This document shows, piece after piece, positions 1 to 41,165 of a DNA stretch of 41,165 nt. The notes below the pieces were generated by a model. It did not search any database. It had not been told where the DNA came from and saw nothing but the letters and a program-made list of their open reading frames with translations. The position numbers were made by a program, and so were the translations under genes. Origin of the DNA: a bacterium. Lineage in GTDB: Bacteria > UBP6 > JAFGXH01. Numbering within the stretch: position 1 is the stretch's first letter; each line of letters begins with the position of its first letter. The stretch covers positions 1 through 41,165 of the forward strand of contig JAMOQH010000104.1 of the NCBI GenBank assembly GCA_027064085.1, written 5' to 3'.

Positions 1-9
1 ACCTCCTTA
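1..9 (+). rRNA. 3' end of 16S rRNA (partial, last 9 nt)
   Basis: The first nine bases, ACCTCCTTA, match the 3' terminus of E. coli-type 16S rRNA, including the anti-Shine-Dalgarno core CCTCC. The many AGGAGG/GGAGG ribosome binding sites in the window fit this anti-SD. Two small hairpins follow (12-16/21-25 and 32-38/44-50), then a terminator, as expected for a pre-rRNA trailer. The match is only nine bases long. It is credible because it sits exactly at the window edge and in front of a strong terminator, but the upstream sequence is not visible. Confidence 0.55.
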
Positions 10-84
10 TGGAGTATTATTACTCTGTCAACAAGAGACTTGTTCTCTTGATTCCTTCCTTCTTACTAACAGTTCTATTGTATT

Positions 85-112
85 AAAGAGGCCCGAAAGG
101 GCCTTTTTTTTT
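85..112 (+). terminator. Rho-independent terminator after the 16S end
   Basis: GGCCC (90-94), a GAAA tetraloop (95-98) and GGGCC (99-103) are followed by nine T residues (104-112). A-rich sequence upstream can pair with the start of the T-run and lengthen the stem. No open reading frame ends just upstream, so the transcript being ended is most simply the rRNA whose 3' end is at base 9. Confidence 0.8.
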
Positions 113-212
113 GCCTTTTTTTAAAAATTTGCGAAAAATTAAAAAAAAGTGTATTATTATGAAATATTATAAGATAATGATTGTTATTTTTATAGTACTT
201 TGAATTAAGGAC

Positions 213-240
213 TTGCATTATGGTAGTATTTATATATAAT
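213..240 (+). promoter_or_regulatory. Putative sigma70-type promoter (TTGCAT-16-TATAAT)
   Basis: TTGCAT at 213-218 and a consensus TATAAT at 235-240 are separated by 16 bases. The same pair of hexamers with the same spacing occurs at 18587-18614. Transcription would start near 247, about 150 bases before the HD-domain gene and 100 bases before the terminator at 347-369. Confidence 0.5.
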
Positions 241-346
241 AATTGTATAAAAGGGGCTCTTATCAACTTTTTCTACAAATATGTATCATCTCACATTGAT
301 CCTTTCTTAAAAATATCTTAAATTCCTTTCTACCTTAGCTCCTTGA

Positions 347-369
347 GGGTGGCCTAGCCACCCTTTTTT
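347..369 (+). terminator. Rho-independent terminator
   Basis: GGGTGGC (347-353), loop CTA, GCCACCC (357-363), then six T residues (364-369). It lies 29 bases before the HD-domain start codon. It therefore ends either a short non-coding transcript from the 213-240 promoter or an attenuated leader of the HD gene. Confidence 0.8.
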
Positions 370-397
370 ATTCTACCTCTTTAATTATTAAGGAATT

Positions 398-919
398 ATG
401 CAAAGAGAAGAGATTTTAACTTTATTAAAAACTGTCAATCTAAATGAAAATGTTATAAAACATGTCGTTGCGGTCGAAAAATTATCTATTGAAACAGCTA
501 AATTGATATTGAAGAATGCTCCTGATTTTAAAATTGATTTAAAACTAATTTCAGATGGAGCCTTACTTCATGATATAGGTAGAAGTGTTACTCATTCAAT
601 AAAACATGCTATTGAAGGAGTAAAAATAGCTAGAAAATATGGTTTTAATGAAAAGATACTTTCTATTATTGAAAATCATATTGGTGCAGGAATATCAAAA
701 GAGGATGCAAAAGAATTAGGACTTCCTGTAAAAAATTATTTTCCTTTGACTATAGAAGAGAAAGTTGTTGCTAATTCTGACAACTTACACTCAGGAGATA
801 CAAGAACAGGTATTGATGGCCTTTATAATAGGCTTCTTAACCAGGGAAATCAGAAAGCAGCACAGAGAGTTCTTGATTTGTATAATGAAATTTCTGAATT
901 AGCAGGTATCAAGCTATAG
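398..919 (+). CDS. HD-domain phosphohydrolase (HDIG type)
   Basis: A 173-residue soluble protein of the small stand-alone HD phosphohydrolase family (TIGR00295-like). Visible metal-binding residues are H22, the HD pair H58-D59 within LLHDIGRS, H66/H70, H94 in the ENH motif and D128 in ANSDN. These proteins hydrolyse phosphate mono- or diesters of nucleotides or cofactors in the cytosol; the substrate here cannot be told from sequence. The ATG is preceded by AAGGA at a normal distance. The gene stands alone, 29 bases after a terminator, with polA 81 bases downstream. It may be transcribed by readthrough of that terminator, since no other promoter is obvious. Family assignment is confident; function is open. 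Confidence 0.85.
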   Translation: MQREEILTLLKTVNLNENVIKHVVAVEKLSIETAKLILKNAPDFKIDLKLISDGALLHDIGRSVTHSIKHAIEGVKIARKYGFNEKILSIIENHIGAGISKEDAKELGLPVKNYFPLTIEEKVVANSDNLHSGDTRTGIDGLYNRLLNQGNQKAAQRVLDLYNEISELAGIKL

Positions 920-1000
920 AATTTATTATATTCTTAGTTTTTATTTTAGATAATTAATTTTTTATGTTATATAAATAAATATATATATGGAGTATATTAT

Positions 1001-3655
1001 ATGGAAAAGAAAACATTGTATTTAATTGATATAAACTCACTGATATTTAGAGCATTTTATGGAATAAAACATAATCTTACAACTAGTAATGGAACTCATG
1101 TTAATGCTCTTTATGGTGTTATTAAAATGTTAAGTAATATTATTAGAGACAAAGCTCCTACAGAGATGATTATTGCTTATGATAGTCAAACTAAGCTAAA
1201 AAGAGTTGATGAATATGAAGATTATAAAGCTAATAGAGAGAGTCCTCCTGATGAATTAAAATCCCAATTTCCTTTAATTAAAGAGTTTATTAAAATTGCA
1301 AGTTTGCAAAGTTTTGAAGAAGATGGATATGAGGCTGATGATGTAATTGCTACTTTAGCAATCAAATATAAAGATGATTTTGATGAGATTTATATAGTGT
1401 CAAGTGATAAAGATTTAATGCAATTAGTAGATGAAAGCACTTTTGTATATGATACTATGAAAAACATTGTTTATGATGTTGATAGAGTCTTTGATAAATT
1501 TGGAGTATATCCAAATCAAATTGGAGATTATTTAGCTATAGTTGGCGATACTGCTGATAATGTTCCTGGAGTAAAAGGAGTTGGCCCTAAGGGAGCGAGT
1601 ACATTATTAACTCAATTTAAAACTTTAGATAATATTTATAGGAATATCGCTTTTGTAAAAGGAAAAAAGAAGGATTATTTTATTCGTGATGAGAAAAAAG
1701 CTTATTTAAGTCGTAAATTAGTTGCACTAGGATATGATTTGCCTATAGAAATATCTAACTATAAAAATGGTGGAATAGATTTATATACAAATAAGCTTCT
1801 TAATTTTTATAATAGTTATGAGCTTAAAAGCATTATTGGTAATAGGAAGTTTAATGTAAGTACAAACGGAGAAGAAGAAAATAAAGAAAATATAAATAAT
1901 TTAGATTTTTCAAAATTTAAAAAAGTTGAAAATATAACAGAAATAGATGAAATATTAATTTTACTTAAAAATGAGAAAACTTCATTATATTTTAATTTTA
2001 GTAATAAAGATTATAAAAAAATGCAATTATACTCTTTTGCTATAGCATCTGTTAATAATGTATTTTATTTTTTATATACTGAAGAAAATAAGGATAAACT
2101 CAATAACTTTTTACTTGAAATTTTTAATAATGATAGTTTAAAAATAGTTTATAATGCCAAGTTATTGATGCATCTTTTTAAAAAATTAAATATTAATTAT
2201 AAAAATATTTATGACATTATGCTTGCTTCCTACATGATTGATGCTACTGCACATGACCACAGCATAGAAAATATAATTAAGCATAATCTTAATTTAACTC
2301 CAATAGTATTTAGTAAAGTTGTAAAAAATTCAAAAACATCTATGCTTGATGCTGATCAAGATAAATTATTTGAGTATTCAACAGAAAAAGCATTTTTAAG
2401 CCAAAATTTAAGAGAAAAGTTTGATGAAAAATTAGAAAAAGAAAATTTAATTGATATTTTTAATATGGAAGTAAAGCTTATGGATGTTCTGGCTGATATG
2501 GAGAATATTGGTATAAAAATTAATACTGATTATTTATCAGAATTAAAAAAGGAATTTGATAATAGAAGAGATAATTTAATAGATATGATTTATAAAGAAG
2601 TCGGAAAGCCTTTTAATGTGAATTCCCCAAAGCAACTTGCAACTATACTTTTTGAAGATTTACAGCTTCCTGTAATTAAGAAAACCAAAACGGGATATTC
2701 AACAGATGAAGAAGTTTTGAATAAATTAATAAAATATAGTGAAGTTCCTATTCTTATATTAGAATATAGGGGGCTAACAAAGCTAGTTTCAACATATCTT
2801 GATGGTTTAATTAATGTTGCGGATGAAAATGAAATAATTAGAACAACTTTTAATTCTACTATTACAGCAACCGGAAGGTTGTCTTCTTCAAATCCTAATT
2901 TACAAAATATACCTATAAGAACAGATAATGGCAAATTAATCAGAAATGCTTTTATTGCTAGAGAAAATAAAAAGTTTATTGTTGTTGATTATTCTCAAAT
3001 TGAATTAAGGATTCTTGCTCATTTAAGTAAAGATCCTACATTTATTGATGCTTTTAATAAAGGAGAAGATATACATAAAAGGACCGCATCTGAAGTTTTT
3101 AATACTCCTTTAGAAAAAGTTACTGATTTTCAGAGAGGAGCAGCTAAATCTATTAATTTCGGGCTTATTTATGGTATGGGAGAGCATAAATTATCAAAAG
3201 AGCTTGGGATAAGACATAGAGAAGCTAAAAAATATATTGATTTATATTTTGAAAAGTATTCTAAAATTAAAGAATTTAAAGAAAGTGTTTTAGAAGATGT
3301 TAGAGAAAATGGATTTATAAAAACTTATTTTGGAAGAATTAGATATTTTTCTGATATTAATTCAAGAAATAGAAATATAAAAAATCATGTAGAAAGAATG
3401 GCATTTAATACATTAATTCAGGGTACAGCTGCAGATTTAATTAAATTTGTAATGGTGAAAATACACAGTTATTTAAAAACTCTTAATTATAGTGCAGATA
3501 TGTTATTGCAGATTCATGATGAACTCATAATTGAAGTTGATGATAATTATACGGAAGAATTATATTCTAAAATAAAAGAAATAATGGAAAATACATATAA
3601 ATTTGATGTTCCTTTAATTGTAGACGGTGTTATTAGTGAACATTGGGAAAAGTGA
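1001..3655 (+). CDS. polA: DNA polymerase I
   Basis: An 884-residue family A polymerase for Okazaki fragment maturation and excision repair. The N-terminal 5' nuclease domain (about 1-280) has LIDINSLIFRAF, GYEADDVIA, SSDKDLMQL and the helix-hairpin-helix stretch GVKGVGPKGA. The polymerase domain carries motif A (DYSQIELR, D663), motif B (RGAAKSINFGLIYG, R712/K716) and motif C (QIHDE, H839-D840). The middle 3'-5' exonuclease-like domain (about 300-480) has lost its metal ligands: the DTET, NLKYD and AED motifs of E. coli are replaced by FNFS, NAKLL and TEKA. Proofreading is therefore expected to be absent, as in Bacillus and Thermus enzymes. GGAG precedes the ATG. The stop codon directly abuts the stop of the convergent McrC-like gene. 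Confidence 0.97.
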   Translation: MEKKTLYLIDINSLIFRAFYGIKHNLTTSNGTHVNALYGVIKMLSNIIRDKAPTEMIIAYDSQTKLKRVDEYEDYKANRESPPDELKSQFPLIKEFIKIASLQSFEEDGYEADDVIATLAIKYKDDFDEIYIVSSDKDLMQLVDESTFVYDTMKNIVYDVDRVFDKFGVYPNQIGDYLAIVGDTADNVPGVKGVGPKGASTLLTQFKTLDNIYRNIAFVKGKKKDYFIRDEKKAYLSRKLVALGYDLPIEISNYKNGGIDLYTNKLLNFYNSYELKSIIGNRKFNVSTNGEEENKENINNLDFSKFKKVENITEIDEILILLKNEKTSLYFNFSNKDYKKMQLYSFAIASVNNVFYFLYTEENKDKLNNFLLEIFNNDSLKIVYNAKLLMHLFKKLNINYKNIYDIMLASYMIDATAHDHSIENIIKHNLNLTPIVFSKVVKNSKTSMLDADQDKLFEYSTEKAFLSQNLREKFDEKLEKENLIDIFNMEVKLMDVLADMENIGIKINTDYLSELKKEFDNRRDNLIDMIYKEVGKPFNVNSPKQLATILFEDLQLPVIKKTKTGYSTDEEVLNKLIKYSEVPILILEYRGLTKLVSTYLDGLINVADENEIIRTTFNSTITATGRLSSSNPNLQNIPIRTDNGKLIRNAFIARENKKFIVVDYSQIELRILAHLSKDPTFIDAFNKGEDIHKRTASEVFNTPLEKVTDFQRGAAKSINFGLIYGMGEHKLSKELGIRHREAKKYIDLYFEKYSKIKEFKESVLEDVRENGFIKTYFGRIRYFSDINSRNRNIKNHVERMAFNTLIQGTAADLIKFVMVKIHSYLKTLNYSADMLLQIHDELIIEVDDNYTEELYSKIKEIMENTYKFDVPLIVDGVISEHWEK

Positions 3656-4474
3656 TTACATTATAAATTCATCAATTTTTAAATCAAAGAAAAGTATTTT
3701 TAAACTTAGATTTTTATTAAGTCTATACTCCCTTGGTCTTAACCAATTTTCTGTATAAGGATATACTAAATATATAACTTTACAATTTTCATACTTCGTC
3801 CCATAAACATACATTTGGTACAAGTCAGGTTGACTTATCTTGTCATTTTGTTGAAGATGTCTCCACTTTGTATCAAAAATTACATGTTCTTTGATTTTAT
3901 TGTTTTCATCTGTTACTTTTATTACTACATCTAGTTTTAAGGGGAAGTGGTTATTGTTATTGTTATCAATGGCTAAGAAATGGCTTTTATCTTGGAGTTT
4001 TATTTCATATTCTCTATATGCTTTACAATTTTTCTTGAAAAATTGCCCAATATAACTTTCAAATAAAGTGTTCATATCAAAAAGAAGTGTAAGTGCTATG
4101 TTTTTATCTTTATAAGTTGAAAAGTTTTCGTTTAGTAAGAATATTTCAGACCAAGAGATAATGGGTTTTTTAATTATATCTAGAGAATTTATCATTTTTA
4201 TTAAGATTTCTTTTGATTTTGTTACATCTTTCTCTAAATCAGTAATTTTAGGCAAAATTTCAAGGGTAAAGCCATTTTTCAATTGAATTACACCAACGAA
4301 ATTTTGAGCTTGTATATATTTTTTACCTTTGTATGACTTTAAAAGTAAAAATGGGGTATCATTTTCTAAAATAAAATTTTCTAGACTTGCAAAAGTTTCT
4401 TTGTTTATTTCGTTATTGTCTGAGTATAGTTTTTGACATTCTATTAATTGTATAGTGATTTTTTGTTTTTCCAT
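3656..4474 (-). CDS. Orphan McrC-like nuclease, centrally shortened
   Basis: A 272-residue protein matching both ends of McrC, the nuclease subunit of the McrBC restriction system. The N-terminus shows the McrC fold with FTLEILPKI (69-77). The C-terminus shows LLFDMNTLFESYI (130-142), KLQDKSHF, and a PD-(D/E)xK site: D182 in KLDVVI, D201-x-K203 in FDTKW, and Q220. McrC proteins are usually well over 300 residues. Here about 100 or more central residues between the LPKI region and LLFDMN appear to be missing, with the frame kept. No McrB GTPase gene is adjacent: the neighbours are polA (convergent, zero spacing) and a helicase. GAGG precedes the ATG. It may be a streamlined nuclease, a decayed remnant, or a partner of a distant McrB. 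Confidence 0.75.
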   Translation of the reverse strand: MEKQKITIQLIECQKLYSDNNEINKETFASLENFILENDTPFLLLKSYKGKKYIQAQNFVGVIQLKNGFTLEILPKITDLEKDVTKSKEILIKMINSLDIIKKPIISWSEIFLLNENFSTYKDKNIALTLLFDMNTLFESYIGQFFKKNCKAYREYEIKLQDKSHFLAIDNNNNNHFPLKLDVVIKVTDENNKIKEHVIFDTKWRHLQQNDKISQPDLYQMYVYGTKYENCKVIYLVYPYTENWLRPREYRLNKNLSLKILFFDLKIDEFIM

Positions 4475-4496
4475 TTAAAACCTCAAATAGATAATT

Positions 4497-4526
4497 ACAT
4501 TAGCATATTAAAGAATTAATTTTCAA
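4497..4526 (-). promoter_or_regulatory. Possible promoter of the McrC-like gene
   Basis: On the minus strand TTGAAA (4521-4526) and TAATGT (4497-4502) are 18 bases apart, about 22 bases before the start codon. The -10 hexamer is a poor match, so this is tentative. Confidence 0.3.
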
Positions 4527-4595
4527 ATTAGTTTTTTATTAAAATATTTATATCATGCTATGATAACAATTTGTATTTAATTTTATAGCTAGATA

Positions 4596-4624
4596 TTCAA
4601 AAGAGGCTAAATATATGTTATACT
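4596..4624 (+). promoter_or_regulatory. Promoter of the DEAD-box helicase gene
   Basis: TTCAAA (4596-4601), a 17-base spacer and TATACT (4619-4624) lie 32 bases before the ATG. They are divergent from the McrC-like gene. Confidence 0.55.
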
Positions 4625-4656
4625 AATTTCGTTATGATATTTTATCAGGAGTAATA

Positions 4657-5922
4657 ATGAAGTTTAGTGATTATCACATATTAAAAGATATAAAGAAGAA
4701 TTTAGATAAACTTGGGTTTACTAGGCCAACTGATATACAATTTAAATCTATTCCTCCTATTATGAAGGGTGAAGATGTTCTTGCGGTTGCACAAACAGGA
4801 ACAGGAAAAACTGCAGCATTTGCAATTCCTTTAATTGACATGATTCATAATATTAAAAGTAGCAAACGCTCTTATGGAATTAAAGCACTCGTTATGGTTC
4901 CAACAAGAGAATTGGCTATACAAATTGCTAAAGTATTTAGTAAGTTATCAAAAGGGACAAATACAAAATCTTTTGCTATTTACGGTGGAGTAGAGCAAGA
5001 TGCTCAAATTATTAATTTAATTAAAGGAATAGATGTTTTAATCGCAACTCCTGGAAGAATGTTTGATTTGATTTCACAAGGATTTATAAAACTTGATGGT
5101 ATTTCAACTATAGTCCTAGATGAAGCCGATCAGATGTTAAAATTAGGATTTTATAAGGATATTCAAGATATTAAGAAAAAAGTTAATCATAAACACCAAA
5201 CACTATTCTTTTCTGCAACTATTGATAAAGAAATAAAAAAAATAGCTTATTCACTTGTCCGAACTAATGCAATAAGAATTGAAATTTCTCCCAAAGACCC
5301 AGTTGCAAAAAATATTACTCATTTTGTGGCTTTTATTGAAAAAGATGATAAAAGGTTTTTCTTAAAGAATTTAATAGAAAATAATCCTGATTATAAAATC
5401 ATTGCTTTTGTAAGAACTATAGTAAGAGCTGATAGAATTAGTAAATCTATGAAAAATTTTGAAATAGAAAGTAAAACTATACATAGAGAAAAAACTCAAG
5501 AAGAAAGAACAAACATTATGAAACAATTTAGAAATGGTGATTTTAAATTATTGATTACTACTGATATTTTAGCTAGAGGTATAGATGTTCCTAATGTTGA
5601 TTTAGTTATAAATTATGATTTACCTGAAGTAACAGAAAATTATGTTCATAGAGTAGGGAGAACAGGAAGAGGTAGAAATAAAGGCCTTGCTATTTCATTT
5701 TGTAGCAATGATGAAAAGAAGATTTTAGAAGAAATAGAGGGCTTTTTAGATAAAAAAATTGAAGTTTTGAAGATGAGTAAAAAAGAATATAGAACAATTT
5801 TAGAAATTGCAAATGAACCTGATTCTTGGCAAGATTTAATGGCACAAGCAGAAAAAGAAGATAAAGAATATAAAGAAAAAAAAGCTAAAAAATCTAAAAA
5901 AAAGAAAAATAAAAAGAAATAA
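4657..5922 (+). CDS. DEAD-box RNA helicase (RhlE-like)
   Basis: A 421-residue ATP-dependent RNA helicase with all family motifs in order: Q motif GFTRPTDIQ (20-28), motif I AQTGTGKT (45-52), Ia PTREL (82-86), Ib TPGR (131-134), II DEAD (155-158), III SAT (186-188), V ARGID (306-310) and VI HRVGRTGR (331-338). A lysine-rich tail (about 400-421) probably binds RNA non-specifically. Such enzymes unwind short RNA duplexes in ribosome assembly or mRNA decay. AGGAG precedes the ATG. The gene stands alone and converges on pyrG with 12 bases between the stops and no clear terminator. The RhlE/DeaD subgroup cannot be fixed without a tree. Confidence 0.93.
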   Translation: MKFSDYHILKDIKKNLDKLGFTRPTDIQFKSIPPIMKGEDVLAVAQTGTGKTAAFAIPLIDMIHNIKSSKRSYGIKALVMVPTRELAIQIAKVFSKLSKGTNTKSFAIYGGVEQDAQIINLIKGIDVLIATPGRMFDLISQGFIKLDGISTIVLDEADQMLKLGFYKDIQDIKKKVNHKHQTLFFSATIDKEIKKIAYSLVRTNAIRIEISPKDPVAKNITHFVAFIEKDDKRFFLKNLIENNPDYKIIAFVRTIVRADRISKSMKNFEIESKTIHREKTQEERTNIMKQFRNGDFKLLITTDILARGIDVPNVDLVINYDLPEVTENYVHRVGRTGRGRNKGLAISFCSNDEKKILEEIEGFLDKKIEVLKMSKKEYRTILEIANEPDSWQDLMAQAEKEDKEYKEKKAKKSKKKKNKKK

Positions 5923-5934
5923 ATATTTAAATCC

Positions 5935-7521
5935 TTATAAACAACTCTTAATAAATGCAGAAAATAATGGATGTGCAGAAAATGGTTTAGATTTGAACTC
6001 GGGGTGAAATTGTGATGCAATGAAAAACGGGTGGTTACTAAGCTCTATTATTTCCACTAAGTTTCCTGATGGAGATATTCCCGAAATAATTAATCCCTTT
6101 TCTTCTAATAGCTCTTTATACTTATTGTTAAATTCGTATCTATGCCTATGTCTTTCTGATATTTTGCTTGAATTATAAATTGAACTTGCTAGGCTATCTT
6201 CTAGTAAAACGGTATCATAAGCGCCCAATCTCATAGTTGCCCCCATAGTTTCAACTTTTTTCTGTTCTAACATTAAATCAATTACAGGATTTTCACAATC
6301 ATCTTTAAACTCACTACTATTTACATCTTTAAGTTTTGCGATATTTCTTGCAAATTCAATAACTGCAATTTGCATACCAAGACAAATGCCTAAAAATGGA
6401 ATTTTATTAACTCTTGCGTATTCTACTGCTTTTATCTTTCCCTCAACTCCTCTATGCCCAAATCCTCCAGGAACTAAAATGCCATCTACATTATTAAAAA
6501 ATTTAGCAACATCTTTACTCTTTTCTAGCTCTTCTGAATCAATGTATTTTAAGTTAACTTTAGATGAATTTTCTATTCCTGCATGAGTAAGTGCTTCATT
6601 TAAGCTTTTGTAAGACTCTGTTAGGTCAACATATTTACCAACTATGGCTATAGTTTTGTTAAATTTAGGATTTTCTATGTTTTCTACTATTTTATACCAT
6701 ATTTGAAGTTTAGGAGGAAGAGTATCAAGCCTAAAAATATTTAATATTTTAGAATCTAAGCCTTGTTTATATAAAATTAATGGAAGTTTATATATAGTAT
6801 TTGCATCTAAGGCTGTAATCACTCTATCAAAAGCTACATTGCAAAATAAAGATATTTTTTTTCTAACTTCATCGGGAATTTCTCTTTCTGCTCTGCAAAC
6901 TAATATGTCTGCCTGAATCCCAATTTGCATTAATTGTCTAACAGAATTTTGAGTAGGTTTAGTTTTGAGCTCATCTGCTGCTTTTAAATAAGGAACAAGA
7001 GTCATGTGTATTGATAATGCTCTTTCAGGGCCTAATTCCATTTTTAATTGTCTGACTGCTTCTAAAAAAGGTAGAGATTCTATATCTCCAACTGTACCGC
7101 CTATTTCTATAATAACTATGTCGTAATTTGCCGTATTACCAAGTATTCTGTTTTTTATTTCATCTGTAATATGAGGAATTACTTGTACCGTTTTCCCTAA
7201 ATATTCTCCTTTTCTTTCTCTTTCTATAACAGAGTAATACACTTGACCTGATGTAAAATTATTGTTTTTATTCATATTTGCATGGGTAAATCTTTCATAA
7301 TGGCCTAAATCTAGGTCTGTTTCTGTTCCATCGTCTGTTACAAAAACTTCACCGTGCTGAAAAGGACTCATTGTGCCGGGGTCAATGTTGATATAAGGGT
7401 CAAGTTTCATTATTGTAACATTTAATCCTCTTGCTTCTAAAAGTGCAGCAATTGAAGCACTAGTTAAACCCTTTCCTAATGATGAAACAACTCCACCCGT
7501 CATAAATATATATTTTGTCAT
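5935..7521 (-). CDS. pyrG: CTP synthase
   Basis: A 528-residue enzyme that aminates UTP to CTP with ATP, using glutamine-derived ammonia. The N-terminal synthetase domain begins with [17 protein letters not shown] (ATP loop) and contains [19 protein letters not shown]. The C-terminal class I glutamine amidotransferase has the nucleophile C380 in GICLGMQ and the His-Glu pair in SQFHPEF near the end. Length is close to that of the E. coli enzyme. GGAG precedes the ATG, and a near-consensus promoter lies 62-90 bases upstream. The gene appears monocistronic and converges on the helicase gene. Confidence 0.97.
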
Positions 7522-7582
7522 AAAATTCTCCTATTAATAAAAGCTAGTTTTTTAATTTCTATTTATATAATGAGAAAGATTA

Positions 7583-7611
7583 TTTATATATATTTAGGCT
7601 AATTCTGTCAA
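7583..7611 (-). promoter_or_regulatory. pyrG promoter
   Basis: On the minus strand a perfect TTGACA (7606-7611), a 17-base spacer and TATAAA (7583-7588). The leader would be about 55 bases. It has no run of G residues at the expected start, so Bacillus-type reiterative pyrG control is not indicated. Confidence 0.7.
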
Positions 7612-7625
7612 GGGAGAATTTCCTT

Positions 7626-7913
7626 TTATTTATTTACTCCATTTTCTTCCATATTTTTATCATGAGATTTATTAATTTCTTTTAACTCTTTTAAAATAGG
7701 TGCTAAATCTTTAGTATAAAAGTAAATTATCAATAAAGATATAGGAACAGTCAAAAATAAGTAATGTAAACTAGGATTTTTGATATTTTCTACTAATAAA
7801 TGCACTTTAAAGCCAAATAAAAGGGAAGTTGTTATTATAAATCCATAGAAATTTATAGTTAGGGAGTGTAAAGTTTGTTTGAAATTATCGTACTTAAAAC
7901 TGTAAACCTTCAT
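7626..7913 (-). CDS. Small two-TM membrane protein, unknown
   Basis: A 95-residue protein I do not recognise. It has two hydrophobic segments (about 23-42 and 51-66) and a charged C-terminal tail rich in Lys and Glu (about 68-95). Its ATG lies two bases after the stop of the upstream membrane-protein gene and has no good Shine-Dalgarno, so translation is probably coupled to that gene. The two products may act together in the inner membrane. AtpI/AtpZ-like accessory proteins were considered, but no ATP synthase genes or signature residues are present. Confidence 0.65.
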   Translation of the reverse strand: MKVYSFKYDNFKQTLHSLTINFYGFIITTSLLFGFKVHLLVENIKNPSLHYLFLTVPISLLIIYFYTKDLAPILKELKEINKSHDKNMEENGVNK

Positions 7914-7915
7914 TA

Positions 7916-8263
7916 CTACAACCTTGTGATGTTATTTTTTTTTAATATAAAAAAGTAAGTTCCTAAAAATAATATAAAAATAGATAACATAAAGTAATTG
8001 CTATTGATTTTGAAAAAATCTTTTAATGCTATAATAAACAAAGATATAAAAGCAGAAATTATCATTAAGTTTTTATTGTTAATTAAACTTTTCTTTATAA
8101 CATAAAAAAATGAAACCAATAACATTATATAATACAATAAACTTAGAAAAATAATATAATTTATGTACAATGTACTAAAAGGTAGGGCTATTAAGTATAA
8201 AATAAACATAATTATTAGTACCAATGCCTTAGCTTTTATATTTTTAAAATTTTCATTATCCAT
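7916..8263 (-). CDS. Small four-TM membrane protein, unknown
   Basis: A 115-residue hydrophobic protein I do not recognise. It has a charged N-terminus and roughly four membrane segments (about 12-30, 34-54, 64-78 and 84-102). The ATG at 8263 is chosen because a full AGGAGG sits seven bases upstream; an extended start at 8305 would place that site inside the gene. The AGGAGG overlaps the stop codon of the 34-residue ORF upstream, and the 95-residue membrane protein follows two bases downstream. The three look like one operon. Confidence 0.65.
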   Translation of the reverse strand: MDNENFKNIKAKALVLIIMFILYLIALPFSTLYINYIIFLSLLYYIMLLVSFFYVIKKSLINNKNLMIISAFISLFIIALKDFFKINSNYFMLSIFILFLGTYFFILKKNNITRL

Positions 8264-8273
8264 TTTGAGCCTC

Positions 8274-8378
8274 CTATGGCCTCTCGAGCGAGTCGGTATA
8301 GCCATTATTTAAATTATCTGAATTAAAATCACCACCTGTATTACTACAACCTTGCCCTAATTTCTGATTTCTGAACAT
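8274..8378 (-). CDS. 34-residue small ORF upstream of the membrane-protein pair
   Basis: The ORF encodes 34 residues rich in Asn, Gly and Asp, with a single Cys in GQGCSNTGGDF. AAGGA sits at a good distance before the ATG at 8378. An in-frame ATG at 8414 has no ribosome binding site and lies upstream of the likely transcription start. The stop TAG overlaps the AGGAGG of the next gene, a typical layout for translational coupling. No family is recognised. It may be a small protein, a leader peptide or a chance ORF. Confidence 0.4.
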   Translation of the reverse strand: MFRNQKLGQGCSNTGGDFNSDNLNNGYTDSLERP

Positions 8379-8405
8379 TTTTCCTTTTAAATAATATGCT
8401 GGTGC

Positions 8406-8433
8406 TTTTATCATATTTTAAGATAGGTGTCAA
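8406..8433 (-). promoter_or_regulatory. Possible promoter of the small-ORF/membrane operon
   Basis: A perfect TTGACA on the minus strand (8428-8433) is followed at 16 bases by ATAAAA (8406-8411). The -10 is weak. If used, transcription would start near 8398, which favours the ATG at 8378 over that at 8414. Confidence 0.35.
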
Positions 8434-8546
8434 ATATAAAAAAACTTTGTTTTTGATGTTACCACTTTTATAAGACTACGGGTATTTAAAACGCTTAAGA
8501 GAAAGATTTGTAAAAAAGAATTTAAAACAAGGTAAGTTTTAACATA

Positions 8547-9605
8547 TTAATTATCTTTAATATTTAACTCTTTTTTTAAATCTTTGATTTTTTCTACAGG
8601 TAAATCTGTTATCCTTGAAATAAAAGCGATATCAACGCCTTCATTTAACATTTTAATTGCTGTTTCTATTTTACCTTCTATTTTACCCTTTTCTATTCCT
8701 TTTTCTATTCCTTTTTCTATTCCTTTTTCTATTCCTTTCTCTATTCCTTTCTCTATTCCTTTCTCTATTCCTTTCTCTATTCCTTTCTCTATTCCTTTTT
8801 TTTCTCCTCTTTCTTCAATTTCATTAATCAATCTCATCATTCCACCCATTTTATCCTCCTTATTTAAAGTTTTTAGAGCTTCTTTAATATCTATTCTATC
8901 ACTTGATATTAATTTAACAAATTTATTGATTTTATCAAGCATTATTAATTCTTTTTCTTTGTCATAACCTGATAATATCTGCTTTATTTTTAATACTATT
9001 TCATCTAAATCTTCTTGATTAATTTCTTTATTATCAGTTGCTAAAATATTACTTAATAAATTATCTATCATTTTTAAGTCTTTTAAACTCTTTTCATTTA
9101 ACATTATTTTATAGATATCAAATTTAGCTATATAATTTATTGCATTATTAAATGGTTGTTCTATTAATTTAGTTAAATCAAATTCAAAATTCCACTTAGT
9201 TTCTCCTATATAAAATAATATAGGCAAAATAAATGGTAATTTTTTATCTTTATCATTCTTATTTCTATTTTTTAATATATCAATATGTAATAAACTATCA
9301 TAAATCAAAAATCTAAAAGGCATTTTTCTATCGGGTATTGATTGAAATTCTATGTGAATATAAAAATAAATTTTATTAGCTTTAAGTTTAACGCTCCAAA
9401 GTAAATCTTTCCTAAATTCTTTTAAGTCTTCTGATAAAAAATCTGTTTTTTCCTTTTTTAATGTTCTAAAATCTATATTTCTAACCCAATCTTCATCTAT
9501 AAAACCAGTTATTAATTGTTTCATTAATGTTTTATTATCTAAAAGCTCTTTTAAGATTTTATCATAACGGTTCTCTATTTTATTTTTATCCTTATTTTCT
9601 ACCAT
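8547..9605 (-). CDS. Rpn-family PD-(D/E)XK nuclease with KGIE repeats
   Basis: A 352-residue member of the Rpn (RpnA-E, transposase_31/PD-(D/E)XK) family, RecA-independent recombination-promoting DNases. The nuclease core shows D67 (RKDLLW) and the E86-x-Q88 signature (HIEFQS), followed by the family stretch LPFILPILFYIG (123-134). The C-terminal part holds nine tandem KGIE tetrapeptides, likely a long charged helix. It ends in a short segment (EGVDIAFISRITDLPVEKI) typical of Rpn proteins. GGAGG precedes the ATG and a good promoter lies at 9622-9650. These genes often occur as expanded paralogue families in AT-rich genomes. No transposon ends are seen around it. Confidence 0.88.
   Translation of the reverse strand: MVENKDKNKIENRYDKILKELLDNKTLMKQLITGFIDEDWVRNIDFRTLKKEKTDFLSEDLKEFRKDLLWSVKLKANKIYFYIHIEFQSIPDRKMPFRFLIYDSLLHIDILKNRNKNDKDKKLPFILPILFYIGETKWNFEFDLTKLIEQPFNNAINYIAKFDIYKIMLNEKSLKDLKMIDNLLSNILATDNKEINQEDLDEIVLKIKQILSGYDKEKELIMLDKINKFVKLISSDRIDIKEALKTLNKEDKMGGMMRLINEIEERGEKKGIEKGIEKGIEKGIEKGIEKGIEKGIEKGIEKGIEKGKIEGKIETAIKMLNEGVDIAFISRITDLPVEKIKDLKKELNIKDN
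8689..8800 (-). repeat. 12-bp coding minisatellite (nine units, KGIE)
   Basis: CTATTCC recurs every 12 bases from 8693 to 8795, nine times, giving nine KGIE tetrapeptides in the Rpn protein. The units come in two blocks: the end nearer 8690 has TTTTT before CTATTCC, and the end nearer 8800 has TTTCT. They differ by one silent Glu codon change (GAA/GAG). This pattern implies recent expansion by slippage or unequal exchange. Confidence 0.95.
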
Positions 9606-9621
9606 TAAACCCTCCTATTTT

Positions 9622-9650
9622 AGTATAACTTCTTTTATTTAAATGTGCAA
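9622..9650 (-). promoter_or_regulatory. Promoter of the Rpn-like gene
   Basis: On the minus strand TTGCAC (9645-9650), a 17-base spacer and TATACT (9622-9627), ending 16 bases before the start codon. It is one of several TTGC-type -35 elements in the window. Confidence 0.5.
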
Positions 9651-9777
9651 GTGAGGAAGATTTTAAATTTATAATACATATAATATGAAATCTTCGTGAA
9701 ATTGTAAAAAGAGTAACATCGTAAAAGATAAAATAATAAAGAAACAAATTACGAATCATAGATGCCATATCATAAAT

Positions 9778-12006
9778 CTAGAAATTTCCTTTTATACCTA
9801 TAGATGGAAAAAACGGAACTGCTTCAACAATTTTAAAATTTGTGTAGTTATGATTGTATATCTTTCCTTCTTCATTTTTGTAGTTTGTGATATTTTGTAT
9901 ATCAAGATATAAGGATAATTTCCAGCATTCAAAAACAAAATTTTTATTAATTTTAAAATCAAGCTGAAAGAAGTTTTTGAGCCTTTCTGAATTTTTATTT
10001 GCATAAATGGGAATATATTTATTTTTGTCACTATCAAAAACAGAACCTGTTACAGGAGTATATGGATTTCCGGTATTGTATCTTAGTGATATTGATACAT
10101 TTATGTTGCTAAAAAGTTTATACATTGCCACAATATTTAAAATATGAGTTTGGTCATAATCAAATAAATTCCAGTCATCTTTATCGGATTTTCTGTAAAT
10201 AGCTCTCATTAAAGTATATGATATCCAACCTGAAAAACGCTTCTTAAATGGATATTTAATTAAAAACTCTGCACCATAAGCTTTTCCTTGTCCATCATTG
10301 CTGTAGTTGTGGTCTTCTGGGAGTGCCCTTACTACAAGGTTTTTTTGGTCATTATAAAATAAATCCAGAGTAGTTAGAAAAACGTTATTTTCATATTTTA
10401 TACCTGTTAGATATTGTATTGAGTACTGATTATTTAAATTAGGATTTCCAAAGTTTTTATCAACCTGATATTCAAATGGAGGTTGATGAAAAATGCCAAC
10501 TCCTAATTTTATCAAAAAGTCTTTTGTGATTTTATAAAAACTGTTAAGTCTTGGGTCAATGTAAAATGAATTATTATATGAGAGGTATTCACCTCTTACC
10601 CCCAAAGACATACCAAAGGAGTGAAAATATAAAGATAAATCACTATAAAGAGCTGATAGATAGTAATCCCTTGTCATGAAGTAATTTGTTGTATTGTAAT
10701 CTCCCATTGTTGATTCAGCAGGATAGTTTTTGGCTATTGAAACAGGAACTTCGGCATAATAATACAATCTGCTTGCCCAGTTTTCTGTACCAATGGTTAA
10801 TTTAATGTTTTTAGATACTTTGATGTTTAAATCCTCTTTCATAATTGCCAAATAGGGCGTGTTTCTGACTTTTACAAATTCCCCAATTTTAAATGAATTA
10901 TCACTATATTGAAATGAAAGTGAAAAATTCGATTTAATTTTTTTATTTATTTTCAAATACCAGTCAAATATATTAACAATTAAAAAGGACTTAGCTGAAT
11001 AATCATCGTAGTTAAGTAGTTTTGAACTGTTTTCACTTAAAAATTTGTAAGTGTCATTTGAGCCGAAATGAGTAAAGGATATTTTATTTTTTCTACTAAA
11101 AGCATAATTATATCTTAATTGCCAATCATAATAAATGGGAAACCTTCGTGATATATCATTATTTTGGAAGATTAAAGGAAAAGTTTTATCTATAAGGCTT
11201 TTTCTAAATGTAATGGCAAAACCTGATTTGTTATTTATAGGATATTCAATTAAAGTTGATATTTCTGTCATATTTATATCAAGATATCCATGGGTATTTT
11301 TACTGTTTTTTAGTGTATTTGCATCTCTTATATTAACATTTACAACTCCGCCTATTGCTTTCCCATATTTTATGGGGTAGTTTCCAGGGTAAAAATCTAT
11401 GTTTTCTATTAGCTCTGAGTTAAAGATAGGAGTTATTCCTGCAAAGTGATATAAAATTGGTATATAGTGTCCATTTATAAAAATTCTACTGTTTGTACTT
11501 CCCGTTCCTCTTATTACTATTCCATCAGAGTTAAGGGTATTATTTCTTGATACTCCAGGGAGTTTTTCTAGTAATTTGACAAAATTATGTTTTGTTCCTG
11601 CCACATTGGTCAGTTCTTCTTTGGTAATATTCCGTTTGTTAATATCGTTTTTGTCTTTTTTCTTTTTTATATTTAAATTGTATTCGCTAACATTGCTCTT
11701 TTTTAAGAATATTGTTTTTTTTATATCTTGATTTTCTTTTAGCTCTATTTCAAATTCTTTGTTTTCATATCCGCTGATTTCACTTATTATTAAAATATAT
11801 TTTTGTGCTTTTAAATCATTAAATACAAAAGAGCCATTTTCTTTTGTATATTCTTCAAGTTCTTCATTCTGGGATTGTGAAATTAATTTAACGGAAGCAT
11901 AGGCAATGGGTTCTCGGTTTCCTGATTGAAGTAAAGTTCCTTTTATTGAGTTTGAAAATAAAGGGATAACTATAAATAAAAATAAAAGATATATAAAAAA
12001 TTTCAA
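9778..12006 (-). CDS. TonB-dependent receptor with N-terminal carboxypeptidase-like domain
   Basis: A 742-residue outer-membrane protein. A signal peptide (1-19, hydrophobic 4-16) precedes a carboxypeptidase-regulatory-like beta domain (about 20-105, GTLLQSGNREPIAYASV), a linker rich in Lys, a plug domain (about 125-230; LPGV, IRGTGSTNSRIFINGH, YGKAIGGVVNV) and a beta-barrel ending in a terminal Phe. It should import a substrate using TonB energy; none can be named. The start codon is TTG, with AAGGAG seven bases upstream and the signal peptide beginning directly after it. The gene follows a lipoprotein gene by 11 bases, in the same operon. The barrel (about 500 residues) is somewhat short for a siderophore receptor. 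Confidence 0.88.
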   Translation of the reverse strand: MKFFIYLLFLFIVIPLFSNSIKGTLLQSGNREPIAYASVKLISQSQNEELEEYTKENGSFVFNDLKAQKYILIISEISGYENKEFEIELKENQDIKKTIFLKKSNVSEYNLNIKKKKDKNDINKRNITKEELTNVAGTKHNFVKLLEKLPGVSRNNTLNSDGIVIRGTGSTNSRIFINGHYIPILYHFAGITPIFNSELIENIDFYPGNYPIKYGKAIGGVVNVNIRDANTLKNSKNTHGYLDINMTEISTLIEYPINNKSGFAITFRKSLIDKTFPLIFQNNDISRRFPIYYDWQLRYNYAFSRKNKISFTHFGSNDTYKFLSENSSKLLNYDDYSAKSFLIVNIFDWYLKINKKIKSNFSLSFQYSDNSFKIGEFVKVRNTPYLAIMKEDLNIKVSKNIKLTIGTENWASRLYYYAEVPVSIAKNYPAESTMGDYNTTNYFMTRDYYLSALYSDLSLYFHSFGMSLGVRGEYLSYNNSFYIDPRLNSFYKITKDFLIKLGVGIFHQPPFEYQVDKNFGNPNLNNQYSIQYLTGIKYENNVFLTTLDLFYNDQKNLVVRALPEDHNYSNDGQGKAYGAEFLIKYPFKKRFSGWISYTLMRAIYRKSDKDDWNLFDYDQTHILNIVAMYKLFSNINVSISLRYNTGNPYTPVTGSVFDSDKNKYIPIYANKNSERLKNFFQLDFKINKNFVFECWKLSLYLDIQNITNYKNEEGKIYNHNYTNFKIVEAVPFFPSIGIKGNF

Positions 12007-12017
12007 AGTAACTCCTT

Positions 12018-12899
12018 TTAGTCAATATTTATAACTTTCCAAGTTATTCCACCTCGTAAATTTGTTGCAACAATATAAAGTTGCTTACCAGAAATATTTT
12101 TAAAATTATTATCAGGTATTAAATTTACATTTTCAATATCGTTATTACTGTAAAACTGAACTGTTTCATATCTTGAAAATTTTCCGAAATTAGTTTTCCA
12201 TGAAATTTTCATAAATTCCTTGTCTCCGATTGAACCATAGAAGGAGTTTTCATCTAAAACAGCCCTTAAAGAATGCTCTGGTTTATCAGAGAGAGTTAAA
12301 TTATTATTTTGACCTATATTTTTTCCATCAACAAAAATATCTTTAATAACAGGATTAGTGTTTGAAATACTATATTCATCTGATATAATTCTTATTCTTT
12401 TAAAACTGATTTTAAATACGGAATTTTTTCCAAAAAGAGTTTCTTTGCTTATATTTTTTAGCTCATTTTTGCACTTATCAAGTTTTGCTTCACAAATGCC
12501 TCCGATCACATAAATATATTTTGCTTTTAAATTATAGTTTTCAAGACTTGTTTTATTTATCTTAAAACTGAAAGTATCTATATTGCTAGAAATTATTTCA
12601 ATATACTTATTGATATCGGAGCTCATACAGGCGATTAATCCTGTTTCTGTTTCGCCATGATTTTGAGGGTCACATAGTAGCCATATTTTATGATATTCTT
12701 TACTATAATTTATAGGTTCTGCAACTAACATTTTGGTTTTGATTAGTTGATTTACATAAGCATCTGGTTTATCTGCCTGTATTCCAAGTATTTCAAGGCT
12801 TTTTATTTGTGTAATGTCGTTGAATGTTTCGTATTCAGAGCAATTTAGTATTATAAATGACATTGTTACGAGAATTAATAAATTAAGAATTATTTTCAT
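12018..12899 (-). CDS. Lipoprotein co-transcribed with the TonB-dependent receptor
   Basis: A 293-residue lipoprotein with a hydrophobic signal segment (4-16) and a lipobox ending at C20 (FIILNC). The mature start (about 33-50, SLEILGIQADKP) resembles the opening of deltaproteobacterial receptor-linked lipoproteins of the type LAIRAEPPEV. That resemblance is from memory, not a search. AAGGAG precedes the ATG, a near-perfect promoter lies at 12941-12969, and the receptor begins 11 bases after the stop. It probably sits on the outer membrane and assists the receptor. No SusD-like signature is visible. Confidence 0.75.
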   Translation of the reverse strand: MKIILNLLILVTMSFIILNCSEYETFNDITQIKSLEILGIQADKPDAYVNQLIKTKMLVAEPINYSKEYHKIWLLCDPQNHGETETGLIACMSSDINKYIEIISSNIDTFSFKINKTSLENYNLKAKYIYVIGGICEAKLDKCKNELKNISKETLFGKNSVFKISFKRIRIISDEYSISNTNPVIKDIFVDGKNIGQNNNLTLSDKPEHSLRAVLDENSFYGSIGDKEFMKISWKTNFGKFSRYETVQFYSNNDIENVNLIPDNNFKNISGKQLYIVATNLRGGITWKVINID

Positions 12900-12940
12900 T
12901 TTCTCCTTTATGTAATAAAAAATAAAATTTATTCCTGTCT

Positions 12941-12969
12941 TTTATAGTTTTTAATTTGATTTATGTCAA
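12941..12969 (-). promoter_or_regulatory. Promoter of the lipoprotein-receptor operon
   Basis: On the minus strand TTGACA (12964-12969), exactly 17 bases, then TATAAA (12941-12946). This is one of the best sigma70-type promoters in the window. No Fur-box-like palindrome was noticed around it. Confidence 0.7.
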
Positions 12970-13033
12970 TATTATTTTGATGAATATTTAGAGAAATAAT
13001 ATTATTACTTGGAATTAAAGTATTTTTTATTTT

Positions 13034-13618
13034 TTACATTTTTATTAGACATTGGCCATCAGTTTGAACATAGTTGTCATCACAAACACATGCAGTATTT
13101 GATGCTCTATGACTATTTTCTGGACAATCTGTTTGAGTACAGAAATCATGGACTTCTCTAAATCCCATATTGCAAGTACACTCCCCATTATTATCTTGCA
13201 TATTTGGAGCATAACAATTATCTGTTATGCAAACGATTTCTCCTCCAGGTTCTCCGTTATTATAGTATCCATCATTACAAACCCATTCCCCATTTGAGTC
13301 ACAATGAGTATTACTATCAGAGCCTTGGCCACAGTCAACATGTTCATTATGCTCAGAACAAACTAATGTTTCATTTCCTCCAACATATTCAATATTAGAA
13401 TCATAACCATTATCACAGATACATTGTGGAGCAGTTGAATTTACAATACAATGTTGGTTAGAATCACAAAAATGATTTAAACAAGTGTTCTCAACGCATT
13501 CATTACTATCTTCTGCTAAAACTTGACCCTCCGGACATGAAGTGACTGGGCCTGGTGCACAACCAAATGTAAAAAGAATTAATAATAATGTAAATAAGCT
13601 TAGATAAAATTTAGACAT
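13034..13618 (-). CDS. Cys-rich EGF-like lipoprotein
   Basis: A 194-residue lipoprotein. The signal peptide ends in the lipobox FTFGC with C20 as the lipidation site. The mature part has 20 further cysteines in EGF-like spacing (for example CLNHFCDSNQHC, CICDNGY, CVCDDNY). These should form disulphide-bonded modules in the periplasm or on the cell surface. The last modules (CNMGF, CVCDDNY) resemble those at the start of the giant lipoprotein at 37965. A promoter lies at 13646-13674, and CCTCC on the plus strand gives a GGAGG site before the ATG. The gene seems monocistronic. Adhesion or binding is a plausible role but is not shown. Confidence 0.8.
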   Translation of the reverse strand: MSKFYLSLFTLLLILFTFGCAPGPVTSCPEGQVLAEDSNECVENTCLNHFCDSNQHCIVNSTAPQCICDNGYDSNIEYVGGNETLVCSEHNEHVDCGQGSDSNTHCDSNGEWVCNDGYYNNGEPGGEIVCITDNCYAPNMQDNNGECTCNMGFREVHDFCTQTDCPENSHRASNTACVCDDNYVQTDGQCLIKM

Positions 13619-13645
13619 TTAAACCTCCAATAAATGACACACTGC

Positions 13646-13674
13646 ATCATATCTCTTATTTAAATGAAAGTCAA
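13646..13674 (-). promoter_or_regulatory. Promoter of the EGF-like lipoprotein gene
   Basis: Minus-strand TTGACT (13669-13674), 17 bases, TATGAT (13646-13651), about 28 bases before the start codon. Confidence 0.65.
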
Positions 13675-13701
13675 GAGAAATAATTCCTTTGTAGGAATAG
13701 G

Positions 13702-13903
13702 GTGGTAAGTGTAAGAATCATGCCAAAAGAAGCTTTAAATCGTATTTGTATGCCTTGCCATGGTAGAAAGAATAGAAGACTTGAAAAGAAAATACTTAAG
13801 AATTTGTTTTTATCAAAATAAACTTGGTTGTAAATGGGGTAACCCTACTATTGGTATGGTCGCAGGTAATAAAGAAATTAATTGTAAAAATGTTAAAAAA
13901 TAA
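13702..13903 (+). pseudogene. Small CxxCH ORF, apparently frameshifted
   Basis: The 387-base gap between 13618 and 14006 holds a short ORF from GTG 13702 (or ATG 13720) to TAA 13821 (39 or 33 residues). It contains ICMPCHGRKNRR, which resembles the CxxCH...K tail of HNH-type nucleases or a small zinc knuckle. The next frame stays open across its end until TAA 13901-13903 and encodes more cysteines (ICFYQNKLGCKWGN, EINCKN). A single frameshift would join both into about 60-65 residues with five or six Cys. No good Shine-Dalgarno is seen, only a weak AGG run before the GTG. It may be a decayed gene or a chance pair of ORFs. Confidence 0.3.
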
Positions 13904-13953
13904 ACCAATAACCAAATAATATAAGCAAAAACTATACAAAAAATTAAATAAAC

Positions 13954-13982
13954 TTGCCAAAAGATGCTCTTTTTATTAATAT
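13954..13982 (+). promoter_or_regulatory. Promoter of the acyl-CoA carboxylase gene
   Basis: TTGCCA (13954-13959), a 17-base spacer, TAATAT (13977-13982), 23 bases before the ATG. Confidence 0.5.
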
Positions 13983-14005
13983 AGCTAAAACTTTTTAGGG
14001 GATAT

Positions 14006-15568
14006 ATGACAACTTTTGAAACAATTGAAGAAAAATATGAAAGATTAGAAAAGAAAAAAGAAGCCACTAAACTTGGTGGTGGACAAGCTAGAGTAGACAA
14101 AAGGCATTCGCAAAATCGTTTAACAGCAAGGGAAAGAGTTGATTTATTATTAGATGAAGGAACTTTTGTTGAACTTGATGCTTTTAGAGTTCATAGAACG
14201 ACTGAATTTGGAATGGGTGATAAAAAAATATACGGAGATGGTGTTGTTACAGGCTATGGAAAAATTGATGGCCGTCTTGTTTATCTGTTTAGTCAGGATT
14301 TTACTGTTTTTGGTGGTTCACTTGGTGAGGTTTTTGCTGAAAAAATCACAAAGGTAATGGACCTTGCTGCAAAGGTTGGGGCTCCTTTTATTGGTTTAAA
14401 TGACAGTGGTGGAGCGAGGATACAGGAAGGTGTTAAATCTTTAGGGGGGTATGCTGATATATTTTTAAGGAACACTCTTTATTCGGGAGTTATTCCTCAG
14501 ATATCTGCTGTGCTGGGACCATGCGCAGGTGGCGCCGTTTATTCTCCAGCTATAACAGATTTTATTTTTATGGTAAAAGATACTTCATATATGTTTATCA
14601 CTGGACCTGATGTTATAAAAACTGTTACCCATGAAGAAGTTACAAAGGAAGAGCTTGGTGGAGCGATGACTCATAATTCAAAATCAGGAGTTGCACATTT
14701 TGCAAGTGGAACAGAAGAAGATATGATGAATCAGATTAAAGAGCTGTTGAGTTTTATTCCTTCAAATAATAGAGACGACGCTCCTATTGTTCCAACAGAT
14801 GACCCAATTAACAGAGTAGAATCTTCTTTAAAGCAATTGATACCAATAAATCCAAATAAACCTTATGATATTAAAGAATTAATTAAAAAAGTTGCTGATG
14901 AAAATTATTTTTTTGAAGTACAAGAACATTATGCTAAAAATATGGTAATTGGGTATATTCGTTTAAATGGTAAAACTGTTGGAGTAGTTGCTAATCAGCC
15001 AATGGTTCTTGCTGGAGTTCTTGATATTAATGCTTCTGCAAAAGCTGCAAGGTTTGTAAGATTTTGTGATGCGTTCAATATTCCTCTTTTAACTCTTGTA
15101 GATGTTCCAGGATTTTTACCAGGAGTTTCTCAGGAATATGGTGGAATTATTAAGCATGGTGCAAAATTATTATATGCTTTTGCGGAAGCAACAGTTCCTA
15201 AAGTAACACTAATTACAAGAAAAGCTTATGGTGGAGCTTATGATGTGATGTCTTCTAAACACATAAGAGCTGATATTAACTATGCCTATCCAACGGCTGA
15301 AATTGCTGTAATGGGTGCAGAAGGGGCTGTTAATATTATTTATAGAAAAGAAATCGCAAATAGTGATGACCCCGAAAAATTAAGGGCTGAATTTACTGAA
15401 AAGTATAGAAGTGAGTTTGCAACACCATATAAGGCTGCTGAACTCGGCTATATTGATGAAATTATTCTTCCTGAATTTACAAGAGAAAAGTTAATTAATG
15501 CCTTTGAAATGCTAGAAAATAAAGTGCTAAAAAATCCATGGAAAAAACACGGAAATATACCTTTATAA
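14006..15568 (+). CDS. Acyl-CoA carboxylase, carboxyltransferase (beta) subunit
   Basis: A 520-residue carboxyltransferase of the PccB/MmdA family. It transfers carboxyl groups between biotin and an acyl-CoA, typically propionyl-CoA/methylmalonyl-CoA, in the cytosol. Both crotonase-fold halves are present. The first oxyanion-hole motif is GGARIQEG (135-142), followed by CAGGA (173-177). The second half has [21 protein letters not shown] and [18 protein letters not shown] precedes the ATG. No biotin carboxylase, biotin carrier or decarboxylase membrane subunit is adjacent, so partners must be encoded elsewhere. Sequence alone cannot separate a carboxylase (PccB) from a methylmalonyl-CoA decarboxylase alpha subunit (MmdA). 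The 3' end overlaps the convergent YkvA-like gene by six bases. Confidence 0.92.
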
Positions 15569-15973
15569 ATTATCACTTTTCCATTCTTTATATTCATCAA
15601 AATCTTTTTTTACCATATTTAGTGCAATTTTTATTACAGTTAAGTCATCTAGATAACCTACTATGGGTATAAAGTCAGGAATTAAGTCAAGCGGAGCTAG
15701 GAAATAAATAATTGCCCCTGCAATGGTGGCTATTGTTTTCCAATTTACTTTTTTATAATCACCTTTTATATAATCTGTAATCATGTAAATCATCATTTTT
15801 ATATCTTCCCAAGTATCCTTTAATAGCTTGGGGATTTTACTTTCTAACTCTTTAATTTTTATTAAGCCATCCTTGGAAGCTTCAATAACATCACCTTGGT
15901 TAATTTCCTTAATTGTGTTTTCAAATTGCTTTTTTGCTTCTTTTTTTTGTTTTTCAGATAGTTTAGTAACCAT
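15563..15973 (-). CDS. YkvA/DUF1232 family membrane protein
   Basis: A 136-residue protein with an N-terminal charged helical region (about 1-75, likely coiled coil) and the DUF1232 signature [25 protein letters not shown] in its membrane-proximal half (described at about residues 87-111). The family function is unknown. The ATG at 15973 is chosen because AGAGG lies five bases upstream; a GTG two codons earlier sits directly on that site. The gene is single and converges on the carboxylase gene with a six-base overlap of coding regions. Confidence 0.85.
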
Positions 15974-16097
15974 AAGCACCTCTTAAAGTATTAAAACAAT
16001 TTATTAATGTACATATATCACAAAAAGTAAATAGTTAAAAGTTTTTAGGTATTTTTTTAAAAAAATTATAAAAAAATTATTTTTAAGAAATACTAAC

Positions 16098-16127
16098 TTG
16101 ACTTTTTAGAAAGTTTGTGGCAATATT
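16098..16127 (+). promoter_or_regulatory. Promoter of the rpmH-rnpA-yidD-yidC operon
   Basis: TTGACT (16098-16103) and AATATT (16122-16127) are 18 bases apart, 29 bases before rpmH. The -10 is moderate. No DnaA-box cluster or dnaA gene is seen nearby, although rpmH and dnaA are often neighbours. Confidence 0.5.
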
Positions 16128-16156
16128 ACGGCCTTAAGATGGTTTTGGAGGATAAA

Positions 16157-16306
16157 ATGAAAAGGACATTTCAACCAAGTAATAGAAAAAGAAGTAGAAA
16201 GCACGGTTTTATGAAAAGAAATAGTACCGCATCAGGTAGAGCAATTCTTAAAGCTAGAAGAAGAAAAGGAAGAAAACAACTTGCTTCAACAACATACAAA
16301 AAATAA
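16157..16306 (+). CDS. rpmH: 50S ribosomal protein L34
   Basis: A 49-residue basic protein starting [18 protein letters not shown] and containing [20 protein letters not shown], the classic L34 pattern. It binds 23S rRNA in the large subunit. The ATG at 16157 has GGAGGA five bases upstream; an in-frame ATG at 16115 would add a non-L34 N-terminus and is rejected. The 3' end overlaps the likely rnpA start by 26 bases. Confidence 0.97.
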
Positions 16307-16634
16307 TTATCCTAAATCTTTAAGGCTACTTAAAAGACGAGAGTTTTTAAAGACACAAAGGGGTAAATCATTTAATCATAATAGTATGATTTTAGCTATA
16401 GATAAAAATAACTTAGATATTTTTAAGTTTGGTATTGTTGTATCAAAAAAAGTTGGCAATGCTGTTGTTAGAAATTACTATAAAAGAATTTTTAGAGTTT
16501 TTTTTAGAACGAATAAACCTATTTTTGAAAATGGATATAATTATGTTTTTATTTTGAGAAATCAAGTTAAAAACTATTCTTTTAAAGAATTAGAAGAAAT
16601 TTTTATATCACTTGTTTCTAGCATAAAAGAATGA
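16281..16634 (+). CDS. rnpA: Ribonuclease P protein component
   Basis: A 117-residue protein subunit of RNase P, which helps the catalytic RNA mature tRNA 5' ends. The diagnostic region is [20 protein letters not shown] (about 49-68) followed by RIFRVFFR, the RNR motif. The N-terminal [14 protein letters not shown] aligns with the usual LRLLKxxxF start region. The only standard start codon in frame before this is TTG at 16281, inside rpmH, with AAGGA ten bases upstream. The gene thus overlaps rpmH by 26 bases in another frame. Its stop overlaps the yidD ATG. No ATG occurs before residue 36. Confidence 0.93.
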
Positions 16635-16882
16635 AGAAATTATTAATAAGGTTTATTAAATTCTATCAAAGATATATCTCGGCGAATAGACCACCAACTT
16701 GTAAGTATTATCCAACATGTTCTGCTTATAGTATTGAAGCAATAGAGGAACATGGCCCTTTTAAAGGCGTTGTTATGTCAACTTGGCGAATATTAAGGTG
16801 TAATCCATTTTCAAAAGGTGGATATGACCCTGTTCCTAATCACAAAAATCATAAAATTAATAAGGTAGAAAATGGAAAATGA
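16631..16882 (+). CDS. yidD: Membrane protein insertion efficiency factor YidD
   Basis: An 83-residue YidD protein with the family core [32 protein letters not shown], and [17 protein letters not shown]. It is a peripheral inner-membrane protein with an amphipathic N-terminal helix that aids YidC/Sec insertion. The ATG overlaps the rnpA stop (ATGA), and its 3' end overlaps yidC by 11 bases. This is the standard rpmH-rnpA-yidD-yidC order. Confidence 0.96.
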
Positions 16883-18584
16883 AACTAATAGTAAAAATTT
16901 AATTTTAGCTGTTGTATTGTCTGTTATTGTTTTTTTGGGCTGGAATCACTTTATGGCACCTCCTGCTAGTGCTCAAAAAAAAGCTAATGTAAAAAAAGAA
17001 GTAAATAAAACTCCTGATAAAGCTAATAGTAAGGATAATACGGTGTCTTATCCTACTAAAAACACAAATGGAGAGAAAGATAAAAAAGTAAATAAAGAAA
17101 AAATAGAAGATAGCTCTACTTCAAACATTGATTATAATCAAAAAGAAGAATTTGTAACTTTAGAAAATAAAGATATTGAAGCAAGCTTCTCAACTTATGG
17201 TGCTTCTTTAAAATCTCTTAATCTAAAAGGTAAAAAATATACCTTAGATAAAGCAAAAAAAGAACAGATATACACTATTAATGAATCGGATAAGAATTTT
17301 TATTCTTTATCATTTTCTATAATTAAAAATAGAGCTACTTACTTAAAGAATTATGCTCCCTTTAAAGTTACTAAAAAAGATAAATCTTATGTTGTATTTA
17401 CTTTTCAGAATAAAGAATTTAAAATTACAAAAACATATAAATTGAATAAAAAATACTCACTTACTTTAAATGTAAAAATTGAAAATGTATCTTCTTCTGA
17501 TTTATTATTTACTACAATTACAAAATTTTCATCTTATTATGACCATAGAGTTGAAAAAACAAATATTTTTGGTAAAGAAGGAAAAACTTTTTTTTATAAA
17601 ACCAGTCACGGTGATTTTGAGAGAGTTAAATCAGATGACTTCAAAGAACCAATTGTAAAAAAAGAACTTACTTTTGTAGGAGTTGATGATAGATATTTTA
17701 TATCATTAATAAAGCCATCATATAAAGACACTCTTACTTTTAAAATTAACAAAGAAGTAATAAAGAAGGATGCTATAGAAGATGTTAGATTTACTTTTGG
17801 TTCTGAGCCCTATAAATTGAATCCTAATAAATCAATAGAATATTCTTATGAGTTATATAATGGTCCTAAAATTCTAGAAAACTTAAAGGCTTTGGGGGCA
17901 AATGATGGTATCGATTATGGAATATTTGCTGTAATTTCAAGGCTTATTTTATGGTTATTATTATTTTTATATGGTTTCTTAGGGAATTACGGTGTTGCTT
18001 TAATTGTATTAACGCTAATTGTTAAACTAGCTCTTTATCCATTAACAAAATCTTCTTATGCTTCTATGCATAAAATGAAAAAACTTAAACCAGAAATGGA
18101 TAAATTAAAAGAAAAATATGGTAAAGATAAAGAAAAAATTGGTCGTGAGACTATGGCTCTTTATAAAAAACATGGTGTTAGCCCACTAGGTGGTTGTTTG
18201 CCTATGCTTTTACAGATGCCTATTTGGTTTGGTCTATATAGAGCAATACAATATTCTGTTGAATTATATAATGAGCCATTTGTATTATGGATACAAGATT
18301 TATCTGTTTCTGATCCATACTATATACTTCCTATAACAATGGGAATATTAATGTTTTTTCAACAAAAAATGTCTTCTGCTGGAATGGATCAAACTCAAGC
18401 GAAAATTATGCTTTATACTATGCCTGTGTTATTTTCATTCTTTATGATTAATTTACCATCAGGTTTAGTGTTATATATTTGGGTTAATACACTAGTATCT
18501 ATTTTACAACAAAATTATATTAATAAAAAACTTGATAGAGAAGACGCAAATACTTCCAAAAACACTAAAAAAGCAAAGGCTTAA
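16872..18584 (+). CDS. yidC: Membrane protein insertase YidC
   Basis: A 570-residue YidC/Oxa1 insertase. It has the Gram-negative layout: an N-terminal membrane anchor (about 8-28), a Lys/Asn-rich linker (about 33-90), a large periplasmic beta domain (about 95-345) and a C-terminal insertase core of five membrane segments (about 355-550). The core shows [41 protein letters not shown] and [12 protein letters not shown]. It inserts small membrane proteins alone or with Sec. A basic tail follows, which may touch ribosomes. The gene overlaps yidD by 11 bases and is the last of the operon; the usual jag and mnmE neighbours do not follow. Confidence 0.97.
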
Positions 18585-18586
18585 TC

Positions 18587-18614
18587 TTGCATTTATAAAA
18601 TAAATACCTATAAT
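18587..18614 (+). promoter_or_regulatory. Promoter of the zinc-ribbon/DUF805 gene
   Basis: TTGCAT (18587-18592), 16 bases, consensus TATAAT (18609-18614), beginning two bases after the yidC stop and 28 bases before the next ATG. Hexamers and spacing are identical to those at 213-240. Confidence 0.6.
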
Positions 18615-18642
18615 CTTATTAGTCTTATTTCATAGAGGTTAT

Positions 18643-19236
18643 ATGAAGAAATGTTATTACTGTGCAGAAGAAATAGATGATGCTGCAGAAGATTGTCCTT
18701 ATTGTGGTCACAAAACCTTAAATGAAAATGAAAAACTATGTCCCTATTGCAGTGAAATAATAAAGAAAGATGCCACTTATTGTAGGTTCTGTAATAGTAA
18801 TTTGAAATCTTATGAAAATAAAAACAATTATGAAAATTTTGATGATCATAATGAAATTAATGAAGATATTAAGTATGATGAAAGTGAATTCGATATAATG
18901 AATTTTTTATTTTCGCTTAATGGACGAATAGGTAAAAAAGAATTTTTTAAATATATTGGAATTGAATTTATAACTGCATTTCTTATGGGGTTTATTGTTT
19001 TATACATGAAAATGTCCAAAGAACAAATGGATATGTTTTTAGGCGTTGTATCTTTAGTTTTTCTTTATCCAAATATTGCGGTTACCGCTAAGCGAGCTCA
19101 TGACTTTAATTATTCAGCATGGTTGTCCCTTGTAACATTAACTCCATATATTGGTTTTATTTTAATGTTAATTATTGGCTTTATAGAGGGTAATCCTAAA
19201 AAAAATCAATACGGTTTACCTAAAAAAAAACTTTAA
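18643..19236 (+). CDS. Zinc-ribbon DUF805 membrane protein
   Basis: A 197-residue protein joining two zinc ribbons to a DUF805 (YhaH-type) membrane domain. The ribbons are CYYCAEEIDDAAEDCPYCG (4-22) and CPYCSEIIKKDATYCRFC (33-50), each with two CxxC knuckles. After an acidic linker (about 55-85) comes the DUF805 signature GRIGKKEFF, then AVTAKRAHDFNYSAW and a final EGNPKKNQYG. About three or four membrane segments are visible. The function of DUF805 is unknown; it may sense or scaffold at the inner membrane. GAGG precedes the ATG. The CPBP protease follows in the same direction. Confidence 0.85.
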   Translation: MKKCYYCAEEIDDAAEDCPYCGHKTLNENEKLCPYCSEIIKKDATYCRFCNSNLKSYENKNNYENFDDHNEINEDIKYDESEFDIMNFLFSLNGRIGKKEFFKYIGIEFITAFLMGFIVLYMKMSKEQMDMFLGVVSLVFLYPNIAVTAKRAHDFNYSAWLSLVTLTPYIGFILMLIIGFIEGNPKKNQYGLPKKKL

Positions 19237-19319
19237 AAATACTTAGTTCTAGTTTCCAGAATAATTTAATCTATAGAAAGATAAAGTTTTATCCTAATTT
19301 TAAACAGTCTATTTTTGTA

Positions 19320-20153
19320 TTGTTTATTGCAATTATACTAGCAGGAATGTTTTCTGCTGGTTTAGGTGTTTTATTCAAAGGTAGTGAAAACTTAGGAATT
19401 ACTTTATTTTTAACAACCTCACTTTCTTTAATAATGTTTTTTGTGGTTTATTCTTTTGTTAAAAATAAGCATAAAAAAGTTTTTCTAGGGATGTTTTCAA
19501 GAGATATAAATTTTAATTTTTTATACACAATTATACCAATGATTGTTGGAACAATGTTACTAAATATTTTTTTTAATTATCTTATTCCTACAGGTCAAGA
19601 TAATACATATAATGAATTTATGATGAAAATTGCTACAGATAAATCAATTATAATTCTTTTTATAATACCAATTGCAATAATTGCACCAATAACTGAAGAA
19701 TTAATTTTTAGAGGGATGATTTTAAAAGGAATTGCAAGTAACCATAATGCAATTATGGCAATATTTTTATCTGCATTTTTATTTTCTATAATTCATCTTA
19801 ATTTAGCACAAATTCCCAATGCTTTTATTTTAGGGGTTATTTTTGCATTTATAATGCTTCATACAAAAAATATATTTTATACTATTATATATCATGCAAT
19901 AAATAACTTTTTTGTTACTTTTATGTTGTTTTTTGTTAAGCCTGAAGATCTAAGGAAAACTGATGAAATCCCAAAGGATATAGCATTCCCCCTTGGAGTA
20001 ATTATTTTTGCTGTAGTTGGAGTTTTGCTTATCTTTATAGGTTTAAAATGGACAATTAAAATAATTACAAGAGAAGATAGAAGTATTATTCCAGATAAAA
20101 GAGTTTATAATGATTATTTGGCTTCTTTTGATAATAATGAAGCTGACGATTAA
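19320..20153 (+). CDS. CPBP family intramembrane metalloprotease
   Basis: A protein of at least 277 residues with the CPBP (Abi/Rce1-like) glutamate protease motifs: EELIFRG (EExxxR, about 122), FSIIH (FxxxH, about 157) and HAINN (HxxxN, about 190). About eight hydrophobic segments are present. It cleaves or processes a membrane substrate that is not known. The start is uncertain. TTG 19320 is the first standard start codon but has no Shine-Dalgarno and falls inside the first hydrophobic segment. The frame is open back to 19224 and encodes a normal-looking N-terminus (KFYPNFKQSIFV) just upstream, so initiation at a rare codon such as ATA 19281 is possible. Confidence 0.85.
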   Translation: MFIAIILAGMFSAGLGVLFKGSENLGITLFLTTSLSLIMFFVVYSFVKNKHKKVFLGMFSRDINFNFLYTIIPMIVGTMLLNIFFNYLIPTGQDNTYNEFMMKIATDKSIIILFIIPIAIIAPITEELIFRGMILKGIASNHNAIMAIFLSAFLFSIIHLNLAQIPNAFILGVIFAFIMLHTKNIFYTIIYHAINNFFVTFMLFFVKPEDLRKTDEIPKDIAFPLGVIIFAVVGVLLIFIGLKWTIKIITREDRSIIPDKRVYNDYLASFDNNEADD

Positions 20154-20169
20154 TAATTAACTAGAAAAA

Positions 20170-20198
20170 TTGATTGTTTGAAATAAAATGATTATACT
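20170..20198 (+). promoter_or_regulatory. Promoter of the metallophosphoesterase gene
   Basis: TTGATT (20170-20175), exactly 17 bases, TATACT (20193-20198), 32 bases before the ATG. Confidence 0.65.
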
Positions 20199-20230
20199 AA
20201 GTTTTGATTTAGTAATGTATAGAGGGAATT

Positions 20231-21544
20231 ATGAATTTTGCTGTTATTTCAGATACTCATCTTGGAGACAAGGATTGTGGACTTGTTATAAAAAATAAAA
20301 ATAAAGATAAATATGAATTAGGTAAATTTTATGAATATTTTTATAAAGGGATGAAAGCAAGTTGTGATTACATGATATTGCTTGGAGATACTTTTGATTT
20401 TGCAATTGAGGATTATAGTGATGCTTATGAAGCAGGAAAAGTGTTTTTAAATAAAGTTGTCGAAGATGGTTTTGTAAGAAAAGGTTTTATTTATATTCCA
20501 GGGAATCATGATTTTAATCTATGGCCATTAATAGAATATGAGGCAAATATTATTAATAGGTTAAAAGATGGACAAAAAGTAAGAAAATTTCAAAACTCTT
20601 TACCTGCAATTATTGATGCAAGAAGCGGGAATGCTAAGTTTTCACTTTATGGAGTAAAACCTCATGAAAATAATGGTAATTATGAGTATGGAGGAATGTA
20701 TTTAGATAATTTAATTGATAAAAAGGAGATTACATTTAATATCGCATATCCCAATTTATATCTTTTTACTAAAAAAGAAACGGTATTATTCACTCATGGG
20801 CACTATCTTGATACTTATTGGTCTTTGTTTTCTAATTATGCTGGAGAGTTGACTAAAAAAATTAATAAAAATGAATCTCCTGATTTTATATCTCTTGATG
20901 TAAATAATATGTCTGAAATGGTTGATATAAATCTCCCCCTTAATCAACTTGCTTCATCTGGGGTTGGTCAATCTGGAAAACTTGGGAAAATTGTAAATAA
21001 AGTTGAGCATAATCTAAAGAATAATAAAATAGGAAGAGTAGATGTTTATATAATAAATTTATTTAGATTATTAGAAAATAGTATCTTAAAAAGTTGGCCT
21101 GATCTTTTAAGAAAATTACTTTTTAAAATGCTTAAGAAAAAATCTATTGAAGCTATAACTGAAGTTTTTAATAATTATAACACTCCACGGGATAATAAGG
21201 CATTTTTGAAAGAAAATATCAAGAGATTAGAAAAGTTTTATAATTTAACAGTGAAAGAATTAAAAAGTTTAAAGTTTTCAGATGATGAAAATAAGTATTT
21301 AGAGTATCAGTTGGAGAAAGAATATATAGAACCTAATAAAATAATATATGGTCATACTCATGTTCCTAGAGGTTGTGGTGAATCAGAAGTTATAAAAATT
21401 AATAATAAAAAAATTTATACATATAATTTAGGTGGTTGGTTATCAAAGGATAAAAAGAATTGGAGAGGTGCAGAAATATTTTTTATCAATGATAAAGGAG
21501 AGTTATCTTCTGAAAGAGTTAAGGAAAGAGGTTGTAATACTTGA
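20231..21544 (+). CDS. Calcineurin-like metallophosphoesterase
   Basis: A 437-residue cytosolic phosphoesterase with the two-metal site of the family: D8-x-H10 (SDTHLGD), D53 (LLGDTFDF), N92-H93-D94 (PGNHD), H in FTHGHYLD (near 195) and GHTHVPRG near 380. A long insert (about 215-350), rich in Lys and helix-forming residues, separates the last two metal motifs. It is larger than UDP-diacylglucosamine hydrolases such as LpxH. The substrate is unknown. AGAGGG precedes the ATG. The 3' end contains the promoter of the next operon. Confidence 0.88.
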   Translation: MNFAVISDTHLGDKDCGLVIKNKNKDKYELGKFYEYFYKGMKASCDYMILLGDTFDFAIEDYSDAYEAGKVFLNKVVEDGFVRKGFIYIPGNHDFNLWPLIEYEANIINRLKDGQKVRKFQNSLPAIIDARSGNAKFSLYGVKPHENNGNYEYGGMYLDNLIDKKEITFNIAYPNLYLFTKKETVLFTHGHYLDTYWSLFSNYAGELTKKINKNESPDFISLDVNNMSEMVDINLPLNQLASSGVGQSGKLGKIVNKVEHNLKNNKIGRVDVYIINLFRLLENSILKSWPDLLRKLLFKMLKKKSIEAITEVFNNYNTPRDNKAFLKENIKRLEKFYNLTVKELKSLKFSDDENKYLEYQLEKEYIEPNKIIYGHTHVPRGCGESEVIKINNKKIYTYNLGGWLSKDKKNWRGAEIFFINDKGELSSERVKERGCNT

Positions 21545-21569
21545 CACGATGCGTCAATTAAGTTATATT
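21541..21569 (+). promoter_or_regulatory. Promoter of the DUF4442-PhaR-ArsA operon
   Basis: A perfect TTGACA (21541-21546), 17 bases, then TATATT (21564-21569). The -35 element overlaps the TGA stop of the metallophosphoesterase gene. It lies 27 bases before the ATG of the next gene. Confidence 0.65.
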
Positions 21570-21596
21570 GAATTGTTGATTCTATTAAGGAGGATT

Positions 21597-22067
21597 ATGC
21601 TTGATATTAAAACAGTTTATAACAAATTGTCAATACTGCCCGAAAAAGTAAAAAATAAAGCTTTTAGTAAAGTTATGGGAATTGTAATTCCGTTTTCTGC
21701 AAAATCTAAATTTGATATAGAAAAATTAAAAGAGGGATATATGAGGGTTTCTATACCTTATATTAAATCTAATATGAATCATATCAGAACTCATCATGCT
21801 CTTGCGATGAGTGAGCTAGGAGAACTTGCAACAGGAGTTTGTTTAGCTTATTCTTTACCTAAAAATAGTCAGGTTATTTTAAAAAGCTTAAGTACCGAAT
21901 ATTTAAAAAAAGGAAAAGGTAAGTTAACTGTTGAAGCAGAGTTTAATTTAAGTGATATAAAAGATAGGGGTGATGTTGTTTTTGATGTTGAAATTAAAAA
22001 TAAATCAAAGGAAACTGTGGCAAAAGCTCAGTATATTTGGCATTATAGAATAAATTTTAAGAAATAA
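21597..22067 (+). CDS. DUF4442 hotdog-fold protein (thioesterase-like)
   Basis: A 156-residue protein of the DUF4442 family in the hotdog superfamily, which includes acyl-CoA thioesterases. The family features are PFSAKSKFDIEKLKEGYMRV near the start, then NMNHIRTHHALAMSELGELATG (about 53-74; the region equivalent to the hotdog catalytic helix), and ILKSLSTEYLKKGKGKL. It may act on an acyl-CoA or simply bind one. The ATG at 21597 follows AAGGAGG. It is first in an operon: the PhaR-like gene starts one base after its stop. Confidence 0.82.
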   Translation: MLDIKTVYNKLSILPEKVKNKAFSKVMGIVIPFSAKSKFDIEKLKEGYMRVSIPYIKSNMNHIRTHHALAMSELGELATGVCLAYSLPKNSQVILKSLSTEYLKKGKGKLTVEAEFNLSDIKDRGDVVFDVEIKNKSKETVAKAQYIWHYRINFKK

Positions 22068-22068
22068 T

Positions 22069-22632
22069 ATGATATTAATAAAAAGATATACAAATAGAAA
22101 GTTATATGATACTGAAAATAGCAAATATGTAACTATTTCAGATATTATTAAATTGATTCAAAATAATAAAGAAATAAAAGTAATAGAAAATAATACACAA
22201 GAAGATATTACAAATGTAATTATGGCTCAAGTATTATTAAAAATAGAACAAAAAGAAAATTCTAGAAAAACAGATGCCTCCAAAAAAGGCATAAAGGCAC
22301 TGATTCAGAATTCTGGAGATTCTTTAAGTAATTATATCAATAAAACAAAATATACAATAAAAAATGAAGTTGATAAAATTATAAAAAAAGGTGAAACTGA
22401 ATTAAATGATTTAGCAAAACAGTTTCAACAGTTTTACGATTCTTCTACTACTGTAGTTGAAAATATCCCTAAAAGAATAGATGAAAAGGTAAAAGAGTCA
22501 ATTAATACTTTATTTCCTGTTCAAAGAATAAAAGAATTTGATAATTTAGTTAAAAAAGTTGATAATTTAGAAAAAAAAGTTAAAATTCTTGAAGAGAGGC
22601 TGTTGGAGTTTGATAAAGATGAACAAAAATAA
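22069..22632 (+). CDS. PHA synthesis regulator PhaR-like protein
   Basis: A 187-residue protein. Residues 3-60 form the PHB/PHA accumulation regulator DNA-binding domain with the signature IKRYTNRKLYDTENSKYVTI. The rest (about 80-187) is a long charged region, likely coiled coil, with heptad-like VKKVDNLEKKVKILEERL near the end, as in phasin-like or granule-associated proteins. In known systems PhaR represses PHA genes and binds PHA granules. No PHA synthase is in this window. The ATG is one base after the DUF4442 stop, and the end overlaps the first ArsA gene by 14 bases. Regulation of PHA is inferred from the domain only. Confidence 0.82.
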   Translation: MILIKRYTNRKLYDTENSKYVTISDIIKLIQNNKEIKVIENNTQEDITNVIMAQVLLKIEQKENSRKTDASKKGIKALIQNSGDSLSNYINKTKYTIKNEVDKIIKKGETELNDLAKQFQQFYDSSTTVVENIPKRIDEKVKESINTLFPVQRIKEFDNLVKKVDNLEKKVKILEERLLEFDKDEQK

Positions 22633-23551
22633 GGAGCTTTTTAATAAAAGAGTTATTGTTGTAACGGGAAAGGGCGGTGTAGGTAAGACGACAGTTTCTA
22701 CTGTAATTGCAATAGCTGCTAAGAAATTAGGTAAAAAAGTATTAATTTGCGAAGTTAATACAAAAGAAAAGATTGCTCCTGCTTTAGGTTATAAAGAGTC
22801 AAATGGAATTGTTCAAGAAATTGAAAATAATTTATCTACAGTAAATATTATCCCTAATAAAGCAATGGAAGAATATGGTCTTATGATATTAAAATCAAAA
22901 TTTATTTATAATACTGTTTTTAATAATAAATATGTAAAGAAATTTTTATCTGCAATACCTGGACTTTCTGAAATTCTAATTTGGGGTAAAATAAGATTTC
23001 ATGAGCAAGAAAAATTAAAAAATGGGCAAAATAAGTATGATATTATTATTGTGGATGCTCCTGCAACAGGGCATGGTATTTCTTTTTTGAAATTGCCTAT
23101 CGCAATATTATCAATTCTCCAAAAAGGGGCTTTAGCCAAAGAAGGAAAAGAGCTTTATGTTTTGCTTACAGATGAAACTAAAACTAGTATTAATATTGTT
23201 ACCATTCCCGAAGAGTTGCCCGTGAATGAAGCAAGAGAATTAGTAGATGTTGTGAAAAAAGAGCTAGCTATGCCATTAGGTAATTTATTTATTAATTCTA
23301 ATGTAGGTAAATTATTTTCTTCTCAAGAATTATCCTTATATAAAACTTTAAAAAATCTTGATGGTGATAGTGTTAATATTTTAAAAAAAGCTACCAATTA
23401 TAGGCTAAATAGAGAAAAGTTAAATCAAAAATATATTAAAATAGCTATTGATCATATTGATTTACCTTCAGTAATTTTTCCGTATTTATTCGTTGAAAAA
23501 TTTGAAAGAAAGGATTTTGAATATTTGGCTGATATTTTACTTAAAAATTAA
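22619..23551 (+). CDS. ArsA/Get3-like ATPase (first of pair)
   Basis: A 310-residue SIMIBI-class ATPase of the ArsA family. It has the deviant Walker A GKGGVGKT (17-24), a Walker B/switch region IIIVDAPATGHG, and the family motif TIPEELPVNEA, where Get3/ArsA proteins have E/P-rich switch residues. It is followed by an overall similar paralogue. The known cysteines that bind arsenite in ArsA are not evident. ATG 22619 lies inside the 3' end of the PhaR-like gene (14-base overlap), with GGAG upstream. Bacterial pairs of this type are often annotated as anion-transporting ATPases, but arsenic resistance genes are absent here. Confidence 0.85.
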   Translation: MNKNKELFNKRVIVVTGKGGVGKTTVSTVIAIAAKKLGKKVLICEVNTKEKIAPALGYKESNGIVQEIENNLSTVNIIPNKAMEEYGLMILKSKFIYNTVFNNKYVKKFLSAIPGLSEILIWGKIRFHEQEKLKNGQNKYDIIIVDAPATGHGISFLKLPIAILSILQKGALAKEGKELYVLLTDETKTSINIVTIPEELPVNEARELVDVVKKELAMPLGNLFINSNVGKLFSSQELSLYKTLKNLDGDSVNILKKATNYRLNREKLNQKYIKIAIDHIDLPSVIFPYLFVEKFERKDFEYLADILLKN

Positions 23552-23558
23552 GGGAAAT

Positions 23559-24695
23559 ATGGAAAACTTTAAAACTTTAATAGAAAATTCTAAAATCATT
23601 GTATCAGTTGGTAGTGGTGGCGTTGGAAAGACTACTGTTTCTGCCTCAATTGCATTACAAGCCGCTATAAATGGTAAAAAAACAGTAGTTTTAACTATAG
23701 ATCCTGCTAAAAGGTTGGCAAATTCACTAGGTATTGAAAAGCTAACAAATGAAATACAAAAAATCGATTTAACTCTTTTAACTGAAGTAAAACCTAAAGG
23801 AGAGTTGTATGCAATGATGCTTGATATGAAAACAGCAATGGATGACATGGTAGATAGAGAATCTAGCTCTGAGGATAATAAGAAAACTATTTTTGATAAT
23901 AAAATTTACCAAATTTTTTCAACTTCTTTGTCTGGAACTCAGGATTTTGCAGCAATGGAGAAACTTTGGGATATCTATAATAGTAAAAAATATGATTTAA
24001 TTGTTTTAGATACTCCTCCAACAAGTAATGCGCTAGATTTTTTAACTTTTCCACAAAGAATTTTTGATACTTTTGATAACAAAATTACAAAATTAATGAT
24101 ATCAATGTATCAAAATTCTGGCTCTTTTGCTTTTAAATTTTTTGGATTAGGTACCCAAGTAATATTAAAAGGGATAGGTAAATTTGTAGGAACTGAAACT
24201 TTAGAAATATTATCTTCATTTTTATTTCATATATCGGATTTAATAGAAGGGATGAAGTCTAGAAGTATAGATGTTTTTAACTTATTAAGAAGTAAGGAAG
24301 TGAATTTTGTAGTTATAACAGCTCCTACTCCTGTTTCAATAAAAGAGGCTTTATTCTTTAAAGATGAATTAAAAAGGTTTAATCTTAACTTTAGTGGTTT
24401 TATCGTTAATAGGTATCATAACAAATTTATAGATTTTGATGAAAAAATAGATAAAAATGGAGTTTTAAATAAAATAAAAAATAAAGAAAGTTTTGAAAAT
24501 ATATCAGAATATAAAATTGAGAAATTAATAAGTAAGTTGATCGATAATTTAGAAAAATTTAGTAAGTTAACATCAATAGAAGATAAGCACCTTGAGTTAT
24601 TGAAATCTTATCCTTTTATAAAAATACCTTTTTTTGAGCATGATATATATAATTTAAATGGATTGATAAAAATTTCAAAAGAAATTTTTAAATAG
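23559..24695 (+). CDS. ArsA/Get3-like ATPase (second of pair)
   Basis: A 378-residue paralogue of the preceding ATPase with Walker A GSGGVGKT (18-25), LTIDPAKRLANSLG (switch I type), LIVLDTPPTSNALDFL and VVITAPTPVSIKEA. It is longer, with a Lys-rich C-terminal extension (about 280-378). AGGG precedes the ATG, seven bases after the previous stop. The two probably form a heterodimer, as the two halves of ArsA do. Possible roles are membrane-protein or tail-anchor targeting, or a lipid-linked process. Its last eight bases overlap the convergent gene at 24688. Confidence 0.85.
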   Translation: MENFKTLIENSKIIVSVGSGGVGKTTVSASIALQAAINGKKTVVLTIDPAKRLANSLGIEKLTNEIQKIDLTLLTEVKPKGELYAMMLDMKTAMDDMVDRESSSEDNKKTIFDNKIYQIFSTSLSGTQDFAAMEKLWDIYNSKKYDLIVLDTPPTSNALDFLTFPQRIFDTFDNKITKLMISMYQNSGSFAFKFFGLGTQVILKGIGKFVGTETLEILSSFLFHISDLIEGMKSRSIDVFNLLRSKEVNFVVITAPTPVSIKEALFFKDELKRFNLNFSGFIVNRYHNKFIDFDEKIDKNGVLNKIKNKESFENISEYKIEKLISKLIDNLEKFSKLTSIEDKHLELLKSYPFIKIPFFEHDIYNLNGLIKISKEIFK

Positions 24696-25194
24696 TATGA
24701 TTATCTATAAAATTATCTATTAAATTTAATGCCTTGTTGAACAATTCTTCGTAATGAGTTTCTGTTTTATCAAAAAATTGAGCCATATAAATAACTATTT
24801 CTTCTATGTTGTGTTCTAGTCTTTTGGGTTTTATGGGTTCTTTTCTATCTGATAAGCTAAAATACATATAAAAATTTTCTGCAATTGTTTGTTGGTACAT
24901 ATAATAGGAAGCCGTTGTTTCAATTGTTGAGTCTTTTGATGTGTAAATATATTCAAAACCCCTTCTTGAATTAAAATCCCCATAAAATAATACATACTGA
25001 ATTTCATTTCCCTTTATTTGTTTCATTTCTTTTTTTTCTTGTGATACTTCAATATTTGTTAGTTCTTTATATAGATATTTCAAAAATTTTATTAATTCCT
25101 CTCTCTTAATATCTATATTTAACTTCTTGAAATTATATGTTACAAATTGAAAAGTCTCATGTTTTTTTATTATTGCATCTTTTAATATAGGCAA
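24688..25194 (-). CDS. Uncharacterised protein (168 aa)
   Basis: A 168-residue soluble protein I do not recognise. It is rich in Lys, Glu, Tyr and Phe, with no signal peptide or membrane segment. It has a charged helical N-terminal half (1-60), then a Tyr-rich stretch (about 66-110: YVLFYGDF, FEYIYTSK, YYMYQQT), then a helical tail. The start codon is TTG, with a full AAAGGAG six bases upstream, which makes the start convincing. The 3' end overlaps the second ArsA gene by eight bases in convergent orientation. No role is proposed. Confidence 0.65.
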   Translation of the reverse strand: MPILKDAIIKKHETFQFVTYNFKKLNIDIKREELIKFLKYLYKELTNIEVSQEKKEMKQIKGNEIQYVLFYGDFNSRRGFEYIYTSKDSTIETTASYYMYQQTIAENFYMYFSLSDRKEPIKPKRLEHNIEEIVIYMAQFFDKTETHYEELFNKALNLIDNFIDNHTI

Positions 25195-25328
25195 TTGTTA
25201 CTCCTTTAAAAATAAAAATATATCACTATTTATATTTATTATCAATTGAAATTTATTATGTAGAACTAAAGATTTAACATAAATGAACGCCCTGTTATTA
25301 ATTTTTCTTGTCTTTTTATATTTTATAC

Positions 25329-25358
25329 TTGCATTCTATACTTGATTTATGGTATCCT
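25329..25358 (+). promoter_or_regulatory. Possible promoter of the nusG-rpoC operon
   Basis: TTGCAT (25329-25334) and TATCCT (25353-25358), 18 bases apart, begin about 68 bases before nusG. The -10 is weak, but this is the only plausible site in the 202-base gap between 25194 and nusG, which otherwise holds nothing I can name. Confidence 0.4.
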
Positions 25359-25396
25359 TCCTCGCTTGTTTTGTACACCTTGATTTAGAGGATATG

Positions 25397-25999
25397 ATGA
25401 CTAATGATTTAAATACAGAGAAAACTGACTTGAATGAAGAAGAGATTATTGAAAAGAAAGTGAATAATAACCCTAATTTAAAGTGGTACATTATTCATAC
25501 TTATTCTCAGTATGAAAAAATAGTTAAGAAAGTTCTTGAAGATAAAATTGAAAAGGAAGGCTTACAAGATTCCTTTGGGGAAATTGCAATTCCAACAGAA
25601 AAAGTTATTGGAGCGGGGAAAGACCCTAAAAGGATTACAGAAAGGAAATTCTTTCCAAGTTATATTTTAATTCAAATGGAATTAAATGATAGGACTTGGT
25701 CTTTAGTTAAGAATGTACCTAAAGTTACACATTTTGTTGGATACCGTAATAAGCCCGAAGCGGTTCCAAATCATGAAGTAGAAAGAATACTTAATAAAGC
25801 AAAAGAGGGAGCTGAAAAAGCAACTAAAAAAGCAGAATTTAGTGTTGGTGACATGGTTAAGGTTATTAATGGACCTTTTATTAACTTCCCTGGTCAAATT
25901 GATGAAATCAAGGGGGCTAAGTACCGTGTTCTAATTAATATATTTGGTAGAGAAACTCCTGTAGAATTAGGGCCTGGAGATATCGAACCAAGTAACTAG
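25397..25999 (+). CDS. nusG: Transcription termination/antitermination protein NusG
   Basis: A 200-residue NusG. An acidic N-terminal extension (1-28) precedes the NGN domain, which starts LKWYIIHTYSQYEKIVKK (described around 28-45) and holds KFFPSYILIQM. The KOW domain follows with FSVGDMVKVINGPFINFPGQI. It binds RNA polymerase, promotes processive elongation and couples to ribosomes or Rho. The second of two adjacent ATGs (25397) is chosen because AGAGGA sits four bases upstream; 25394 is too close. secE, the usual neighbour, is absent here, and a minus-strand unknown gene takes its place. rplK begins 18 bases downstream. Confidence 0.95.
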   Translation: MTNDLNTEKTDLNEEEIIEKKVNNNPNLKWYIIHTYSQYEKIVKKVLEDKIEKEGLQDSFGEIAIPTEKVIGAGKDPKRITERKFFPSYILIQMELNDRTWSLVKNVPKVTHFVGYRNKPEAVPNHEVERILNKAKEGAEKATKKAEFSVGDMVKVINGPFINFPGQIDEIKGAKYRVLINIFGRETPVELGPGDIEPSN

Positions 26000-26017
26000 C
26001 TAATAAAGGAGTAAATT

Positions 26018-26449
26018 ATGGCTAAAAAAATTGTAGGAATGATTAAACTACAAATAGGAGCTCAAAGCGCTACACCTCAACCACCTATTGGACCAGCTTT
26101 AGGACAATATCAGGTTAATATCATGGGTTTTTGTAAGGCATTTAATGCTTCTACACAAAGTTTAGAGAAAGGGTTAACTGTTCCAACAGTTATTACTGTT
26201 TATGCAGACAGATCTTTTACTTTTATTACAAAAACACCACCTGCTGCGGTATTGTTGATTAAGGCAACTGGTATACCTAAAGGTTCTGGCGAACCTAATA
26301 AAAACAAGGTAGGTAAGGTTACTATGGCGCAAGTAAGGGAAATCGCTGAAACTAAGATGCCTGATTTAAATGCAGCATCAGTTGAAACAGCTATGAATTC
26401 TATAATTGGAACTGCTCGTAGTATGGGCCTTGAAATTGAAGGTGAGTAA
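26018..26449 (+). CDS. rplK: 50S ribosomal protein L11
   Basis: A 143-residue L11 with [20 protein letters not shown] near the start, [15 protein letters not shown] and [15 protein letters not shown]. It binds the GTPase-associated region of 23S rRNA and is needed for factor-dependent GTPase activity and (p)ppGpp synthesis. AAGGAG precedes the ATG, 18 bases after nusG. Confidence 0.98.
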
Positions 26450-26459
26450 GGAGATTTAA

Positions 26460-27149
26460 ATGGGAAGAGGTAAGAATATAAAGAAAGCTTATGATAGTTT
26501 TGATATAGATAAAAACTATACATTGAAAGAAGCTATTTCTTTAATAAAAGAATTGAAATATTCAAAATTTGATGAAACTTTTGAATTAGCAATAAATTTA
26601 GGCGTTGATCCAAGACATGCGGACCAAAATATTAGAGGTGCTGTTTCTATGCCTAATGGTTTAGGTAAAACCGTTAAAGTTTTAGCGTTTTGCCAAGGTG
26701 AAAATGAATCTGTAGCGAAAGAAGCTGGCGCTGATTATGTCGGTGGTGAAGATTTAATGAAAAAAATTCAAGGTGGTTGGATAGACTTTGAAAGAGTTGT
26801 TGCTACTCCTGATATGATGAGAGTTGTTGGTCGTTTAGGTAAGGTATTAGGACCTCGTGGAATGATGCCTACACCTAAAACCGGAACTGTTACAAAAAAT
26901 ATTGGTGAAGCAATTAAAGAATTGAAAGCAGGTAAAGTTCAGTTTAAAGTAGACAAAAAAGGTGTTTTACATGCACCTGTTGGAAAGGTTTCTTTTACTG
27001 TTGAAAAACTTGAGGAAAATATTATGACTCTTGTTGATCTAATTAAGAAGATGAAGCCAACTTCTGCAAAAGGTACTTATATTAAGAAGTTTACCGTTAG
27101 TTCAACTATGGGACCTGGTATCAAAGTTGATACTATGGAGTTTAAATAG
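26460..27149 (+). CDS. rplA: 50S ribosomal protein L1
   Basis: A 229-residue L1 with the markers [40 protein letters not shown], and [21 protein letters not shown]. It forms the L1 stalk for E-site tRNA release and often represses its own operon. AAGGAG precedes the ATG, ten bases after the rplK stop. The L10 leader follows. Confidence 0.98.
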
Positions 27150-27163
27150 TTGTTTTGTTAACT

Positions 27164-27225
27164 TGTCAAAGATGATGGGGGGAGACTTAAAAAACCCATC
27201 TAGATAGTTTTCTGTCCCTTTGACA
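27164..27225 (+). promoter_or_regulatory. Ribosomal protein L10 leader
   Basis: Between rplA and rplJ, TGTCAAAG (27164-27171) pairs with CTTTGACA (27218-27225), and inside it GATGGG (27174-27179) pairs with CCCATC (27195-27200), enclosing GGGAGACTTAA. This nested layout with a GGAGAC-type loop matches the L10 leader, in which the L10(L12) complex binds to repress translation of rplJ-rplL. The outer stem ends ten bases before the AAGGAG of rplJ. Confidence 0.75.
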
Positions 27226-27246
27226 GCATCCATAAAGGAGCTTATT

Positions 27247-27744
27247 GTGAAGAGTAGAGCTGAAAAGAAGAAAGTGATTGAGCAGTTAAGTCAGTCCTTT
27301 TCAGAGTTGACATCTCTTGTTATGGTAGATTACCAAGGCTTAAAGTCTGGTGAAATGGATGAGTTGCGTAAGTCGCTTAGAGATAACAATGTGGATTTTT
27401 ATGTTGTTAAGAATAGCTTAATGAAAATTGCTGCTAAAGATACAGGAATAGAAGCAATGGGAGCTAACTTTAAGGGACCTATGAGCATCGCTATATCAAA
27501 AGATAGTCCGATTGACCCCGCTAAATGGTTATTTGAATTTAGCAAAGAGCACAAAGCTTTAGAGATTTTAGGTGGATACTTAGATGGAAAGGTTTTGTCT
27601 ATAGAAGAAGTAAAAGCATTGGCATTACTTCCTGATTTAGATGGAATGAGATCTAAGTTGTTAAGTGTTTTAAATGGAGTTGCATCGAAATTTGTTCGCT
27701 TGGTTAATGCATATAAAGAAAGCCAAGAAAATGTAGCTGAGTAG
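27247..27744 (+). CDS. rplJ: 50S ribosomal protein L10
   Basis: A 165-residue L10 beginning KSRAEKKKVIEQLSQSF, with SLVMVDYQGLKSGEMDELR and VVKNSLMKIAAKD. It anchors L7/L12 dimers on the ribosomal stalk. The start is GTG 27247, with AAGGAG six bases upstream; an in-frame TTG at 27220 would add nine residues lying in the leader structure. Translation is probably autoregulated through the L10 leader. Confidence 0.97.
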   Translation: MKSRAEKKKVIEQLSQSFSELTSLVMVDYQGLKSGEMDELRKSLRDNNVDFYVVKNSLMKIAAKDTGIEAMGANFKGPMSIAISKDSPIDPAKWLFEFSKEHKALEILGGYLDGKVLSIEEVKALALLPDLDGMRSKLLSVLNGVASKFVRLVNAYKESQENVAE

Positions 27745-27778
27745 TATTTGTTTAAATTGTTGTTAAAGGAGAAATAAA

Positions 27779-28147
27779 ATGGCAGTAACTAGAGAAGAAG
27801 TTGTAGGATTTTTAAGTGGTTTAACTATTCTTGAGATGGCTGATCTTGTAGCAGAGCTTGAAGAAAAATGGGGAGTTAGTGCAGCAGCAGCTGTTGTAGC
27901 TGGACCAGCAGCAGGAGGTGAATCCTCTGAAGAAAAAACTGAATTTGATGTTATACTTACTGAAGTTGGTGGACAAAAAATTAAAGTTATTAAGGTTATC
28001 AAGGAAATAACAGGTTTAGGTCTTAAAGATGCAAAAGATTTCGTAGAAAATCTTCCTAAGACAGTTAAAGAAGGTTTACCTAAGGAGCAAGCAGAGGAGC
28101 TTGTTACTAAATTATCTACTGCTGGTGCAGGTGCTGAACTTAAATAG
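27779..28147 (+). CDS. rplL: 50S ribosomal protein L7/L12
   Basis: A 122-residue stalk protein. It has an N-terminal dimerisation helix pair (1-35), an Ala-rich hinge (about 36-52) and a C-terminal factor-binding domain with [18 protein letters not shown] and [24 protein letters not shown] precedes the ATG. A hairpin and an attenuator separate it from rpoB. Confidence 0.98.
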
Positions 28148-28162
28148 TTTGTAGTTTTAGAA

Positions 28163-28191
28163 GGGTTAAATTATTGAAAAGCTTTTAATCC
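28163..28191 (+). other. Hairpin in the rplL-rpoB spacer
   Basis: GGGTTAAA (28163-28170) pairs with TTTAATCC (28184-28191), with one G-T pair and a 13-base loop. There is no T-run. By analogy with E. coli it could be an RNase III processing site, but this is only an inference from position. Confidence 0.4.
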
Positions 28192-28199
28192 AATTTATT

Positions 28200-28245
28200 A
28201 AGAGGTCTGATTTGTTGAAATCAATAGGTTAGGCCTCTTTTTTAT
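28200..28245 (+). terminator. rplL-rpoB attenuator
   Basis: AAGAGGTC (28200-28207) pairs with GGCCTCTT (28232-28239, one G-T pair), with an inner TGATTT/AAATCA helix, followed by a run of T. It is an intrinsic terminator inside the operon. It would lower rpoBC relative to ribosomal protein mRNA, as known for this locus in E. coli. Confidence 0.75.
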
Positions 28246-28271
28246 TTTCAAGTTTTATCTAATGAGGGCAC

Positions 28272-31200
28272 ATGGCAGAACTAATTCAGAATAATTTTAG
28301 GCTAAGGAAGAACTTTGGAAAAATAGAAAACTTGGTACCAATTCCAAATTTACTTGAAACTCAACGAAATTCTTTTAGGAAGTTTTTAGATGCTGATTCA
28401 AAGGAATTTGATAAATCAGGTTTACATCAGCTTTTTAAATCTATATTTCCTGTTACAAATAATGATGGAACAGTTATTATTGATTATTTAGGATTTTCTT
28501 TGGACGAACCTAAATATGATGTTAATGAATGTAGATATAGAGGGGCAACATACTCAATACCACTAAAAGTGGAGTTTGAGTTAACGATTAATGATAAAAT
28601 TTCTGATTCAGATAAATTACAACCCAAAGATATAAAGCATCAAGAAGTTTATTTTGGTGAAATACCAATAATGACAAGGGAAAGTACTTTTGTTATTAAT
28701 GGTACAGAAAGAATTATTGTAACTCAGTTGCATAGGTCTCCAGGTCTATCTTTTATTAAGGATTCTGCATCTGTAACAAGGAAATCTAGTTATTCGGCTA
28801 AAATTATTCCTGCTGTTGGTTCTTGGCTTGTATTCGAATTTGATTCAAAGGATATTTGTTATGTTCAGATTGATACTAAAAGAAAATTGCCTGTAACAAC
28901 ATTTTTAAAAGCTTTAAAATATACCAATGAAGATATAGTTAAATATTTTTATGATAAAGAAGAAATTGTACTGAAAAAAGATAGAAAAGGTATTAAATTA
29001 TATAAAAAAATTAATTTTGATCATCTTTTAAATAAAAAAATTCCTCATGACTTTAAAGACAAAGAAGGGAATGTTATTGTAAAAGCATCTAAAAAATTGA
29101 ATGAAAGAAATCTGAATAAAATTAAAGATGCTGGGATAAAAGAGATTCTTGTAGAAGAACAGTCTATTAGTTATTTTGCTTATCATGATATTATTGATAA
29201 AAATGGTGTTTTAGTAAAACACACTATTGAAGAAATAGTTGAAGAAGATATTCAAGAATTGTATGATAGAGGAATTAAAAAATTTCCAATTATATATTTC
29301 AACCAAGTTCACGCAGGAACATACATTAAAGATACAATGCATGCTGATAAAATTGATGATTTTGCATTAAGGGAAATAGCTTATTGTGTTCAGAATAAAA
29401 TCAAAGATGAAGAACATGAAGCATTATGTAGTCAGTTGAAATTTGATTCAGATACTGAATTGGAAGAATTTATTTCAATTGCAACGAGTTATACTAATAC
29501 TATTGTTATAAATCAAGAACTTAAGACTAAATTCTATAAATTAATGTATAAACACATTGGCAAGGAAGCTCTTGAAGATGAAATGAGAAAACAATCTTTA
29601 AAAGAGATTTTTAGGAGAATGAGGCCTAATGAACCAGCTACATATAAAGATGCTGAACAATTTTTAGAAGATATTTTATTTAAGCCTGGAAGATATGATT
29701 TGTCTGATGTTGGTCGAATGAAGTTTAATGCTAAACTAAGTTCAAATGAATTAAGAAATAATTTAAGAAATAATTCACCTGTTCCTGCTTGGGAGCCTCC
29801 ATCAATGGAAGTTAGGACTCTCAGAAGAGAGGATATAATTGAGACTATTAAATATTTAATAGACATAAAAAATAATGGTTATCATAATGCTAAAATTGAT
29901 GACATTGATCATTTATCTAATCGTAGAGTTAGAGCTGTTGGAGAATTGATTTCTAATGAAATAAAGAAAGGTTTACTGAAAATCAAAAAAGGTATTGATG
30001 AAAAGATGATTAGTGCTAGTGATATTGACTTAATGAGTCCTCATGAGTTAATAAATCCAAAACCATTACATGCAACATTAAATGAATTTTTTGGGTCTTC
30101 ACAGTTGTCTCAGTTTATGGATCAAACGAATCCACTTTCTGAGATAACTCATAAAAGAAGGCTTTCTGCTCTTGGGCCATCTGGTTTAAAAAGAGAAAGA
30201 GCGGGATATGAAGTTAGAGATGTTCACGCCACTCACTATGGTAGGATTTGTCCTATTGAAACACCTGAAGGGCAAAATATTGGTTTGATTTCATCTCTAG
30301 CTATGTTTACTAAAATAGATGATTATGGTTTTCTAGAGTCTCCTTATAGAAAGATAGATAACGGAAAATTAATGTCAGAGTATAAATATCTTTCTACAAT
30401 AGAAGAGGAAGATAAAATTATTGCTCAGGCAGAAGTTAAATTTAATAGTGAAACGTCTGAAATTACAGATGAACATGTTTATGCAAGAAAAAATGGTGAT
30501 TTTTTATATGTAAAACCTAAAGAAGTTGATTGGATGGATATTTCCACCTATCAAATGGTTTCTGTTGCGGCTGCAATGATTCCATTTTTACAAAATGATG
30601 ATGCTAATAGAGCTTTAATGGGGTCTAATATGCAGCGTCAGGCAGTACCGCTTCTTGAAACAGATGCTCCTTTTATTGGTACCGGTATTGAAGAAACTGT
30701 TGCAAAGGATAGTGGTGTTGCTGTTTTAGCTGAAAGACAGGGTATTGTTGAGTATGTTGATTCAACCCGTATTGTTGTAAAAGTTCATAGTGATGATAGT
30801 GCAGAGAATGCAGAAGCGGATATTTATAATCTTCAAAAATATCGTCGTTCTAATCAAAATACTTGTATTAATCAAATTCCGGTAGTTAGAAAGGGTGATT
30901 TTGTAAATGTCAATGATGTCTTAGCTGATGGTCCTGCAACTGATATGGGTGAGATTGCATTAGGTAAAAACCTACTTGTTGCATTTATGCCTTGGCATGG
31001 ATATAATTATGAAGATGCTATTTTAATTTCGGAAAGAGTTGTAAAAGAAGATGTTTTTACTTCTATTCATATTGAAGAAGAAGAGGTTTTAGCGAGAGAT
31101 GTAAAACTTGGACCTGAAAATATTACTAGGGATGTTCCTGGAGCAAAAGAAGAAAATTTGTCGAAATTAGATGAAAGTGGTATAGTTAAAATAGGTGCTA

Positions 31201-32714
31201 TTGTTAAACAAGATGATATTTTAGTTGGAAAGATTACTCCTAGAGCAGAAAAACAATTAACTCCAGAAGAAAGACTTTTAAGGGCTATCTTTGGAAGTAA
31301 AGCTGATGATGTTCAAGATACTTCATTAAGAGTTTCTCATGGTATTTCAGGTATTGTGATCGATGTAAAGGTTTTTACTAGAAAAGGTATTGAAAAAAAT
31401 AGCCGTTCTATTGAAATTGAAAAGTATGAAGAAAAAAAATTAAGAAAAGATGCTAGAGATAGAAGGAATATTATTCAATCTAGTACTTTTGACTATATTA
31501 ATTCTATGCTTGTAGGTAAGCAAGTTATTGAAACTGTTTTTAAGGCTCAAGGACAAAGAATTGTTTCTAAAGGTGATGTATTAGATATAGAACTTTTATC
31601 TGAATTTACAAGCATTGAATTATATTATGATTTAAAAACAGAAGATAGGGATTTAAATAAAAAAATTAAGACAATTTTAGATAATTTAAAAATTAAGTTA
31701 GACAAAGTTGAAGATATTTATAAAAAGAAACTTGATATAATTACAAAAGGAGATGAATTAACTCCTGGAGTAAGGAAAATGGTTAAAGTTATTTTAGCGA
31801 TTAAGAGAAAACTACAAGTTGGTGATAAAATGTCAGGTCGTCATGGTAACAAAGGAGTGGTTTCCACTATTCTTGCAGAAGAAGATTTACCTTATTTACC
31901 AGATGGAACACCTGTTGATATGGTATTGAATCCTCTTGGGGTGCCTTCAAGAATGAACATTGGGCAGATTCTTGAGGTTCATTTAGGTTGGGCAGCAAAA
32001 GGATTAGGTGAAAAATTATATAAAATGTATAATGAAGGTAAATCCATTACTGAGCTTAAAAGCTTTTTATATAAAATTTATGATAAACCTAATGAAAAAG
32101 TATATATTGACAGTTTAGATGAAACTAATATTGAATTATTTGTAAATAAACATAAGGGTGGCCTTTATTTTGCCAATCCTGTTTTTGATGGTGTTGATGA
32201 GTCTGGTATTAGAGAGAAATTGGCTTTAGCTGATTTACCAACAGATGGGCAAACATTTCTATTTGATGGACAAACAGGTGATGTCTTTGACCAAAGAGTC
32301 ACTGTGGGGGTTATGTATATTCTTAAGCTTCACCATTTAGTTGATGAAAAAATTCATGCAAGATCAACAGGACCTTATTCATTAGTTACCCAGCAACCTC
32401 TTGGTGGTAAAGCTCAGTTTGGTGGACAAAGGCTTGGGGAAATGGAAGTTTGGGCTTTGGAAGCTTATGGCGCGGCTCATATACTTAGAGAGTTTTTAAC
32501 AGTTAAATCAGATGATATAATTGGTAGAGATAGAATGTATGAAGCAATTGTTAAGGGAGAAAATATTTTAAAGGCAGAAACTCCAGAGGCATTTAATGTG
32601 CTTCTAAAAGAACTTGAAGCTCTTTGTTTAAAAATTGAAAGATTAGACAAGGATAGTATTGCTATGTATGAAGATAGCCGTCGTCAAAAATTAGCTGAAA
32701 TAATTATGGATTAG
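28272..32714 (+). CDS. rpoB: RNA polymerase beta subunit
   Basis: A 1480-residue beta subunit, longer than the 1342-residue E. coli protein, with the same proteobacterial-type insert after about residue 225. The rifampicin region has FGSSQLSQFMDQTNPLSEITH and RRLSALGPSGL, so the usual resistance positions are wild type. The following motif reads ETPEGQNIGLI: Q668 replaces a Pro that is nearly universal. Further markers are YRRSNQNTCINQ, GDKMSGRHGNKG and the C-terminal KAQFGGQRLGEMEVWALEAYGA. The ATG at 28272 follows GAGGG. rpoC starts eight bases after its stop. Confidence 0.98.
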   Translation: MAELIQNNFRLRKNFGKIENLVPIPNLLETQRNSFRKFLDADSKEFDKSGLHQLFKSIFPVTNNDGTVIIDYLGFSLDEPKYDVNECRYRGATYSIPLKVEFELTINDKISDSDKLQPKDIKHQEVYFGEIPIMTRESTFVINGTERIIVTQLHRSPGLSFIKDSASVTRKSSYSAKIIPAVGSWLVFEFDSKDICYVQIDTKRKLPVTTFLKALKYTNEDIVKYFYDKEEIVLKKDRKGIKLYKKINFDHLLNKKIPHDFKDKEGNVIVKASKKLNERNLNKIKDAGIKEILVEEQSISYFAYHDIIDKNGVLVKHTIEEIVEEDIQELYDRGIKKFPIIYFNQVHAGTYIKDTMHADKIDDFALREIAYCVQNKIKDEEHEALCSQLKFDSDTELEEFISIATSYTNTIVINQELKTKFYKLMYKHIGKEALEDEMRKQSLKEIFRRMRPNEPATYKDAEQFLEDILFKPGRYDLSDVGRMKFNAKLSSNELRNNLRNNSPVPAWEPPSMEVRTLRREDIIETIKYLIDIKNNGYHNAKIDDIDHLSNRRVRAVGELISNEIKKGLLKIKKGIDEKMISASDIDLMSPHELINPKPLHATLNEFFGSSQLSQFMDQTNPLSEITHKRRLSALGPSGLKRERAGYEVRDVHATHYGRICPIETPEGQNIGLISSLAMFTKIDDYGFLESPYRKIDNGKLMSEYKYLSTIEEEDKIIAQAEVKFNSETSEITDEHVYARKNGDFLYVKPKEVDWMDISTYQMVSVAAAMIPFLQNDDANRALMGSNMQRQAVPLLETDAPFIGTGIEETVAKDSGVAVLAERQGIVEYVDSTRIVVKVHSDDSAENAEADIYNLQKYRRSNQNTCINQIPVVRKGDFVNVNDVLADGPATDMGEIALGKNLLVAFMPWHGYNYEDAILISERVVKEDVFTSIHIEEEEVLARDVKLGPENITRDVPGAKEENLSKLDESGIVKIGAIVKQDDILVGKITPRAEKQLTPEERLLRAIFGSKADDVQDTSLRVSHGISGIVIDVKVFTRKGIEKNSRSIEIEKYEEKKLRKDARDRRNIIQSSTFDYINSMLVGKQVIETVFKAQGQRIVSKGDVLDIELLSEFTSIELYYDLKTEDRDLNKKIKTILDNLKIKLDKVEDIYKKKLDIITKGDELTPGVRKMVKVILAIKRKLQVGDKMSGRHGNKGVVSTILAEEDLPYLPDGTPVDMVLNPLGVPSRMNIGQILEVHLGWAAKGLGEKLYKMYNEGKSITELKSFLYKIYDKPNEKVYIDSLDETNIELFVNKHKGGLYFANPVFDGVDESGIREKLALADLPTDGQTFLFDGQTGDVFDQRVTVGVMYILKLHHLVDEKIHARSTGPYSLVTQQPLGGKAQFGGQRLGEMEVWALEAYGAAHILREFLTVKSDDIIGRDRMYEAIVKGENILKAETPEAFNVLLKELEALCLKIERLDKDSIAMYEDSRRQKLAEIIMD

Positions 32715-32722
32715 GAGGATAA

Positions 32723-35700
32723 GTGAACGATTTTCTTGGTGGAAATAGTAATATAAAAAAAGAAATGAAGAATAAAAATTTTTCAGCTTTGAGAATAAGT
32801 ATCGCATCTCCTGATGAGATTAGAAATAAATCAAATGGTGAAATTAAGAAACCAGAAACAATAAATTATAGAACACATAAGCCTGAACCAGATGGCCTTT
32901 TTTGTGCTAAAATTTTTGGTCCAGTTAAAGACTATACTTGTTTATGTGGTAAATATAAGAAAAGAAAATACGAAGGTCTTACATGTGAAAAATGTGGAGT
33001 TAAAATAACATCATCTTCTGTAAGAAGAAGTTGGATGGGGCACATAGAGTTGGCAAGTCCAGTTGTTCATGCTTGGTTTTTAAAAACACCTAGTAAAATT
33101 GGTTATGTGTTAAATTATTCAAATACTCAAGTAAATGAAATACTCTTTAATGATAGTTATGCTGTTGTAGATTCAGGAAATACCAATTATAAGTTTGGAG
33201 ATATTATTTCTGAAACTGAGTACTATGAAGTAAAAGATAACCAACCTGAAAACTTTGAAGCTAAACGAGGAGCTGAAGCATTTAAGGATTTATTAACAAA
33301 AATAGATTTAAAGACTTTATCTGATGAATTAAGAATTAGGCTTAAAAAGGAAAGATCTGAAACACAAAAGAAGAAGATTAATCAAAGATTAAAAATTGTT
33401 GAAAGTTTATATCTTTCAGGAAATAAACCAGAATGGATGATCTTAGATGTTATCCCGGTTTTACCTCCAGACTTAAGGCCATTAGTGCCACTAGAAGGAG
33501 GAAGATTTGCTACAAGTGATTTAAATGATTTATATAGAAGAATCATTACTAGAAATAATAGACTTAAAAAATTGATTGATATTGGTGCTCCAACTATTAT
33601 TGTAAGAAATGAAAAAAGAATGCTTCAAGAGGCTGTAGATTCATTATTTGATAATTCTTCAATGTCTAAACCTGCAAAATCTAATAATGGAAGAGCGTTA
33701 AAGTCATTAACTGATTCATTAAAAGGCAAGCAAGGTCGATTTAGGCAACATTTACTAGGAAAAAGGGTTGATTATTCTGGTCGTTCAGTTATTACTGTTG
33801 GTCCTGAAATGAAATTACATCAATGCGGTCTTCCTAAAAAAATGGCACTTGAGTTATTTAAACCTTTTATTTTCAACAAATTGATTGAAAGAGGTATTGT
33901 TACTAATGTTAAATCAGCTAAGAAAAAGGTTGATGAGCAAGAGGAAATAGTATTTGAAATTTTAGAAGATATTGTTAAAGAGCATCCTGTTTTACTAAAT
34001 AGAGCTCCTACTCTTCATAGATTGGGTATTCAAGCATTTGAACCAATTTTAGTTGAAGGTAAATCAATAAAACTTCATCCCCTTGTATGTGTTGCCTTTA
34101 ATGCTGACTTTGATGGTGACCAGATGGCTGTCCATTTACCTCTGTCAATTGAAGCTCAGATTGAAGCTCGTGTATTAATGATGTCAACAAATAATGTTCT
34201 TTCTCCTGCTAGTGGAAAGCCTATTATTGGCCCTACTCAGGATATGGTTTTAGGTTTATACTATATTACAAGAGAAAGATATTTCCAAAAAGGTGAAGGA
34301 TTGATATTTTCTTCTCCAGAAGAAGCATTAATTGCATTAGAATATAAGAAAGTTGCTTTACATGCAAAAGTAAAAGTAAGAATTAATGGTAAACTTGAGG
34401 ATACAACTCCAGGTAGAATGTTATTTTGGAGTGTTACTCCTAAACATGGAGAAACTGATACAGGTAAAGGTTTAGACTTTAGAGATATTAATAAAGTTAT
34501 TGGTAAAAAAGAAGCTAATGAATTATTACATAAATCTTTTCTTCAAGCTGGCCCTAAAGCTACTGTTATTTTTGCTGATATGATGAAAAATCTTGGATAT
34601 CAAAAAGCTACTGAATCTGGAATTTCTATTAGTATTAAAGATATGATTATTCCGCCTTCAAAAGCTCAAATACTAAAAGATGCCCAAGATAAAGTTGATC
34701 AATTTCAAGTTGAAGTTGGTAGAGGAACTATTAGTCCTGATGAATATACAAATAAGGCTAAAGAAACATGGAGAGAAACAACTGATAAAGTTGCTAGTGA
34801 GATAACAAAATATATTGAGAAATATTATGCAGTAAATCCTAAGGATAAAAATGATGTAAGAGAGGAATTGAGTTTTAATCCAATCTTCATTATGAAAGAT
34901 TCTGGTGCTAGAGGTTCTAATAACCAGATTAAACAGCTTTCAGGAATGAGAGGTTTAATGGCTAAACCTAATGGAGATATTATTGCTACTCCTATTAAAG
35001 CTAACTTTAGAGAGGGGCTATCTGCTCTTGAGTATTTTATTTCAACTCATGGTGCAAGAAAAGGTCTTTCAGATACAGCTCTTAAAACTGCGTCGTCTGG
35101 TTATTTAACAAGAAAACTTGTTGATGTTGCTCATGATGCGATTATTACTTCTTATGATTGTGGAACTATTATTGGAATTGAAGTTGATATTGATGATAAT
35201 AGAGAATTAAAAGAACAAGAAAAGAAAAATATTTTTGTTGATAGAATATTAGGAAGAACCGCTCTTGAAGATATTAAAACTATTGATGGCAAAATAATTG
35301 TAAGAAAAAATGAAGAAATAAATGAAACTCTTGTTAATGAAATTCTTGAAAATGGTGTAGAAATTGTAAAAATAAGATCAGGATTAACTTGCAGGTCAAG
35401 AAAAGGTGTTTGCCGTAAATGTTATGGTAGAGATTTATCAAGAAGAGAGCTTGTTAATATTGGTGAAGCTGTTGGTGTTATCGCTGCACAGTCAATTGGT
35501 GAACCTGGAACTCAGTTGGTTATGAGGGTTTTCCACCAGGGAGGTATTGCTACAGGTAGTAGTTTAGATAATATTCATAAAGCCAAAACTGATGGTAAAA
35601 TTTTATTTGACCGTATTTCAACAATTGTTAAAACTGATAAGTTGGGTAATGAAAAAAGAATTGTTGTAACAAGAAATGGTAAAATATCTCTTATTGATAA

Positions 35701-36931
35701 AAATGGTAGAGAAAAAGATGTTCTTCCTATTGAGTATGGTTCAATTATTTATGTGAGTGATAATGATAAAGTTAATAAAGATGATAAAATATTTGAATCA
35801 GATCCTCATAGAAAGTTAATTATTTCAGAAGTTGAAGGTTATTTGAAGTTTCAAGATTTAAAAGCTGATATTACATTTAGTGAAGAAGCAATGCAAACTA
35901 AAGGAGCTACAGGTCTTGAAAATACGATATTAAAAGTTATCCCCTATAAAGGTAAAAAAGTTTATAAGCCAGCAATTGTTATTGTAGATAAAAATGGCGA
36001 ACCAATAAGAGTTAGAACAAGAAACAATAAAGATGAGTTTGCTGTTTATTACTTAGATGCAGATTATACTATTTCACCAGAAATAAGCAGGCACATTTTA
36101 AATCAAGATAAAAATAAACTTGGTGCTCTTATTGAAATAGGTACCGTTTTAGCTTCCAAACCAAAAGCTCAAAGTAAAAACCAAGATATTGTTGCTGGTT
36201 TACCAAGAGTTGAGGAGTTATTTGAAGGAAGAAAGCCAAAAGATATGGCTGTTGTTTCTGAAATTGATGGTTTTATTTCTTTTAGTGAAGGAACAAGAAC
36301 TAAACAAAAATTAAAAATTATTCCAGAAGTAGGTAGACCTAAATTATATGAAATCCCAAGAACAAAAGAAACTATTGTTAAAGATGGAGATTTTATTAGA
36401 GCTGGTGAGCCAATTACCGAAGGTGAAATTAATCCTCATGATATATTAAAAATTAAAGGTGAAAAGGAACTTGCTAAGTTTTTAGTTTCTGAAATTCAGA
36501 AAGTTTATCGTGGTCAGGGTGTTACAATTAATGATAAACATATTGAAGTTATTGTTAGACAAATGCTTAAAAAAGTTCAGATTACCTCAACAGGTGACAG
36601 TATGTTTTTAATGAATGAACACATTGATAAATTCCGTTTTGAAGATGAAAAAGAAAAACTATTAAAAATGGGTAAAAGACCAGCAACAGCAAAGCCTTTA
36701 TTATTAGGTATTTCAAGAGCTGCTCTTACAACTGAATCTTTTATGTCTTCTGCTTCATTCCAGGAAACAACTAAAGTTCTTACTGAAGCTGCAATTTCAG
36801 GAAAAATTGACCATTTAATGGGTCTAAAAGAAAATGTTATGATGGGAAGGCTTATTCCTGCAGGAACAGGTATTGAAAATTATAGCAAACTCGAAATGGA
36901 AATTGTTAGATCTAAGGATGATATACTTTAG
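32723..36931 (+). CDS. rpoC: RNA polymerase beta' subunit
   Basis: A 1402-residue beta' subunit. The N-terminal zinc finger is CLCGKYKKRKYEGLTCEKCG (about 73-92), the catalytic Mg site is NADFDGDQMAVH near residue 460, the bridge-helix region includes ISTHGARKGLSDTALKTA, and the second zinc site is CRSRKGVCRKCYG. Length is near that of E. coli (1407). The start is GTG 32723, with AGGAGG five bases upstream. A strong terminator follows the stop; the str operon (rpsL, rpsG, fusA) that often comes next is absent. Confidence 0.98.
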   Translation: MNDFLGGNSNIKKEMKNKNFSALRISIASPDEIRNKSNGEIKKPETINYRTHKPEPDGLFCAKIFGPVKDYTCLCGKYKKRKYEGLTCEKCGVKITSSSVRRSWMGHIELASPVVHAWFLKTPSKIGYVLNYSNTQVNEILFNDSYAVVDSGNTNYKFGDIISETEYYEVKDNQPENFEAKRGAEAFKDLLTKIDLKTLSDELRIRLKKERSETQKKKINQRLKIVESLYLSGNKPEWMILDVIPVLPPDLRPLVPLEGGRFATSDLNDLYRRIITRNNRLKKLIDIGAPTIIVRNEKRMLQEAVDSLFDNSSMSKPAKSNNGRALKSLTDSLKGKQGRFRQHLLGKRVDYSGRSVITVGPEMKLHQCGLPKKMALELFKPFIFNKLIERGIVTNVKSAKKKVDEQEEIVFEILEDIVKEHPVLLNRAPTLHRLGIQAFEPILVEGKSIKLHPLVCVAFNADFDGDQMAVHLPLSIEAQIEARVLMMSTNNVLSPASGKPIIGPTQDMVLGLYYITRERYFQKGEGLIFSSPEEALIALEYKKVALHAKVKVRINGKLEDTTPGRMLFWSVTPKHGETDTGKGLDFRDINKVIGKKEANELLHKSFLQAGPKATVIFADMMKNLGYQKATESGISISIKDMIIPPSKAQILKDAQDKVDQFQVEVGRGTISPDEYTNKAKETWRETTDKVASEITKYIEKYYAVNPKDKNDVREELSFNPIFIMKDSGARGSNNQIKQLSGMRGLMAKPNGDIIATPIKANFREGLSALEYFISTHGARKGLSDTALKTASSGYLTRKLVDVAHDAIITSYDCGTIIGIEVDIDDNRELKEQEKKNIFVDRILGRTALEDIKTIDGKIIVRKNEEINETLVNEILENGVEIVKIRSGLTCRSRKGVCRKCYGRDLSRRELVNIGEAVGVIAAQSIGEPGTQLVMRVFHQGGIATGSSLDNIHKAKTDGKILFDRISTIVKTDKLGNEKRIVVTRNGKISLIDKNGREKDVLPIEYGSIIYVSDNDKVNKDDKIFESDPHRKLIISEVEGYLKFQDLKADITFSEEAMQTKGATGLENTILKVIPYKGKKVYKPAIVIVDKNGEPIRVRTRNNKDEFAVYYLDADYTISPEISRHILNQDKNKLGALIEIGTVLASKPKAQSKNQDIVAGLPRVEELFEGRKPKDMAVVSEIDGFISFSEGTRTKQKLKIIPEVGRPKLYEIPRTKETIVKDGDFIRAGEPITEGEINPHDILKIKGEKELAKFLVSEIQKVYRGQGVTINDKHIEVIVRQMLKKVQITSTGDSMFLMNEHIDKFRFEDEKEKLLKMGKRPATAKPLLLGISRAALTTESFMSSASFQETTKVLTEAAISGKIDHLMGLKENVMMGRLIPAGTGIENYSKLEMEIVRSKDDIL

Positions 36932-36951
36932 TTATAATGATTAGATAATAT

Positions 36952-36995
36952 AAAGGGGTATTAATTACTATTGTAGTTGATACCCCTTTTTTTTT
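36952..36995 (+). terminator. Terminator after rpoC
   Basis: AAAGGGGTATTAA (36952-36964) pairs with TTGATACCCCTTT (36977-36989), with one G-T pair, followed by T residues to 36995. It ends the nusG-rpoC operon. The dapF ribosome binding site starts immediately after the T-run. Confidence 0.9.
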
Positions 36996-37006
36996 GAGGA
37001 AGTATT

Positions 37007-37834
37007 ATGAATTTAAATTTTGATAAATATCATGGAACAGGAAATGATTTTGTTATTGTTAATTTTTCAGAACAGGGTAAAAATATATTAAATAAAAAAC
37101 AAATTATTAAAGTTTGTAAAAGGCATTTTGGAATTGGTGCTGATGGAATACTTGTTTTACTTCCTTCAGATATTGCTGATTATAAGATGAGAATATTTAA
37201 TCCCGATGGAAGTGAACCTGAAATGTGTGGAAATGGGATTAGATGTTTTGTAAAATATTTATCTGATAAAGGTTTAATAAATGGTAATTTAGTTAAAGTT
37301 GAGACTTTAGCAGGAGTTAAAGAATCTAATTTTTATGTTAAAAATAATAAATTTTTTGTAGAAGTTAACATGGGAAAACCCAAATTTGAGGCAAAAGATT
37401 TATTTAAAGATGTGTATATAGATAAAAAAATTTCCAATAACGAAAAATTTACTTCAGTATCTATGGGAAATCCTCACATGGTAATTATAAAAGATGATAA
37501 AGTTGATATAAGCTATCTTGAAAGTCGTGGTTTGGAACTTGTAAATAATGAATATTTTTTAAATGGAACGAATGTTGAATTTATAACAATGAAGGGTGAT
37601 AATGAAATTGATATGATGGTTTATGAAAGAGGTGCGGGGATAACTTTAGCTTGTGGAACAGGAGCCTGTGCATCAGTGTCTGCTCTTAAAAAACTTGATA
37701 AAATTGATTTTAATACTTGGATAAAAGTTAATTTGCTTGGTGGAAGTTTAGAGATTATGGTTAAGGATAAGTTTTCTGATGTTATATTAAAGGGAGAGGC
37801 TGAATTTGTATTTTCTGGTATTATAAATATTTAA
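37007..37834 (+). CDS. dapF: Diaminopimelate epimerase
   Basis: A 275-residue PLP-independent epimerase converting LL- to meso-diaminopimelate for lysine and peptidoglycan synthesis. The two halves carry the catalytic cysteines C74 (MCGNGIRC) and C216 (ACGTGACAS); the N-terminus has KYHGTGNDFVIVN. GAGGA precedes the ATG and starts right after the rpoC terminator's T-run, leaving no room for a separate promoter. Expression should depend on readthrough or on a promoter inside the rpoC 3' end. No other lysine genes are nearby. Confidence 0.97.
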   Translation: MNLNFDKYHGTGNDFVIVNFSEQGKNILNKKQIIKVCKRHFGIGADGILVLLPSDIADYKMRIFNPDGSEPEMCGNGIRCFVKYLSDKGLINGNLVKVETLAGVKESNFYVKNNKFFVEVNMGKPKFEAKDLFKDVYIDKKISNNEKFTSVSMGNPHMVIIKDDKVDISYLESRGLELVNNEYFLNGTNVEFITMKGDNEIDMMVYERGAGITLACGTGACASVSALKKLDKIDFNTWIKVNLLGGSLEIMVKDKFSDVILKGEAEFVFSGIINI

Positions 37835-37838
37835 TTTT

Positions 37839-37872
37839 CTCCACCACATTCGTGGGAGCTATAGCTTTTTTT
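37839..37872 (+). terminator. Possible terminator after dapF
   Basis: CTCCAC (37839-37844) can pair with GTGGGAG (37852-37858, one bulged G). A seven-T run comes seven bases later (37866-37872). The gap makes it a weak candidate. Confidence 0.3.
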
Positions 37873-37935
37873 AGTAAAAATAATATTTATTTATTTAATA
37901 TAAAGCTTAAACTTTTAATTTTCTTAAAATTCTAT

Positions 37936-37941
37936 TATAAT
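37936..37941 (+). promoter_or_regulatory. Possible -10 element of the giant lipoprotein gene
   Basis: A consensus TATAAT lies 23 bases before the ATG. No convincing -35 is seen 16-18 bases upstream (TTTTAA at 37913). Confidence 0.35.
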
Positions 37942-37964
37942 GAAACTCTAAATTAGGAGGCTTT

Positions 37965-40900
37965 ATGAGATTTTTAACTTTGTTTTTATTACTTTTATTG
38001 TTTTTGGTAATATCTTGTGGTGATACAGCTCATTCTAAAACAGAAAGCTGTAGTACTAAAAAGTGTTTTGATAATTCTATTTGTGTAGAAGAAAATGGTA
38101 AAGCTATTTGTAAGTGTGATAGTGGTTTTATTTTAAATGAAAATGGTAATAAATGTGTAAGTTCTGATAAATGTATTGATTTTCAATGTAGTGAAAATGA
38201 AGAATGTGTTATAGCAGAAGATAATAATCCTAAATGTAACTGTAAATCTGGTTATCAAAAGGAAAATGATAAATGCACAAAGATACCAACAGAATGCAGT
38301 GAAATTAATTGTGGAGATTTTCAATATTGTAAGTTGGTTTCTTCTACTCCAACTTGTGTTTGTAACGATGGATATTATATGCAAGGTGGCAGTTGTATTT
38401 TTAATTGTCAAAATATAGATGGCTCTAAGCCTAATGCTGATAATAATGCTTGTATTTGTGAAAATAGTAATTACTATATAGATGAAACTCAAAATAAATG
38501 TTTATTAAAACAAGGTTGTCATTTAGATGAAGTAAATTGCGGAGAAAACGGAATTTGCGAAGAAGATTTAGAACATGACTGGCGTTGTGAATGTAATGAT
38601 GGTTATTATTTTAATGGAACAACATGTATAAAGGATAATCCTTGTCAAAATGATGGTTTCCCTTGTGGAGATACTTGTTGTACGGCTTTACAAGTATGTT
38701 TAAATAACAATACCTGTGATGATTTACCTGCAAGTAACTGCCAAAATGACAATGAGTGTTCAGAAAATTATTTTTGTGATCCTGTTGCAAATAAATGTAT
38801 TAAAATGGATGATGATAATGGTTGTATTTTTAAACCAGTATATACAGAAGAAATGAATCCACTAATTGCTTGGGAATGGCCAGGGGAACAAAGCATAGAT
38901 GCACCTAATTATAAATATGTAATGATGGCTCCTATGGTTGCGAATATTACTGATGACAACAATGATGGTATTGTTAATTTAAAAGATACTCCTGATGTTA
39001 TATTTTCAACATTTTATGGAAGTCATTATAATGATGGTGGCATTATTCGTGTTATAGATGGAAAAACAGGAATAGAAAAAACTAATTCTGTAGGACTTTC
39101 TAAAGTTATTTCTGGGTGGGAACTGGCTGTTGGAGATATAGATAATGATGGGCAAAATGAAATAATCGGATTTAAAGATTTAGGTTCGGGAACAACAGGT
39201 TCAAATCCATTAATTGCCTATAAATATGATTTAAATACTAAGAAATTAAAAGAATTTTGGACAGCATCAGGAGATGCAGGTTCAAAGGCTCCTGCAATTG
39301 CAGATGTTGACCATGATGGTAATCCTGAAGTAATAGCTCAAAGATATATTATAAATGGTGAAGATGGTTCAACACAATGTACATTTCCATATCCTGCTAA
39401 TACTTTTCCAATTTTAGAAGATACTAATGGTGATGATATTATGGATGTAATAAGTGGGCAGTATATATTTTCTGGAGATGATTGTAGGGTGTTACCAAAT
39501 TTAGGAGATAGTACTTTAAATGGATTTCTTGCTATGGCTGATTTAGATTTGGACGGAATACCTGAAATTGTTCTTATAAATAGCGGAGAAGTATTTATTT
39601 TTGATACAAATTTGAATAAATTGATAACTCCTTTTTCATTTGGAGATAATGGGGGAGGAACACCAACTATTGCAAATTTTGATGATGACCCAGAATTAGA
39701 AATTGCAGTTGCAGGAGAAGATTATTATACTGTATTAGATGTTAATTTAAATCCTATCCCACCAGAAAAAGAAATTGATTTTTTATGGAAACAAGATACA
39801 GAAGACCATTCTTCTAGAATGACTGGCTCTTCACTTTTTGATTTTGAAGGTGATGGAATTGCTGAAGTATTATATGCAGATCAGTGCTATTTTAGGATTT
39901 ATAATGGTATAGATGGTAGTGAAAGATTTAGAATTCCTAATACTAATGGAACATTAAATGAATATCCTATAGTTGTAGATGTTGACAATGATGGTAAAAG
40001 TGAAATTATTGTTGGTTCTAATAATTATGGAACTCATAGAGAGTGTCGCCCTTGGGATGCAAATTTTGATATAAGTGGAACAAATGGAATAAGGATGTTT
40101 GAATCACCAGATAATTCATGGGTGAGAACTAGGCGTATATGGAATCAGCATACTTATCATGTAACCAATGTTAATGAAGATGGTTCAATTCCTATAAATG
40201 AAGAGCATAATTGGTTAACTTACAATAATTATAGATTAAATGTTCAAGGAAAAGGAGTTTTTAATTCTCCAAATTTTGTGATTGAGAGAGTTGACATAGA
40301 AAGAGAAGACTGTCCTAAGCTTAAATTTAAATTAAAAATTAAATTTAGTAACCAGGGGTCTTTAAGTGTAAATGTTAATATTCCTATAAGTATTTATAAA
40401 AACACAGGAGATGCTAAAGAATTAATAGCTACTATTTACACAACTGATATTTTACTTCCTGGGTATTCCACAACACTAGAATATGATTATATACCTGAAA
40501 ATCCTGACAGTTTTTATAGCTTGTCAGTAGTTGCAGATGATAAAGGTAATGGAACAGGAGAGTATAATGAATGTAATGAAATAGATAACACTAAGATAGT
40601 AAATTTTAAAGGTTCTTATACAGCTTTTTGTAAAGCCGGAATTGGAGAATGTATGAGATTTGCTCCTTATGCTTGTAATGAGAATAATGAATTAAGTTGT
40701 AGTGCTGTAGCAGGAGAACCAGTTAATGAAATTTGTGGAGATGGGTTTGATAATAACTGTGATGGAACTATAGATGAAAATTGTGGTTGTGGAGGCAAGT
40801 TAGAACAAGAATGTTATCATGCTTCCAGTGATTTAATTTCAGAAAACTCCGAGTGCAAAAAAGGTAAAATGTTTTGTTTAGGAGGTGAAAGTTGGGGTGA

Positions 40901-41165
40901 ATGCACTGGTGACACCTTACCAATTGTAGAATTGTGTAATGGTAAAGACGATGATTGTGATGGTAATATAGATGAAGATTTTACAGGGCTTGGAAATGCT
41001 TGTGAAGCAGGTGTTGGAATTTGTAAACAGGGTGGTAATTTTGTTTGTGACCAAAATGGTAATATGATTTGTGATGCAACTCCTCTTGAACCTCAGATAG
41101 AAATCTGTGATGATGGACTTGATAACAACTGTAATGGTGTTGCCGATGAAAAGCCTTGTCAGCAA
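37965..41165 (+). CDS. Giant EGF/FG-GAP/CARDB/MopE-repeat lipoprotein (3' end outside window)
   Basis: An open frame of 1067 codons that runs off the window edge without a stop. The signal peptide ends in the lipobox LVISC (C18). Residues about 29-280 hold EGF-like Cys-rich modules (CKCDSGF, CNCKSGY, CVCNDGYY, CECNDGYY). Residues about 320-690 hold FG-GAP/VCBS calcium-binding blades (DNDGQNEI, DVDHDGNPEV, DLDLDGIPEI, DVDNDGKSEI). RRIWNQHTYHVTNVNEDG follows near 723. A CARDB-like beta domain spans about 769-885. From 920 on there are MopE-type metal-binding motifs (CGDGFDNNCDGTIDE, CNGKDDDCDGNIDE, CDDGLDNNCNG). AGGAGG precedes the ATG. It is a predicted surface-anchored binding or adhesion protein; this architecture is typical of Myxococcota-like genomes. 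Confidence 0.88.
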   Translation, partial: MRFLTLFLLLLLFLVISCGDTAHSKTESCSTKKCFDNSICVEENGKAICKCDSGFILNENGNKCVSSDKCIDFQCSENEECVIAEDNNPKCNCKSGYQKENDKCTKIPTECSEINCGDFQYCKLVSSTPTCVCNDGYYMQGGSCIFNCQNIDGSKPNADNNACICENSNYYIDETQNKCLLKQGCHLDEVNCGENGICEEDLEHDWRCECNDGYYFNGTTCIKDNPCQNDGFPCGDTCCTALQVCLNNNTCDDLPASNCQNDNECSENYFCDPVANKCIKMDDDNGCIFKPVYTEEMNPLIAWEWPGEQSIDAPNYKYVMMAPMVANITDDNNDGIVNLKDTPDVIFSTFYGSHYNDGGIIRVIDGKTGIEKTNSVGLSKVISGWELAVGDIDNDGQNEIIGFKDLGSGTTGSNPLIAYKYDLNTKKLKEFWTASGDAGSKAPAIADVDHDGNPEVIAQRYIINGEDGSTQCTFPYPANTFPILEDTNGDDIMDVISGQYIFSGDDCRVLPNLGDSTLNGFLAMADLDLDGIPEIVLINSGEVFIFDTNLNKLITPFSFGDNGGGTPTIANFDDDPELEIAVAGEDYYTVLDVNLNPIPPEKEIDFLWKQDTEDHSSRMTGSSLFDFEGDGIAEVLYADQCYFRIYNGIDGSERFRIPNTNGTLNEYPIVVDVDNDGKSEIIVGSNNYGTHRECRPWDANFDISGTNGIRMFESPDNSWVRTRRIWNQHTYHVTNVNEDGSIPINEEHNWLTYNNYRLNVQGKGVFNSPNFVIERVDIEREDCPKLKFKLKIKFSNQGSLSVNVNIPISIYKNTGDAKELIATIYTTDILLPGYSTTLEYDYIPENPDSFYSLSVVADDKGNGTGEYNECNEIDNTKIVNFKGSYTAFCKAGIGECMRFAPYACNENNELSCSAVAGEPVNEICGDGFDNNCDGTIDENCGCGGKLEQECYHASSDLISENSECKKGKMFCLGGESWGECTGDTLPIVELCNGKDDDCDGNIDEDFTGLGNACEAGVGICKQGGNFVCDQNGNMICDATPLEPQIEICDDGLDNNCNGVADEKPCQQ

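Follow-up and report, generated by a model that had tools for sequence, protein, structure and literature searches.

We found that a four-gene operon from a bacterium of the UBP6 lineage (JAFGXH01) encodes, together with a DUF4442 protein and a PhaR-like protein, two ATPases whose sequences mark them as a BagA/BagB-like pair in the broad sense, a pair already known and crystallised from Mycobacterium tuberculosis, and that a PhaR-like gene lies beside bagAB in three phyla. The association of the two is frequent, not obligatory, and is apparently undescribed. No report of a PhaR-like/ArsA-like operon was found in the open-licence literature, and this negative evidence is hence weak; a 2010 survey that covered ArsA homologues and the operons they belong to mentions neither PHB nor phasin (PMC2963123). 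The PhaR-like protein is not PhaR but a PHB_acc_N domain with a phasin-like helical coil tail. The reading that we prefer, and hold tentatively, is that BagA-BagB acts as a Get3-like targeting ATPase with this phasin-like coiled-coil protein as its partner at a hydrophobic surface. The stretch analysed, called the window below, is the whole of the 41,165-nt contig JAMOQH010000104.1 (assembly GCA_027064085.1), and operon positions are given on its plus strand.

The open-reading frames, spacings and families of the four contiguous genes (DUF4442, PhaR-like and two ArsA-like ATPases) agree with the original prediction from this DNA, the genes being joined in the sequence by a 1-base gap, a 14-base overlap and a 7-base gap (Table 1). 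The candidate for the single strong promoter claimed for them is TTGACA-17-TATATT, the sole 11/12 match on the plus strand of a 7-kb stretch. The probability of a random 11/12 match in the 56 bases 5′ of the DUF4442 gene is ~0.2%, and promoter-like sites as a class show no enrichment (54 observed vs 48.6 expected). The match ends 27 bases before the DUF4442 start codon and its −35 lies inside the final codons of a metallophosphoesterase gene (20231-21544), so that read-through from that gene may also occur. On the 3′ side, the operon is followed by one opposite-strand gene and then by nusG, ribosomal protein and rpoBC genes. In the interval from bagB to nusG, a minus-strand ORF of 168 aa (24688-25194) had no family match. 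Elsewhere in the window (8547-9605) is a protein with a GIEKGIEKGIEKG repeat run near its C-terminus, by eye of the Rpn/PD-(D/E)XK type.

Table 1 Features of the operon in the window
Feature	Position	Strand	Basis or remark
Promoter-like TTGACA-17-TATATT	21541..21569	+	11/12, consensus match only
Inverted repeat TTGAC-N7-GTCAA over operon −35, candidate operator	21541..21557	.	Sequence inspection
Ribosome-binding site AAGGAGG	21587..21593	+	3 bases 5′ of ATG 21597; sequence inspection
DUF4442 hotdog-fold protein, 156 aa	21597..22067	+	PF14539; PDB 1yoc match
PhaR-like coiled-coil protein, 187 aa	22069..22632	+	PF07879; predicted model
BagA-like (Rv3679-like) Get3-family ATPase, 310 aa	22619..23551	+	PF02374; 6bs3_A
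BagB-like (Rv3680-like) Get3-family ATPase, 378 aa	23559..24695	+	PF02374; 6bs3_B

The PhaR-like protein matches PF07879 (PHB_acc_N) over residues 3-62 at 75.9 bits, against a cut-off of 25, with a further match to Phasin PF05597 that falls under its cut-off (25.1 vs 28.8 bits, E 2e-5). The predicted model has a mixed N-domain followed by helices at 86-148 and 151-186, and a fold search with it gave no significant match. The protein misses the PhaR cut-off (TIGR01848, 61.8 vs 109.45 bits) and is placed apart from the PhaC-linked clade. A tree built from 35 PHB_acc_N domains unites the PhaC-linked Myxococcota copies in a single clade (support 99/97) and groups the window protein, outside that clade, with its two relatives (100/99), the motifs being KRYxNRKLYDT...NxT in the PhaR-like proteins vs KKYxNRRLYD...DAK in the PhaC-linked ones. 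PHA synthase, predicted to be missing, was indeed not detected, with no PF07167 match in the window, in the whole assembly (94.7% complete), or in G001 and G002, the nearest relatives from the same family (the three assemblies are 82-95% complete). Identity with PhaR was rejected because the cut-off is missed, the clade is separate, and no PhaC was found in the genome or the family; the absence of PF07167 and the separate clade also exclude the explanation that would have undone the original prediction, a phaC/phasin locus accounting for the regulator.

The same data bear on an alternative that we consider unlikely, namely that the PhaR-like protein regulates its own operon by binding DNA, perhaps together with genes for surface proteins, and that BagAB is simply a pair under this control; binding to a lipid surface would then free the protein from DNA, as PHB frees PhaR. 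PhaR binds DNA through its PHB_acc_N domain and the inverted repeat TTGAC-N7-GTCAA spans the operon −35, but the domain is unlike that of PhaC-linked PhaR in both clade and motif, and the published PhaR site CTGCNNNGCAG (PMC12542648) was not found anywhere in the window. A shorter TGC-N3-GCA match is present once, at 6889, well away from the operon.

Linkage of the PhaR-like gene to bagAB was followed across genomes. Among 107 Myxococcota, BagB-like matches are nearly universal and PHB_acc_N proteins occur in 102, and a PHB_acc_N gene lies ≤10 kb from bagB in 73 of the 107 genomes (10 families), within-family repeats in these counts being explained by shared descent. By rough arithmetic, the chance of such proximity is ~0.4% per genome (two bagB genes, 9-Mb genome). 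Fourteen other PHB_acc_N copies in Myxococcota are near PhaC, and none is near both PhaC and bagB. In several Myxococcota families, a PHB_acc_N gene without Bag linkage adjoins mltG (and yqgF) (L170-L172, L180). A zinc-ribbon protein is among the other bagB neighbours conserved within Myxococcota, but of the low-copy bag neighbours the PhaR-like gene alone recurs outside the phylum. It is also found beside bagAB in two Desulfobacteraceae, so the linkage crosses phyla: the gene order at one locus (L093) is PhaR-like, phasin, BagA, BagB, and at another (L146, 3235-10738) it is patatin, an amphipathic-repeat protein, a degenerate PHB_acc_N, BagA, BagB, WS/DGAT and a second PHB_acc_N. In a separate set of 61 genomes, which covered the window's phylum along with many others, PhaR-like proteins occurred in 8, BagB in 7 and both in 6 (p 3e-6, or p 1.6e-4 with the window's own family counted once). 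One genome (G047) has BagAB without a PhaR-like gene and another (G060) the reverse, and all 25 sampled members of the phylum outside the window's family lack PHB_acc_N, DUF4442 and a strong BagB match.

Two further arrangements were observed at these and related loci. In myxobacteria (L034 7563-11590, L082, L090-L092, L094 and L100), the PhaR-like gene is separated from bagA by a divergent ParA and a phasin-like gene. Elsewhere (G051, L040 4803-7387), PHB_acc_N and phasin-like genes adjoin a gene for a Get3d-like ATPase that carries an HSP20 domain; this pairing was set aside, as it did not recur in either of two genomes from that phylum.

The four-gene set as a whole was rejected as a conserved unit, since in G001 and G002 the adjacent DUF4442-PhaR genes, bagA and bagB occupy three separate loci. 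Directly 5′ of bagB in these two relatives is a gene of 159-162 codons (L031 13314-13793, L032 9725-10213), SCP2-like by eye and with no Pfam match. The DUF4442 protein itself is a clear member of its family (PF14539, 96.7 bits vs cut-off 25), with matches to PDB 1yoc (E 3e-11) and the SP_1851 thioesterase (E 1.5e-4) and a score below the cut-off of TIGR00369 (26.8 vs 36.6 bits). Its gene is beside the Bag pair at none of 80 other loci and, being linked in the window's own family only, is a local addition. Synteny, one of the checks proposed for the original prediction, therefore upholds the PhaR-like gene and the ATPase pair, which are co-conserved well beyond this genome, and does not uphold DUF4442. 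The three loci of the nearest relatives and the distance of DUF4442 from Bag genes elsewhere would fit an operon with no functional unity, in which independently useful genes are packed between the metallophosphoesterase gene and nusG-ribosomal protein-rpoBC. We assign this explanation a low probability, as it has to contend with the 14 bases by which the PhaR-like gene overlaps bagA and with a PhaR-like-bagAB linkage that recurs across three phyla and in several parts of the PhaR-like tree.

The two ATPases score 99.4 and 104.3 bits, first and second, against PF02374 (cut-off 24.3). The top PDB match of the first is Rv3679 (6bs3_A, E 6.4e-24) and that of the second is Rv3680 (6bs3_B, E 3.8e-57), and both are closer to Rv3679/Rv3680, a complex with the PDB title 'bacterial Get3-like A and B' and the NCBIfam names BagA and BagB, than to Get3, ArsA or MinD. 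In a fold search, an AlphaFold2 model of BagB (mean pLDDT 85.7) retrieved 6bs3_B first and Get3 structures next. The mycobacterial equivalogs NF053622 and NF053621 were missed (119.4 and 285.4 bits vs cut-offs of 400 and 521), and the NF053621 cut-off is passed by no Myxococcota genome either (n = 107). A check of BagB for a hydrophobic client groove showed a slight enrichment of hydrophobic residues, 44% vs 37%.

Residues of the Get3 active site are divided between the two proteins. BagA keeps the deviant Walker signature Lys in its P-loop GKGGVGKTT and has Asn47 at the Get3 switch-I Asp position; BagB has the P-loop GSGGVGKTT without the signature Lys and keeps switch-I Asp48 in TIDPAKRLA. 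Some loci of the BagB scan had been found via P-loop or switch motifs, and those found by overall similarity were tallied separately. In the similarity-found loci, BagA is Lys+/Asp-Pro− in 10/10 cases with a recognised P-loop and BagB is Asp-Pro+/Lys− in 12/12, and at the 80 motif-found loci the split holds in 69/69 BagA and 79/80 BagB proteins. The M. tuberculosis pair is split in the same way. ATPases of the Get3 class use the signature lysine of one subunit on the nucleotide bound by the other. With the lysine acting in trans and the residues split in this manner, one complete composite site is predicted, in BagB, and we infer a one-site ATPase cycle for BagA-BagB. Get3 D57N, the counterpart of the BagA Asn, was solved ATP-bound, according to its PDB title (9ns5).

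In M. tuberculosis, bagAB has been assigned a part in protecting against nitric oxide and against the toxicity of glycerol metabolism (PMC10597346), and in M. tuberculosis and M. smegmatis it has been tied also to citrate killing and streptomycin survival (PMC10597346, PMC12216072). The link to glycerol and nitric oxide toxicity, and not to client delivery, counts against targeting and in favor of a stress chaperone, in which BagAB would act in the cytosol as a holdase, keeping hydrophobic proteins during carbon or nitrosative stress, and the coil would be a co-chaperone that needs no lipid surface; this is improbable, as the linkage to phasin-like proteins would be left unexplained. A positioning system, in which the coiled coil and MinD/ParA-type ATPases set the cellular location of an inclusion or complex, would account for the ParA and phasin-like genes of the myxobacterial clusters, but neither the window cluster nor the Desulfobacteraceae loci contain a ParA and BagA/B are far closer to Get3-type proteins than to ParA/MinD, making this explanation very improbable. 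An arsenic or other anion pump is hardly credible despite the name 'anion-transporting ATPase' borne by PF02374, as these single-domain proteins score 66.1 and 55.3 bits against the ArsA equivalog TIGR04291 (cut-off 650) and match BagA/BagB best. No arsenic genes were seen among the ORFs examined, and the earlier judgement that neither an arsenic nor a PHA role fits is borne out by the cut-offs, the genome content and the tree.

Under the targeting reading that we prefer, BagA and BagB would pair via the Get3 dimer face, and ATP would be hydrolysed at a single composite site formed by the BagB pocket, BagB Asp48 and the signature Lys of BagA in trans, while the BagA pocket, with Asn for Asp and no Lys from BagB, would bind nucleotide without turnover. 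This cycle would open and close a hydrophobic surface that holds lipid-surface proteins or clients with an amphipathic segment or tail anchor. The PHB_acc_N-phasin protein would serve as a partner on a membrane or neutral-lipid inclusion, or as a client adaptor, and not as a PHA repressor, and DUF4442 would be a lineage-specific companion with a putative role in handling acyl-thioesters.

A lipid or membrane-surface link of the operon is plausible. Lipid-type neighbours include WS/DGAT and patatin (L146), lipase (L105, G051), a weak SCP2 match (G051) and DUF4442 in the window, a list drawn up without a control set, lipases and patatins being common genes in general. Myxobacteria are known to make triacylglycerol lipid bodies (PMC4048283). 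WS/DGAT occurs in 52/73 bagB-linked Myxococcota genomes vs 4/34 others and, counted by family, in 3/10 linked vs 3/18 others; this signal, strong by genome and weak by family, was taken as phylogenetic confounding, and WS/DGAT was rejected as a general partner. Neither WS/DGAT nor PhaC is found in the window's family (3 genomes). The original prediction of an undescribed lipid- or granule-linked targeting system is thus retained in part: the lipid or membrane-surface link is plausible, and the ATPases are the known BagA/BagB. A bolder version, which we regard as doubtful, is that of a widespread bacterial pathway for bringing proteins to membranes or neutral-lipid inclusions, driven by a Get3-like heterodimer that has a single composite ATPase site and with the PHB_acc_N-phasin protein as the surface receptor. 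If true, Myxococcota, Desulfobacterota and relatives would have a counterpart of GET that serves lipid surfaces.

As a conserved neighbour that encodes a phasin-type coil, the PhaR-like gene is a concrete candidate for the working partner of BagA/BagB. The idea is directly testable in the myxobacteria, which are non-pathogenic and genetically tractable. The residue split predicts an asymmetric, one-site ATPase. Many 'PHA synthesis regulator' annotations in PhaC-less bacteria are probably something else.

Compared with known systems, the window ATPases share the Pfam family PF02374 with ArsA, but ArsA consists of two fused ATPase halves whereas these are single-domain proteins with no arsenic gene seen nearby. 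With Get3/TRC40, which targets tail-anchored proteins, they have the ATPase fold and the P-loop/switch layout in common, and differ in being unlike subunits with one predicted active site, in lacking the CxxC motif in both proteins, and in missing TIGR00345 (89.9 and 102.7 bits vs cut-off 135). The PhaR-like protein has the PHB_acc_N domain of PhaR, the PHA synthesis repressor, and is set apart by NRKLYDT and NNT/DNxT type motifs in place of NRRLYD and DAK, a phasin-like coil tail, a separate clade and no detectable PhaC. The DUF4442 protein shares family membership, far above the cut-off, with hotdog proteins such as PA1835 (PDB 1yoc), with no difference noted. The best sequence and fold match of the window pair is M. 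tuberculosis BagA/BagB (Rv3679-Rv3680; PDB 6BS3-6BS5), a known heterodimer (6BS3) whose genes are likewise adjacent, in identical order and with the identical Lys/Asp split, and from which the window pair differs in sharing its operon with a PHB_acc_N-phasin gene and DUF4442.
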